NCBI GenBank assembly: GCA_918026815.1
Contig: CAKJVC010000083.1
Location: 248,001-312,000, forward strand
Origin: Chalara sp. BL73
Lineage: Eukaryota > Ascomycota > Leotiomycetes > Helotiales
Length of the DNA: 64,000 nt
Reading direction: 5' to 3'
The notes beneath the pieces are model-generated. The model had not been told where the DNA came from. It made no database searches and saw only the letters and a list, made by a program, of their open reading frames with translations. Both the position numbers and the translations under genes were made by a program. Below, piece by piece: positions 1 through 64,000 of the stretch; within the stretch, counting starts at the first letter, position 1, and every line of letters starts with the position of its first letter.

Positions 1-592
1 CTCGAATCCATCAATTAATTAACCCTAAACTATTGGCGGTCACGTCAATTAGCAACGCCTCACAGCCACACAAGCCTCCAGTGATCATATGCACATCATC
101 CATCAGCAATTCCTTCACCAAAGTGGCATTATGATGAGGTATAAGAGCTCAACTATCTTTGCAATGAATCCCTCCAGTTGCGATCTTAACAGCACGCGTG
201 GCGATGTTATCCACTTCACCGTCCATTGAGTTGGCCCCTGATTTCGTTCCTCCTGATCTCATTACGTGGAGAGTGTAGCCTCCAGCTTCCCACTCTAGTC
301 AGATGATTCTATCCGCCTCGCCAACCAGATGCAGTACGGTTTGTTAGTCTTCAATGTACGAGAGCTTATCAGCAGAGCAGGCACCTTCATCGCATAATGC
401 CATGAGACAGATAGCGAAAACCTATTGCAAGACACATAGACTTGACCCAGCCATTCCGCCTACATATTGACTAGCGGACAGTTTAAAGCATAACTTAGCC
501 ACTAGGAGCACACTCTGGATTCCCTTTTCAACAAAAGCATCCTTGACAATAAACCAACGCGCCAGACATCTATCAGCATCTGTCCATATCTG
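1..592 (-). pseudogene. Unidentified decayed coding stretch
   Basis: I do not recognise the family. One minus-strand frame reads as plausible protein from about 592 down to the window edge, with segments such as IWTDADRCLARWFIVKDAF, EADRII and MITGGLCGCEALLIDV. It is broken by at least five in-frame stops, several of which could derive from CAG, CAA or TGG by C-to-T or G-to-A change. A CTAG just above position 590 could be a splice acceptor. The composition is coding-like (frequent LV, ED and G turns), but no catalytic motif is visible. It may continue outside the window. It could be a transposon-encoded protein or an ordinary gene lost to RIP-like mutation. Confidence 0.35.
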
Positions 593-1432
593 CTAGAGGC
601 CGTTTTTAACCCCGTCTTATTTCAGGACGGTCGCTTCTGGACCCATTCTCGACTTGCATGTGATATTTGAAATCCCTGTTCCTCTTCACTTCCAGTTCTG
701 TGTCTTCATTCAATAAACAAGAGAAGCAGGATACGGGAAGGATCTTGTCGGATCACTCTACCTGTGGCAACACCACGTCTTTACGTGGATTGCTTAGGTT
801 GAATGTGATTGATTGTTGAAGGTTGAATGGGGGAGCGAGGATATGCCCCTTAATCGGGTCATGTGACAAAGAGTCACATGACCTACTCCCATTCAGTAAC
901 TAATCTGATTTACGTACAAACAGATCTCTTTTTATTGCGCGTCGCAGATTCCTGACCGGAATTTTCGCCCTTGAGTGGAAAACGCAAAATCCATTCCTCC
1001 CTATCTTCATTGAAGTGCAGTTTGAAGCAGTAGTTGAAAGCTCCCTGAACCTATCAACTACTCGACATGCTTGATTATTCCGGTACCGCCGACCACGAGC
1101 TCTTCGAGCTCAGGCCTGTTGTTGGTACGGTCGAAGTATGTGATCTTGTCAATCCATTTTTGTTGAATTTCTGCGTTGCGAGCATGTGCAATTTTGCTGG
1201 GCCCCCACATATCGAAGTTGCAGGATTGACATCAGAGGAAGGTGCTCAGAGGTCTTGATATGGTATCTCACGTCTTAATATGCAGCAAGCTTCGAGTCGC
1301 GCAGCTCCTGAAGGCAGCCACGTAAGTGGTCACCATGCAATCTCTCCTCATCCAATTCTTACGGCTCCTCTCAACTCTGCAGCTCGCTGGCCGGCCAGGC
1401 AGCCACCTTCTAGAACAACCTCTCATCATTTC
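593..1432. other. Intergenic stretch without a supported gene
   Basis: No convincing coding frame. Around 855-890 there is an imperfect palindrome in which GTCATGTGAC is followed by GTCACATGAC. A similar TCACATGACC box occurs in the LTRs at 19456 and 44333, so this may be a fragment of the same repeat or a bHLH/CACGTG-like site. Short open frames here look fortuitous. Confidence 0.4.
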
Positions 1433-3030
1433 TCATCTCATCGCTGACCACAAACGACGGGGAACGGGGGCGGGGCAGCTGGGCTCTATCAGAGCATTGG
1501 CAATGAATTCCTCCTCTGTCATCTTCTCGCTGTCCACGAACGCTTTCTCCTCCTCCCTCTTCTCCAAGGCTTCATCATACTCATCTAACTCGCTCACCTT
1601 CCGCGCCTCGAATGCCTCAAGCTCTTCCGGGTTGTCAAATTCCTTCTCACGCTTCGCCCACTCGGTAGCCACCAAATGTCGGCGCAGCTGTGTAAATGGA
1701 AGGCTGCGATGGTCGTTGAAGCCGGATGAGAGGAGCATGTGCAGCCACATGGCCCCAGAGGCTTGCGACCACTTGACGAGATTGGAGAGCTCTCTCTCTT
1801 TGTGCTCTGGCATTTTTGCCTCTTCCTCCTTCAAGATACGTATGAAAATCTCCAGGCATTTGAAGTACCGGGCGACAATCTTGAGCGGCTCGTCGTCCGC
1901 GTAGTCCCACGCGCTATTGACGGGTCTGTCTTGGAGAAGCCACCACGGTGCCGAACCAAACAACTGGGCAGGTCCAATGTATGACCACTTGAGGTCCACT
2001 ACTCCGACGACGGTGAGGTCTTCTCTGTTTCGGACAATCAAATTCGCGAAGCCGAGATCGTCGCAAATCAGCTTAAACTTGCAGCGGTCATACTTCGCGT
2101 CGAGCAAGTTAGGTGTTAGGGCTTTTAGGACCTTGAATGCTACATATTTGTTTTTAGCATTATATAAAGCAACAACCGAGTTCGGTTGATGAACGAGCTG
2201 CTCCCAGTCCTGCCCGATGACATATTGAAAATACTCGGTCGTCGTCGTAAACCCCTGGCTTCGGTTACCTAGAGATAATTTGCTTGGTTAACTCCTTGAT
2301 TAGAGCATTAGGGGAGAGAAAGGAAAAGGAAAGCAATAAGCTGTACCGAAAGTGTCAACTTCTCCATTTTGTAGAATGCTATGTGCCTTAAATTTTAGCG
2401 GGCGTGTCGGTGTATAGCTTTAGGCTTCAGCCTTTAGCGACGGCAGGCTGCCGATCCAATCGAAATCGAGCTCGAAGAGCTGAAGCAGAAAATTCGCCAA
2501 CTGCCTATAGAGGACTTCAATATCACTGTCGCTGATATCCTCCCTAATGAGCCTGGTGGGGCGCTCAGGGTTGGGATCCTTGCGAAGATCGCTGACGCTA
2601 ATACCGCTAATGAAGTTTATCATGATGAGTGAACTTGGACCAAGTGGATTGCTGGCAGCGGGACCCCACGCCCCGGATTCTCGGGACGGGAAGTTTAGTC
2701 CCATTATAGATGCGACTCAGGGCCCCCACCCCCCTGGCAACCTTCTCGTCGGTGTAATCGTCACAGATCATCTCCACACGGGGGAAACGAACCATCCAGG
2801 CAGTGCTATCGCTAAAGGTCATCTTCATGCCCGCACTAAACGCACCATGGTGAAAGGTACCGTCGAGCTGACAGGGGAGCTTGTTGGGATGAAATGTTGA
2901 CACCCACTGGCAGAGACGGCCCGTTCTGTAGGTCTCGTTCACCTTGTCGACCCAAGTTGACCCTGTACCTCGTGGACGAGATCGATAAGTGTGTTAGTAC
3001 CCATAACATTAGAGAAGGCTTCAATGGGTG
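1433..3030 (-). pseudogene. APH-type phosphotransferase gene, broken
   Basis: This is a remnant of a fungal aminoglycoside-phosphotransferase-like (APH, kinase-fold) protein. In order on the minus strand I see an N-terminal block (NETYRTGRLCQWVSTFHPN), an ATP-lobe block (RVEMICDDYTDEKVA), the segment SDSDIEVLYRQLANFLLQLF, and a C-lobe with the Brenner-type CDDLGFANLIV followed by GVVDLKWSYIGPAQLF. The blocks lie in different frames. There is a shift near 2940-2965, another near 2660-2700, and an in-frame TAA at 2420-2422. A clean intron (2269-2346, GTACAG to CTCTAG) still joins the last two exons in frame. Length and motif order fit the family, so this was once a functional gene. The Asp/Asn of the catalytic loop and the metal Asp of VVD remain. 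Substrate unknown. Confidence 0.7.
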
Positions 3031-3114
3031 AGGTCAAGCGCTGGGTGAATTACACACTTTGGTGACGGTTTGCCAAGACTTTTGAAGCCCTGCAGCCACT
3101 CACAGCGCTCGCAT

Positions 3115-3262
3115 GCTACTGCTGGAACTGGCCTCATAACCGTGACCAGTTCCAGGGTCCTAGCTAGGGGAACCAATGAGGGTTCGCGGTTATTGCGCGA
3201 CAATCTGTCAATGAGTGCCAGAATGGTCAGTGCGTCATGCACGTATCTCTAGGACAGTGACA
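3115..3262 (+). repeat. LTR family C, partial copy
   Basis: This shares the stretch running from TACTGCTGGAACTG through TTCCAGGGTCCTAGCTAG to the terminal GTGACA with the fuller copies at 34903-35116 and 43312-43536. The 5' part is missing. It lies just upstream of the broken phosphotransferase gene. Confidence 0.6.
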
Positions 3263-3904
3263 CAAGCAATTATCATGGCGCTAATTGCAGTCTTTTCAAT
3301 CATACCCCGAGAGTCAGCCTCCAGAAAGTGAGGCTGAGTGCGAGAGGATGTCTTCTGCTCAGCCTGATGTGCCACCTCCTGCTTCGGCAAGTGTTCCACT
3401 TCCATTGGCAGCTGTGTAGAGTAGTGTTGTTATGCGTTCCTCAACAATAGTCAATGAAATTAATGTAACGACACCAAAATATTCTCGAGCCCACACGAGA
3501 TGTGCATCGAGCCGTCGGCTTGGGGGGATGAATAACCCTAGCGTGCTTATCATTAATTCACCTCCAATACCCTGAACTCCAGCTTCATACCAAAAAAATT
3601 CTCCAGCCATTTTTCATCAATTATTGCACAATCCATTTAAATCAGCCATGGTGACTGCCTCATGTATATGGTCAAGCAAGTGCCTATGATATGCAAGATA
3701 TTCGTACCCTGTTCGAGTGGCTGGACGTGGGTATCCAGGCTTCGATGCGTTGTTCTCATGCAGGTTGAGCGCTAGGCTGTACATGTGTAACCACATGTTG
3801 TAATTTCGGCTTTTCTTATCGCCCTCTGCGAAGTTTCTTATGTTTTTCAACTATTTTGAGTTTCACATCTCTCTTTTTCTGGTTTACACTCATATCGATT
3901 CAAT
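3263..3904. other. Intergenic; possible minus-strand coding remnant
   Basis: Two consecutive minus-strand frames (3617-3850 and 3359-3610) show protein-like composition, for example NMWLHMYSLALNLHENN, but I recognise no family and see no splice signal that joins them convincingly. The 3' end must contain the promoter of the gene starting at 3905. Confidence 0.25.
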
Positions 3905-6805
3905 ATGGCGGAGGCCGTCGCTATAGGAGCGTCGGTCGTGGCTTTTATCGGAATTACTGGCCAAATTATACAAGGCTGCATCTCCATTAGCGCCTTCCTT
4001 AATGATGTTAAAGACGCTCCAAGCTATCTGAAGACTTTGCGAAAAGAAGTCAAAATGATGCAAAGCATCCTGGAGAGTTTCAGCCGGCATTTGAAAGACC
4101 TTGAAGACACTGGGATACCGCTGAGTGATGAGCAGCTCACAAAAGAAGCGCTAGCATTGAGTAAAGAGGCTATCGATGATACTTCACGAGTAACTACGAA
4201 ATATACTCTAAATAGTATGGCCTGGAGCAAAATTCGCATTGCCATGAAGAAAAGCTCCTGGCAGACATCCCTAGCAAAGATAAAGAGTGCTAAAAGCTCT
4301 CTCCTTACTGCTCAGGCATTCATTATTTTGTATGCTGATATCCAGACGTGCTGAGTCTAATGCTTAGCTAACAGCTCAAGCAGAACGCTTGCTCATCAAC
4401 AAGCCCTAGATACGCAATCCACTCATCGAATACTTGGGCCGCTTGCTGCCACGCTAGACAGTTCTTCCTTGATAGTGTCTAGACTACCTCCAATATTAAA
4501 CCAAGTCTCTCAAATTTCTACCCAGACAAATAGAGAACTCAGTAAAACAAACGCAGGCGTCGCTAAAGAACTGGATAATCTGGTCAACAACATTGAAGCG
4601 ATCCGCACCTCCAATTTCAGTGCTGTCACTGCCGCAATATCCGAAGTCAATAAAAAAATAAAAGAGGTGCACCATACAATGCAAGAGTTTCGCGCAGCTA
4701 TCGAAAATATGAAGTCTACCTCTGATGCTCTAGACTTCTTGCCACTGGGCATGTCGAAAATGGTGAAAGACACTTTTCGCGGGGTTCTCGCCGAGTTTTA
4801 TCTCGAGATGTCGCGAACAACCAAGCTTTGCCAAACTGGCGACGGACAAGATAGTTATTTATTAGCCACTGCTTGGAAAGAGCTTCGATTATCCTGCCGT
4901 GTTGTACGCCAAGAAACTCACATCAAAAAATACGAAAGAGAAATCGGTTCCATCACCGTCAGAGCTACAACTACGACATTCCATGAAAGTTCCGCAGCAA
5001 TCAAATCCCTCACGGCTACAACTTCCACAATCACACAGACCTATATTGAGATGGTCCCAAATTCAAATTTCATTCGCCATGCGGTTTGCTTCTCTCTTGC
5101 TCAGTTTGGTGCTATCGACTTATATGCCACCCCCGAGCCTAGGCTGCGCGTTTATAATCAAGTTGGCGTTGATGCCCTTATTGTGAAAGCATGCGAAACT
5201 GGTGACCTCTTATTGATGAGAACGCTTTTTAGAGACGAAGCGGCCTCCCCGTTCGATAGAGTGGAAGGGTTAGTTTCGCTCCTCGACATTGTCCTTGCAC
5301 ATACTTGGTATTCGCTTGGTGGGCCCACACAGACAGCTAGCGATGAGACAATGCCTCACACTAGGAGAATGCTTAATTTTTATTCAGAGTTATTACGTCT
5401 TGGCCTTGATCCATCAGATAAAGCTCTAAAGTCATTGAGAGTAAGTCATCTAGACGTCCTGTGTTTGCTTTCAGTCCGTTATAGCCCGGAAGCCTCCATC
5501 CAACATGAAATAGTTAACTTGGTAAGAGCAATTTTACACCAAAGTACTTTGGACCCGCTTCAAGGGACTACTGCCCATTTGGCTTGGCTGATGGATAGCT
5601 ACATATCACATCACCTCAGTTCACTTCTTCAGCATCAGGATAATTGGCTAGTCGAATGGCCAGCACCAGAGGTAGTAATGATAGATAATTGCTTGAAAGT
5701 AACACGTTATCTCCAACGACAGGTTGAAGAGTACTGGGATTGTGGTGCGATATCTATCAAGCTAGGAAATTATTCGCTGCAATTAAGCTTCGAACTCGAA
5801 GGAAGTATTTTGCTACATGCTGCGTTTAATAGAACGATTCGCCATTGGTATATCCAGATTCTGGAAGGATGTGAAACTTTGGATGAGAATTTGGTCTTGT
5901 TAATTCACCTTCTCAACATACCCAGCCAGCTCAAACCTTTACGATATTACCTATACATAGCAGAACATCTCCAAATATGTATACAATCATGCTTGGATTT
6001 AGGATTAAACCTGCACCAGCCACCTTGCTTGTTTCTCCATGCTCTGGAATTCGTCACGTTTTATGACCTCGAGAAAGTTGTTCGTCATGCCCTTGGCCTC
6101 TGGGAAGAACAAGCATTCGGTGATGTCCAAGAGGCTGATAGATATGCTTCACTAGCTTACCAACTGCATTTTCTCAACGATAGCCGTGGACCCCGGCGGA
6201 GCTGCGAAGCTTTGGCAGAATTAACTTGGGTTAGGATTCCTTTCCATAGTTTGTTAGCTACAGACTGGACTTTTCAGGATCGATATCAATACGGAGAATT
6301 ATCTATCGAAAAGTTGAAAAAGGGTAAAGTTGAGAAACAAGAAAGAATTGGCGAAACTTCAATTAAGTGGTACCAAAATACTTGTGAGAATCGTTATAAA
6401 TGGCTTTCAGATCTGCCTTTGGCGAAAAAAGATGTACACAACATGAGAAAACTAGGCCGGTATCGATACGCGGACGGAAATCCGTTTGGAGATATCAGGG
6501 TTTTACCTTGTCTTTGTGTCTATTATAGCAGTGAATCTGATTCAGAGTCCGGTAGTGACGACTACTATAATATATCATTCGGGCCCGTCATTGACTGCAT
6601 TATCAATGCTGGAAATGGAGACGAATATGAGAGTGCGAATTGCTCTGACAAAGCTTCCAGCTGCGACAGCGAAGACGAAGACGGCTGTCCCTCTGATCAA
6701 TCTTCCAAGATTGGCAGCTACAACAACAATGACGAAGGAGAATTAGAGAGCGATGCGTCTTATGGGGAGGAAGCAGCTTGTCTTTGCATAAGCCATCACA
6801 GATAG
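3905..6805 (+). CDS. STAND-type N-terminal domain protein, acidic C-terminus
   Basis: The N-terminus (MAEAVAIGASVVAFIGITGQ, then an EVKMMQSILESF helix) matches the helical N-terminal domain found on fungal STAND/NLR-like proteins, presumed to act in signalling or membrane association. Exon 1 is 3905-4329. Intron 4330-4374 (45 bp, GTATGC to AACAG) joins exon 2 in frame. The remaining ~765 residues contain a coiled-coil-like region (TNRELSKTNAG, IEAIRTSNFSAV) and a long helical body resembling degenerate ankyrin or armadillo stacks. No NACHT P-loop is visible. The last ~80 residues are Ser/Asp/Glu-rich. The stop at 6803-6805 (TAG) is followed by 98 further open codons in the same frame, so the gene may have lost its natural end. 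Specific function unknown. Confidence 0.75.
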
Positions 6806-7099
6806 TTAAGCGAAAAGATAGATGATTCTACGAGCGAACTGACTAGCGATGACAATTTCTCGGTTAACCCAGAGCTAGATTCAGATCTTCCACTTGTAGA
6901 AGGCGGCTTGGAAGCAGGCCAACAATGTACGGAACAAGAAGTCATACCTGAGCTTGTGCAAAAAGTCGAAACTATTGATCGAAACTCGTTAGAAGCGCAC
7001 GCAAACTCAGAAATAACCGCCGTCGGTCACAAAGAACTAGATCGTGAAGAAGAAAATACCAACGGCCTCGCAATAGCATATGCTTCATTCTTCACCTGA
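6806..7099 (+). other. In-frame extension after the stop at 6803
   Basis: The frame of the upstream gene continues for 98 codons with the same acidic, Ser/Thr-rich composition (SELTSDDNFSVNPELDSD, then DREEENTNGLA) up to the TGA at 7097-7099. This suggests TAG at 6803 is a recent nonsense change (for example from CAG) or a read-through site. No intron of acceptable size removes the stop. Confidence 0.5.
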
Positions 7100-7151
7100 T
7101 ATCCTTTCACACGCCACATCACAAACTCTTAACACCCTCCAGCTTCCTCTC

Positions 7152-7374
7152 TGTTTGTATCACTCTCTGTGATACTTCATATTGATGACTTGCAATTGCT
7201 TAAGTCGGTTACCCACGGGGCACGTAGCATCGCAATCTCAGCGCAGTACTATTATGCTCGTTGCAGGTGGTTGACTTGTTCTTGAATTGTTCTAAGTGCT
7301 AATCTACGTACGAGTGCTATAATACATCCATGTAGTCCGTGCGTCGCGGGGTGTGCTATTCACTCATACTAACA
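7152..7374 (-). repeat. Solo LTR, family D, with target duplication
   Basis: A 223-bp element that in minus orientation begins TGTTAGTATGAGTG and ends GATACAAACA (TG...CA). It is flanked by a perfect 5-bp direct repeat CTCTC (7147-7151 and 7375-7379). Related copies lie at 39315-39531, 50708-50929 and, in part, 62517-62612. This is what remains after recombination between the two LTRs of a retrotransposon. Confidence 0.85.
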
Positions 7375-8230
7375 CTCTCCTCTGCACCCTTCAAGTCCGG
7401 GACTTGGTTCACCTCCTCAACCTTCTCTTGTGTCTCCCTTACATGATTGCCCCGAACTCCTAATGCACACCTGGCTTATCATCCTACATGGTAACCCCCC
7501 GCGTTAGCCGGCTGGCCAGGGACCTACTCGCACCAGTATTCGGTTATACAGGCTACGGTTGCCCTACCACGCTAAGTGCAAGTTGATAGAGACGGCCTTC
7601 GATTGCTTGGGTAGGGCTAACCTAGTATTGAAATAGTATTCTGAGGCTAGGCTCGGATGATTATCCTTGAAGATCACAAACAAGATGATTTTTCTCAAAG
7701 CAAGACTACATGCGAGATTTCTGTAGAATTTGTTCAAATAGAAAAAGTCACGTGGCCTTCAGAGAGTATAGGGCAAACGAGTATCAATTGCTGAAGGTTG
7801 TAGAACCTAAACTACAGGAGAGAATCCCTCTACTTATAGAGGTGTGATACCAACATGTCAACACACTGATGCCTACTGGTGCCTACAGGTGCCTACAATA
7901 GACTTTAGGTATGGTCCTTAGACCTAACCTGCTCAACAGAATTCATGTTATCATGGCTATATTGTACTCACCGGGGGACTAGAGTCTTATTGGCAGTCAG
8001 GGTGCCTTTCGGCGGTGAGGGGTGAATATATCGGAATGATTATCAGATACAGAGCATCCGTGAAAGAGTGCACTTGCAATATACTAAATATATCTAATAA
8101 GCCGGAGGCCCTCCCTTCCGGCCACCTCGCTTAGCACACCACCACTTCCTGCCCTCATATATAGAGCTCAAATAGATCAATAGAATCTTATTCAATTGCT
8201 CTAAAATTTGGCAAATCTCTTAACGATATC
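7375..8230. other. Repeat-rich intergenic region
   Basis: No gene seen. Roughly 7740-7853 (CCTAAACTACAGGAGAGA and flanks) is an inverted copy of 25925-26050. Next to it lie a short GTGCCTAC direct repeat (7872-7900) and a GCCGGAGGCC palindrome near 8101. Probably degraded transposon ends. Confidence 0.4.
7740..7853 (-). repeat. Dispersed repeat, copy 1 (pair with 25925)
   Basis: Reverse complement of the sequence at 25925-26050, with shared blocks such as AGTATCAATTGCTGAAG and CTCTACTTATAGAGGTGTG. Ends are not defined. Likely an LTR fragment. Confidence 0.55.
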
Positions 8231-8980
8231 ATGAAGCCCTCATGTACTGAAGAAGATATCATGCGAGCACTTGATGAGGCTGCAAATGGAGGCCTGTGCT
8301 GCGGGCGGCCCTAGAGTAAGGTATTTCAAGGTCTACTTTTACAGACAGATTAAATGGCCATATCTGTAGCAAATAGAGGGCAACAGGAGGGATTGCAATA
8401 TAACAGGTAAGACACGTGACTGCAATAGAATAGAAATAGTGATGTATTGATATCAAAAGTATGCTTGTCCGTCTAGCAGATAAAACTCAAGCTTGCTTTC
8501 CTCCTGAAAGCTCTAGCTGTTCCTTATATCCTTCCAGCTGTGCTGTAGCGGTCAGCCTGTAGCTGCTGTAGCTGTCAACCTGTTGTAGCTGTATGCCTGT
8601 GGCTGCTGTAGCTGTACGCCTGTGGCTGCTCATGGGCGGAGCATGCCGCTTGCGGCCCTTCAGCTCCTAAGCTGTTATGATATCTGTCTCTAACCGACTC
8701 TGGCTGTTACAATATCTCACGTCAAGAAGGAGCAGAACACTTGCAAAAGCTTGCACTAGTTCTGGAAAAACGTTGACAAAGTGGATTCTAGTTCAAGAGT
8801 CTTTAGGGCTTAGTCCTACTCATGTACAGATTAAGGATTTTGCCCAACGCTTTATTGCTATCCGTAGAGACACGACTATACTAAGAAAACGATAGATACG
8901 AGCTTTTCTAAAAAAGGGATCCTATGCTAAAGACCAAAAAGCAAGTCAGGATTGATTTTACTCGTGTCAATAGCGCTACA
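8231..8980 (+). pseudogene. Fot1/pogo-like (Tc1-mariner) transposase remnant
   Basis: The plus strand starts with MKPSCTEEDIMRALDEAANG. After an inserted LTR (8365-8711) it continues with LTKWILVQESLGLSPTHVQ and DFAQRFIA, then RIDFTRVNSAT. This is the N-terminal psq/CENP-B-type DNA-binding region of pogo/Fot1 transposases. It carries frameshifts and stops, including a TAG where the family has Trp in KRWI-AFL. The DDE catalytic part is absent: the gene is cut at 8981 by another LTR fragment. Confidence 0.75.
8365..8711 (+). repeat. Solo LTR, family A, with ATATC duplication
   Basis: A 347-bp element starting TGTAGCAAATAGAGG and ending TCTGGCTGTTACA. It is flanked by perfect ATATC repeats (8360-8364 and 8712-8716). 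It sits inside the Fot1/pogo transposase remnant, so it is younger than that transposon. It contains CTGTAGCTG-type short tandem variations near 8550-8640. Confidence 0.9.
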
Positions 8981-9110
8981 TGTCACAGCCCTGGCCTTTT
9001 CTCGCTTGGAGCTTGGCTCCTGACACTGCAGAGCTCGGTGGAGCTTGGCACCGGACACCACAGGGCTCGCTTACACTGGCCTCCGGCCGGCTTCCTGTAT
9101 ATAGAGCGCC
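8981..9110 (-). repeat. LTR family B, truncated
   Basis: In reverse orientation this carries the 3' half of family B (TGTCACAGCCCTGGCC at 8981, GGCCTCCGGCCGGCTTCCTG to TATATAGAG). It truncates the Fot1/pogo remnant on its left. On its right it abuts a family A fragment. Confidence 0.6.
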
Positions 9111-9404
9111 GCAGCTCCGGGCTTACAGCTATTATGAAGGCGTATGACCTAGACTGTCGTGGGCTTCGGGGATGCTAAAGTCACAAGCTTGTGACACTGT
9201 AGGACACCATCGAGAGGCGAAGGATACAAAAAAAGCTAGAACTTCTTGGAGGAGGGCAAGCTTGAGTCTTTCATAGATTCATAGGTCTATATTTCATATC
9301 AATACAATACTATTACTTTTGCATTTGCTAGTCACGTGTCTATACAACATGCGTGTCCTTACCTGCTATATTGCAATCCCTCCTGCTGCCCTCTGTTTGT
9401 TACA
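9111..9404 (-). repeat. LTR family A fragment and variant copy
   Basis: 9111-9178 is a 3'-end piece of family A (GACCTAGACTGTCGTGGGC). 9179-9404 is a diverged copy ending in TTTGTTACA, with the GCAATCCCTCCTGC block of the family. A perfect palindrome AGTCACAAGCTTGTGAC lies at its boundary and recurs at 58430-58446. Confidence 0.6.
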
Positions 9405-9731
9405 GACCGTGACACTGTATAACCGGGGAGAAGCACGGCCTGCTTTGTTTGGTTTGCTAAGCATAGCGAAAATAGCGGCACGGAAGCAGGGAAAGTGGTA
9501 GCCGACTTGCATACGCGCTTGGAAAAGTTGACGAATGTGATTTTTAAGTATAGGTCACCCTAGCCGTAGAACAAGCGTAGGTATTTCGTCTTTCCCTAGA
9601 GCGGTATTGCCTGCACCGAGTATTTCTTGTTCTATTTCTTGTTCTGTAAAGTCTGGGAATGGAAGGGAAGTGTTAAGGACAGCAGGGGCTGTAAGTGAGA
9701 TGTCGCCTGCCTCTGCGGTGTTTTGTAGAAG
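9405..9731 (-). pseudogene. LINE (non-LTR) reverse transcriptase fragment
   Basis: The minus-strand frame reads PFPDFTEQEIEQEILGAGNT, then LVLRLG, stop, PILKNHIRQLFQ, GYHFPCFRAAIFAMLSKPNK and AGRASPRLYS. This is the start of the reverse-transcriptase domain of Tad1/I-type LINEs (thumb-palm entry, ...KPNK...SPRSYRPI). The internal stop is TGA where Trp is expected. It is truncated on both sides by family A LTRs. Confidence 0.75.
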
Positions 9732-9950
9732 CGTAACAGAAAGAGGGAAGCAGGAGGGATTGCAATAAAACAGGTAATAACACGTGACTGGCGATGCAAT
9801 TGTAAGAGTAAAGTATCGATATCAGAAGTATGCTTCCGAATCTAGAAAGAAAACTCAAGCTTACCCTTCTCTCCAGAGAGCTCTAGCTTTTCCTTATATC
9901 ACTTAACCGTGCTGTATCCTTGACTTACAGAGCCACCGAGCTCTAGAGGT

Positions 9951-10093
9951 TGTCAAGGCCCTGGCCTTTTCTCGCTTGGAGCTTGGCACCGGATACCCCA
10001 GAGCTCGGACGGAGCTCAGTACCGGACACCCCAGAGCTCGGATGGAGCTCGGACACCACAAAGCTCGCTTATCCTGGCCTCCGGCTAGTTCCT
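9951..10093 (-). repeat. LTR family B, truncated, nested
   Basis: Starts TGTCAAGGCCCTGGCC and ends near TTCCTGTATATTA. It contains an internal tandem variation of the GAGCTCGG(A)CGGAGCTC type. Nested in a family A LTR. Confidence 0.6.
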
Positions 10094-10191
10094 GTATATT
10101 AGTCGGAGCCTACGATAGTCTAGAATATACGTTCCCGTAGTGGCTGTAAGCTTTCGGCTGGCTGTCGGCTAGCCTTCGTTGTTCTGATGGT

Positions 10192-10415
10192 TGTAACAAC
10201 TTAAGTCGAACAGGGATCTCGATCCGTAGACCTAGGTAGAAGGGCTCAGAGGTGTGAACAACTATCAATTGTCATAACTAGAAGAACAAGCTACGGATAG
10301 AAGAAGGGAAGGAAAGCAGCGCTTTATATACAGGAAGCCGGCCGGAGGCCAGTGTAAGTGAGCCCTGCAGTGTCAGGAGCCAAGCTCCAAGCTAGAACAG
10401 GCCAGGGCCGTGTCA
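10192..10415 (+). repeat. Solo LTR, family B, with ATGGT duplication
   Basis: A 224-bp element running TGTAACAACTTAAGTCGAAC ... GGGCCGTGTCA. It is flanked by perfect ATGGT repeats (10187-10191, 10416-10420). The family consensus includes GGGATCTCGATCCG and GGCCGGAGGCCAG. Confidence 0.9.
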
Positions 10416-10509
10416 ATGGTTCGCTTACAGCCTGTAACCGTCCCTAATCGACTGTAGCTGTTACAGGATAGGGGCCTTTAGGCGGCCACAAAGGCAGTTA
10501 AGTTAGGAT

Positions 10510-11434
10510 AGCTTGGTACGGCGAAATTACATTGGCCAGCCACCATTTGAGGTGCTTTTGGGGAAACTGGGAGGCCACAAAGCGTTTTAGGGATGCCAAA
10601 GAGTGTAGGAGGGGAACGCTAGGGGATTGCGACGCTCTGTGGCGAGCTAAAGCATCAGCAAGCTCGTTGCCTGGCACTTGGAGGTGCCTTGGAACCCAGC
10701 ATACTCGAATTGCTCCTTCACGAGTATCACGGTGTCGGGGGCAGGTCGGCCAAACTGCTTGTAAAATCGAGGGCCTGAAATGTGTCTGCTAAAAGCCGAG
10801 AAAAGAGGTTAAAAGATAGAGAGCTGCTTCTTAGTTGTCAAGATAAATCTAGATGTCTGAAGCGCAGTTAGTAGCTCCTTGAAAGATAGCCTCTTTAATT
10901 CCAGCCACTGCAGCTCTGGCTTTGGGGTCGAACTTTGACACGGTCGCCGTAGGAGATTGATGCTTTGGCAATTTTGTGGCCGTATTGAAAAGCCACATAG
11001 CCTCCGCCTGCGTTGCCAGTTTCGAGTTTTGATCCGTCTGAATAGACTATAATATCATTGTACGGAATTGAGTCTAAAAATTCCGGGAAAAGACTGCCGC
11101 TTCTTTTCAGGCGTACAGGCCCCGATTCGGAGCTTTGCCGGTGCTCTGCTTTCTGGCGCCTGCCAAGAAGAAGGAAGCTGAATAGAGTTAAGTTGCTCTG
11201 TTAGCAGAAGGGTTCGCCAGCGGCGGGCATGTCGAGAAGTAGCTCAGGTAACAAAGCGGGGATCTTTGAGAAAAGCAGAAGAGTTACCGCAGTTAGAGCC
11301 ACAGGACCGCCTTGCGGAGACATTAGGGCATGCTTCAGCGCGTGCTCTAAACGGGTGAAACGCTCGATACGCGGAATGCGGTCAGGTTTTGGAAAGCTAT
11401 ATAGGATATGGTAATAAGCTTGGCTGCTGCACAT
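10510..11434 (-). pseudogene. LINE RNase H domain remnant (Tad1-like)
   Basis: The minus strand encodes IIVYSDGSKLETGNAGGGY and, further on in another frame, WVPRHLQVPGNELADALA. These are the first Asp motif and the closing GNE-AD motif of the RNase H domain at the C-terminus of Tad1/I-type LINE polyproteins. Upstream (higher coordinates) lies a linker starting KPDRIPRIERFTRLEHAL. Several frameshifts and stops separate the blocks. It is not collinear with the reverse-transcriptase piece at 9405-9731, so these are two separate insertions. Confidence 0.75.
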
Positions 11435-11793
11435 GCTTAGAGATCGTTACTTGGCATAGGCGACAAAGTCAGCAGAGCCTCGTCTCCAAGTGAGGGTTAA
11501 ATACTCACGTGCGTGGTCTTGCAGGTGCTGGGGTCATCGTGATAGAAGAAATGGCATAGTGGGGGAACTGGTGCAATAATTTTGTAGGAAAGGTACCCAG
11601 CCTCGCTTAATCTGGACCAATTGAATCACTAGAACAGCACACTAACCGCGTACGAGGGATATGGGCCAGCCGCCAAGTAGGACATGCATTTCAGTATTAT
11701 GTGTCACGCATTAGCTTGTATCCCCTCTTCCACTTGTCGAGGCTCAGCTGTTTGTGCTACAAGGCTTCTTTGACGCAACCCGCAACTGATAGT
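11435..11793. other. Intergenic, no gene seen
   Basis: No coding frame, repeat end or RNA structure could be supported here. It separates the LINE remnant from a family B LTR. Confidence 0.3.
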
Positions 11794-12045
11794 TGTAGCA
11801 ACTCAAGGCGAACAGGGATCTCGATCCGTAGGTCTCAGGGAGAAGGACTCAAAGGTGTGAACGACTGTCAATTGTTATAACTAAAAGAACAAGCTACAGA
11901 CAGAAAAAGGGAAGGAAAGCAGTGCTTTATGTACAGGAGACTGGCCAGGGACCAGTGTAAGCGAGCCCTGTGGTGTGTCAGGGGCCGAGCTCTAAAAGGC
12001 CGAGCCCCAAGGGACTCTAAGCGAGATAGGGCCACGGCTGTGACA
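11794..12045 (+). repeat. LTR family B copy
   Basis: Begins TGTAGCAACTCAAGGCGAAC and ends ACGGCTGTGACA. It is 252 bp, longer than the other copies because of an extra GGCCGAG-rich segment near 11990-12020. No matching target duplication. Confidence 0.75.
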
Positions 12046-12329
12046 AAAGAGGCTGTGCAGCATTGCGCCTCATATGCCAATTCATCACTGGGCTTTCCGA
12101 TGAATATCTAATATCGACCTCGCACAATGTAAAGGTGATCTACATTCACTGGCAACTGGCCATATCAATCAGGAGATATTGAATGACACCCATGTTTGGT
12201 TGAGGATTTATTGAAAACCGCTTGCGTCGTCCCTCACGCACAGACTTTACTTCAGGTGGATAGTCGTGCACCAATAGCGATACGAATATCGGCCAGCCGT
12301 GCGCCGCCAAAAGCCTTCGCTGCGAAAGT

Positions 12330-15300
12330 ATGGAACCAGTAGGTCTAAGTGTCGGCCTTTTAGGCATGTTAGGCCTCTTTAGTGCCTGTATAGATATCAT
12401 AGAGAAGTTCGACACATTCAAGGCTTTTAGTCACGAATTGCGTCAGCTCTCTTCCATATTTGAGGTGGATAAAATTCGATTCCAAGAGTGGGCTTGTGCC
12501 GTAGGCATTTCCAACGGAAAGCTAGAGAAGACGCACCATGCGCGACTAGATGATCCTGAAGTTACCAAGTCTGTCCAGGATGTGCTTCGGAGCATCTGTG
12601 AAACATTAGGAGCAGGTGATCAGATGCAATCTCGACTCAGGATACAACCAAAGAACTATGAAAAAGCCTTGCCACCACCAAAACTCGAGTTTTCGACCAA
12701 ACCTACAGTAAACAAAACAGAGACCCACGTATCTGTGAAAGGCAGACTGGACTGGACCTTCCGGCGTAGAGGAAAGTTTGCGCGCCAAGTTGAGATGTTC
12801 CATCAGCTACTAGAGCAACTATTTAGCCTCGTACCTTTATTACATGGTAGCCTCGCTAAAACCTCTCCAGATACTAGAGAAATGAAAGGTATAAAGAATA
12901 TATCCACCGGCTTTAGCTTCATGCTAACTAGTTATACTTACAGACAGCACAGCGATATCTACACATGTATTTACATCCCTCCAAACTGATATCCAAATTC
13001 TACTCAAAGAGAAGCAAGAATCAGCTCGACGCCAAGCACTGAAGAATGTTGATGAGTGGCTTGATGCGGTTATATTGGACTGTCAGTTCGAGGACTGTGT
13101 CGAAGCTAGACTAGAAGGCACATGTGAGTGGATTTTTGAACACTCCATGTTTCAAGCGTGGATGCAACCTAGTCAATATTCCGATTCCAAAATCCTTTGG
13201 ATCAATGGCGGTGCAGGGCAAGGGAAATCAGTCATGTGTGCCAAAATTGTGCAATTTTTACAATCATCCCAGTCGCAGCCGTCTGCGTATTTCTTTTCCT
13301 CAGTTCATGCTCGAGCTAAAGGGAGGCCAAAAGATATTGCTCGCTCCTGGCTCTCGCAGCTAGCCCGACAAGACCCTGATGCGCTCGATACGATTAGAGG
13401 CTACATGGAAGCAAAAGAAGCTGGAAGGAGAGCCTTGCAACCAAAAGTCTGGGATATTCTTGAGGACATTCTTCAAAGCAAACCCCAACAAACATTGATT
13501 TTAGACGGACTCGACGAGTATGACCGAACTAACGACAACCGTGCTTCTTTCCTTAGAATATTAAGAAACAGAGCAAAAGCCACCGGCACACGAATTCTTT
13601 TAGTCAGTCGCAATGAAACTGATATAAGGCTGGAGTTCCAACAACAAAACAATGATAGTCCCGAAGGCTGGATTGCTTTTGACTGTCAGATCACTGAAGA
13701 TAACGTACGTCCTGATATTACTCGGTTTTCCCAATACACAGTCGATTACAAACTTCCAGGAAAAGACCAAGACCTGCGACAAGACATCGCGCAACAAATG
13801 GCAAATAAATGCCAAGGCATGTTCCTGTGGATCAAAATGCAACAGGATCATTTACGTGGTAGTAAAAACCGGAAGAAGTTACAAGATATTGTAAACAAAA
13901 TGCCAACTGGCTTAACCAATACTTACTTGAGGAATTGGGAAGCTATCCAACAGCAAGAAAAAGAAGAACGTGAGCGCGCAATTACAATTTTGCGCTGGAT
14001 TGTATTTGCAGCACGCCCTTTAACAGTTTCAGAATTAACAGATGCTCTTCTTACTTTCAGGTCTGACCATATAGACACATTTCCTATTGATGAGCTTCCG
14101 GAAGTTATTGATGACGAGTATATTAGCGGCGAAATTAAGGATATTTGCGGATCACTGGTTGACTTTTCAGCATCAGGATCACAAGACTCACCAGCATCTC
14201 GTACCATTCACCTGATTCATTTTTCAGTGCGAGAATTTTTGGTATCCGTTCTTCCAACCCCATACGAATTCCACGACCTCAAAATAGCAATATCCCAGGA
14301 AACATGTCATCATACGGTCTTGGCAGAAACTTGTTTTCGGTACCTTAATTATTCCAATGTTTGGCAAGTCTCAAATACCTCAACTAGCGATAAATGCTTA
14401 CGTCCATTTATCAATTATGCCTCTACGTTGTGGCCTACCCATTATCGCCAGGATCATTCTTTATTATTGTCGATATTTGGGAAATTCTTTAAAGACGATA
14501 ATCTCAGCTTTCAGAATTGGCGTGACTATTTCGAGTCGAACTATATCCCTGGCGAGAACGAGCCTCCAAATAAAATATTCGAACCATCAACTTCACTATA
14601 CTATTTAGCTCTTTTTGGAATAATCCCCGCTTTAAAAGTAACTGGTCAAGAAGTGTACCGAAACATAAATCTGGCCTGCGGCCGATTTGGGTCACCATTA
14701 TCAGCTGCGTGCTCAAATGGGCATTTAGAAACATTTGAGATGTTGATTAAATTAAGTCCGGACATCAATGCAAAAGGAGGGCAATTTGGTAACGCTTTAA
14801 ATGCAGCTATATCGAAAAACCAAGAAAAGATAGTTAGAACGTTAGTAGCTTTAGGTGCAAGCCAGAACGCTCGAGATTTCATGGGTCGAAGCGCCGTATA
14901 TATCGCATCTAAAAGGGGGTTTAAAGACATGGTAAACCTTTTGCTGCAACATGGGGGAGACGCTATAGCTACAAATACGTACGGTTACAGCCCGTTAAAC
15001 GTGGCAGCACATAGCGGTCATCTTGAGGTCGTGCAGCTGCTGCTGGACAACAATGCCGACTCGACTGTTGCCAATAATCGTGGATGGACGCCGCTGAATT
15101 CTGCTTGTAATAGTGGCCATTTCGAGGTCGTACAGCTGCTGCTAAATAACAAAGCTGACTTGACTGTTGCCGACAATGACGGATGGACGCCACTGAATTC
15201 TGCTTGTTATAGCGGCCATTTCGAGGTCGTACAGTTGCTGCTGAATAACAAAGCCGACTTGACTGTTGCCGACAATAGTGGATGGACACCACTGAATTCT

Positions 15301-16935
15301 GCTTGTAATAGTGGCCATTTCGAGGTTGTACAGCTGCTGCTAAATAACAAAGCCGACTCGACTGTTGCTGACAATAACAAATGGACACCATTGAATTCTG
15401 CTTGTAAAAAAGGCCATCTCAAAGTTGTACAGCTGCTGCTGGATAATAAAGCCGACTTGAATGTTGCCAGCAATAATGGATGGACACCACTGTATGCTGC
15501 TTGTTATAGCGGCCATTTCGAGGTCGTACAGCTGCTGCTGAATAACAAAGCCGACAAAGCCGACTTGACTATTGCCGACAATAACGGATGGACACCGCTG
15601 TATGCTGCTTGTTATAGTGGCCATTTCGAGGTCGTACAACTGCTGCTGGACAACAATGCCGACTTGACTATTACCGACAATAGTGGATGGACACCGCTGT
15701 ATGCTGCTTGTTATAGTGGCCATTTTGAGGTCGTACAGCTGCTGCTGAATAACAAAGCCGACTTGAATGTTGCCAGCAATAGTGGATGGACGCCACTGAA
15801 ATCTGCTTGTAATAGTGGCCATTTCGAGGTTGTACAGCTGCTGCTGAATAACAAAGCCGACAATAACGGATGGACACCACTAAATGCTGCTTGTTATAGT
15901 GGCCATTTCGAGGTCGTACAGCTGCTGCTAAATAACAAAGCTGACTTGACTGTTGCTGATAGCAATGGATGGACACCACTGCATTCTGCTTGTAGAAAAG
16001 GCCATCTCAAAGTTGTACAGCTGCTGCTGGATAACAAAGCCGACTTGAATGTTGCTGATAGCAACGGATGGATACGACTGAACTCTGCTTGTAATAGTGG
16101 CCATCTCGAGGTCGTAAAGCTTATCACTTCGGGAATGCTGTCTGAACAACTTGACTTGATAACAGCAGATCCAGTAAAAGAGCGACAGTATGTAAATACT
16201 ATCGATTCGTTGAATCGAACACCACTCCACATTGCTGTGTACTATGACTTTGCAGAAATCGTGGAGGTTCTCATTGAGAATGGGGCCAACCCTCGGTTGG
16301 TTGACTGTTCTGGTCGAAGTTGTCTGGATTGGGCGACGTCCCGTTCTCAAGCATTACGCCAGAACATGGGCTCATGGTATGATGGTCATTGCATGACACC
16401 TGTCCATGAACAAAAAAAGATTTTGATCTCTACTGTGCATGACTTGACTCAGAGAATAAAATCTCTTAGGAAGGATCCCTTGAATGGAGCCCAGTTCTTT
16501 TATGAGCTTGGAATAGGTCTTTTATTACTCTCTGATATGAAAGAAGCATCCATCGCCTTTGAACAAGAGTTGATCCTTGACTCGGCTCAAAAAAAATTGA
16601 AGCATGACTCTATGTGTGATCACTGTCAGACCTCCAATAGTATTGAAGGGCTTAGATTTATCTGCCTGACCTGCTTCACTCTGAGCATATGCAGTCAATG
16701 CATGGATAAACATGCGGATAGTAGCAATGCTGACCTACGTTGCAAAGATCACAAGTTTCTTCAGATCCCTCATGAAGGCTATAATACTAACAATCTCGAC
16801 TCCCTCGTTTTGTCCGGCGAGGCGCGGATTACTTGGCTAGATCGCCTAGCTGAAAAGTATGCGAACTGCGACTATTCTGGAAAGTCGGAACAAGAAGAGG
16901 TGGTTGTGGTCAACCCACTCTCTACCACACATTAA
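12330..16935 (+). CDS. HeLo-NACHT-ankyrin-ZZ NLR-type receptor
   Basis: A fungal NLR of about 1516 aa. Exon 1 (12330-12888) encodes a HeLo-like cell-death domain (MEPVGLSVGLLGMLGLFSAC at the N-terminus). Intron 12889-12943 (GTATAA to TTACAG) is followed by exon 2 from 12944. The NACHT domain has Walker A GGAGQGKS near residues 275-282 and Walker B LILDGLDE near 373. About 14 ankyrin repeats span residues ~765-1318. Eleven of them (15000-16110) are near-identical 33-residue units (GWTPLNSAC-SGHFEVVQLLL). A TPR-like helix pair follows, then a ZZ-type zinc finger (CDHC ... CLTC ... CSQC ... DH) near 1411-1460. In the family, ligand binding by the repeats drives NACHT oligomerisation and HeLo membrane toxicity. 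The repeats carry a 9-bp tandem duplication (15553) and a 15-bp deletion (15860). The open frame begins upstream of any internal ATG, so the spliced start at 12330 is needed. Confidence 0.9.
15000..16110 (+). repeat. Tandem 99-bp ankyrin-coding repeats
   Basis: About eleven consecutive 99-bp units in the receptor gene, highly similar at DNA level and not only at protein level. Differences concentrate at a few codons per unit (NSAC/YAAC, CNSG/CYSG/CKKG, DLTVAD/DLNVAS). That pattern suggests concerted evolution with diversifying positions. Indels occur at short GCCGAC direct repeats, as expected from slippage. Confidence 0.9.
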
Positions 16936-17419
16936 AGCAGGTATGCACGAAGGAGGCTTTCTGGGGGCTGGTGTCGCGAACGTGGGGGCTCCTATGCAAA
17001 GTATCTGTGGAGGAAACGATAGGACGGGTGGGGTCTCCGGGGAAACATAAGGATGGGGCCAGCTATAGGGATGACTGTTCATATTATGTCGCGATTGACG
17101 GTGACTTCTCATCTTGAGCGTGGTCCAATTGGCAAGAAATGGCATGAATAAGCTGGTCGGATAGCATAATATCTCTTGTTTCTACAGACAAATCTTCTGA
17201 AATAATACAACAAGTCTGAGTACGGCGGTTTGGGCCTGCCAAAACGGGGGTTAGGTCGCTGTTTTACCAAGACCCACAGGCTCTTACGTGCCCCCTTCGT
17301 TTGACGGATCCTTTTTGGCGCACCTTGTCAGATGAATACTGAAAACTGTTGCTTCTTTCCCTCTCCACTCTCATCTTACAGTATGTCGAAAATGGCTCCC
17401 TTTCTCCCATCAGCCATAG
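16936..17419. other. Intergenic with a pogo-type transposon end
   Basis: At 17213-17266 the sequence AGTCTGAGTACGGCGGTTTG and following GCC-rich stretch matches, inverted, the short element at 50607-50687. No gene is seen between this and the end of the receptor gene. Confidence 0.45.
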
Positions 17420-17618
17420 TGTCGGAACGCATATAAATAGAATCACGCGATCCACCGGATCTTGTGAGTTGTAGGTCCTTTCAGGACCTACAACCCCCCC
17501 CGCGATAGACCATATCTTCGAACCATATCTATCATACAATCAAGGAGTACCAGAATCACACCAGCAAGAACGTAGTCACAGCTACTACGTCTTTTGCTAC
17601 GTGATAGGTATTTCGGCA
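17420..17618 (+). repeat. Solo LTR, family E
   Basis: A 199-bp element starting TGTCGGAACGCATATAAATAG and ending GGTATTTCGGCA (inverted ends TGTCGGAA/TTTCGGCA). Flanks are CATAG and CCTAG, a 4-of-5 target duplication. It contains a perfect hairpin GTTGTAGGTCC-TTTCA-GGACCTACAAC near 17469-17495. Partial copies lie at 38745, 57651 and 62630. Confidence 0.75.
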
Positions 17619-17689
17619 CCTAGTTGTTTTCAGCCTATAAATCCTCTACTTAGTTTCCTTTTCCCCCCTTCCCTCCTTTCCTCCTCCCT

Positions 17690-19105
17690 TCCAATCCCTA
17701 CATTCGTTCAACCCCTCAACCACTTGCCCTTCATCACGGATACCACTCCAGCATATGCTATCGCGGCAGGCGGCATCGTTTCCCTTTTACTTCTCGACCG
17801 TCTTCGCCCTTGGACTATTCGATTTGTTAGATACGAGCCTGTCCTCACGTCAAAACATTTCACGTATCCATGCCTCCTCTGTCGACATGGATTCTTCGGT
17901 CCATAGAGGCGAGAAGGTGTAGCCCTACATATAAGTTTTGTTTCAATAATCCTTTATTGCATCGGCTTCAAAGGTCCCATATTTCCCATCAGCCTTAGAC
18001 TGTCCACGACTACAGAAACGGAGCTTCGAGCTGGCACCCTTGCCCTAGTTACACTTATCCCTCTCCTTGCTAGCGCACCTATCATGCTTTCCTCGCAGAT
18101 CTGCTGGGGGTTTCTTTACGAACAATACAGCTAGCCCATCGCTCCGCAGGCATCGTGACGTGTTTGCTCTGCCTGCTGCATATCCTAATTGCTGTGGCCT
18201 CTAAAGTGCCTTTTCCTCTGGACAATCCCCAAACCTGTTTGCTGTAATTGTAAGTGCCTACTTTCGAGCTATTGGCGAGAACTAACGGTTGGCAGCTTTG
18301 TCGCTTGCCCTCCTCCTGCTCGCTCGCCCCATCTTCCGCAAATTCTCATGAAATATTCCTTCGCGTTCACCAAGTACTTTCACTGCTCTTGACCTATGCC
18401 GTGTGGCCACATCTGGCCCTTAGCAGGCGATTCCCCCGCGGCTACATCTACATCCCTGCAGGGCTATGCGTGGCTATGTCTATACTGCAAGTCAGTAGCA
18501 TCACATTCCGCAATGAGATTTTCCGTTACTACCATTCCGGGGCAACGCTCACGCAAGATCATAGTGCAGTCAAGGTCAGCGTACAGCTTCAGAAGCCTTT
18601 AGAAATCGATGTTGGCGAGTATATCAACATATAGATGCCCTCCGTTGGCTTTTGGGCTTTCTTGCAGACTCATCCGTTCATGGTGATTTCGTGGGCGCCT
18701 GGTGAGCAGCACATTATCGATCTTCTTATCGGCCCTCGGAAAGGCCTAACTCGTGAGCTGTTGTACTATGCAAAGAATATCCACGCTAAAAATCTCTTCA
18801 CCGTGTTCGGTGTGCCTCATGGAACCAGTGTTGCCATGGACGAGTATGAGAGTATTCTGATTGTGGCAAGCGGCTTCGGGATCGCAGCGCACTTGCCTTA
18901 CTTAAAAATATTTATCTATGGCTGTAACTCTCGCCGCGCTCACGCTCGCCGAATCCATCTGGTCTGGCAGATCCGGCACAAAAGTGAGTTCCTAGGTACA
19001 TGTTGCGGGCCAATATTGACAAAGCTAGCTGATGCAGTTGTCGCCCAGTCACTCTTGAATGATGCTTTACAGAATGACAAGTTAGATGATGGCTATGTGA
19101 GGCTC
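17690..19105 (+). pseudogene. Ferric-reductase-like (FRE/NOX fold) gene, broken
   Basis: Remains of a membrane flavocytochrome: an N-terminal TM segment (AYAIAAGGIVSLLLLDRL), heme-domain helices (VTCLLCLLHILIAVASK; LTYAVWPHLALSRRFPRG), an FAD-binding block (MPSVGFWAFLQTHPFMVISW) and an NAD-binding block (ILIVASGFGIAAHLPYLK). Such proteins move electrons from NADPH through FAD and heme to ferric chelates or oxygen. The gene is dead. One frame loss lies near 18240 (PLDNPQ/NLFAV junction), another near 18348, and a TAG at 18632-18634 sits where the family has Trp (YINLW). The last exon (after intron ~18984-19035) is cut at 19106 by a family B LTR. Confidence 0.75.
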
Positions 19106-19327
19106 TGTCACGGCCCTGGCCATTCTCGGTGGAGCTTGGCACAGGACACCACAGGGCTCGCTTACACTGGCGTCCGGGCAGCTTCCTGTATATAAAGCCC
19201 TGCTTTCCTTCCCTTCTTCTGTCCGTAGCTTGTTCTCTTAGTTATAACAATTGATAGTTGTTTACACCTCTGAGTCCTTCCATCTAGATCCACGGATCAA
19301 GATCCCTGTTCAGCTTGAGTTATTACA
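19106..19327 (-). repeat. LTR family B copy truncating the reductase gene
   Basis: A 222-bp element in reverse orientation (TGTCACGGCCCTGGCC ... GAGTTATTACA). It replaces the C-terminal end of the reductase-like gene. The right neighbour (19328-19380) is an inverted copy of part of the element at 38329-38471. Confidence 0.8.
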
Positions 19328-19380
19328 TATTGCGTGGTGTATAGTATTCGATTTTAGGGGTCAATATATCGTGATATCAC
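19328..19380 (-). repeat. Fragment of the inverted-repeat element at 38329
   Basis: ATTGCGTGGTGTATAGTATT ... TTTTAGGGGTC is the reverse complement of 38335-38387 with few changes. Only one half of the element remains. Confidence 0.55.
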
Positions 19381-19455
19381 TAGTGCTTTCACTGTCCGCC
19401 ACCATTCCTAGAAACTTTAATCCTCGTATTTCTTGAAAATGTCTTCTCCAGATTC

Positions 19456-19652
19456 TGTTGGTATGTTAGGTCCTGAGTCAATGGGGGAAGTGAATGGAGG
19501 AGTGAATAAAGGATTCGGTCACATGACCCACCTGTAGATATAAAAGAACGCATTGTAGTAGTAGCAACAATAATACACAATTTTACCACATTTTACTTAC
19601 TAGCAACCACGTAAAAAGTACGCAGCGTTGCTACAAGTGGAGTGGTACCTCA
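19456..19652 (+). repeat. LTR family F copy
   Basis: TGTTGGTATGTTAGGTCCTG ... GTGGTACCTCA (TG...CA), about 197 bp. The copy at 44333-44730 has the same ends but an extra ~190 bp in the middle. It contains the TCACATGACC box and a GTAGTAGCAAC stretch. Confidence 0.65.
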
Positions 19653-19803
19653 GGGTCATTTGTGAGGGCAAACGGCGCAAATGCAGAAAGAGACAGTATA
19701 CAGGGGAACCTAGCCGTCATTACACTGTTAGACATAGACTGCGGACTTGATAGAACATGAATTACACAATGATAGTCAGAAGGAGTTTTTGTAACAGCCA
19801 GAG

Positions 19804-20101
19804 TGTAACAGCCAGAGCCGGTTAGAAACGGCTATCATAGCAGCCACAAGCATGCAGCTACAGCAGCCACAGGCATACAGCTACAGCAGCCGCAAGCATA
19901 CAGCTACAGCAGCTACAGGCTCAGCTACAGCACAGTTGAAAGGATATAAGGAACAGCTAGAGCTTCCTGGAGAAAGGCACGCTTGAGTTTATCTGCTAGA
20001 CGGACAAGCATACTTTTGATATCAATACATCACTATTCTAGTGCAGTCACGTGTCTTACCTGTTATATTGCAATCCCTCCTGTTGCCCTCTATTTGTTAC
20101 A
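19804..20101 (-). repeat. LTR family A copy
   Basis: TGTAACAGCCAGAGCCGG ... CCTCTATTTGTTACA in reverse orientation. The first 14 bp are tandemly duplicated (19790-19803). Internal CAGCTACAGCAGC repeats vary in number against the 8365 copy. The right edge lies inside the Ty3-type element that follows. Confidence 0.75.
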
Positions 20102-20651
20102 ATTTCGGCGTAGATGATTACGTTTACGTGCTAGCAAAAAACCGGCGCAGAGAACGGCCTAGTGCTAAGCTCGACTCTCAAATAGTCCTTGGCCTATTAT
20201 CGCTCAAGAAGGCTATTCTTTCCAATTAGGGCTTCCGAGCTCTATAAAAATACATTCTGTGTTCTCAGCCGACCGTTTGCGTAAAGCAAAAGACGCTTTT
20301 TTGCCAGGACAAATCGCGGAAAAAGCTGAGCTAATTGTAGTTCAGGACGAGCTGGAGTGGAAGCTAAAAGAAGTGCTGGCTTGTAAGCTAGTACGTGGAA
20401 AGCTCAAGGACAGAGCTCGCTGGGTAGGCTGGGAAAAAGACCCTAGGTGGTACCCAGCCTCCGACTTGAAGTACGCTTCTCACTTGTTGAGAGCGTTCCA
20501 TCTACAGAACCCAAGCGCGGAAGGGCCGCCATTGAAGCTAGAGAATTGGATTAGGGCATGAGAAAAAGGGATTGACAAATTATGACTACTTAGATAGTAA
20601 CCTGCCGTGCTCTTAAAGCTCGAGGGCGAGCTTTTTCCGGAGGGGAGGTGA
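20102..20651 (+). pseudogene. Ty3/gypsy integrase C-terminus with chromodomain, remnant
   Basis: Reads DDYVYVLAKN, then, after a one-base frame loss, SVFSADRLRKAKDAFLPGQ and a chromodomain (ELEWKLKEVLACKLVRGK, RWVGWEKDPRWYPASDLKY) ending PPLKLENWIRA. This is the C-terminal end of a chromovirus integrase, which directs insertion to modified chromatin. It is followed by a polypurine tract (CCGGAGGGGAGGTGA) directly before the LTR at 20652. The 5' part is replaced by the family A LTR. Confidence 0.8.
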
Positions 20652-20825
20652 TGTCACGACGCGTGCTCCCAAGCACACGTGACCCATATTAGGCGAGCTC
20701 TCCGAGCTCCTCGTGTATATATAGCCTGCTCTCCTCAAGCTCCTTCTTCCTTCCTCAGCTATAGATTCTCGTATTGCACCACCGTTGCCCTCTGTATCTG
20801 TAGATCCACAGCGCGTGCCGTGACA
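20652..20825 (+). repeat. Ty3-type 3' LTR, family G
   Basis: A 174-bp element from TGTCACGACGCGTGCTCCC to CGCGTGCCGTGACA with inverted ends, directly after a polypurine tract. It has a GTATATATAG TATA-like box. A truncated reverse copy lies at 23595-23712. Confidence 0.8.
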
Positions 20826-21069
20826 AGGTCCAACTGAGCTCAGTTGGACCTCCACCCCACCTAACGTCTCACTTAGTCAGACATGTCAGCTACCCCTGGA
20901 TTCTCAAATCCTAACAGGACTGGTTGGGTTGCCAAGACTAAATGGAGCCTCAATATGTGGAGAACATCACTTTTTGTTTCGTTAAATGTTAAATACTTGT
21001 TGTAGCTAATATAAGTTCTTGGCAGCTTAGCAAAGTTCTTGGCAACCCAGTAGGTTGGCCGCAGTCAAG

Positions 21070-22944
21070 TTAGACAATACTAATCTCAACCTCCTTCACA
21101 CCGTCTTGACGGACTTGTCCCTCCATTAGCCCGTTAACTATGCAATCCCCAATAAGCTCGTATGCCTCGGATGCATGTATCCTACGTAAAAGGAATGGCG
21201 TCCTCGCCTGAGGAAAAATCACTAAGTCGTCACCGGCCACAGTATCCGGCGGTGCTGCTCCAAACATTCTATTCTCCAGAGTTATGCCTATGCGATCACG
21301 ACTTAGGTCCAGATTTGGCGGCCTACTTGCTGGAGTGTCGTCGACTCGAACTAAAGAGTTCTGGCCGAGATCGGGAAGCTCCGGAAGAACGGACTGAACC
21401 TTTGATACTTGTACACCGCGTATCCGGAGTGTGTGACCGATAACATTTATAGGCTCTGTATCAGATGATTTCCAAGAGCCAGCCTTGAAGCCTGTCGCGC
21501 GGAAAAGAGGCTTGTAAAGCGCAGGGATACGCCAATCTGGGACCCAGGATGGGATGTCTTTGGGTACATAACCCGCGGATTCCCCTATCCCTGCTGAATG
21601 GGATAGTCGAAATGCACCAGCGCAATGAAGGATGTCGAACGGGAACAAAGACCTAAGGGCCGACGAGGCAAAATTGATATAAGTCTTCGATGTGGGAATG
21701 GTATAGTTGGCACTGAATGTGATCACGCTTGGTATTCGCGATTTCTCTCCTAGGACCCGTCCCTGTCCCGAAAATCTTAATCCTGGGAGCCACGACCTAG
21801 AGTGAATAGTATCATTGCCATCATCGGGCTGAACATCGCTGGCAATACCGATGTAGGCGAAGATCCTGTCCCGATCATCACTACATTGGGCGTGCTGGAA
21901 CTTTAGTAGTAGGGATATGATGTTAAACCACTTCGCACCGGACCTCTTCAGCCCTCGGAATTGGATAATAGTTTCTGCAATGTTTTTATCGACCCTGGTG
22001 AGCTCAGATGCTAGTGGCTCTCGTCCCAATTGTCCCATAAGAAATTCCCACGGGACCTCGTTCTCCTGGCTGTTTCCTTGAACGGGAAGATGAACCTGAA
22101 CCTCGGAGGCTGCCAAAAGCTCCTGAACAACCTGGGCAAGGTTAGCAAGAAGCAGATGGGACTTACAAATGACACATACCCATCTTCGAGAGAACCAATT
22201 GCTTTCCAGCCAGTTGGACACACCAAATCGGTCACTGAGGAAGACATGAACCAATTTGGCACGTCGGTAAATCTTTGCCATGTGCTGAACTTGTTGACTT
22301 CGTTCCTGGATGTCTTGTTGATTGATGCAAATGGCATCAATCCAAAGCCCAGTCATTGTTTGAAAGTCATAATCTCGGTCCCAGGGTCCGTACAAGGAAC
22401 GTCGCAAGCGAATTAGAATATCATACAGTCGAGGCGTAATCCTTAGATGAGAGCTGGCATCATCACAGAAGAGGTACTCAGTGAACTCAGCGGGTCCCCA
22501 GACGTATGATACAGCTTGGAATGACATTTTTGCCGAGACATCTTGAAAGCGGACAGTGCTGATGTGGCATTGCAGTGGATCATCATCTGAGGCTTGATTG
22601 AGCCTTAGTAGACGGATGCTCCCTGACGGGAGAGGATCATATCGATATGGGACATAACGGGCGCGTTCAAGCGCTCCTAGGTCTTTCGAGGGCCGCTTTC
22701 TGGAATGGGACCAGTCAACAGTCTCATATGGCGCAAGCCGGCGATCTAAACGAAGAATCTTTGCATTGAGAGCTTTCCAATATCTCTTGTTAACATTACT
22801 ACGCGATTTTCCAGAAGGCTCGGATCGCTTCGAATTTTGGGCGCGCTGCACCTTCTTAGCACATCTATACTTGCGAGTCTCCACTGCTTCCCGTGCCTTA
22901 TCCTTCGCTAATTCCTTTCGCAGGTCTGCAATCTGTTCTGCCAT
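21070..22944 (-). CDS. HET-domain protein
   Basis: A heterokaryon-incompatibility protein. It has a basic, coiled-coil-like N-terminus (MAEQIADLRKELAKDKAREA), then the HET domain with AVSYVWG (~143-149), LWIDAICINQQDIQERSQQV (~197-215) and the SRRW...VVQEL motif. The HET module induces cell death in fungal non-self recognition. The C-terminal ~350 residues have the usual WVPDWRIP block and a regulatory-like tail. The frame is open throughout, but 22132-22179 looks like a 48-bp intron (GTATGT, TTGCTAAC branch, CCCAG). Removing it restores the family motif SRRW-VVQELLAA and gives 608 rather than 624 aa. The start at 22944 gives the longest sensible protein. It is convergent with the Ty3 remnant. 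Confidence 0.85.
   Translation of the reverse strand: MAEQIADLRKELAKDKAREAVETRKYRCAKKVQRAQNSKRSEPSGKSRSNVNKRYWKALNAKILRLDRRLAPYETVDWSHSRKRPSKDLGALERARYVPYRYDPLPSGSIRLLRLNQASDDDPLQCHISTVRFQDVSAKMSFQAVSYVWGPAEFTEYLFCDDASSHLRITPRLYDILIRLRRSLYGPWDRDYDFQTMTGLWIDAICINQQDIQERSQQVQHMAKIYRRAKLVHVFLSDRFGVSNWLESNWFSRRWVCVICKSHLLLANLAQVVQELLAASEVQVHLPVQGNSQENEVPWEFLMGQLGREPLASELTRVDKNIAETIIQFRGLKRSGAKWFNIISLLLKFQHAQCSDDRDRIFAYIGIASDVQPDDGNDTIHSRSWLPGLRFSGQGRVLGEKSRIPSVITFSANYTIPTSKTYINFASSALRSLFPFDILHCAGAFRLSHSAGIGESAGYVPKDIPSWVPDWRIPALYKPLFRATGFKAGSWKSSDTEPINVIGHTLRIRGVQVSKVQSVLPELPDLGQNSLVRVDDTPASRPPNLDLSRDRIGITLENRMFGAAPPDTVAGDDLVIFPQARTPFLLRRIHASEAYELIGDCIVNGLMEGQVRQDGVKEVEISIV
22132..22179 (-). other. 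Frame-preserving intron inside the HET gene
   Basis: Exactly 48 bp with GTATGT donor, GCTAAC branch and CCCAG acceptor, and no stop codon in frame. Its removal joins SRRW to VVQEL, as in other HET proteins. Confidence 0.75.
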
Positions 22945-23594
22945 TCCTATTCCTATATATGGGTCGGCGACGTTGATTGCGCTTGATCGTACAGCACTTG
23001 CAAAACATGGCTATTTAGGCAACAATTCTAATATGGCCAATGATATGACGGTGTTGGATAAGAGAGATAACCGAGATCCCGTGACAAGTCCTACCTACAT
23101 TATATCTGAAGTTATATTAAATCTATATTCTATATCTATATTCTATATATAGATATATATCTATATATGTAGGAAGTAGCGGTTTACGGATCCGCGTATG
23201 ACTCATCAGGTCACGTGGTTCGCACAACCCCACATTTGTAGAATCTAGAGTAACGTAATCCACAAGCAAGTGGTTAACACAAGCGTGTAATGACGCAAGG
23301 AACCACGGGCTAGAATAGAGGCATACGGGAGTGCGTACAATAGGCTGATAGTGATTGCCTTATCAGTGAACGAGTTAGTATCATAGTATTTAGTAATATC
23401 AAGTCTCGAGACATATAAGATCGATTTTTTGATACTACGTGTTACAGCTCTAGCTATACTCGGGGAGTACAGGGTTGAATAAAAGATCTAGTCCGAAGGG
23501 TGGGTCTGGGAAGAAGTAGGTATATCACGGATACGGAGAATAGATCCCAATAACTAAGTATAAGAATACTATTTTGAGTTGAGCACGAAGCTCC
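22945..23594. other. AT-rich intergenic with repeat fragments
   Basis: 23130-23175 is an AT dinucleotide-like run (ATATATCTATATA). 23300-23380 matches 42440-42530 in reverse (TAGAATAGAGGCATA, AATAGGCTGATAGTGATTGC). 23385-23445 matches 38870-38955 in reverse (AGTCTCGAGACATAT). No gene seen. Confidence 0.45.
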
Positions 23595-23712
23595 TGTCAC
23601 GGCACGCGCTGTGGATCTACAGATACAGAGGGCAACGGTGGTATCATACGAGAATCTATAGCTGAGGAAGGAAGAGGAGCTCGAGGAGAGCAGGCTATAT
23701 ATACACGAGGCG
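23595..23712 (-). repeat. LTR family G, truncated
   Basis: TGTCACGGCACGCGCTGTGG ... GCTATATATACACGAGG is the reverse complement of the 3' part of the LTR at 20652-20825. Confidence 0.75.
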
Positions 23713-23999
23713 CTCCCTGAACCGGAGATTCTTCAGGCAGGGGTGGGGGATATTGCGGGGTAAAACAGCAGCGCAACAGTTTCGAGGGTTTGTTTTTTTG
23801 ATTTCATTCTTTCTTTTTGTGACTCTAGATATCGCTTCGAATGTTAAATTCCAACTGCTCTTGAAGTGTTGGATTGGTAAAAGCGAAAAGCTGGACGACT
23901 CATCAAATCCTTAACCTGTGAGCAAGTTCTCGAATCGATAGAATGGCGGCGGCCGATGTCTTCCCTCAGCTTTTACTACTTTTTGCACCCCAACTCAAA

Positions 24000-24560
24000 T
24001 GCGGCTTCCTAATCCTCCCCGCCATTTTGCTTTCCTTAACCCAGTACGCAGGTCCTGCGAGAGCATAATCGAAAATCGCCAACCCCGTCCCTGGCTGGCC
24101 CCCGAATAATCAATCGTAAGCTTTTGGGCCTGCGGTCTATCTCCAGCATCATGAAATTCCAGAACATCAAGAGGAATGTTGCTTTCCGCGTCTACAGCAT
24201 TGATGTCTGCTCCGTGGTTGCGCAGGAACTTGGCTACGATTTCGGAGTATTGGAGACTGATGATGTGGAAGGGTGTAAAAGCGGAAGTGCCATGGTGAGC
24301 ATGGATAAGAGAAGGCCAAGAGCGTGGAAGTATTATATTTCATCAACTTACTTGGTAATGTGTCCCTTCTGCACAGCCACCCCTGCTAAGTCGCAGGAGT
24401 GTTAAACCTGCATTGGGCAGCCCATAAAATTCTTAACTCAATGACAGGTGCTCATAAGGAGGGCGGCCCCAGCCACACCCTTGATTGCGATATTTAGGTG
24501 CGGGGTTGTAGCGTTGAAGCACAGCCGCATCCACTTGCAACATTCCGCTCCAACAACTGG
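24000..24560 (-). pseudogene. Ankyrin-repeat gene fragment
   Basis: The minus strand encodes an ankyrin-type unit: TPFHIISLQYSEIVAKFLRN, HGADINAVDAESNIPLDVL, followed by a C-terminal tail. A second block (AGVAVQKGHITK) lies upstream behind a GTAAGT donor, but no proper acceptor is present and stops interrupt the frame further up. It is probably the 3' end of a lost ankyrin gene. Confidence 0.5.
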
Positions 24561-24751
24561 TAGCGCAAAGTGAGGTGGCTCACAATGAGTTATGCGTGCC
24601 TTATATGTCAGGCCTCAATTTTGCTCCTCCAACCTCCATCTCTATTTTCCGACTTTTAATCTTCAATATCCAACCTTCAACTTTATTATTACTTACATCC
24701 CTACCCACACAACCTCAGCTCGTTATATATACGGCAATTCAAACGAAAGTG

Positions 24752-25780
24752 ATGGATCAAGAGGTCAGCACCCCTCTCTATCCCTACCAACCGCGCTTCA
24801 CTTTCTTCTTTTTCCCCCTTGAAATCCGCAACCAAATCTACTCGCTCGCGCTCATTTTCCCTACCCCAATCATTATCTGGAGTGGCCAATGGGAAAGCTT
24901 AAATATTTCACCCAAAGGATCAAATAGCACAAATTACACAGGCCGCTACCATCGCGTCATCGATCACTCCATCAAAACAGCATCTCTCCAGCAGCTCGCT
25001 TTCAACCTGCTTGTCGCACACCCAACTATTGCCCAAGAAGCTGCTTTTGTGTTTTACAATAAAAACACGTTTGCATTCCAGGGAGAGCATAATTGGGATC
25101 CGATCGTTAAGTGGTTATGCCAGATTGGAGAGAAGAATCGAAATATTCTAACAAATATTGAGATCGATGGAAGTAAACCCGATATGGTGTGGCAGCGTGC
25201 CGGTGGTGAGAGAATGTCGCGTGGGCTTACAAAAGAGGAAATCTACCCGAGGAATCCGCATCTCAATACTATAGGCCCTCCATTCAAGGTCGGTCTAGTT
25301 GATAATATCAACCCAGCACTTGAGAAAGTGTTTGAGCTTTTAGGGCGGAGAAAAACAAAGCATCACGTTACAATCACTATGCGAGCCGGTTCATTTTATC
25401 CAGGAACATTACCGCATGATGATGACCAGTATCCCGAGTTGAGTTGGTATGGAATGGAGCTCCCTAACTTAATAGAGAATTTTCGAGCACTCTATGCTCA
25501 AGGGGATCGGAATGAAGGGAAAGACTTAGTGGAGGTGCTTTGGAGTGATAAAACTCACCGGCCATGGTTTATGGAGAACATAGAACGTCTCAAAAAGCTT
25601 GGATGGCAAGCAACTTCATCGCTAGAGGCAGAAGATGAGATTATAGTCAGTACAGAGCCTTGGGATTTCGACCGTGTAATAATGACATACACGCTAAAGA
25701 GGGAAAGATTGGAGGTGCCATTGATGGCTGTGGATCCAAATCCATTCTCATATTTTTATGAACATGTAGATAATAGGTGA
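24752..25780 (+). CDS. Conserved fungal protein, F-box/2EXR-like N-terminus
   Basis: 342 aa without introns. It opens with FFFPLEIRNQIYSLALIFP, the leucine-proline-rich start seen in F-box-like, 2EXR and related fungal families, often followed by cysteine-poor globular regions as here. I chose the ATG at 24752 because upstream codons in the same frame are hydrophobic, low-complexity and UTR-like. There is no signal peptide or TM segment and no catalytic motif. Function unknown. A role as a substrate adaptor is only an analogy with F-box proteins. Confidence 0.65.
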   Translation: MDQEVSTPLYPYQPRFTFFFFPLEIRNQIYSLALIFPTPIIIWSGQWESLNISPKGSNSTNYTGRYHRVIDHSIKTASLQQLAFNLLVAHPTIAQEAAFVFYNKNTFAFQGEHNWDPIVKWLCQIGEKNRNILTNIEIDGSKPDMVWQRAGGERMSRGLTKEEIYPRNPHLNTIGPPFKVGLVDNINPALEKVFELLGRRKTKHHVTITMRAGSFYPGTLPHDDDQYPELSWYGMELPNLIENFRALYAQGDRNEGKDLVEVLWSDKTHRPWFMENIERLKKLGWQATSSLEAEDEIIVSTEPWDFDRVIMTYTLKRERLEVPLMAVDPNPFSYFYEHVDNR

Positions 25781-25924
25781 CAAGGAAAGTGTTGAACAGG
25801 CTAGGTCTAAGGATCATACCTAGCCCATTGGGGAAGTTGTAGGTATGCTTGCGCAAAATGCATACGTACTTTTGCCTTTGATGGTGAATCTACTGACGTA
25901 TGCGTTAGTCGTATGCGATACTCA

Positions 25925-26050
25925 CGTGTGAGTATCACACCTCTATAAGTAGAGAGACTCTCTCCTGTAGTTTAGGTTCTACAATCTTCAGCAATTGACT
26001 CGTTTACCCCATACTCTCCGAAGGCTCCGTGACTCTCTTCTTCTATTTCA
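25925..26050 (+). repeat. Dispersed repeat, copy 2 (pair with 7740)
   Basis: Inverted relative to 7740-7853 (CACCTCTATAAGTAGAG, CCTGTAGTTTAGGTTCTAC). Ends are unclear. It lies between the conserved gene and a family A LTR. Confidence 0.55.
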
Positions 26051-26086
26051 ATAACGGGACTCTCAGCTACCTCGATCCTCACTTCC

Positions 26087-26472
26087 TAACAGCCCAGGTC
26101 GGTTAAAGACGGTTACAGGCTGTAAGCGAACCGTCGGAATAACGAAAGCTAGCCGACAGCCAGCCAAAGGCTTACAGCTACAATAATGGCGTATAGTCTA
26201 GACTATCGTGGGCTCCGATTGATAGAATACTTTTCGGGGATACCGGCCTCTAGAGCTCGGTGGTTCCGTAGGTCAAGGATACAGCACTGCTGAGCACTAT
26301 TATGGGATATAAGGAAGAGCCAGAGTTACCTGGAGGAAGGCAAGCTTGAGTTTTCTTCCCGGATTTGCAAGTATACTTTTGATATCAATATATTACTATT
26401 TCAATTATATCGCCAGTCACGTACTCTTACCTGTTATATTGCAATCCCTCCAGCTGCCCTCTTTCTGTTACA
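26087..26472 (-). repeat. LTR family A copy
   Basis: TAACAGCCCAGGTCGGTT ... CTTTCTGTTACA, about 386 bp in reverse orientation, nearly full length compared with 58448-58835. No target duplication is visible. Confidence 0.8.
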
Positions 26473-26582
26473 CAACGACTTTGCCCCGGCGCTAGCGACG
26501 TTGCGGCAGCGTGTTTAGCGTATGGCCGGGCGGGCAAAAAGCTTCGCGGCGATGCGCTAAACGCCGGCGTTGTTGAAAGGAG

Positions 26583-29500
26583 TCAAAAGCGTGGTGCGGC
26601 GAGGTCCAGTGGAAGTGGCCCAGATCCCCAAGTAGCCCGCCTGCCCCTCGACCTTTGGCTCCTCGGTGTAGGCTTGAGCAAGTAGTCCTCGGCGTCTGCG
26701 GCTCTCTTTTGGTAATTCAGCAACACCTGGTATAAACGGGATGCGCCAATTCGCTCTTTGGCTTCGATGATTAAAAGACTACCCATTATCAGGTCAAGCA
26801 AATCGTGGATAAGAGCCGAGCATTTTTCATCTTCGTGAAGCTGATCTGTCCAGGCAATGACTTTATCTCGCACGGATGCTGTTTCGGCTCCAGAAGGGTC
26901 AGTGGTGATAGTGAAAAAGCAATCATCGTTAATAATATCATTTTCTTGGGTTTGGCCTCGGAAGTTGGCAAACTCTTGAACTTCTGCAGAGCCCTTCAGT
27001 AACCAAGTCAGGAATTCCAAGTAGAGGCAGGCTAGACTCCAAATGTCATAGGCACGTGAAACTGGTCGGCGAAGCGTGTATTCAGGCGCGCCGTAAGTTT
27101 GCCTCCGAAGCTCCATGTCTGGGTTGACATGTCCCGAGTCCTCACTATGAAGCCCCGCTGTGTGGAACCCGGAAAGCTGCAATACCCCCAAATTTCCTCT
27201 CAGAGCCGATGCCTCCTTGAACCAAAGGATATCATCAGGCGTAATACCTCCATGGCGCCAAAAACGTTCTTCTTTGTTGTACCGGAGGCTGAGCTGCCGG
27301 TCCGACAGAGCTGTAATGTGAATCAGCGAAACGGCCCTTGAAATGCCGCAAATCTGTTTCAATGACCAGAGTACAGTAGTTTTATCGAATTTGGGCATTG
27401 GCCTATCGTCCCAGTACTCTCGCAAATTTGAATCTGCATAGCGGAACATCAGATGAAATCTCCCAGTGTATTTGTACGTCGCTAGAAGTTTGATCGTATG
27501 TGGATCGTTGTTCGGCCTCAAAGCTTTCAAAATAGCGATTTCTTGTAAGAACTCTTTTTCGTTGGGCGATGAAAGCTGCTTGACAGCAACCAGCTCTTGA
27601 TTTTCCTGGACGTAAGTTGTCAGATTAGGACGCTAGGGATAACGCATTAGGGTTGCCATACCTCAGACGTGGAGGATTCCCAGAAGTCATGATGTGCTGG
27701 ATGGATAGAAACAGGATACACCTCGCTGAACGCCCCCAACCTCGTCTTATCCCGATCAAGCGTGGGATCGAAGTGCATGAAGGGCAAGATAGTTCTGTCG
27801 TCCAGTTCATAGTGCTCTCCGTACTTGAATACTGGTGCGAGAACCGACCATTGCATCTGATCAAATCTCCTTAGCCTTTCGCCCGACACGCCGTTCAACG
27901 TTTTGATTGCCCCTCCATTCGCACCATGCAAAGTTAATCCTGTCCGACTAGTGGATTTGCTGACGAATGGCAAGTCTCTGTCAGTAATCCCCTCCTTTAT
28001 GAATGAACGAATCATGGCCTTCATTTTACTGCATACAAGTGTGGCATATAATTGTCTTGCAGAAGCACAAATTGTATTCGCCAGTAATACAGCATCCACC
28101 TTTGTAGTCTCTGGTTCTTGAGCTTGAATATCCCTCACCACTGCTGATACTGTGATCAACTCGTTTTGCGAAGATATAGGAAGAAAATAATAATTTTGAT
28201 GTCGAACGGGCACTTGTGCTTCCTCCAGTTGATTTTTGAGCGACTCCTTAGACTGGCCCGAATCATCAACCAAACCAATGTCTGAGTCGGTGCCACCATC
28301 TGTAAGAGGTAACTTCTCCGATATCCAGTAGCCTAACGCAAGTTGCTTTACTGAATCGCCTGCTATGCTCTGTACGCTTGCCATGGCATCTTCTGTTAAT
28401 TTAGGGTGTGACGACTGGCTCGTGCTAAGCGCGTCTTCCTCTCTATAATCCAGCGGAGGTAATCCTCCTTCTCCTGAGGACCTCGACGATGAAGCTGCTG
28501 CGTCTTGCGAATTTGTGCGCTCTGAGCCATCCCCGAAATATTGATTATCTTTGAAATGAGTTTTGTAGTTTCCATCATCTTCCGAGTCAGCTCCACTCTC
28601 GCTGGAGTTGAGAGGCAAAGACTTTGGACCCCATGGCAAAGACCTCAAAGAGAAAGCATGCACTTCCTGTGCAATGTGGTCAAGAAGGTGAGCTGCATTT
28701 CCACCTTGGACGGGGCAGAGAGGACATGCTTCAATATGTGTTGGCACCGAGCGGGACCATGCAGAAACCAAGGCAGGTATCTGGCTGCTCTTGATGCTAG
28801 GTTGATGCTTTTGCTTAATGTGAGTAGTAAATTCACTCTCTTCGTCGAACGGTGGGCGCGGATCTGCTTGATTACAGGCAAAGCAGATCCAATGTCTTTT
28901 GCTACTGTGGTCCTTGTTCATGTGATCAATCCAACTCTGACGGCTTAGATAAAGTTCCATTTCGCAGGGGCAATCGTCGAGAATGCAGGTATACGGCAGA
29001 ATATCTGCTACAAGATGTTTTCTTCCCCGAATCATCAGCAAGTTGCAGAGAGCCTATACTGAAACAAGATACATACTTCCATTTGTTTCCTTGAGCAAAC
29101 TCTTTAGCAAGCGTTTGGCAACAGCATGGACACTTGAATGTACTGCGATTTCCTTGGATAATAGGAGCCTTGGGGTACGTAATACGTGAGCTAGTTGAGG
29201 TAACTCCTGTCATTGACGTTCCTGTAGTCCGATCTTCGGTCAGAGGAATCGGACCCTCAGCTGCTGATGCAGTCGTCGTGCTTTTGGGGGCACTCTCCGA
29301 TGGCTCAGGCTCTATATCTATCTCGACGTTGCGGCGTCTAGTGCTAACAGTTCCCTCAGGTTTAAGCCTAGGCTCATGCTGGTGTGGTCGTGATGAACGA
29401 TCTCCTGTATTTGTTTTGGTAGAATCCGCCAACTTCTCGTCGTGACTTTGCGAATATAGAAAGCGGTTTCGCCGCCGTAAATTAGCTTCGATGAGCCGTG

Positions 29501-30251
29501 ACTGAATCTTGCTTAACCGTGGAGTGTCCAAGGACGGTGATCCCATGTTCTCTAGAGCACATTGCACAAAGACTACGCTGCCTTGTAAGAGGCGAGTATG
29601 AGGAGATCCATCCGGTGAAGGCCGCGCAAGTACAATGATTTCAAGGTGCTTTCGAAACAGTCTCAAGCCAGGACTGAGGTTATCAGGGTCAAAAGCGCCA
29701 TCTGCTTTATGTCGCCGAGCGTGCGAACCAGCTTTGCGAATTGCAATGGTTACTCTTATGATTTGATTCAAGATCGATTCAATGTCTTCCATAGCCTTAA
29801 CTTCCTCGGAAGAGAGTTTCGATTGAAGTTTGACGGCTTGATCTTGTTCATGCAAGAAAAACACTTCGGTAACTTCATTTGGGTACTGCTTTCCATTTGT
29901 GTCGTCCGCTCCCCTGGCTGATAAATCTGTTAGATTCGGGGAGTCAAAGACTTAAGCTAGTAACCCAGTTCCATCCCATAACTCACCTTTTTCTATGGAT
30001 ATTCTTATGAGCACTTCTAGCATGCGAAGAAGGTTAACAACAACGTCTCTTGCTTCCGGGTCTCCGGCAAGTCGTGCATCGAGAGAGCCTTTCCCTCTCG
30101 CAGCAGCGCCAGCGCCGGCCGCCCAAAGATTGAAGTCAGCAAATCGGTTTCGCGCCCACTCATCTTTCCTTAAGCGGGGTACTTCCGTTGCTTTCTTGAA
30201 GCTTTCCCGACAAGATAACGTGGTATCCAAAATGGTAGATGATTGCGACAT
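26583..30251 (-). CDS. C2H2 (AcuF-type) zinc finger-pseudokinase protein
   Basis: Four exons: 29987-30251, 29077-29926, 27662-29021 and 26583-27605, giving 1165 aa in frame. The N-terminal helical part is like other fungal effector-like regulators. A Cys/His-rich region follows (KCPCCCQTL, then LPYTCILDDCP, CFACNQ, ACPLC, HIAQEVHAFSLRSLPW), matching the C2H2 region known from AcuF-like proteins. The C-terminus is a kinase fold with a glycine loop (LGAFSEVY), VAVK lysine and αC Glu. However, the catalytic loop is HGGITPDDILWF (Asp replaced by Gly, ~945) and DFG is SGF (~970), so it should be catalytically dead. It is divergent from the protease gene, with 423 bp between starts, so a shared promoter is possible. 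The intron acceptor at 29022 is AAG, which is unusual. Confidence 0.8.
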
Positions 30252-30674
30252 GGCATTCGCGTTCCGTAGATGGCAGAGAAGTTTCAAAAGTGCGACCTAA
30301 TTCTCAACGCAGAGGCCGATGATGGCAGCAGCCATGCCAGGGCAGCAGGATATCATGGTCGCGACCCTGCAGTCAGCAGAGAGGCGGTGTACTCAAACCC
30401 TTGAAAAGTGGCTGGTTCGATGGCTGTAATAGACGTATTCGTGTGGGAGACCGCCTAAGCGAGCTGAAGTATGGGTTGCAGCGTCGCACGAGGCTGTCTT
30501 GTGATCTTCTCAGACTGCTTTATCGACGGCGGTTAGCATGCCTTGAGAAGTTTAGATACAATTTAAACAAGGCAGCTCTGATGCCAATAATATTCTAGCC
30601 GCACCAAATACGGCGCCCCGAGGGCAACTTGACAGGGACTGTCAATATCTGGTACACTTGCAATCGAGGCAACC
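30252..30674. promoter_or_regulatory. Divergent intergenic region
   Basis: 423 bp separate the two start codons (pseudokinase gene leftward, protease gene rightward). The arrangement would allow co-regulation. No specific factor site could be assigned. Confidence 0.4.
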
Positions 30675-33631
30675 ATGGATAGCTTCGATCTTGGTCAACT
30701 CGCGGTGGACGCTCTTCCCTGGGTGAGTGTTCAGGCAACATGCGTGGGTATCTTCACTGGAAATACCAATGCTGGACATCTTGGTGGTGAGCTCTTGATA
30801 ATGGCAACAGAGGTGCCAGTTTACCGGAGAGATGGTCCATTTCAGAGGAAGTTCGAAGAACTTATGGGACTGGTTGATAAAGCTTGCTCGGTAAGTGTTC
30901 CTTGTCGCATGTTCGCATAGACTGTCTGTTCATAGACTGTCTGTTGATTGATGCTAATACTTGATAAGTGGTCTCCGGCATACGGAAACCCAACAAAACG
31001 ACCCCACTTGGCCACCTTGAAGAGAATTACCTCAACCAGGGCGTTAAAAACAGCTTCAACCCTGGTAATACTCGAAAGAGAGATCCAGGAAAGCTTGGGT
31101 CTTTTTCTCATGCAAAGCCCAGAAGTGCAGGTTTTGCTGAACATGATCCAAGAGTGCCGGATAATGAAACCCAAGGAATCACCAAACCTAGAGGCCGAAA
31201 AGATTGCCGGCCAATTGGAAAGTGACCCTAGCTACCCATCACATGTAAACAATATCCTGTATTCCCAGATGCAAAAGCAAGCTTGTTGCGCCTGTCCATC
31301 GCACCACTTGGAAAGAGCGAGACTTCGGTTGGAAGTGGAAAGGCTAGATTATAATAAAGCATCGATTCCATTTGAGTTACTCTTTCGTCCTAGTACGGCA
31401 CTGTCTGATAAAGGAACTCGTCCTCACAATATAATATGGCAGGAAACGAAAATAATTGTCCCTAGGTAAGTCCTTCTCACGACATGATTCACGAAGCGTG
31501 AACTATGGGTAAAAGCTAACCATATGCTTTCCTTTTTATATAGCAAGAGGGATGTTGACCAAGAACGACTGAAGAAAAAGGTACAAATTCGAGTCGAAAG
31601 CGAGCCCTGGGAAGCGCCTTCGTGCTTGCCTCTGGCTGCACCAGAAAAGCTCAAGAAAATTGGACCAGGAGAGTTTTGCAAACGTATCGGCAAGAAGAGC
31701 GGCTCTCGTCTTTCTTTCAAGATCCACGAGAAAGCATTAAGGCTAGTTGATGGCCCAGAAGAACTTGCACAACGTAACGTGAAAATGGTTGAAGGCATAT
31801 CACTCGCAGAATTACTAGCCAAAGCACGCTCCTCCATGACAAAGAGTGTGAAAATCCAAATTGCGTATACGATTGCAAAGTCCGTCTGGCAATATTACAA
31901 CTCCTATTGGATGTCAAGCCCGTGGACACATGAGAACATCTATTTCCTAGAAGAAAGAATCCATGGCACCCTTTCCTACAAGCCACACCCGTATTTTGCA
32001 GCCCACTTCAAGAAACACAAGAATAAAATACTGGACTTCTATGCCTCTCCGGACTTGACATTCAACTATCCTTACGTCCTTGCCTTGGGGATATTACTCA
32101 TTGAAGTTGCTACCGGAAATCCTTTCAAGAATGAGGACTATTCCGGTCAATGGGACGAGACGCAGATAAATGACTATTTCGACTTGGCTTGGACATCTGC
32201 AGCGCAAAGCAACCTTGGTGGTTCCCTCGCCGATGAGAGTTTCGCAGTCGTCCTTCGGAATTGTTTGGATGTTGATCTTTTCCACGATGCACCATTTGAC
32301 GCAGATGATCCCGAGAAGAACTTGGAAACTCGGCAATCGATTTTGTACAGCAAAGTGGTAATGCCTTTGGAAAAGCTCGACAATGCCTACAGGGGTCATT
32401 GGGAACTACCAGATATCCAGCAAGACCGTAATGTTCAGGCGCCGCGCTTAAGCAGCTCCGAGCAGAACAAAACCTATATCGAAAGGGAAATTTGCAAGCC
32501 AATAGCCGACCCAGTCTTCCTTGCGTCAGACGCTGTTGGCACGGGAAGGTAAGACACATGGAATCAACTATCGAGTCAATAATCCGTATGTTGACCACTA
32601 TTATAGATGGACTCCAAAGTACTGGCTAGAGCAAATAGATAGCATAAATGCAGGCTTGGGAGTTCTCGCTAGAAGTAACCCTGATACTCCTCCAATCAAG
32701 ATTGCAATCCTTGATACTGGCTGCAATATGGACGCAGAATTCTTTTCGACTTTCACAGATGACGACGAGCGCTTGGACGGAGACCATTGGTATGACTGGG
32801 TAAGAAATGAGGTCCAACCAATTGACGAACATGGTCATGGAACGGCACTTGTTACCCTTATGTTGAGAATGGTTCGAAATGCAGAAATATTTGTGGCCCG
32901 TATTGCGAAGAATGCTGAAAGTCTGCGGCATGCAGAAGACAATGTTGCAAAGGTACGGCTATCTATTGTGGCTGAGGCGACTGGAATTGTGACTGATCAG
33001 TGAGCAGGCGATAATACACGCGGCTAAGGAGTGGAATGTCGATATCATTTCGATGTCGTTTGGCTTTCCAACAGAAGTGGCCTCAATTAAGAACGCAATA
33101 CGGAAAGCAGAGGATCACAAAAAATCAGCAATCGTCTTTTTCGCTGCCGCCGCAAATGATGGAGCCAACACACAGGAGATGTTCCCTGCATCTATGGAGT
33201 CAGTCATTTCTGTACGAGCGACCGACAGCAATGGATCGTTCGTGGGCGCATACAATCCACCTCCGTCTGCCATGAAAGAGGATAGTCGCCTCTATGGTAC
33301 TCTTGGGGAACATGTTCCGTATGACTGGGCAAATGAAACATTTATCAAGTCAGGCTGCTCTTTAGCAACTCCGATCATGGCCGGAATCACGGCATTGATA
33401 ATGGAGTACTTCACTTACAAGGCAGGGAGATTCGAAAAAAGCGATAGCGTTCTAGAGCATATTCGGACCCAGAGAGGTGTTATTCAATTATTCAAGGAAA
33501 TAGCGGTTAAAAAAGGGAACCAGCGATTTTATGTTGCTCCATGGGATCTGTTTGAGAAGGGCGAGGAAAATCGTTTATCAATTGCAAGAACTGCAATTGG
33601 TAAATTACCTCGCCAACAGATCCGTAAATAA
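30675..33631 (+). CDS. Subtilisin-like (S8) protease with DUF7580-like N-terminus
   Basis: Five exons: 30675-30890, 30969-31465, 31544-32548, 32607-32952 and 33008-33631. Together they give 895 aa, with all phases agreeing. The first ~570 residues resemble the helical DUF7580-type region of fungal death-related proteins (KSVWQYYNSYWMSSPWTHE). The C-terminal peptidase has the full triad: Asp in ILDTG (~609), His in GHGTA (~650) and Ser in GCSLATP (~806), with the oxyanion Asn in AANDG. In Podospora a related subtilisin (HET-Q2) cleaves the gasdermin HET-Q1. Here a gasdermin-like gene abuts tail-to-tail, strongly suggesting that role. The N-terminal part would sense or restrain activity. Intron 1 ends in AAG and contains a tandem ATAGACTGTCTGTT repeat. 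No signal peptide, so it is cytosolic. Confidence 0.85.
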
Positions 33632-33632
33632 C

Positions 33633-34481
33633 CTATTTATCTTTGAATGAAATACACACACATTCCCCTTCTCCATCATTGAGTCTCAACTGTGTGACCT
33701 CTCTCCCTTTACCGATTTCAACAAGATCAAATGCAGTGGCAAAGCTCGATTCTACTTCGACCGTGTCATCTTCGACCGCGGCTTTGTCACTAAGTAATGT
33801 AGCCTTAAGCCGACATTCCTTGAGTTCGAAAGTCTTCTCTTTGAATCCTTTCGGTATGATCTTCAACAGTTGATAAGCGAACACAATGTCGTTAGTTGAC
33901 TGGAATCCATCACTTCTACTATTTTCCACTGAGCCACCAAGACCAACTCCAACGGTAGCCTGAGAAGCGAGAGGTGCAGAGACCTCGGCATGTGCAGCGT
34001 GTCGTGAACACCGTTCAGTGGACAGCTCGAACCCCTTGGCGATTTTAAGTCCGGTGATCATATATATAGGCTTGGACAGGAGATTGTCGAGGCGCATGAG
34101 CTTGCGTACCTTCGGGTCCTTGACTCTTTCGTTAACCTCTTCGATCGAAGGCTCGTCTATGTAATAGGTTGTCTCGAGAGACTTAATGATGTAATCGGTG
34201 CTCGTACTCTTATCGCGATCCGTCCCAGAATTGAATCCAATATTCTGGAGGAATTGACCCCATACACTCAAATGGATATTGCGATCTTTGCCAAGGTGCA
34301 ATCTCCAATTTTCATCTGTGGTTGTTTCGGTGAGTGGCGATGGTTTGCTCGAATCAGCCTTAGTGAGTACACGGTGAGGCTTGAAAGGATCAACAACAAT
34401 GTTTCCGAGTGCAATTGGACCATTAGGACGAAAAGTCCAATTTGGGGCAAGCATGTAAGTGGGGTTCTGCACTGAAGCCAT
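33633..34481 (-). CDS. Gasdermin-like pore-forming protein (HET-Q1/RCD-1 type)
   Basis: A single-exon protein of 282 aa, about the size of Podospora HET-Q1 and Neurospora RCD-1. The N-terminus reads MLAPNWTFRPNGPIALGNIV, the β-strand start typical of gasdermins. A glycine-rich VGVGLGGSVENS stretch is followed by NDIVFAYQLLKI near residues 178-208, as in the pore-forming fold. The C-terminal ~50 residues after a charged linker (~230-245, SDKAAVEDDTVEVES) could be the inhibitory tail removed by proteolysis. No TM helix or signal peptide. The neighbouring subtilisin gene ends one base away on the other strand, the arrangement known for fungal gasdermin loci. The family call rests on motif memory and context. 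A structure prediction would settle it. Confidence 0.75.
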   Translation of the reverse strand: MASVQNPTYMLAPNWTFRPNGPIALGNIVVDPFKPHRVLTKADSSKPSPLTETTTDENWRLHLGKDRNIHLSVWGQFLQNIGFNSGTDRDKSTSTDYIIKSLETTYYIDEPSIEEVNERVKDPKVRKLMRLDNLLSKPIYMITGLKIAKGFELSTERCSRHAAHAEVSAPLASQATVGVGLGGSVENSRSDGFQSTNDIVFAYQLLKIIPKGFKEKTFELKECRLKATLLSDKAAVEDDTVEVESSFATAFDLVEIGKGREVTQLRLNDGEGECVCISFKDK

Positions 34482-35320
34482 GTTTGATATTGAGAGATGC
34501 GTTTTGTTATAAGTTGATGAAGAAGGAAGTACGTAGTGATATTATCAAGCCTCGCACTTCCATTGTTCCCCTCCTGACTGTAACTGCGGAACGCCCCGCT
34601 CGAGCTGAACTTGTCCAGATTATTCTTATGGCTCGGATTGGTGGGGGAAGACGTTTTCAACCTGCCGCCACAGGGAATCAATGCCCAATAGCAGCTATCC
34701 CCGTAAAGGTATTTGTTCCAGTGAGTCATCTCTAGCCACAAAGGGGCTTCAGAGAGGCGGAGCCTGTAAAGATGCTGATTGTGCGATGTCGGCGACTTGA
34801 AATCGCTTGGCGAAGTCGAGTTACAGTCCTGTAGGGATCCGAGATCAATAGGGATAGAAAATCTAGTCCGTGGGTTGTATGTCTGGGGGAAAGTAAAAAT
34901 ATTGTCACGATCCCAACACAGGCGCTAGTGATGGCTGTTTGTAAGGCATCAAATACGAAGATTCTAAACTAGAAAGAAAAGGTGTAACTACTGCTGGATC
35001 TGCCCTTAAATAACCATGGCCAGTACCAGGATCCTAGCTGGGTGAACCAATGAGCGTTCGCGGTTGTGGCGCGACATGGTCAGTGCATCCTGCACGTGAT
35101 CTCTTGGACCGTGATAGCTGTAAAAGCTTCGCTTAAATATCTTAAATAAGGGAAATAGCGGGGGTGTGCCAAGGTCCTAATCGTCTATGTTTCAATCGTA
35201 CCCGTCGATCTCCCCGCGTGTTTGACCCAGGAACAACAACTCCTCAGGAGCTCCATGAATTACAACACACTCCTTTCGAGTTGATCAAATTGCCTCATCC
35301 ACGAATTCCACGAATTCCAC
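34482..35320. other. Intergenic with LTR family C copy
   Basis: Contains the promoters of the gasdermin-like gene (leftward) and the HET gene (rightward), plus the LTR at 34903-35116. Near 35265-35325 lies a repeated ATTCCACGAATTCCAC motif. Confidence 0.5.
34903..35116 (+). repeat. LTR family C copy
   Basis: TGTCACGATCCCAACACAGG ... CTTGGACCGTGATA, about 214 bp, inverted ends TGTCACGG-like. Shared with 43312-43536. No clear target duplication. Confidence 0.7.
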
Positions 35321-37711
35321 ATGAGTCCTTTACATCTGAAACGTAGCTTGAAAAGTCGACTGAAAGCGATTACCAGCAAAACTCGGGCTGAAAACCCAGA
35401 CCAAGGCACAAGCAGCAAGCAAGAGCTGGGAGAGGCTCGGACGGTCGAGATAAGAAAAAATGCCGCTGAAATTCATCCAATCAACGAAGTAGCAAATGCA
35501 GCTTCAATATCGGGTCAACACAGCTTTCAGGCAATCCCCGGCGAAGGCTGGATCCGGGTCCTCGATCTTCAGCCTGCCGGTGATCTGAAAGCAGACCTTA
35601 AAGCCACACTGCGCTTCGTCCATCTGGCGGAAGGCCCGCTGTATGATGCCATTTCTTACACATGGGGAGAACCGCTCTTCACAGAACGCCTAACTATTGA
35701 TGGATTGCACCTGGCCATCACAAAGAATCTCTCCAATGCACTTCGACATTTTCGATCCCAAACCGACACAGGCACGCTCTGGGCTGATTCCGTGTGCATC
35801 AATCAGCAAGACGACGTCGAGAAATCCCACCAAGTCAGCATCATGGCAGATATATACAAGAGCGCGCGCAATGTGTTGATCTGGCTGGGCATGGAAAGCC
35901 CTGACACCTGAAAGGCATTCGACTACGTGGAGGATATTACTCGGAGGTACAATGTCCGGGATGTCATCGATCAGAAGATGGATAATTTCTTCTGGACCGC
36001 ACTGCCGACCTTTAAAGCCGATTTTCCTGAGCTTGATGCGTTGGCCATCTGGCAGCGGAGCAACGACCAGCGTTTTGTGGATATCTTCTCTCGGGAATGG
36101 TTTACTCGACTCTGGACTGTGCAAGAGGTTGCTATGGCTTGTGTGAACTTCAGTGCTGTTGTACACTGCGGTGGCCTTCAGATGAAGTGGGGCAAGTTGG
36201 AAGGCGCCATTCTACTGCTTCTCGCCGCGATTAGTCGTCTTGGAGTGGAACTCGACAGCATGGAGGCACTTAAAAGAGCAAACACCATCTGCGAAGTCGG
36301 CTCTCATTTCGGGAACGTCGAAGCGATCCCTATGTCTCTCATAGTCAATGCATACCAGCATTTTGGGAAATACGTCGAGTTGCTCCGGACCCAACACTGC
36401 TCAGATGCACGGGACCGAGTTTACGCTCTTCTTGGTCTGAGGCCAAACTTCTTCAAGGTTGGGGCTTCGGAAAATAACGGGCAGCCAACTATCTACAAAA
36501 TGAAACCGGACTACAATATATCGGCACTGGAATTATATCGCAAATTCACCCTTGGTATGGTCGTCAGTGGCGATTTTGATTTCCTTTTGAGTGCAGGAAT
36601 TTGGCAGCGGCGTATCAACCATCTCACCGGAGGACGTCTATATCTCTCCGGCACAATCAAAACAACTAAAGGCCACTGGTTCACAAGAGAAGAGTCTGAT
36701 ACCCTCAAAGACGCTGCCCCTCACAGCCTGGCAAGCATATTCGCCCGAGCCCCGCCTCATCTTGATATCGAGGCAATTAGTCTCTGCGAAGTGATCCCTG
36801 GGATCCCGTCCCTTCCTTCATGGGCCACAGACCTCAGTAATTCCGGCAGGGAGCCATACACACTCCCCTGGGTCAGCGAACTAAGCTCTAGCGAATTCCG
36901 AGCCGGCGGTAGCCTGTCAAATGTCGGGGTTCCCGGTAGATTGAACTATGACCAAGACGATTTAGACGCTTCCGGAGCGAGCGACTCCTTACGACGCATT
37001 TTTCTTCAAGGAAGACGCCTGGACACTATGGAGTCGCAGGTAATCATCCACGAATGGGAACCTGATCTTCCAGGCTCGCGGCTGTGCTACATCCGTTCCA
37101 TGGTTATGAACTGCAGAACTGTGCTTCAAATGGCAGTTGAAAACGCTGGAGGCGAATGGGTAGTGCAGGAGAGCCCCGATATGACTTTTGCTAGGACAAT
37201 CGTGAGTGACGGATCCGGGCTGATGTTTCGGAGTATAATGAAGGACTGCTTTCTCGAAGATGAGCATGTCGATCATGAGAAACTGTTGTTGTATTGGAAT
37301 ACTTATGATCGGTACTGGCAAGGTAAAGACTTGGACAACCTGCAGGAATATCACTCCTACGACGACCTTGACGCGAGTGGTACAACTCCAGAGGAGCTCG
37401 AAATGGTCAAGCAATACCACCGCTGCCTAGTTGAGACGCTCGAGGGACATATTTTCTTTTGCACCAAGGAGGAGGGAATGATTGGACTTGCCCCCTTGCC
37501 TTCGAAGTTTGGCGACACTCTGGCAATCATACTTGGAGTTCGAAATCCGCTTGTGCTCAGGTTCGTGACCGACAGCACGGACAAATCCGGCTTTCTCATC
37601 ATTGGACCTTGCTATCTCTCTGGGGTTATGGATGGATCTCAAGCTGTTGCCCCAGAGGGTCTCAAGGGAGATGATTTGTTCAAGTCTTTTCACAGTATTC
37701 CCTTGATATGA
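35321..37711 (+). pseudogene. HET-domain gene with one internal stop
   Basis: A 797-codon frame broken only by TGA at 35909-35911. Before it lie a basic N-terminus and the first part of the HET domain (DAISYTWGEPLFTERLTID; LWADSVCINQQDDVEKSHQ; NVLIWLGMESPDT). After it, in the same frame, come KAFDYVEDITRR, the REWFTRLWTVQEVAMA motif and the long C-terminal region. The stop could come from TGG by a G-to-A change. No intron signals surround it. A shorter protein (196 aa, half a HET domain) or read-through could exist, but inactivation is the simplest reading. It is located next to the gasdermin-like gene, with opposite orientation and starts facing away. Confidence 0.8.
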
Positions 37712-38328
37712 ATGCTGTTGGTAGCTACTCCCACTGCCCGATAACAACTGAACTACACCTACACTCCGCTTCGTGTTGGGATGGACGTGCAGAAGTGCGC
37801 GAGTGTGACAGGAGTCCGCAAATGAAATGATGTGAGAATGCGGGAGAGATTAATTAGCGACAGAAGCTGTTGTCTCGCTGCAGCTAGACCTGGGACAGGC
37901 TTCATCGCTAGGAGTTCATTCGCTTTCCCATTATTGGTTTCGAATAAGGCAAGGATTTGAAGTATTCTAAGGGACATTATTCCTATTGCAGTTCTACGAT
38001 TCCCGTGCTCTTCCATGCGTTGCTCTAGGATATAGAATTGAGATTGAAACTATTCCAATTTCCTCGAGGGCCGTCACCTGGCCATTCTCTACCGACGACT
38101 AGGACAGCTTGGCGAGGCGGAGAAGATGTAACAACGAGCGCTGGGGACGCGGTATGAGGAGGTGCTTGGCCAGGAAGCTGTGAAAAAGTACATACGGGGC
38201 GTTGAAGCCATCTGAACATCTGGATGTACTGTTCCAACAGAGAGGTAGAGCGAAGGAAGCAAAGGAGCTCCATTCATGCGCTCTCATAGGGGTAGAGGCA
38301 GTTCTTGGACGCTCAAGCCAGTGTGCGA
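37712..38328. other. Intergenic, no gene seen
   Basis: No frame with recognisable protein content. Moderately GC-rich, followed by an AT-rich inverted-repeat element. Confidence 0.3.
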
Positions 38329-38471
38329 GTTAGTATTATCGTGGTATATCGACCCCTAAAAGCCAATACTATATACCACGCAATATGAGATTTGAAATTT
38401 GAATACGTATTACAGCAAATTTGCAATCCCATATTATATCATACTATACCGCGATATACTACAACACTAAC
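38329..38471 (+). repeat. AT-rich element with terminal inverted repeats
   Basis: A 143-bp element with imperfect ~20-bp inverted ends (GTTAGTATTATCGTGGTATA and TATACTACAACACTAAC). The left half recurs inverted at 19328-19380. It looks like a miniature inverted-repeat transposable element. Target duplication not found. Confidence 0.6.
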
Positions 38472-39314
38472 TCTAAATGATGCTATTCCCAAATTAGCCA
38501 TACAACAAGGGTCTTAGCTTTTTAAATTCGGCTATTTGTACTAAAAAAAGTAAAGTTCATTTCTTGATGTTTCTGACCCTTGTAATAAAGCCGTAAAGTG
38601 GCCCGAGCACAGTTTTTAGTATTATTGCCAATATGATATAAGATTCAATTTCGGTACTAATACTAGCTGTCGGTATACCATCCATGTCGGCACGTGACAT
38701 GCGGGGCATGCCCGCACACTTCCATAGCCGTAGAGTAGAATCTTAGGAGAACAATCAATCAAGGAACCATAATCACACCAGCAAGAGCGTAGTCAATAGC
38801 TACTACGCCTTTTGCTACGTGATAGGTATCCTACGGAACCAACACTAGCGCTTCACGAGAATCTCATACTAATACTACCGTGGTATCAAAAAGTCGATCT
38901 CATATGTCTCGAGACTCGATATTACTAAATACTACGATACTAACTCGTTCACTGGCTCAAGCAAACGATAAACTCGTTATGGATGCTTTTGACGCGCATG
39001 TAGTAGTATAGAATGATATCACCCGCTAGTATATATATTCAAACGTGGTTAATTTCTGGCTCATGGATTATGGCGAGAGACAATCTCGGGAAGGGCAGCA
39101 TCGATGGACTTTGTCAACTATCAGAGCGGAAATCTCACGTGATTAATTCGCCATCTCAAAATTTCCTTGCAAAATGGCCCTTACCCCTACCCTTGCAATA
39201 TTCGCTCGAATGGTCAAGCGCTTGCTCAGCCTTGTCTTGGCGTGGCTGTGCTGAAAGAGAGTTGCGCATCGGCGGGGAAGGCAGCTCTAAATCGACGCCA
39301 TGGCGTCGACGTAT
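38472..39314. other. Repeat-derived intergenic region
   Basis: 38745-38835 is a partial copy of LTR family E (CACACCAGCAAGAGCGTAGT ... TGCTACGTGATAGGTAT). 38870-38965 shares AATCTCATAC...GTCTCGAGAC blocks with 23385-23445 in reverse. No gene supported. Confidence 0.5.
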
Positions 39315-39531
39315 TGTACCCGTGAATACCCCGCGACGCACGGACCACACGGATGTATTATAGCTCTCGCACATAGATGAGCACTTAGAATGAATCAAGA
39401 ACAAGCCAACCACCTGCAACGAGCATAATAGCACTGCGCTGAGATCGCGGTACTACGTGCCCCGTGGGTAACCGTCTTAAGCAATTGCAAGTCATCAATA
39501 TGAAGAAGTATCACAGAGAGTAATACAAACA
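39315..39531 (+). repeat. LTR family D copy
   Basis: TGTACCCGTGAATACCCCGC ... GTAATACAAACA, 217 bp, the plus-strand copy of the family at 7152 and 50708. No matching flanking repeat. Confidence 0.75.
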
Positions 39532-39557
39532 TTTTTTTAATTTATTAAATTTATTTT

Positions 39558-41507
39558 TTAAATGAGAGTAACTTGCGTCCACTGTACCCCAGGTTTGTTG
39601 TTTTGCCACTTTTGAATCATCTCGCCATACATAACACCACTAATATAACAATGCCCAATGACCGTGTATTTCCCGAGTCCCCCAATCGGTCTAAGAATGA
39701 ATGGAACGTCCGCGCCAAAAAGGATAGCACAAATGTCACCTGTTTGTAGTGTAGGGTCTCCTAGCCCCCAAAACCCCCTATCAGTCGTGAAGAATCGTCT
39801 ATTTGAACAGCAATGTTGCATAGCTCCCTGTATTCCTTCCATTACCCCGGAAATTTTGTGTGTCTCTAAAATCTGTGTAGGGATGGCCATATTTAGCTTC
39901 CTGCTGACCTTTTCTACGTATAACTGGCTGTTACAATAGGAACAAAGCTGGCAAAATCCCGCGACCCAGCGCTCCATGCTAACTTGGTGGGGGTAACAGC
40001 CCAGCACTGAGGAGAACGCCTCAAGAACGCCTTTTGCATAGGCTTGAGGTTGCTTCTCTTCTGCTAACTCTATGAGGTTCCAGCATTCCTCGATGACTTC
40101 ACCTAGATTCAAGTTTGGTGACTCGCGGAAAATGTTAGTTCGAAGGTGAATAACTCCAATGAACACAGCAGAGACCTTAAGTTTATTGCCAATAATTTGG
40201 AATTTGGTAACGCTTTTGTTCTCCTTCCGAAGGCTTGCATCCCAAACTTCCCAGAAAGCTGCCGGTGCATCTTTGAATTGAAAGTCCCACTGTGGAATCC
40301 ATGATGGGACAGGGTCACCTGATGTTAGATCTTTATTAATCGGGTGCTGTACCTGCACAAGAAAGTTGAGCGACTGGCGAGCGAGCCGAGAAGCAACAAG
40401 CCGGTTGAGCTCGCCTACTTTCAAGGAGTAATCGGCAAGTAGAATTGGCTCATTTGTGCCTGGCAAAGTCGCTTTTGGGTGTCCCAGGAAAGCATATACG
40501 TGGTCCAGCGGGTTACTAGCTTCGAAACGTTTCGAAGCCTCCAGAACAAGAACGAAATCGATATTGTACTTAGTTGTCAGCCAGCCGATAAATTGTTTCA
40601 AACCGGGTGTGTGATGAACCCAAGTGTCTTTGTCAAACGTGCACCAAATATTCCAAAGGGCGTGATAAGGGGCGTCCAGGACGATTTTGGCAATGTCAGG
40701 CCCAAGCAGTTGTTTCAAACCTTCAAGAGCGGCACAGAAATAAACAAAGAGTGCGATCTGGCTGAAGTTGACCGTCGAATTACCCCACATGGCTGTTGCC
40801 ACTTTCGCTAAGCCCACCTCTTGCAAGACCCACACTCGTTTGAACCAGGAGAGGCTGTAGAGAGCTCTAATGCAATTCCTGTTGCTTATCCCCAACTCAG
40901 AAGAGATTGTGCCTTTGACCGACTTAAAAGCTCTTTTGAAAGTTAGAGAATGCTCCTGGTCTGGGCCTGGTTCCGTATTATTGAGTCGAAGATGATTCTC
41001 GGCTTCCTTTTGAATGGCGGCATTGATATTAATCAACGACCCAAATGCATGCTCAGCGGAGTCGTTCTCATCTTCCCCCAACCAAACTAGTACCTCCTCC
41101 GCTTTTTCATAGATTTTTCCCATGAGGTCAACTTGATGCCCTTTTTCGACTGCGTTTGACTGGTCAATACAAATGGCGTCCGCCCAAATCGTGACGGTGT
41201 GAGTTGGGTTTCGTATGTGGCACAGACCTTGGAACAGACTTGAGGTGATCCTCAGGGAATAACCAGAACAGGTAATCTCTGAGTCTCCAACAATCTCGCC
41301 CCAAACATATGACAATGCCTTGTATGGAGGAGCATTGCTCAGTTCGCATTCGAAAAGGCTGCATCCCAAAGAATCATGATCCCTCCCAGGATGAATTTGT
41401 AAGAATCGAAACCAGTCCCCGGAATGCAACGGACTGTATGCGTACGTTTTTGCCACGACATAAGGCGAGGCTTGCTTCCTTCGGCCTAAACTCGAAGATA
41501 GGGCCAT
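39558..41507 (-). CDS. HET-domain protein
   Basis: 649 aa, no intron needed. HET domain: ALSYVWGEIVGDSEITC (~65), IWADAICIDQSNAVEKGHQ (~107-125), VLVWLGEDENDS and WFKRVWVLQEVGLAK (~217-231). The C-terminal half carries the WIPQWDFQF block and ends with YTVIGHCYISGVMYGE, the usual tail of this HET subclass. It is the most intact HET gene here. The HET module triggers incompatibility cell death when activated. No partner gene (NLR or HeLo) is directly adjacent. The stop lies within 30 bp of a family D LTR, whose poly-T/A run (39532-39560) may act as terminator. Confidence 0.9.
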   Translation of the reverse strand: MALSSSLGRRKQASPYVVAKTYAYSPLHSGDWFRFLQIHPGRDHDSLGCSLFECELSNAPPYKALSYVWGEIVGDSEITCSGYSLRITSSLFQGLCHIRNPTHTVTIWADAICIDQSNAVEKGHQVDLMGKIYEKAEEVLVWLGEDENDSAEHAFGSLININAAIQKEAENHLRLNNTEPGPDQEHSLTFKRAFKSVKGTISSELGISNRNCIRALYSLSWFKRVWVLQEVGLAKVATAMWGNSTVNFSQIALFVYFCAALEGLKQLLGPDIAKIVLDAPYHALWNIWCTFDKDTWVHHTPGLKQFIGWLTTKYNIDFVLVLEASKRFEASNPLDHVYAFLGHPKATLPGTNEPILLADYSLKVGELNRLVASRLARQSLNFLVQVQHPINKDLTSGDPVPSWIPQWDFQFKDAPAAFWEVWDASLRKENKSVTKFQIIGNKLKVSAVFIGVIHLRTNIFRESPNLNLGEVIEECWNLIELAEEKQPQAYAKGVLEAFSSVLGCYPHQVSMERWVAGFCQLCSYCNSQLYVEKVSRKLNMAIPTQILETHKISGVMEGIQGAMQHCCSNRRFFTTDRGFWGLGDPTLQTGDICAILFGADVPFILRPIGGLGKYTVIGHCYISGVMYGEMIQKWQNNKPGVQWTQVTLI

Positions 41508-42797
41508 AGTTGATGTCTCTTTAGGAGCTAATGGTAAGGGAGCTGTCTGATATAAATAAAATGGAAAAAGAGACCTTCATTTTAAGGAATCATCGCTCTC
41601 ACAGCCTTTAACCAGTAATTATATTTCAGATCCGGAACTACCACCGGAGATTGGAACGAATTCTTTATGCATCCAATTTAAACCTGAGCGATGACTGAGC
41701 TGCATCTGTCGCCCCATTCTGTGCTCGATATTACCCCTCAACTAGTCACAGTGTTCGCTCCCCTGCCTTCTGCCAGCTAGGTTTCACAGCATAACACTAT
41801 GATATGCAATACTTGTCACAAGCCTAACTAAAGCAATAGAGATATGTGGCTGCCAGCACGCGGCCAGCACGACACCTTCGAACTGAACCATGCCTGAAGA
41901 ATATTCTCAACCTAGGGCCTGTCCTGATATAAATTTCTTTGACAGCCTTCCCCTTGGCTTTAGATTCCCTGGTAATAGTTACAAACGCGTATTCTAAAGC
42001 TTTTACTTACGCCGCAACAGTTGTAAGTCCGGCGAGTACTTAATTAGAAAGCTTGCTTTCTTGCTAAAGTCAGGACTCAGTGTGTGGGTACATGTGACAC
42101 TCACCGGGGGGATGGGTGAATTCACAATCATGTGACTTAAAAAGGCGTGTCGCATAACTGTACTTTTGCACGGAGTGTTTACAGGCCCGCGCTTTAGCTT
42201 TGAGCGCAGTGATATAAGGGGCCTTGGGGGCTAAGCCCCCAAGGTTGACGTTTCTACAAGCTTCTTACTTTTCTACAGGGTATAACAATCGAAGCATGGA
42301 TGGAGGCCACGGCGCAGGAGCAGGGGGTGACGATCAGGGTATGAGGGGTTCAGAGCCGATATGGGGGAGAGTCGGAGTCGCCTATATAAAGGCCAGCTCC
42401 TACTCTCTACAGCTGTTCCTCATGTTTTTGTATCCTTTGTAGGTAGACCTATAAGGCAATCACTATCAGCCTATTGTACACACTCCCATATGCCTCTATT
42501 CTAGCCCGTGATTCCTTGCGTCGTTACACAGGCCTTTTCACGGACCGTTTACAAGCTATTTAGTGTGTTGGCTGCGAAAGCTGAGCGCGGCAAAGTAAGG
42601 GGGCTTGGGGGCTTAGCCCCCAATTTACAGGCTCTTGAATCTTTTACAGGCTTTTGACACTGCTGCTTTCGACTCTGAGCGCAGCTAAGTTTGAGGGCTT
42701 GCCCCCATATAAAACGTGATATCACTAATGAAAGCAGCCTTTCTATTCTCGATCGTTACGCCTAACGAGCGCCTTCATTCTAAGCTGCGGTCTATCG
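41508..42797. other. Intergenic, degraded repeats
   Basis: No gene supported. The palindrome-like string GGGGGCTTAGCCCCCAA or its variant occurs near 42225-42243 and 42600-42622, with a third shortened GGGCTTGCCCCC near 42698. These mark copies of one repeat. 42440-42530 matches 23300-23380 in reverse. Confidence 0.4.
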
Positions 42798-43018
42798 TGT
42801 AACAACTCAAGCTGAACAGGGATCTCGATCCGTGGATCTAGGTAGAAGGACTCACAGGTGTGAACAACTATCAATTGTCATAACTAAGAGAACAAGCTAC
42901 GGACAGAAGGAGGGAAGGAAAGCAGCGCTATATATACAGGAACTGGCCGGAGGCCAGTTTAGGCGATCTCTGGGGTGTCCGGTGCCAAGCTCCAGCAAAA
43001 AGGGCCAGGGCCGTGTCA
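42798..43018 (+). repeat. LTR family B copy
   Basis: TGTAACAACTCAAGCTGAAC ... CCAGGGCCGTGTCA, 221 bp. It cuts into a retrotransposon integrase fragment on its right. Confidence 0.8.
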
Positions 43019-43262
43019 GGTTTCAGTGATCCGAGGGTAGCTTCGTAGACTAACAAAGTTGGAATAATACTTTTGGGGCCAACCGAATCATTTAAAGCTT
43101 TAAAAGCTATTTGTAAAGCTATATTTTTGTCGATGTCGCGGATCTTAGTTGTAATGATTTGATAGGCTCGCCGTAAAGAGCCGTGATACCGTTCCACTAG
43201 TCCGACTGAGTTGTGAGCTTTAACTAGAGCGGTCTTGATCTAATGCCTATAATGCCAGCGAT
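43019..43262 (-). pseudogene. Retrotransposon integrase fragment
   Basis: The minus strand encodes KAHNSVGLVERYHGSLRRAY and LQIAFKALNDSVGP, then TLLVYEATLGSL. This is the end of the integrase core (conserved VERYH-PLRRAY and ND--GP---PTLLVFG) of LTR retrotransposons. It is bounded by family B LTRs on both sides and has no other retroelement domains. Confidence 0.75.
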
Positions 43263-43311
43263 TGTCACAACACTAGCCTTTTCTCGCTTGGAGCTTGGCT
43301 CCGGACACCAC
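43263..43311 (-). repeat. LTR family B, truncated by family C
   Basis: TGTCACAACACTAGCC ... TTGGCTCCGGACACCAC is the reverse start of family B. It stops abruptly where the family C LTR begins at 43312. Confidence 0.65.
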
Positions 43312-43536
43312 TGTCACGATCCCAATTCAGGCGCCAGTGATAGCAGTTTGTAAGGTCTCAATACGAGGATTCTAAACTAAAGAGAAAAGGTGTAACTACT
43401 GCTGGAACTGCCCTCATATAACCATGACCAGTTCCAGGGTCCTAGCTAGGCGAACCAATGAGCGTTCGCAGCTGTGGCGCGACATCTGACAGTGAATGCC
43501 AGATGCGCTGTGCACGTGATTTCTAGGACCGTGACG
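43312..43536 (+). repeat. LTR family C copy
   Basis: TGTCACGATCCCAATTCAGG ... CTAGGACCGTGACG, 225 bp. Nested in a family B LTR. A further family C 5' end lies inverted at 44741-44768. Confidence 0.75.
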
Positions 43537-44332
43537 TAAGACCCATAGATGACTTTTCGGGCTTGGATATCTTATTCTTCAGGATGGAGAAAGTTTGGAG
43601 ATTGTGACTGAAGGCCGAGCATATTTACCACAACTCGAATCCGGTTTACTTATTATCGCAAAACTTACCTCGAATGATATTTTACCCGTTATATTCTGCA
43701 TCGCAACCAGAACTGCTTGGTTCTGGCTTTACCCAACACGTGCTTAACAGCTTGTCAGATAGTGACAGCAAAAGCTCTGGTGGTGTTTCCCTCAATGCCA
43801 GGCATTATTGAAATGGACTGGCAATTGGTCCCGGAAGTGGGAAGGTGATAGCCGAGCTGATTCTCGGGAAGAGGCCTTCCATAGATACTTCCCCTTTTGT
43901 GTTGCCATCTAGTAGTTGAGGAGGACTACTTTAATCGAATGGCTATGTACTTGAGCTATTCATTCCGTGTGGCGGAGATTCAGGGTTCCAAGAAGGAAGG
44001 AAATAGCGGAGATGGACGTGTGGGGTGGTATTCCTATCGATTCAGGGAGTTTACAAAGTATGCAATGTACGATTGATTGATCTCTGAAGTTTTCTACATA
44101 CAGGAAGCAAGCTCTTCTTATATGTAAGAGGAGTGCGTAAGTTGTTACGAATGATAACAACCCAGCTCTTGGGAGCCGCGTAGGGAGAGTAAGTGGCAAA
44201 CTATAGTTCCTGGTTCGACAATCCCACAGTCCCGTGTTTTACTTGTTTTCTCTGAGCAGGATTTTGCTTCATTGTGTTTTTCATTCTGTAGTTCGGAAAT
44301 ACAATCATCAAATATTCCTTTGAGGTTATTAG
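43537..44332. other. Intergenic, no gene seen
   Basis: Short open frames only and none with recognisable content. No repeat end identified. Confidence 0.3.
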
Positions 44333-44730
44333 TGTTGGTATGTTAGTCACGACAAAGGGATTTTGTGGGTCCTGAGTCAATGGGGGGTGAATAAAGGATT
44401 CTGGTCACATGACCCACATGTAGCATATAAAATGTCAGAAATAGGAGGTATTAAGCAGGGAATCAATTAGAGGATCTGTGAGGGTATCACGGCGATGGAA
44501 TACAGGCTTGGAATAGCGATATGATTGTGATTCTATTTTCTACAATTACGGCTGTAATCTGTGTGCGTGCGTGAGCTGCTCTAGCTCCTTGGCATACTCA
44601 CGTAAGCCGATTCCTGACATAAAAGAACGCATTGTTGTAGTAGCAACAATCATGAACAATTTACCACGTTCTGCTTACCAGCAACCACGTAACAAGTACG
44701 CGGAGTTGCTACAAGTAGAGTGGTACCTCA
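44333..44730 (+). repeat. LTR family F, long copy
   Basis: TGTTGGTATGTTAGTCACG ... GTGGTACCTCA, 398 bp, flanked by ATTAG and ATTAC (4 of 5 match). It contains about 190 bp in the middle that are missing from the copy at 19456-19652. An inverted family C 5' end follows at 44741-44768. Confidence 0.75.
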
Positions 44731-44933
44731 ATTACAAATAGCTATCACTGGCGCCTGTATTGGGATCATGGCAATTTCATGGTCCACGAATGCTAGAAAT
44801 GTATGTTCTCGGCTCTAATTGCCTTTTGGTAGCGCCACATTGCAGCCTCATCGTAGCTATATTTTTCTGGCCCCAGGCGTCATTTATATTAGTCGCAAAT
44901 ATGAGGGGTTGAAACAACTCCGAAAGTGATTCT

Positions 44934-47900
44934 CTATCTAATTTTGGTCTTACTGTATGTAGTCCTCCAACTGGTTGTCCACGACAATAACCCAGGCTGC
45001 TCTTTCAAAGTCTTAGGCGTGACCCTCTCCTCATCGATCAAGCAGTATTGACCCATGCCATTCACAACCCCGCTTTCACCCCGCTCAATCCACCAGCCAA
45101 TTTTATTTTGCAGCGAAGACAGCACATGGCCACCGAAAAGCCGAGCAATATAAACCATAACCATTAGTATTATAACCGTGAGCAGAAATGACTTAGGACT
45201 TAGTGTGAATGGTATGACTTCTTGTTGCATGCTAAAGATAACAGCACCAAGCACGACTGGATAGAGGAACTGGGATCACGGGTTAGTATTATGACACAAT
45301 TTTTCTCTGGAAATAAATACCAAGAGGGCAAAGGACGCGGTGATTAGGTTCTTGTCGGCTGCTTCCTTTATATCAAGGGTCAAGCGTAATTTCAGCTGTA
45401 TTTCAGTTGTGAGCGAAAACTATCAACACTGGCAAGCTCGGTGCTAATTTTGCATTAACTCACATTTTCTCGATAATCGGAACACTTCTTAATAAGCACA
45501 ACAATTTCCTCTTGGTATTTGTCAAGCTGACTAAATATTGCTTTGATGTTATGCATTGAGCGATGACGTGATATAATTGATTTCGTAGCAGGGTATTCGT
45601 CAAAGTACCCAATATCCCCATCATCGGAGCTGAACGTCTGCCATGCCTTGACTGTAAGTAAAGTAACATCGTGAATTTTCCCTAGAAGACCCATCATTTT
45701 CAGAGTCCAATCGAAGGCTACTTTCATTTCTGCAGTTTGATTCTGTGTCGTGCCAGGTCGCCGTGATAAAGTGGATGGATGGTCATTCATCTACTCGATA
45801 AGTCAGCATTTAAACGGATGCGCATCTATCATATAAGCAAGGACTAGATATCTTACATATTGGGTGACTACAATTTCCAGCTTCCGTATCAGATTCTCAT
45901 ATTCGTCTCTGATTCGCCTGATACGAATTTCGAACACTCTGACCCAGTAGTCGCGTGGCTCCCGGATAGGATATTTAGCATGGATCTCTCCTGCGGCGAT
46001 TTGATCGAAATCCATATCATATTCCGATGCATCGTCCAGCAGGCCGTCAACCTCAGCATCAACGAATCCGTATCCGGTCCATCGCCAGTTGTCCGTTCCA
46101 GTAACAACACAAGAGATTTGCGCTTCCTGAAGGCTCCATACTTCATTTGGTTCCGTGGGATAAATATCGAAGCTAAAAACATCTAGTTTTAAGAACGAAA
46201 GATCTGTCCAGCCTCTATCAGGCTTTTTATTGTCATGAGCCTTGTAAGGTGGTGTAAACTTCCCTAAAATGAAGAATGGTAGATGTAGTTCTAGCTTGAA
46301 TGTAAGACATCCTATAGAAGGGATATTTACGGCAATAGAAGGCTGGAATCTAAGATGTTTGCAGATAGCATTTCGCAGAGCGTGAGCATCGAGTGATGAT
46401 ACCGTAGCTGCGAGAGCTTGAATGTAGGCTGGACTCAGGTCCGTAATATAAATCAATCTTCTTGCGGCATCGGGCAAATTCTCGTGGTTAAAACGTGGTT
46501 GACCTAAGGCTCGAAGTGCGCCAGTGGCTGTCAATGGGTTCTCGTGCTCCCTTACTTCTCCACTCTTTTTTAAGTCTGGAAAATTGTTTCTCTCGTCAAG
46601 CCACAAAGACCTCTGGCTTCCTGCCAAGCCCTGCCCACCTTCAACAGCTTCGAGACTTGTACCCCGGCAAAACGTTACTAAACCTTCGGCTTCTACAGGG
46701 GTCACGGTACCCTGGGAGTTTGTAAAAAAGATTCCAAGATCATCGCTATCGGCGTCTAGCTTCTTCCTAGTTTGAGCGAGGCTTTGCTCATTACTGATCC
46801 TACAGGGCGTGGAAAATTCCCTGCACCAACTATTGCAAAAGCGGGTATTCCGACTTTTCCGATTTTCCTTCTTGCGACGGCCCGTCTGGCTCGAGCCCCG
46901 TGACATTGCGACTTGCGTTGGTGAGCATCCCTGCACTCGAGGCAGCATATTATCGCCGGCATCGATTCCTACTGACTGACTGATAGGGTCTGCTAATGTC
47001 CAACCATCGCCAAAATGAAGATTCAAGTCATCAAGGATTTCGTAAAATGGAATGATGTATGCGAATCCATCCTCAGGCGCACCAGCTATAATGTGTCCCA
47101 AGACATCTCCAGTTAAAAGGTCTACTACCCAAGACCCACAGAGTCCGTTCTGAAGAGTCCCCTCCATAAAGACAGTCCATAGCTGCTGGGACAACATGCC
47201 TTGTGCTGGCTGCATGAATGATGATGTGGCTAAAAGCCGACCAGCTACAGGCCCGGTTGTAGTATGCACTACTACCTTTATTGATCGAGGTTCCCGTGGA
47301 ACCGAAGTTGGAGTTCTTTGTAAGTTATTTCCCAATGCAGTTGACCGCAGCGTTTTTACTATCGAATCTGACAACTCAAACAATGAGTAGTCCAGAGCAA
47401 GCGTGCCACCGTTCGCTGAAGAGATAGTAGGACCGCTTATATCGCAAACCTGGTGAAGATTCGCAGATTGGGTAACATCTGGAGCAGCTGTTGTCGCATG
47501 TGATTCTTGGTTATGACGTAATTCAGCAATTTGCGTACTGTCTTCATCCTGATCGTTGCCAATCGCAACGTTCCCGAAGTCATGATACCTCCGGCTATTG
47601 GCTCTGCTAGGTACAGTGGTGGCGTTCGATGACGGTTTGGTGGTCGGGGACGCGAGAGGGCTTAGTATATGTGGGCTGGTTGTCCATATATCGCTTCCAT
47701 TGCTCAATGAGCAATCATTGGCACCAGATAGAGTCGAATTAGGTGCTATGCTTCCCGGACTCGTAACATCCACTAATTTTTCATCTTCCTCCTCAGAGTC
47801 GCTGATTTCATCAACGTCGAAGATATAATCTCTTGCAGGAATTGTTTCGGGAAATCTGTCGGTCCAAAATTTCTCGAAAGGGTGCGCAACAGATGTCATG

Positions 47901-48463
47901 AAGACTTTGCCGTTGCATTGGACTAGACCGCCCCCAGTTGCTACAAGAGTTTGACCTCGTTCCTTCAGGAATATGCTTGCACCCATAATACAAGTGGATG
48001 GAAAGAAAAGAGAGATCTGCTGAAGCTGAGCATTGTTTGAGATTAGTTCGCTTTCATGAAGTCCAAGTGTTTTGATTACACTCGATTTGCAGCCTGGAGG
48101 GCGGTCAATATCCATAGTGACAAAACCTGGATATTTATCAAGCAAGGTGCTTTCTTTGATAAGTGTCCTCAACCTTTGCCTAGAACCAGGTTCGCATGAG
48201 ATGAATGTAATTGTTGGATTAGCCGTTTCTCTTCTCCGTCCAACCATGTACAACGACCAAACAACGTCTTTCGGTAAAGATTCGCAGGTCTGATCGATGT
48301 ATTTGCTAATATCGTCTTGCAGAGTATTAAACACGGCTCTTGCCTTTCCTTTTGCTTCCCAACAACAGCAATCACGACCGAGCTTGTCGCGACCAATCGT
48401 TGCCAAATAAACGCCTGTTGATTCCTGGGAGTCTGGCCAGCGATGCCTTTTCGTAAAGGGCAT
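44934..48463 (-). CDS. Cys-type chymotrypsin-like protease/CorA-like membrane protein
   Basis: Four exons: 45857-48463, 45464-45790, 45321-45395 and 44934-45269. All junctions are phase 0 and give 1114 aa. Residues ~155-470 form a trypsin-like fold: SVAHPF (His194), LALDYSLFEL (Asp358) and NGLCGSWVVD, with Cys442 where serine proteases have Ser, then GHIIAG and AYIIPFYEIL. A Ser/Thr-rich acidic insert (~215-340) separates the lobes. The C-terminal half has the SLDAHALRNAICKHL and TFKLELHLPFF blocks of fungal CorA-like proteins and ends with two hydrophobic helices (LYPVVLGAVIFSM; LLTVIILMVMVYIARLF). It is probably a membrane-tethered regulator. Neither transport nor proteolysis is proven. Divergent from 48936. 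Confidence 0.75.
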
Positions 48464-48935
48464 CGTATACAGTCGAGCCTTGGGCGATAAAGTGAGTTGG
48501 CATTTACATTACGGCTAGTGAATGTTGTAAGATCAAGGTCTCGCTCGAAAGATTCGCCTCAAATTTAATGGTTGCATCAGGCACCCCATGACAAGCTTGC
48601 CACGTAGTTTGAAACATATCATGCGTCTCAATTCAAATGCTGAAGTGACACAGGTGGCTTTGCCAGCACCAAGGCGGCAAGGGTCTCCATTTTCGAGAGC
48701 CACTCGGCCATCCCCATCATGTGCGCTACGCAGCCTCACCACACTTTGCGCTTGTAGCGGCAAAGGCTAAAAGATTAGCTGCCGGCTACTCAAGTCGCTC
48801 AAGATTTTAAGTTTGAGAATGTCTTTCTTTTCTTCGGAAGACTGGAAGCAAAACCCAGCAGTAATTCAACTTTCAAATTTTATTTTCCTCCGCAAGTCCT
48901 TCATTTTCCGTTTTCACTTCGGGTTGAATCGAAAA

Positions 48936-50077
48936 ATGACGGCTAAACACAGTTTTCGGTTTAATGACTCAATCCAGCGGGTGGTGCATGGAAGCCCTCG
49001 GTTCAAGCGGGATATTGCATTAAATTTGTGGGATTTCGACATCAACAAAGCTCCATTGCCTTATACCTCTTTTAGTCTTGAAGCATACTTCAAATACCAG
49101 ACTCAACAAGCCGATCTTTTCATGCACGATAACGGCCAGCACGTTTTCGTCAGGACCTATCAGCATGTTATTCTGATCTCACAGATTCTTAAGGACAACC
49201 TCGACCGAACTCAAACGCAAGAGAAGATGCGTCTTCAAATCTTCCATAATAATGACCAAGACCAAAACCAAGATAAAGTTTTAAATACTTCATTAGATCT
49301 TGTCGCTCGTTTACTCCTGATGGTCGAGGTTGGAAATGTTCCAAATGGGTTTTCTGGGAATAGCCCTCTGAGGTGGGAGCAGGGAACATTGAGCCAGTTT
49401 CTTGCGATTCATTTTGCGCCACCAGCAACGCTATTGCAAGAACGAGTAAAGCTAGGAAGAATCTTTACAGGAAGGAATATCGAGCGAATCGCAGGAATCA
49501 AGATAAGGTGGACGAACAATCTCGCGGATCACCTTCGGCTTTTCGATTCTGAGGACGAAACAGTAGTGAATATTTTCCACCATGCGTCTTTTCTTATTAT
49601 GCAGCAAGAGAAGTAATATCAAGCCCTTTATGTAGCATTCGTATCGCTAACCTTACCAGTGCTCTAAAGCCACCCAGCACTGGCGCTTGGTTTCCTCAAG
49701 GCTTAATTGTGGAGACAATTCGCACTTTAGCTTTGCTCTTTCCAAGATCAGACAAGGCTACAGCCGCTTGGTTCAAAAGAATAGCTATCACACATCACCT
49801 TGATCTGAACGCTTGTCTCTGTCCTCACCTGAGGGCAGAAGACCGACAAATTGACAAGTTCAACTTCTGGCGGGAACGCCTTGTCCTACTAAAGCAGGCC
49901 TTTGACGAAGCAGAGCCAAACAGTTGGAGTCAGTGGTGGCACGATAAGAGAAGAGGGGTGCATCGATATCCTTTGCTTCTGGCAGCTGCCGCGCTGCTGC
50001 TCACATTTGTTATTGGTCTCGCTCAGGTAGTTGAGGGTGGCTTGCAGGTCTATAAAGCGTTTAGCCCCCCGAAATAA
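48936..50077 (+). CDS. Conserved fungal tail-anchored protein, unknown function
   Basis: Exons 48936-49612 and 49660-50077, intron 49613-49659 (GTAATA, CGCTAAC branch, TACCAG), 364 aa. The protein has an ALNLWDFDINKAPLPY-type N-terminal block, a middle helical region and a C-terminal RQIDKFNFWRERLVLLKQ segment before WWHDKR and one TM helix (LLLAAAALLLTFVIGLAQ). The family is common in filamentous ascomycetes with no assigned role. I chose the ATG at 48936 because the preceding in-frame codons (from 48819) are low-complexity and do not match the family start. Head-to-head with the CorA-like gene (473 bp between starts), which also encodes a membrane protein, so joint function is conceivable. 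Confidence 0.75.
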
Positions 50078-50606
50078 GTCTCAAAACAAGCTAGTGCTGT
50101 ATTCTGATCTGGTTTTTGTCTCCTTGCGTCATACGCTAAAGTAGACAATGGAGGCTGGTATTGCTGTCGGGGACGACATTAAATGGGGCCGGTTAAACTT
50201 CCTACGTGTCCACTCCTTGCGGGCTAATTTCTCACAGTCCAGTAATAGAACTCCACGTAGTCTGGGCAACGACAGAAGTTTGCTCGGCTAATTTTACAAG
50301 CCTTTGGTAGGCATTCAGCCACAGTAACTTCACATTTTACATATGGTCGCAAAGCCTAGGCAAAACAGTAATGCCGGACGAAGTTTTGTGGTCCGGGGTA
50401 TAGCATAGAAGTCAGTAATAATACGGTTGGCATTTAAATATGTCCAGCTGCAAGCAGTATTACCATATCACCAGTGGTGGTCATAATTGAAGGTCCGACT
50501 ACACTTACCTCCAGGGGTCAGTTTAGACGGATGGCCAAGCCTGTTTCGCACCCTACCAGAACCTGATACAGCTGTGAAAAAAACGTAGAAAAGGGAGTAT
50601 AGCATA
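50078..50606. other. Intergenic, no gene seen
   Basis: No coding signal or repeat identified apart from the flanking elements. Confidence 0.3.
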
Positions 50607-50687
50607 AGTCTGAGTACAGAGGTTGACGGTGCGTAAAACAGCGACCAACCCCCCTGTTTTGGCCTCCCAAACCGCTGTACTAAGACT
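50607..50687. mobile_element. Tiny pogo/mariner-type element between TA dinucleotides
   Basis: An 81-bp stretch with inverted ends (AGTCTGAGTACAG and CTGTACTAAGACT) flanked by TA on both sides. One end continues as CAGCGACC...CCAAACCGCTGTAC, related to 17213-17266. It is compatible with a deletion derivative of a Tc1-mariner/Fot1 transposon, which inserts at TA. Confidence 0.6.
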
Positions 50688-50707
50688 TAATTATGGAGTA
50701 ATATAAT

Positions 50708-50929
50708 TGTTTGTATCACAGAAAGTGATACTTCGTATGATGACTTGCAATGGCTTAAGTCGGTTACCCACGGGGCACGTAGCACCGCGATCTCAGTGCA
50801 GTGCTATTATGCTCGTTGCAGGTGGTTGACTTGTTCTTGAATTGTTCTAAGTGCTAATCTACGTACGAGAGCTATAATACATCCATATGGTCCGTGCGTC
50901 GCGGTGTGTGCTATTCACTCATACCAACA
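50708..50929 (-). repeat. LTR family D copy
   Basis: About 222 bp, nearly identical to 7152-7374 over the full length. No 5-bp duplication is visible here, unlike the 7152 copy. Confidence 0.75.
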
Positions 50930-51811
50930 GATATGTACTCTGCCAGAGACTAAGTTGGTGGCCGCATGCGTGAACACTAAGTAACATGCTTGAACACCCA
51001 CACTTGATGCCAGATCGAGCCTTCTCTACGAGGCATTGGAGAAGACCGCCATGACGAAGAAGACCCCCCCCGTGGGACCAAAACACTAACATTTGGTGGT
51101 ACATGGAACCTCCCCGAGAAACTGGTGTTTAGATACTAACTCGAGCACCAATGAACATGCTCAAAGAATGGCAATTGGTGCCAGATTTAGCCTCCCTGAG
51201 AAGCACCTGCTTAGCCGCTCGCATTCTGTAGGTCATTCACCCTTTGTTCCAGTCCATCGTGTTGACCAAGAGAAAACAGCCACCCCGCGCTATTTACTTA
51301 TTCTCGGTTATTGCTCGTCAGCCCCTTTCTGCTCCCGAAAGCAGGGATCAGCCGCAGCTCATGCAATGCATGCTTTTCGGATCTAACGAGAGCTGGAAAC
51401 AATGGGCATCACAACCGGCAGCAAAACACATATTGGCCTTTCGCGACCCCGCCGGTTCCCCATCTCGAAAACAAACAGGCATTGAGAGGGTATATTTCTT
51501 GTGCCTCTCATATGCCGGAACGATTTGCGTTGGCGCGTGGCGAGAATTTCGATGATGGGACCCGACGCGGAGAGTCGGAGCTTCACACATTTCGGAGAGC
51601 AATTCGCCAGGGAAATCGCAAGAACAATCGGCAGAACGCTTGGGCAAGGATACTTTGGTTAAGAAGATGGAATTACTGTTGCACTGGTATAGCTGTTTGT
51701 AAGGATGGCTCATTCATATAAACATCACATCTATGATGCAACTATCTAAGTAGGAAATCTATACGCGGTAGCTATACAAGTCAAAACATTGCAGGATTAG
51801 GAGGCAACATC
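50930..51811. other. Intergenic, no gene seen
   Basis: Contains an imperfect direct repeat (50984-51035 and 51154-51205, TGCCAGAT--AGCCT) and a C-run near 51063. No coding frame recognised. Confidence 0.3.
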
Positions 51812-52732
51812 CTATACAATTACAGACAGCTCATTCCGATCCATCTCCCTCTTCAGCATGCAGATGCAGCTCGCCACGACGAACGCCTCGACTTCTTTGG
51901 CCTCGGCTTCTTTCCCGCCCGCCCACGGCCTCAGATCAAGCATCAGCCTGCCCCCGTTTCCGGCCATAGACCTGGTCGTTCCGGGGGTTCGAAGCTGGGC
52001 ATTCCGCACAAGCTGCGCGACGCGGGTGCGCTTCTTTTCTTGCCTGCCTCCAGCCGCAACGACCACATCAACCTTCTCGAGAACCAAAAGCGAGTCCGCG
52101 TCGCAAGCTTCCTTTCGCTCGCTGCGGCTGCCGTATCGCCACTCAAAGGTCCCATACGGGGTCACCATGCGCTGCGTGCGCGAGATCAGAGAGAGGCGCC
52201 GGACCTCGACCTCTTCGCAGCGCAAGTTTTCGCCATAAATGGCATCTTCGACCGAGGTTTGAGCGCCGGGAGGAAAGATGCGCATCTTGATGGGTTTGCT
52301 GGGACACCAGCGATAGGTTGTTGAAACGAGAGGCGCGGCTGGGTTCGAGCCGTCGACCAGAGCGCAAGAGCTGGAGTTCTGTTTGAGGCGAAGCGAGAGG
52401 TACTGCGGCGCTTGCGATCCGAATTCATATGGCGAAGAACCCGGACGTACGCGGAGGACGGGAATGGGACCCAGTCCTTCGCAAAGGGGCGAGTAGCCAG
52501 AGCTAACACCTCTGGCTTGGATCTGTAGCTGAGTCGTGCTATCGAAGCCAGCCCACGACGCAAAGTTACTCGCGGAGTTGTGATTAGTTGCCTCCGTGTA
52601 CGCTGGTGGAGGGCCTGATTCTGCGTTTGATAATGAGGACGTCTCGAAAGCGTCGAGAGTCTTTCCATTGAATTTTGATTGCTGGCTGCCAGCGGGCATT
52701 GAGCCGGTCGCAGGAGTTGTGCGCAATGACAT
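51812..52732 (-). CDS. Conserved fungal protein of unknown function
   Basis: 306 aa, single exon. It has a low-complexity N-terminus rich in Ser, Thr and Pro with a PPPAYTEATN motif. The body contains STTYRWCPSKPIKMRIF, YGTFEWRYGSRSERKEACD, DSLLVLEK, RVAQLVRN and AGNGGRLMLDL blocks, ending in a hydrophobic helix (VEAFVVASCICMLKREMDR). These blocks recur in a widely conserved but uncharacterised ascomycete family. The pattern of β-strand-like segments followed by a C-terminal helix is reminiscent of tubby/scramblase-like folds, but that is a guess. Codon use is more GC-rich than in the neighbouring HET and NLR genes, as in housekeeping genes. Confidence 0.75.
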   Translation of the reverse strand: MSLRTTPATGSMPAGSQQSKFNGKTLDAFETSSLSNAESGPPPAYTEATNHNSASNFASWAGFDSTTQLQIQARGVSSGYSPLCEGLGPIPVLRVRPGSSPYEFGSQAPQYLSLRLKQNSSSCALVDGSNPAAPLVSTTYRWCPSKPIKMRIFPPGAQTSVEDAIYGENLRCEEVEVRRLSLISRTQRMVTPYGTFEWRYGSRSERKEACDADSLLVLEKVDVVVAAGGRQEKKRTRVAQLVRNAQLRTPGTTRSMAGNGGRLMLDLRPWAGGKEAEAKEVEAFVVASCICMLKREMDRNELSVIV

Positions 52733-53316
52733 GTAGATGTGTTGTGGATTGATGTCTTGCTTGCTTCTGCTAGATGGAACGGTTGGAGAAATAAATTGTG
52801 ATTTATGAGGTTTCTTGTGCAGCTAGTTATACTCACTGTCGCAACCTCTATCGTGGCGGAGCTTGCTTCCATCATAGCGAAGCGAGCGCTGCATTTTACC
52901 CGATTTGGCATTTTGCAGGATCCCTGTCACGGTTTCGCCGAACCTCACGGAGAGGGGTGACGCATTTCGGAGAATTCATTTAACCTTGTTATTATTCTAA
53001 TATATCCTTTCAATAGATCGTCGAGCTAAGATTTATGTATAGGCCATATTCTAGAGTATACTACGGGTTTTTAACTAAAACTGCCCGATAATAAGTGGCA
53101 GGGAATATCCAATGTGCATATGAAGCTGAATCTTCGCCTCTGACCACTGATTTTCTTTGCCTGAATTCTGGCATGGATTGACAGATTATCACAAAGCATC
53201 GCCATCTCTTCTATTGTCGAGCGAAACTGGTCATCGCCTAGTTATCAAGTCGAGGCCGGAATCGCGCCAAGGCTGCCCACCAAGAGACGGATGAATGCGC
53301 TGGTTCACCGGCCGAC
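52733..53316. other. Intergenic, no gene seen
   Basis: Promoter side of the unknown conserved gene and 3' side of the transcription factor gene. No feature supported. Confidence 0.3.
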
Positions 53317-54874
53317 TTAGTGTATTACGCTCGATTCTTCTATACATGCTGGTTTCCTGGGGTGCAATAACCAAAACTTAGCTTCTAGCCCATCGGTACA
53401 TGATGCATCCTCATCTCGCGGAAAATCTCTCAAATACTCTACCAGTGCTACCTCGACATTGAATCTAATCTGGGAGTCCGTTGAGCCCATCCACGCGGCC
53501 TGCAGAGCCATGGCCATGTAACTTCCTCCCAATGGTCTGTACTGTGCAGCAGATCCTTCATACGCCAAAATCTCGTTTGCAAAACCATTCGATTCTGCCT
53601 CAAGTTGACCACTATTTTCCATGTCGGTGGAACGAAGATTGATGTTTAGTACGATCGCAATGGAAAGAGCAAAGACGTATGCACGCTGAAGTTCAGCTTG
53701 AACTCTCATCAATGTGGCGTAGTCAGAGACTCCTTCGGGAAAACCTCCATATTTTATAACTTGCAAAAGTATTCCTTCCAAAAGATTCTTGAAGATTTGG
53801 TAATTCTCTCGCGAACTGTGAAGGAGTTCCTCGTCTTCAATACCTGTAAGGCACACTCTCTTTCCGCGCTGTATAAAGCCTGGTAGTCTCGCGATACAAC
53901 GCATCATTATCCCTTCAGCCGTCGCCCCATCAAGCTGATTGACTACGATAGTCTCCCATTCCATCGGGCTAAAGTGAATATTGGCATTGAATATAGCTCC
54001 TAAGAGCTGTCACTATGTCAGCCATGATATAAGAAAAAAACTAGCGCATCACAACACTCACGACTGGACCACGCAAAGATAGGAGTAGCTTGCATTCAAA
54101 GTCATCTTGTGGATTGTAATATCGTCGTGCCTTCAAAATCTGTGCGGCGCCTTCGTAATGTCCCCACTGTTTCTCCTTGACGCCCAGGAAACTCTGCGAT
54201 GAAGCTTATTTAGCTGAAACACTTTAACCAAGGAGATGGCAAACTGACCTGACATGTCAGCAGGATCAAAACAGCGCAGAGTGTTTCCGCGGCACAAGCC
54301 TTTACTGGATCATCCAAGTATTGACGAAGTGCCCTGAGTGCCCGAGAATATCTTGCCAGAGTGCTAGTGCCAATCCCCCGGCGTAGACAGACATCTGAAT
54401 GTGCACCTACCAATGCATCGACAGCCGAATCCAAGGCTCCATTATTGCCCAGACGTTGTGGAATGTGTTCAAGAAAACTGCCATAGGTCCATAAAAGGTT
54501 AAATTTGAAGCTTGTTGTTGTCTTGATGGTATTGAAGAAGGAGCTGGATAATAGTGTCAGGTGGTTGCTTGGGGACTGAGGAACTTCTAGGCTGCCAGTC
54601 CGCCTTGTCGAAATGAGAGTTTGCTCAGGATTTAGACTCTCGCCAGGGGAGGATGTATCGCTTAGAAACCCCACTTCTTTGAATTGATATCTCTGCTGCC
54701 CTACGCCTATGCAAGGCAAATTGAGCCGCTGGCATCTCGAACATGCCGGCTTTTCCTGGCCACACTGTGTCACGATTAACTTGACACTCATTGCTCTAAA
54801 ACAATATGCCCACGGACCTTCTTCCTCTGCTTACGACACCCATCGCAACCGCGGCTTGAGGGTACGCCTGGCAT
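53317..54874 (-). CDS. Zn2Cys6 transcription factor
   Basis: Four exons: 54818-54874, 54249-54764, 54062-54193 and 53317-54006. All phase 0, 464 aa. The binuclear cluster is split by intron 1: CDGC RKQRKK in exon 1, then C GQEKPACSRC QRLNLPC in exon 2. This gives the canonical C-x2-C-x6-C-x6-C-x2-C-x6-C. The rest is the usual fungal-specific helical regulatory region (LRGPV, IFNANIHFSPMEWETIV, NQLDGATAEGIMMRC). It should bind DNA as a nuclear regulator with CGG-type half sites. Targets unknown. The nearest candidates are the RTA1 gene and the unknown conserved gene. Confidence 0.85.
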
Positions 54875-55571
54875 GATCCACACTTCAACGTTGTGGATTG
54901 CTCGCTCAAGCCGATGAGATTGCAAGGCCTATGTCAGTACGCATGGGAAATACAATAACTGGGGAACAGAAAAGTAGAGTGAGCGTTTGGTATTTCCCGA
55001 TAAAGTTACAGAGGCTTGGACCAGCCAAGCAGCCACTGTCCGCAGCGCACGCAATGTGGGGCAGTTCTTCCATTAACCACTCAGAGCGGTTGCATTGCAG
55101 CACGTTGGACGTTGGAAAAGACCAGGGTTCGCACCGGCCAATCGCAACCGAAATGCATCGCGAATGCACTAACCCAATATGGCCCTATGGCGCGCTCCGA
55201 TATCGATATCATCCTCACCTGCACAACGTTTTTCGGTCTGAGCTGCCTACAATATGCGGCGCCATTCTCAACGTTGTAAAAGGCGGTTCAGCGGGTGCGA
55301 GTACCATTGTGGCTGTTTTACGGCTTTCCTAAACTTCGCGCTGTGCCACGATAGCCTGCATCTGGACCTTCTGAGGTTCTCCGTCATTTGGAAGTCTAAC
55401 ATGGGTATGAGGGTAGATAAACAGATGGCCATGGCCCTTCTTCCTCTCATCACTTTGCGATAAGTATCCTCCGCCTTCCCTCTCTTCTTCCGGCTGGGCC
55501 TATCACCGCGGAAACGCTTTGCTACTGAACACCACTTCGCCCTGTACCTTTCCTTGAGCAAACACGACAAA
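54875..55571. promoter_or_regulatory. Divergent intergenic region of regulator and RTA1 gene
   Basis: About 700 bp between a regulator transcribed leftward and an RTA1-type gene transcribed rightward. This is a common layout for a regulator and its target. No CGG-paired site was clearly picked out. Confidence 0.35.
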
Positions 55572-56659
55572 ATGAGTTCAAATATTGAAAACTATTATGT
55601 CTACAAGCCTTCAGAAATCCTCCCCGTTGTATTTGCGGTTCTTCTTGGAATATCTTTAGCTGTACACACTTGGCAAAATTTGTACGTCGGGCAGAGCCAA
55701 TGTGAATTTTCATCAAGAACCCTCAAACTAATATCTTCAGTCAATACAAATACTGGAGGGTGATGTATCTGATGATCTGGGGCGGTCTCGTCGGTACATC
55801 TGGATGGGTGATGCGCGTCATCTCAGCACGTCAGCCTGGACATCTCGGTCTCTACTCTGCGCAATACACCCTTATTCTTTGCGCTCCCCCAATCTATTCA
55901 GCAGCCGAGTACGTCGTCCTCGGTCGACTTATGCATTATGTTCCTATGCACGCACCGTTGAACCCCGGTCGTGTCACATACCTTTTCATCTATCTCGGAG
56001 CCGTCGTGGAGGGCTTATCGGCGGCTGGGGCATCACAGCTCTCTGTTTCTGCAGACAATAATTCGTTGGCTGAGAGTGGCGCGAAACTGCTAATCGCTGG
56101 AGTTATAATGCAGGCTGTGGTGGAGTGTGTCTTTATTGGGTTTGTGGGCATGATACACTATCGTTGTGTGAAATCGAACATGCTTACCTCTAATATTCGA
56201 AATATCTGTATCGTCCTCTACGGCACATCGACTCTCATCTTGTTGCGCTGCATCTATCGAGGTGTCGAGAAGGTTTCGATCCTGAAAGTGGTGGCATCGT
56301 CAGGAAACTGCGGCCAGACTTGTGTGGCTGTTCTCAGACATGAGTGGTATCTTTACGTGTTCGAAGCGGCGCCCGTGGTTGTATTCACCTACTGGTTGAA
56401 TCTTATACATCCTGGCAGATTTCTGCCACAACAGAAACAAGTGTTCTTGGATTATAATCAAAAAGAGCGCCAAGGCCCCGGTTGGCAGGATTCACGATCC
56501 AAAGGGATGACTTTCGTCGATCTGTTCGATATCAATGGGTTTCTGAAAGGGACGTCAGCGAGTGACAAGTTCTGGGAGAGAGCTGAAGAATGGCCAATTG
56601 TGGGAGAGAGAAATGGGCAACAAGGCGAGGATAATCCTGGACTCGAACGAGGCAGATGA
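55572..56659 (+). CDS. RTA1-like seven-TM lipid-translocating/resistance protein
   Basis: Exons 55572-55681 and 55741-56659, intron 55682-55740 (GTACGT to CTTCAG), 342 aa. It is a polytopic protein with hydrophobic segments throughout (PVVFAVLLGISLAVHTW; YTLILCAPPIYSAAEYVVLG; TYLFIYLGAVVEGLSAAG; VFEAAPVVVFTYWLNLIHPG), the order and spacing of the RTA1/RSB1 family. The APPIYSAAEY and HP-G motifs are characteristic. Members export or flip lipids or sphingoid bases and confer toxin resistance at the plasma membrane. The cytosolic C-terminus is hydrophilic. Start at the ATG preceding YYVYKPSEILP, as in relatives. Confidence 0.85.
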
Positions 56660-57248
56660 TTTGATAGCATGAAGCGATGGTTTCCCTTGGTGGAGTAAGG
56701 TTGGTTGAGTTAGCACACTGGTTTTTCTTTGTGATCTTTAGAATAGTTTATGTTTTTCGGTATAACAATGGGGTATATGTTTATTCACTCTCATATTATT
56801 CATTACCTATCATTTCTACATTGGCAAAATTCGTCCCCCAGCCATAGTAGGTTAGAAATTGGACAAGGGGAAGGTATTCAAGCTATGCGGTTGCTGAGTC
56901 TAGAAATCCTTTCCACTATTGACATTACGAAACGTCAGCGTATCAACCAAGACCTTAAAATCCACCAAGACGCCACCTTACCAAGCCTATATCCCACTCA
57001 TTCTCGAGCGTCGCCCCAGGATATCTTGGACAGCAGGGGAGCTGGCTGCGTGTTTGACCCGCGCTAGGGCCCGCCTTCTGGTACTGGTGGGACTAGAAAT
57101 CAAAGCGTGTCTTGTAAAATCTAGGGGCACGTGCAGCTTAAATATACTGAAACTGACAATGTGGCCTTCGCCTGCCTCGTTACCAGGTCGCCGGCGGAGG
57201 ATATCGCGGATGAGCAAGGGAGGCAGAGTCGAAGCTAGGATATACGCA
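56660..57248. other. Intergenic, possible decayed transposon
   Basis: Frames on the plus strand (56919-57302) show no recognised domain. The following hAT fragment suggests this is part of the same old insertion. Confidence 0.3.
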
Positions 57249-57668
57249 TCATGTCCCAATGTTTGTAAAGGTGCTCAAAAGCTTCGTAGGCATAGTTGGT
57301 AGCCCACCGCCCCCAGCCCGTGGCATCACCGTCAAGATAGGACAGTGTAGCCGGTAGTGTATACCCCGTACATACGGCCGTACAGATAGAATAGCACCGC
57401 CGTAAAATAACTCATCTAATACGTATACAATCCACGTGGCATGCCCCCAGCTTTTACTTTCCACCTCTTCCTCTATCGATTGCTCTTCTATATCCTCTAG
57501 ATAGAACATTTGAACTTGATACCAGGACCGTAAGCACTCTAATGCTCCAATTACTTCTACCGGGAGCTTATTACGGCGATCGGTAATAGTGATTATGCAA
57601 GATGAGAATAGACGTTCAGGCGCTGCACTTATTGCAGGAATAAAAAGTAGTGTCGGAATACCTACCAC
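57249..57668 (-). pseudogene. hAT transposase C-terminal fragment
   Basis: The minus strand encodes IPAISAAPERLFSS, ITDRRNKLPVEVIGALECL and RSWYQ. This is the hAT dimerisation region (SAxxERLFSxA...ITxxRNRL). It is interrupted at its upstream end by LTR family E starting at 57651. The catalytic part is missing. Confidence 0.8.
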
Positions 57669-57735
57669 GTAGCAAAAGACGTAGTAGCTGTGACTACGTT
57701 CTTGCTGGTGTGGTTCTGATATTCTTGATTGATTC
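57651..57735 (-). repeat. LTR family E, partial
   Basis: TGTCGGAATACCTACCACGT ... CTTGATTGATTCC, reverse copy of the 3' half of 17420-17618. It disrupts the hAT fragment. Confidence 0.7.
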
Positions 57736-58183
57736 CTCTAAGCTACGGCCTATTACCAGGTAGTTATATAATGGCAGAAGGCCCACAATCCTCGTGATCT
57801 GAATCATCCGATGGAACGCGTGAAACTATGTACATGCATTCCAACAAGTAGATTTAAAGCCATCTTACCCAAATTAGGGTATACAGATTGCCGCTCAGGC
57901 GTCTTCTACCAATCCTTCACATCTTCAAAGTCATGCTGTGGTAGTGCTTCGCAGTATCGAGCATATTCATCCATATACTGGCTGGGAGGCACCTGTTGTA
58001 CAAGGCATACTTCCACTCCGAGAACTTGTTTGGTAGCCGGTTAGGCGCCTTCAGTTGAGTAGGACAAGGACGATAGGTTAGGAAGGCATTAAGACTAGTA
58101 GACATATACCTCTTTTTCCACATATTCTCTAAAGCAACCTTTGATAGTTGCCACCATGCCTCGTCCTAGTGTTCTTGAATATT
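57736..58183. other. Intergenic, unassigned
   Basis: A minus-strand frame at 57917-58123 (YRPCPTQLKAPNRLPNKF) has protein-like composition but no family I can name. Probably transposon-derived. Confidence 0.25.
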
Positions 58184-58440
58184 GTAACAAACAGAGAGCA
58201 GCAGGAAGGATTGCAATAGAGCAGGTAAAGACAGGTATGAATGCAAAAGCAATAGTATTGTTTAAGGACATGTATGTTGTAAAGACACGTGACTACCAAA
58301 TACAAAAGTAATAGTATTGTATTGATATGAAATATAGGTCTATGAATCTGTGACAGACTCAAGCTTGCCCTCCTCTAAGGGGTTCTAGCTTTCTTTTGTA
58401 TCCTTCGCCCCTCGACGGTGTCCTACAGTGTCACAAGCTT
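58184..58440 (+). repeat. LTR family A variant
   Basis: TGTAACAAACAGAGAGCAGC ... CCTACAGTGTCACA, related in reverse to 9179-9404. It abuts the full family A LTR at 58448, joined by the AGCTTGTGACT palindrome arm. Confidence 0.65.
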
Positions 58441-58447
58441 GTGACTT

Positions 58448-58835
58448 TGTAACAAGTAGAGGGTAGCAGGAGGGATTGCAATACAGTAGACTAAAAACAC
58501 GTGACTAGCAATGTGGTTTTCAACAGTGATGTATTGGTATCAAAAGTATGCTTGTCAGTCTAGCAGGAAAACTCAAGCTTGCCTTCCTCCAGGGAGCTCT
58601 AGCTCTTCTAGAGCTCTTTCTTATATCCCATAACAGTGCTCACTGTGCTTAATAGTGCTGTATCCTTGACCTACGGAACCACCGAGCTCTACAGGTCGGT
58701 ATCCCCGAAAAGTATTCTATCAATCGAAGCCCACGATAGTCTAGACTATACGCCTCCATAGTGGCTGTAAGCCTTTGGCTGGCTGTCGGCTCGCATACAG
58801 CGTGCAACCGACCCTAACCGACTCTGGCTGTTACA
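58448..58835 (+). repeat. LTR family A, full-length copy
   Basis: 388 bp from TGTAACAAGTAGAGGG to GACTCTGGCTGTTACA with inverted ends. No target duplication. Directly precedes the MULE remnant. Confidence 0.85.
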
Positions 58836-60110
58836 CGATGCTTTGCTTCAAACATTTTAAAGACAAAGGAATACAGTTTAATATCAATATAATAGCTACA
58901 AATCGGACTCGTCACCTTTTTATTGCTTACCCTCAGTCAATCCAACTTGCTTAAACCAACCAGGACGTTATACTCGTTGATAATACATACAAAACCAACA
59001 AATTTGATATGCTACTTCTTCATATAATTGGTAAGCTTTACTTTTTTATTTATACTAATCTTTATACTAATTTATTCTATAGGTAATACAAGTTCAGGCA
59101 TGACATTTTCAATTGGGTTTTTCCTTTTTCCAGGCGAAACAAAAAAAGATTTTGAACGGGCATTTCATTGTTTGTAAAAGCTTGGAATCAAGCCTGCAGT
59201 TGTAGTTATGGACGGTGACTAGGCTCAGAAGTATGCTTCAGAAGAAGTATTTCTGTATGCTCCTACACTACTTTGCATTTGGCACGTTAATCAATGTGTT
59301 GTTGCCAAGTGTAAAAACATAGTTGGAAACGAAAACTGGTCAGCATTTGAAACTGCTTAGCGTACAGTTATTCAAGCACGTACAATTAAGGAATTTTATA
59401 AGCATTGGCTTGAATTTCAAACTCAATATTTAACTCCTAAAACTCAGCAGTGTGTAACATAGTTACAAAATAAATAACTAAAGCCTGGCTAAAAAGAGCG
59501 TCTAGTTGCAGCTTGGACAAATCAACATTTACACTTTGGGATACGAGTCACGTCGCGCGTTGAAAGTGCTTATGCTTATATTAATCGTTATTTAAGGGGC
59601 AAAAAAACCAAAAAAAAGGGTTTATTTGTCATGGTTATTTATTGAAGCAGCTGTAATTAGCCAAATTACAGCTGTGTCGACTCGTACGGCTATACAACAA
59701 GACCGGGCACCTTTTGATATAAACAAAAAGCTATTTCAGGGTGTTTTGGAGTTATTACATAACACGCACTCCGGCATGTACAGCAGCATTTACAGCTTGT
59801 TTCACTGCCTTTACAGCTTTGTACAGGAAGCTTTACACAGTCAATAGGCTTGCTTTGTGCACATATATGTGACATAAAGAAGTCTATAAGTGGTCTTACT
59901 CCGTCAGACTTCCATAAGCACTGGTACTGGGACCGCCGAAGTATTTTACAGCCACTTCTTGACCCACTGCCAGCTGGTAGACAACGTACAGCTAACTTGC
60001 GAGTAGCCAGTACAGGCCGTAATTATTCTTTCAAGAGGAGAAGAACAAACAAAGCGATAACCTGCATGTTCAGCATGCCATAAGCAAGGCCATTCAATGA
60101 ATAGCTATAA
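58836..60110 (+). pseudogene. MULE transposase remnant, RIP-like mutated
   Basis: A Mutator-like transposase. I see VDNTYKTNKFDMLLLHIIG, an intron (~59030-59082, GTAAGC to CTATAG), then FSIGFFLFPGETKKDF, PAVVVMDGD, LLCIWHVNQCVVAKCK and ESAYAYINRYL, plus a C-terminal zinc-knuckle-like block (CSACHKQGHSMNSY). Family-expected Trp, Gln and Arg codons have become TAA, TAG or TGA in at least eight places, and the last zinc-knuckle Cys is Tyr (TGT to TAT). All fit C:G to T:A change. The region is markedly AT-rich. No terminal inverted repeats were found. Confidence 0.85.
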
Positions 60111-60317
60111 TTGACCAGTAAGGCTACAGGCATCAATTGCTAAACAAAGTCAAATCTTCTTGATATAGACATAGCAGCAAAGCAGCCACTGGCGCTTACA
60201 GCACCTGTAGCGTCCTTTGTGATTACAGGGCCTATAGAGTCTACTATAACTGTGGCATCCCCCGCACTTACAGCGCCTACAGCGTCAACTGTGTCTCCCT
60301 GTTTGTCTTTCAACGTC

Positions 60318-62395
60318 TTAAATAAGGTCAAAGTCTTCTAAGTCAACATTAACGTTCCGTAGTGTCTCTGGCGTGACTTCTAACACATGTGGGTATCTTT
60401 GATACTCTTTGTAATGAATTCCCATTTCCATCAAAATCGCAGATGGATCAGTCTTTAACTCGTTTGTCCGAATATCCAACAACGCAACACGAAGATTATC
60501 AATGGCAGTGGTGCTAAGAGAGTGACCGAACTTATTTATCGGCCTGTAAAAGCTGGGGAAAGGCCCGTGGATCATCTCGCCCATCATTAGGCCCGGCACG
60601 TAACAAATGCCCACAACCTGATACATTCTGTCTGGCGCGGAGGTTGTAGCATATTCCCGTAGCAATACTGGAAGCCTGCAACCAAGTAACACACAAATAA
60701 AGTCGTTCGGGCAGGTACCAAGTGGTGCCAGCCCAATAAGGCCATCAACAGTCAAAAAAATACAGCGCCCCACAATGTTTGTAGCGCATGCCCGGAAAAA
60801 AGCTTCAGATGGATGCATTGATGCTTCCTCTAACTCCTCATAACTTTCATCAGTCGTCCATATGGTGCGTAGATCTCGTACAGTTCGATCAAACTCAGGC
60901 CAATATGTATCAGGCGGGTCAAAATCATGGGCAAACCCCAAACCAACAAAGACGCGAGCGTAAGCCTCAATAACTGTTCCCCCATTCTTGTAAGGTGCAT
61001 CGAAGTCCTCCAATGGCTTCAATTGCCTTATTAGGTCGACCATGTCGTCGTGAGAGACCGCTGATTCGTAGTCGCCAGTGAGTGCGCAGCGAACTTCACC
61101 TATCCTCGACGCCCGGACGCCAGCAACACGGAGCACTCCTTGCCCAAGAAACTTGACCTGTGCAGATATCCACCCACAGGCACTCCACGTCCCCCAAGGC
61201 AGGTTTAGCTGTTTTAAAGGACTTGACCAGTCTGGAACCCAACTTGGTATATCCAGGACTTTAGAGGAAAGTTCACAGGTATCTAAAATTTTCAACGAAC
61301 GACGCTGGGTGATGATCTTGAGGACAACCTCTATATAGATGTCTGAGACAGATTTGGAATAATCTGCCTGGATGCCTAAACGTTGATCAGGCTCGCATAG
61401 CAAGCTGAATACTGCGTAGATCATGTCTCGCGGATCGGTGCTTTTGGAGCCGCGAATATCTGTTCGAAGGTCACGATAACCCAGAAACCCTGGTCTTATC
61501 CTACAAAGCTGTTCAACCAGTCTTAGAGATCGAATGTAGGTGAGCCTCCGTTCTCCAATACGCCAAATATCGCCAGGCTGGCGAAAGATGGAATATGCCC
61601 CTTTTCTAAACGAATCCCACTCAACCTCTGTACTTCCGCATTTCACTAGAGCCTTTGTGGAAAGGCCAATTTCTTGACGGATCCAGATTCGCTCAAACCA
61701 CGGCCGCTCAAAGAGGGAACATATGCAGCGCAGTTCCTGCTCGTTAAACGGTGCCTTCGCGGCGAGATCCCCCCATGCTAATTCCGAAGTGCCACGTGCC
61801 GGCTTTATGCTTGTTGTTCCCCAATTGATTTCAACTTGGCGGCCAACATGAGCTATGGTCTCAAGAGCACGACCGCTGTCGTTCTCCTCTGGGCCCAACC
61901 ATGCCAAAACGCGATTTGCAAGTCGATAAATGTTGCCCATGAGAGGGATTTGGGAATTTTTTTCCTCAATATCCTTTTGATTGATACAAAGAGAATCAAC
62001 CCAGAGTTGCCGATCCTCTGTTGTATATCTGAGGTGCCGAAGAGCGATATCAAGGTTGTTTGTAATGGAAATGGAACTTCCGTCAGACATTATTGCATTT
62101 TTGGGGTTCTTTGGTGAGCCCCAGACATATGAAAGGGCCTCATATTGGAATGATCCAGAACGCAGCTGAGAACAGCTGGACTAGACTGAATTAGAGGGTC
62201 GGTAACTTGGACAGCAGGAAAATCACGTACTCCCAACTGTATCTCGCTCAAAGAGATGCGAATTGGATCCAAAAACGAGCCTGGATAAAGCGTGACAACC
62301 CTGATACTCTGGCCAGGTGGATTTAAAGGCTCGTAGACGAGACGTTTTGTAATATTAGCTGGGAGCGACATCTGAGGCAAGGCTATTTTCATCAA
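60318..62395 (-). CDS. HET-domain protein
   Basis: Two exons: 62231-62395 and 60318-62165. Intron 62166-62230 (GTACGT, CTAAT branch, CTCAG) keeps phase 0, about 670 aa. The HET domain opens just after the intron (FQYEALSYVWGSPKNP), continues with LWVDSLCINQKDIEEKNSQ and VLAWLGPEENDSG, and holds RPWFERIWIRQEIGLS. The C-terminal half has SWVPDWSSP and the RMYQVVGICYVPGLMMGEMI tail, similar to the HET protein at 39558. The start at 62395 (MMKIALPQMSLPA) is the most upstream ATG. The third Met (62374) is also possible. Expected role: incompatibility-linked cell death. Confidence 0.85.
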
Positions 62396-62516
62396 AAGAT
62401 CATTCTCTAGTTTTATGTGGATCGTAACTATCCAAGAGAACGACGGGTCAATGATTTATTCATTGAATATTATTGAGGGAACGCCCGGGCTGTAGTAACT
62501 ACTTATACTTTACCCT

Positions 62517-62696
62517 GAGCGCACGTAGCACCGCGATCTCTGCACAGTGCTAGTATGCTCGTTGAGGTTGGTGGATAAGTCTTGATTGTTGGTTGTGTTT
62601 CTAAGTTGTTACAGGATCGTGAAGTTGCAGGTCTGAAAGGACCCACAACTCACATGATCGGGTGTTCACGTGATTCTACTTACATGCGTTCCGACA
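62517..62696 (-). repeat. Fragments of LTR families D and E
   Basis: 62517-62612 matches the middle of family D (GCACGTAGCACCGCGATCTC). 62630-62696 is the reverse of the family E 5' end, finishing TGCGTTCCGACA. These lie side by side. Confidence 0.6.
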
Positions 62697-62748
62697 GTCA
62701 GGTTGGTGCAGTAGCCATAAACTTTAGGATATGGAGGAAGCTGGAATA

Positions 62749-63560
62749 TCAGGTAGAAACGAGTTGTATTGGGACTATGTATCTACCAAATCGTTCTAAA
62801 TCAGAGCCAATGCCAAATCTATCGTCGGTGTAGACCCAGCTTGGAAAAAATGACGGAACCGCACTTCCTAATCGGCCTGCAAAGCTAGGATCGATTAAGG
62901 TGATACAGCAAACATTGGTCATGATGTTGCTGGGACTCACGTCTCCGTGGCTGAAGCCTACACAATGGAACCGATCAAACGCTTGCTTAATGCCATCAGC
63001 TCGCGAACGTAACTTAGACGCTTCGAGTTTGGAGAGCTTTTCCATTCGGTAACCGCAAGTGATCCCATTGTCCAAGATGGGCTGCTGGTCAAATTCTACA
63101 ACAGGCAGTCCGAGCTTTGTCAACTTAGTAAGTATGTCGAATTCATATTGAATAAGCTTTATAGACACCTCGTTTGAATAAGCAAGCTTGAGAAGAGGAA
63201 TTCGACCGCGTTTGGTAATTCGAATAGACGCGTAAAACCGTAGTCAAGTAGCATCGAGTCTTTCCAGATAGCAGCTATTTCAGAGCTTTGATGTACCGGC
63301 AAAATGTCGACGTTTTTAAGAGAGGGTGAGCTTTCAAGATCAGGGTAATCAGGCAATCCCGACCAAGTGATTGAAAACGGCTGGTGGTCGGAATTGACGA
63401 TACATCGATACGATCCAGGCACTCCCGCACTTTGAGGCGGTGTTATCGGTTTGGCCTTATAGCCTCGGAAGTGCTGAGTAGATTGCGTGAGACACGAGCT
63501 TATTGAGGTTGGTCGAGGACGTGTGAGTGGGGATTTTGTCTGCGGGTTGCTAGTGCGCAA
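62749..63560 (-). pseudogene. Protein kinase-like (APH/RIO-type) gene, frameshifted
   Basis: Two minus-strand blocks. The first (63560-63220) has an N-terminal region with SITWSGLPDYPDLESSP and LLDYGFTRLFELP. The second (63168-62749) has LIQYEFDILTKLTKLGLPVV, the catalytic loop FSHGDVSPSNIM and the metal-binding LIDPSFAGRLGS, then FFPSWVYTD. Matching residues of IPLLKLAYSN appear in a third frame between them, so about one base has been lost near 63210. The catalytic Asp (HGD) and Asn are intact, so activity was likely before the frameshift. Similar genes are frequent next to HET genes in ascomycetes. Confidence 0.65.
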
Positions 63561-64000
63561 TTTGGTTCTCCGGAGGCGTATTCCTGGTACCAGTCAGTTA
63601 GCAGTTCCCTACACTATAGAACCCATACCTCGGATCCTTTGCGCTTGAGTATGAGCCATATCAAAGAAATGATGTCTGTTGTGGGCAGAGCTTCTTAGCT
63701 CGAGATGAGAATGGACATGCGCCGGTCAATTAATTGATTTGAGTCGAGGGACTGAGTCGAGGGATTTCGCGAGTCTATCAAGCCGCGGTGGCAGATCTGG
63801 TCGAAATACCAGATGTTGTAGCTAATATAAATTGCGGCTTCAAAAATGTGCAGATGTCGCCGTTACGTTGCAATGCTGCGTTTTCGGTGTGGTTGGAGGT
63901 AATGAAATTGACAACGATCACACTCCAGCCACAGTTGATCTCTATGCCTGTGGCCGTAAATTTTGAAAACAGCAAATATAAGTTAGCCGAGCAAAATGTT
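63561..64000. other. Window end, no gene supported
   Basis: Small minus-strand frame 63778-63975 may be an upstream exon of the broken kinase-like gene, but no splice join could be shown. Contains a doubled GAGTCGAGGGA motif near 63742-63765. Confidence 0.25.

Follow-up and report, generated by a model that had tools for sequence, protein, structure and literature searches.

Within the stretch of DNA analysed here (the window, 64 kb in length), we find a pair of convergent genes that most probably forms a two-gene pyroptosis-like cell-death unit, consisting of a gasdermin and a dedicated activator of the S8 (subtilisin) protease family; we assign this reading a probability of about 0.8. As far as protein families and gene pairing go, the original prediction for this locus is supported; the function is what we infer. 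The features of the two genes are collected in table 1.

Table 1. Features of the protease and gasdermin genes, with positions in the window
Feature	Position	Strand	Basis
Protease gene, exon 1 (aa 1-72)	30675..30890	+	splice model; relative PAC_17180
Protease gene, exon 2 (first 13 residues without counterpart in PAC_17180)	30969..31465	+	splice model; alignment
DUF7580 (aa 167-517), across intron 2	31251..32381	+	Pfam PF24476, E 2e-25; fold comparison
Protease gene, exon 3 (most of DUF7580)	31544..32548	+	splice model; Pfam
Protease gene, exon 4 (S8 Asp609 and His650)	32607..32952	+	splice model; Pfam; residue check
Peptidase_S8 domain (aa 603-825), across intron 4	32695..33418	+	Pfam PF00082, E 6.2e-20
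Protease gene, exon 5 (S8 Asn738 and Ser806), stop codon	33008..33631	+	splice model; Pfam; residue check
Gasdermin gene, 282 aa, single exon	33633..34481	-	open frame; homologues; profile; predicted fold
C-terminal tail (aa 245-282), candidate inhibitory tail	33636..33749	-	AF2 strands and one helix; inhibition by analogy with HET-Q1
Acidic stretch (aa 231-244)	33750..33791	-	net negative in 64/64 rows
Linker motif (aa 226-230), candidate cut site (family K-A-A-[FY]-L; here K-A-T-L-L)	33792..33806	-	64-row alignment; pLDDT
Predicted pore-forming part (aa 1-217)	33831..34481	-	AF2 model; boundary set by pLDDT

The five exons of the protease gene, separated by GT-AG introns, join into an open frame of 895 aa (30675-33631, + strand), which ends in a subtilisin domain as originally predicted: Peptidase_S8 occupies aa 603-825, and the catalytic residues D609, H650, N738, and S806 are all present. 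The protein aligns over its full length with PAC_17180 of Phialocephala subalpina (889 aa, 59% identity). This alignment crosses exon junctions 3/4 and 4/5 without gaps and shows a 1-residue gap a few residues downstream of junction 2/3, and a gap of 13 residues in PAC_17180 falls exactly at junction 1/2, which makes the intron 1 acceptor the weakest point of the model. At this junction, the relative P0129 also carries an insert, similar to that of the protease, and the model may therefore stand. The tail-to-tail layout also holds, the two genes being convergent with a single base (33632) between their stop codons. Chance frames are ruled out because both proteins have homologues. With stop codons this close, the 3' ends of the transcripts would overlap the partner gene, given normal 3' UTRs; convergent transcripts probably overlap around the stop codons (33629-33635), and an antisense effect is possible.

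Sequence homology and the predicted fold of the N-domain support the identification of the 282-aa protein as a fungal gasdermin. A profile built from 64 aligned rows matched RCD-1-1 (E 5.7e-12), RCD-1-2 (E 3.4e-10), and the HET-Q1 pore (E 0.0016, partial alignment); the 282-aa sequence alone, without a profile, reached an E value of only 0.024. A fold unlike that of gasdermins was looked for by structure prediction, and the fold predicted by AF2 is gasdermin-like, in a model of moderate confidence (mean pLDDT 75.9) whose best matches in Foldseek reach low TM-scores (0.43/0.50). By profile and fold, the closest solved relatives are RCD-1-1 and RCD-1-2, and the bacterial gasdermin 7n50 is a marginal profile match (E 0.07).

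To place this pair in the context of its genome (58.7 Mb), we searched the latter with three gasdermin queries and compared the results with 36 S8 matches, merged into 27 S8 loci. Three intact gasdermin ORFs were found, on contigs C77 (that of the window), C133, and C84, and all three have an S8 match at a distance of 3 kb or less, in convergent, tandem, and divergent orientation, respectively. The probability for a random locus to lie within 5 kb of one of the 27 merged S8 loci is 0.0046, and that of finding such adjacency in three of three cases by chance is about 1e-7, assuming independence. In the C133 pair (L007 1631-5168), the gasdermin is preceded on its own strand by DUF7580 and S8 frames in a row, which look as if they were split by introns; the S8 partner on C84 gave no DUF7580 match. 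The C84 pair (L008 938-5328) has a 524-aa frame upstream of the S8 partner, and a NACHT gene (NPHP3_N, DUF7791) follows. Two further gasdermin matches, on C80 (L009 4725-5200) and C147 (L045 4494-4997), contain internal stops and are probably relics, introns being possible instead; among the matches listed, no S8 was found on either contig, of which C147 is only 28 kb long. The C80 copy lies near a frame recognised by eye as DDE-transposase-like.

Pairs were also found in other species. The gasdermin PAC_17181 and the protease PAC_17180 of Phialocephala subalpina have consecutive tags and the same contig size (444,536), and in Dactylonectria macrodidyma EDB81DRAFT_791250 and EDB81DRAFT_791255 likewise share a contig size (3,629,350). 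Since the Dactylonectria protease shows only 32% identity over 64% of the query, we consider the latter pair related, not clearly orthologous. Among the matches listed (90% identity clusters), a gasdermin partner was matched for two of the six DUF7580-S8 proteins described below and none for the remaining four. The possibility that homologues of the two genes never co-occur, raised together with the original prediction, is set aside by the adjacent pairs in P. subalpina and in the genome itself.

The window contains 37 frames of at least 160 aa, 20 of which were scanned against Pfam; four of these 20 carry a HET domain (21070-23010, 35285-35911, 39558-41576, and 60318-62180). At 12264-16935 (+ strand), a NACHT/NPHP3_N-ankyrin frame is overlapped at its start by a HeLo frame (E 1e-20); both probably belong to a single, intron-containing gene for a HeLo-NACHT-ANK NLR. 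The HET-domain gene adjoining the gasdermin (35285-37711, + strand) has one in-frame stop in its HET domain (35909-35911), indicating either a pseudogene or a sequencing error. C77 as a whole (333.8 kb) makes up 0.57% of the genome, and it holds 6 of the 150 scored HET matches (0.85 expected; 150 of 766 candidates scored), 8 of 152 NPHP3_N matches (0.86 expected; 150 of 308 candidates scored), and 2 of 23 HeLo matches (0.13 expected); 3 of the 150 scored HET matches lie in the window itself (0.16 expected). Fungal counterparts of bacterial defence islands have been proposed as a possibility (PMC10197012), and C77 is a candidate for one, as judged by an after-the-fact test on the scored subset. 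Because C77 is rich in HET and NLR-type matches, unrelated members of such families could land side by side, and the gasdermin and the protease might thus be adjacent by chance, or through an immunity-gene-rich neighbourhood, without any joint function. This is very improbable given the S8 match beside each intact gasdermin ORF, for which chance under independence amounts to the 1e-7 given above, and the retention of the pair in P. subalpina.

The neighbourhood also bears on what a functional pair would be used for. The four HET-domain frames and the HeLo/NACHT-ankyrin frame pair within the same 64 kb would suit a role in heterokaryon incompatibility (allorecognition), not in general defence or stress, and incompatibility in Podospora is governed by a gasdermin and an S8 protease (PMC10989679). 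Such a use would be compatible with a cleavage mechanism, but we consider it unlikely: het-Q1 and het-Q2 are described as idiomorphs, that is, alternative genes at one locus (PMC12881547), whereas both genes lie in one haplotype here, and het-Q itself has been proposed to derive from an older pathway by a rearrangement that left a constitutively active sensor (PMC10197012).

In the gasdermin model, residues 218-232 form a linker with pLDDT values below 50, and the tail beyond it is better defined, with strands at 243-247, 261-268, and 273-280. The cut site had originally been placed at 230-245, which came close: the conserved hydrophobic motif occupies residues 226-230 and is followed by the acidic stretch (231-244). 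Of the 64 aligned rows, 62 have Leu in column 230; column 229 holds Phe or Tyr in 52 rows and Leu in 10, one of them being this gasdermin, with L-L in place of the F-L or Y-L of most relatives. Subtilisin-type proteases prefer large hydrophobic residues at P1, and this loose linker, with a conserved hydrophobic pair just ahead of acidic residues, would suit as a candidate site for a protease of this type. By eye, the paralogue on C133 has a similar motif (K-x-A-V-L followed by an acidic run), and in the linker of the paralogue on C84 the motif was not found by eye. HET-Q1 is reported to be cut at F238 with the loss of 40 residues (PMC10989679), whereas a putative cut after residue 229 would remove 53 residues here; F238 cannot be mapped onto this gasdermin, since the similarity to HET-Q1 is weak (E 0.0016, partial alignment).

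An activation without any cleavage has to be considered at this point, as the nearest solved relatives, RCD-1-1 and RCD-1-2, are described as needing none: RCD-1 of Neurospora crassa is activated when two alleles meet (PMC12881547). The gasdermin would then be real but respond when two divergent alleles come together through cell fusion, and its S8 neighbour would have another target or only tune the response. RCD-1 proteins are shorter (257 and 244 aa, PMC12881547, vs. 282 aa here), and this difference, the conservation of the linker motif, and the S8 match beside all three intact gasdermin ORFs found argue against such an activation, which we regard as distinctly improbable; we favor cleavage by the neighbouring protease.

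Features of the Q2L S8 activators are found in the 895-aa protein, namely the S8 catalytic residues and an adjoining gasdermin gene, and its relative PAC_17180 aligns to subtilisin DY. No propeptide family was found in the protease by the Pfam scan at E 1, and the location of the protease is probably cytosolic.

The N-terminal part of about 570 residues, which had been taken for a sensor or regulatory domain, was found to hold DUF7580, the fold of which is, by model comparison, probably kinase-like; a sensing role may be assumed for it. Profile matches of DUF7580 to kinases are weak (IRAK4, E 0.0064; MLKL, E 0.44). The HRD and DFG motif positions of BRAF were equated by eye with the DUF7580 alignment: none of the 20 aligned rows has an Asp at the position of the HRD Asp, and a DFG string is present in the matched stretch of only one (P0132). 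At positions assigned in this way, DUF7580 appears to lack the catalytic HRD/DFG residues and to be pseudokinase-like.

A database search with the whole protease (7994 candidates scored) returned 17 proteins past E 1e-10. Six combine DUF7580 with S8 (P0121, P0128, P0132, P0134, P0136, and P0137), nine pair DUF7580 with PNP_UDP_1 in place of S8 (P0123-P0126, P0129-P0131, P0133, and P0135), and two have S8 without DUF7580 (P0122 and P0127). The named DUF7580-PNP_UDP_1 proteins come from Aspergillus, Talaromyces, Arthrobotrys, and Orbilia. The genome of the window has 20 DUF7580 matches, 19 of them above the cut-off, and only two of the 20 (C77 and C133) have S8 nearby among the S8 matches listed; both adjoin a gasdermin. 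PNP_UDP domains have been described as ATP-hydrolysing immune effectors (PMC12881547). That DUF7580 is joined to output domains of two kinds suggests that the receptor is modular. We tentatively propose, at somewhat less than even odds, that DUF7580 serves in fungi as an immune receptor module in its own right, independent of NLRs: a pseudokinase-like guard, the output of which would depend on the domain that follows it in the protein. With S8, it would fire the neighbouring gasdermin via the conserved linker code A-[FY]-L; with PNP_UDP, as in Aspergillus, Talaromyces, and Arthrobotrys, it would destroy nucleotides. If true, this would make the DUF7580 module a direct pyroptosis-linked parallel to the logic of MLKL/RIPK. 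In a term search, DUF7580 by name was absent from the main text of PMC12881547 and from the literature searched.

Taken together, we infer the following course of events. The gasdermin would be kept inactive by its short C-terminal tail, and the 895-aa protease, its dedicated and probably cytosolic activator, would be held off by the front part with the pseudokinase-like DUF7580. A cue acting on this front part would release the S8 protease, which would then cleave the gasdermin in its linker; the most likely site is the conserved A-[FY]-L motif (T-L-L in this protein, with residues 229-230 as the hydrophobic pair). The freed N-domain could then oligomerise and form membrane pores, leading to the death of the cell or hyphal compartment.

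The stimuli and regulatory parts of gasdermin-activating receptors are named in reviews as an open question of fungal immunity (PMC12881547), and this locus offers a small two-gene unit that looks intact, with a recurrent putative sensor domain and a precise candidate cut site. Our analysis adds the assignment of the front part to DUF7580, which is probably kinase-like and occurs with S8 or PNP_UDP; it also adds the conserved linker motif, a DUF7580-S8-gasdermin pair that recurs in the genome, and a neighbourhood of immunity-type genes.

Among known systems, the gasdermin-S8 subtilisin pair HET-Q1/HET-Q2, which controls incompatibility in Podospora anserina (PMC10989679), shares with this locus a gasdermin of about 280 aa with a short C-terminal tail and an S8 partner, HET-Q1 being cut once C-terminally; HET-Q2, however, is a protease of 388 aa (PMC10989679), compared with 895 aa including DUF7580 here. 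The idiomorph arrangement of het-Q is ruled out for this locus, both genes being present in one haplotype of the assembly. The pseudokinase of MLKL is described as controlling MLKL's own pore-forming bundle (PMC12881547); like MLKL and other immune (pseudo)kinases, DUF7580 would provide a kinase-like part, with weak sequence support, but one that is fused to a protease. Bacterial gasdermin-protease defence pairs share marginal sequence similarity only (7n50, as above). The closest parallel is given by the fungal two-gene clusters. Reviews report ~1900 fungal gasdermins in 400 genomes, ~80% of them clustered with protease genes (PMC10197012, PMC12881547, PMC10989679) and ~63% near S8 genes (PMC10197012), and protease-gasdermin clusters are given as the commonest fungal gasdermin arrangement (PMC12881547, PMC10197012). 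The linked proteases are described as multidomain putative sensors (PMC10197012, PMC12881547, PMC10989679), and a protease fused to "predicted kinase-like domains" has already been mentioned (PMC12881547). As the reviews present them, the Q2L/gasdermin two-gene clusters (Clave et al. 2022) place a multidomain protease beside a gasdermin, as here, with no difference in kind, and the locus is therefore a further case of this known arrangement.
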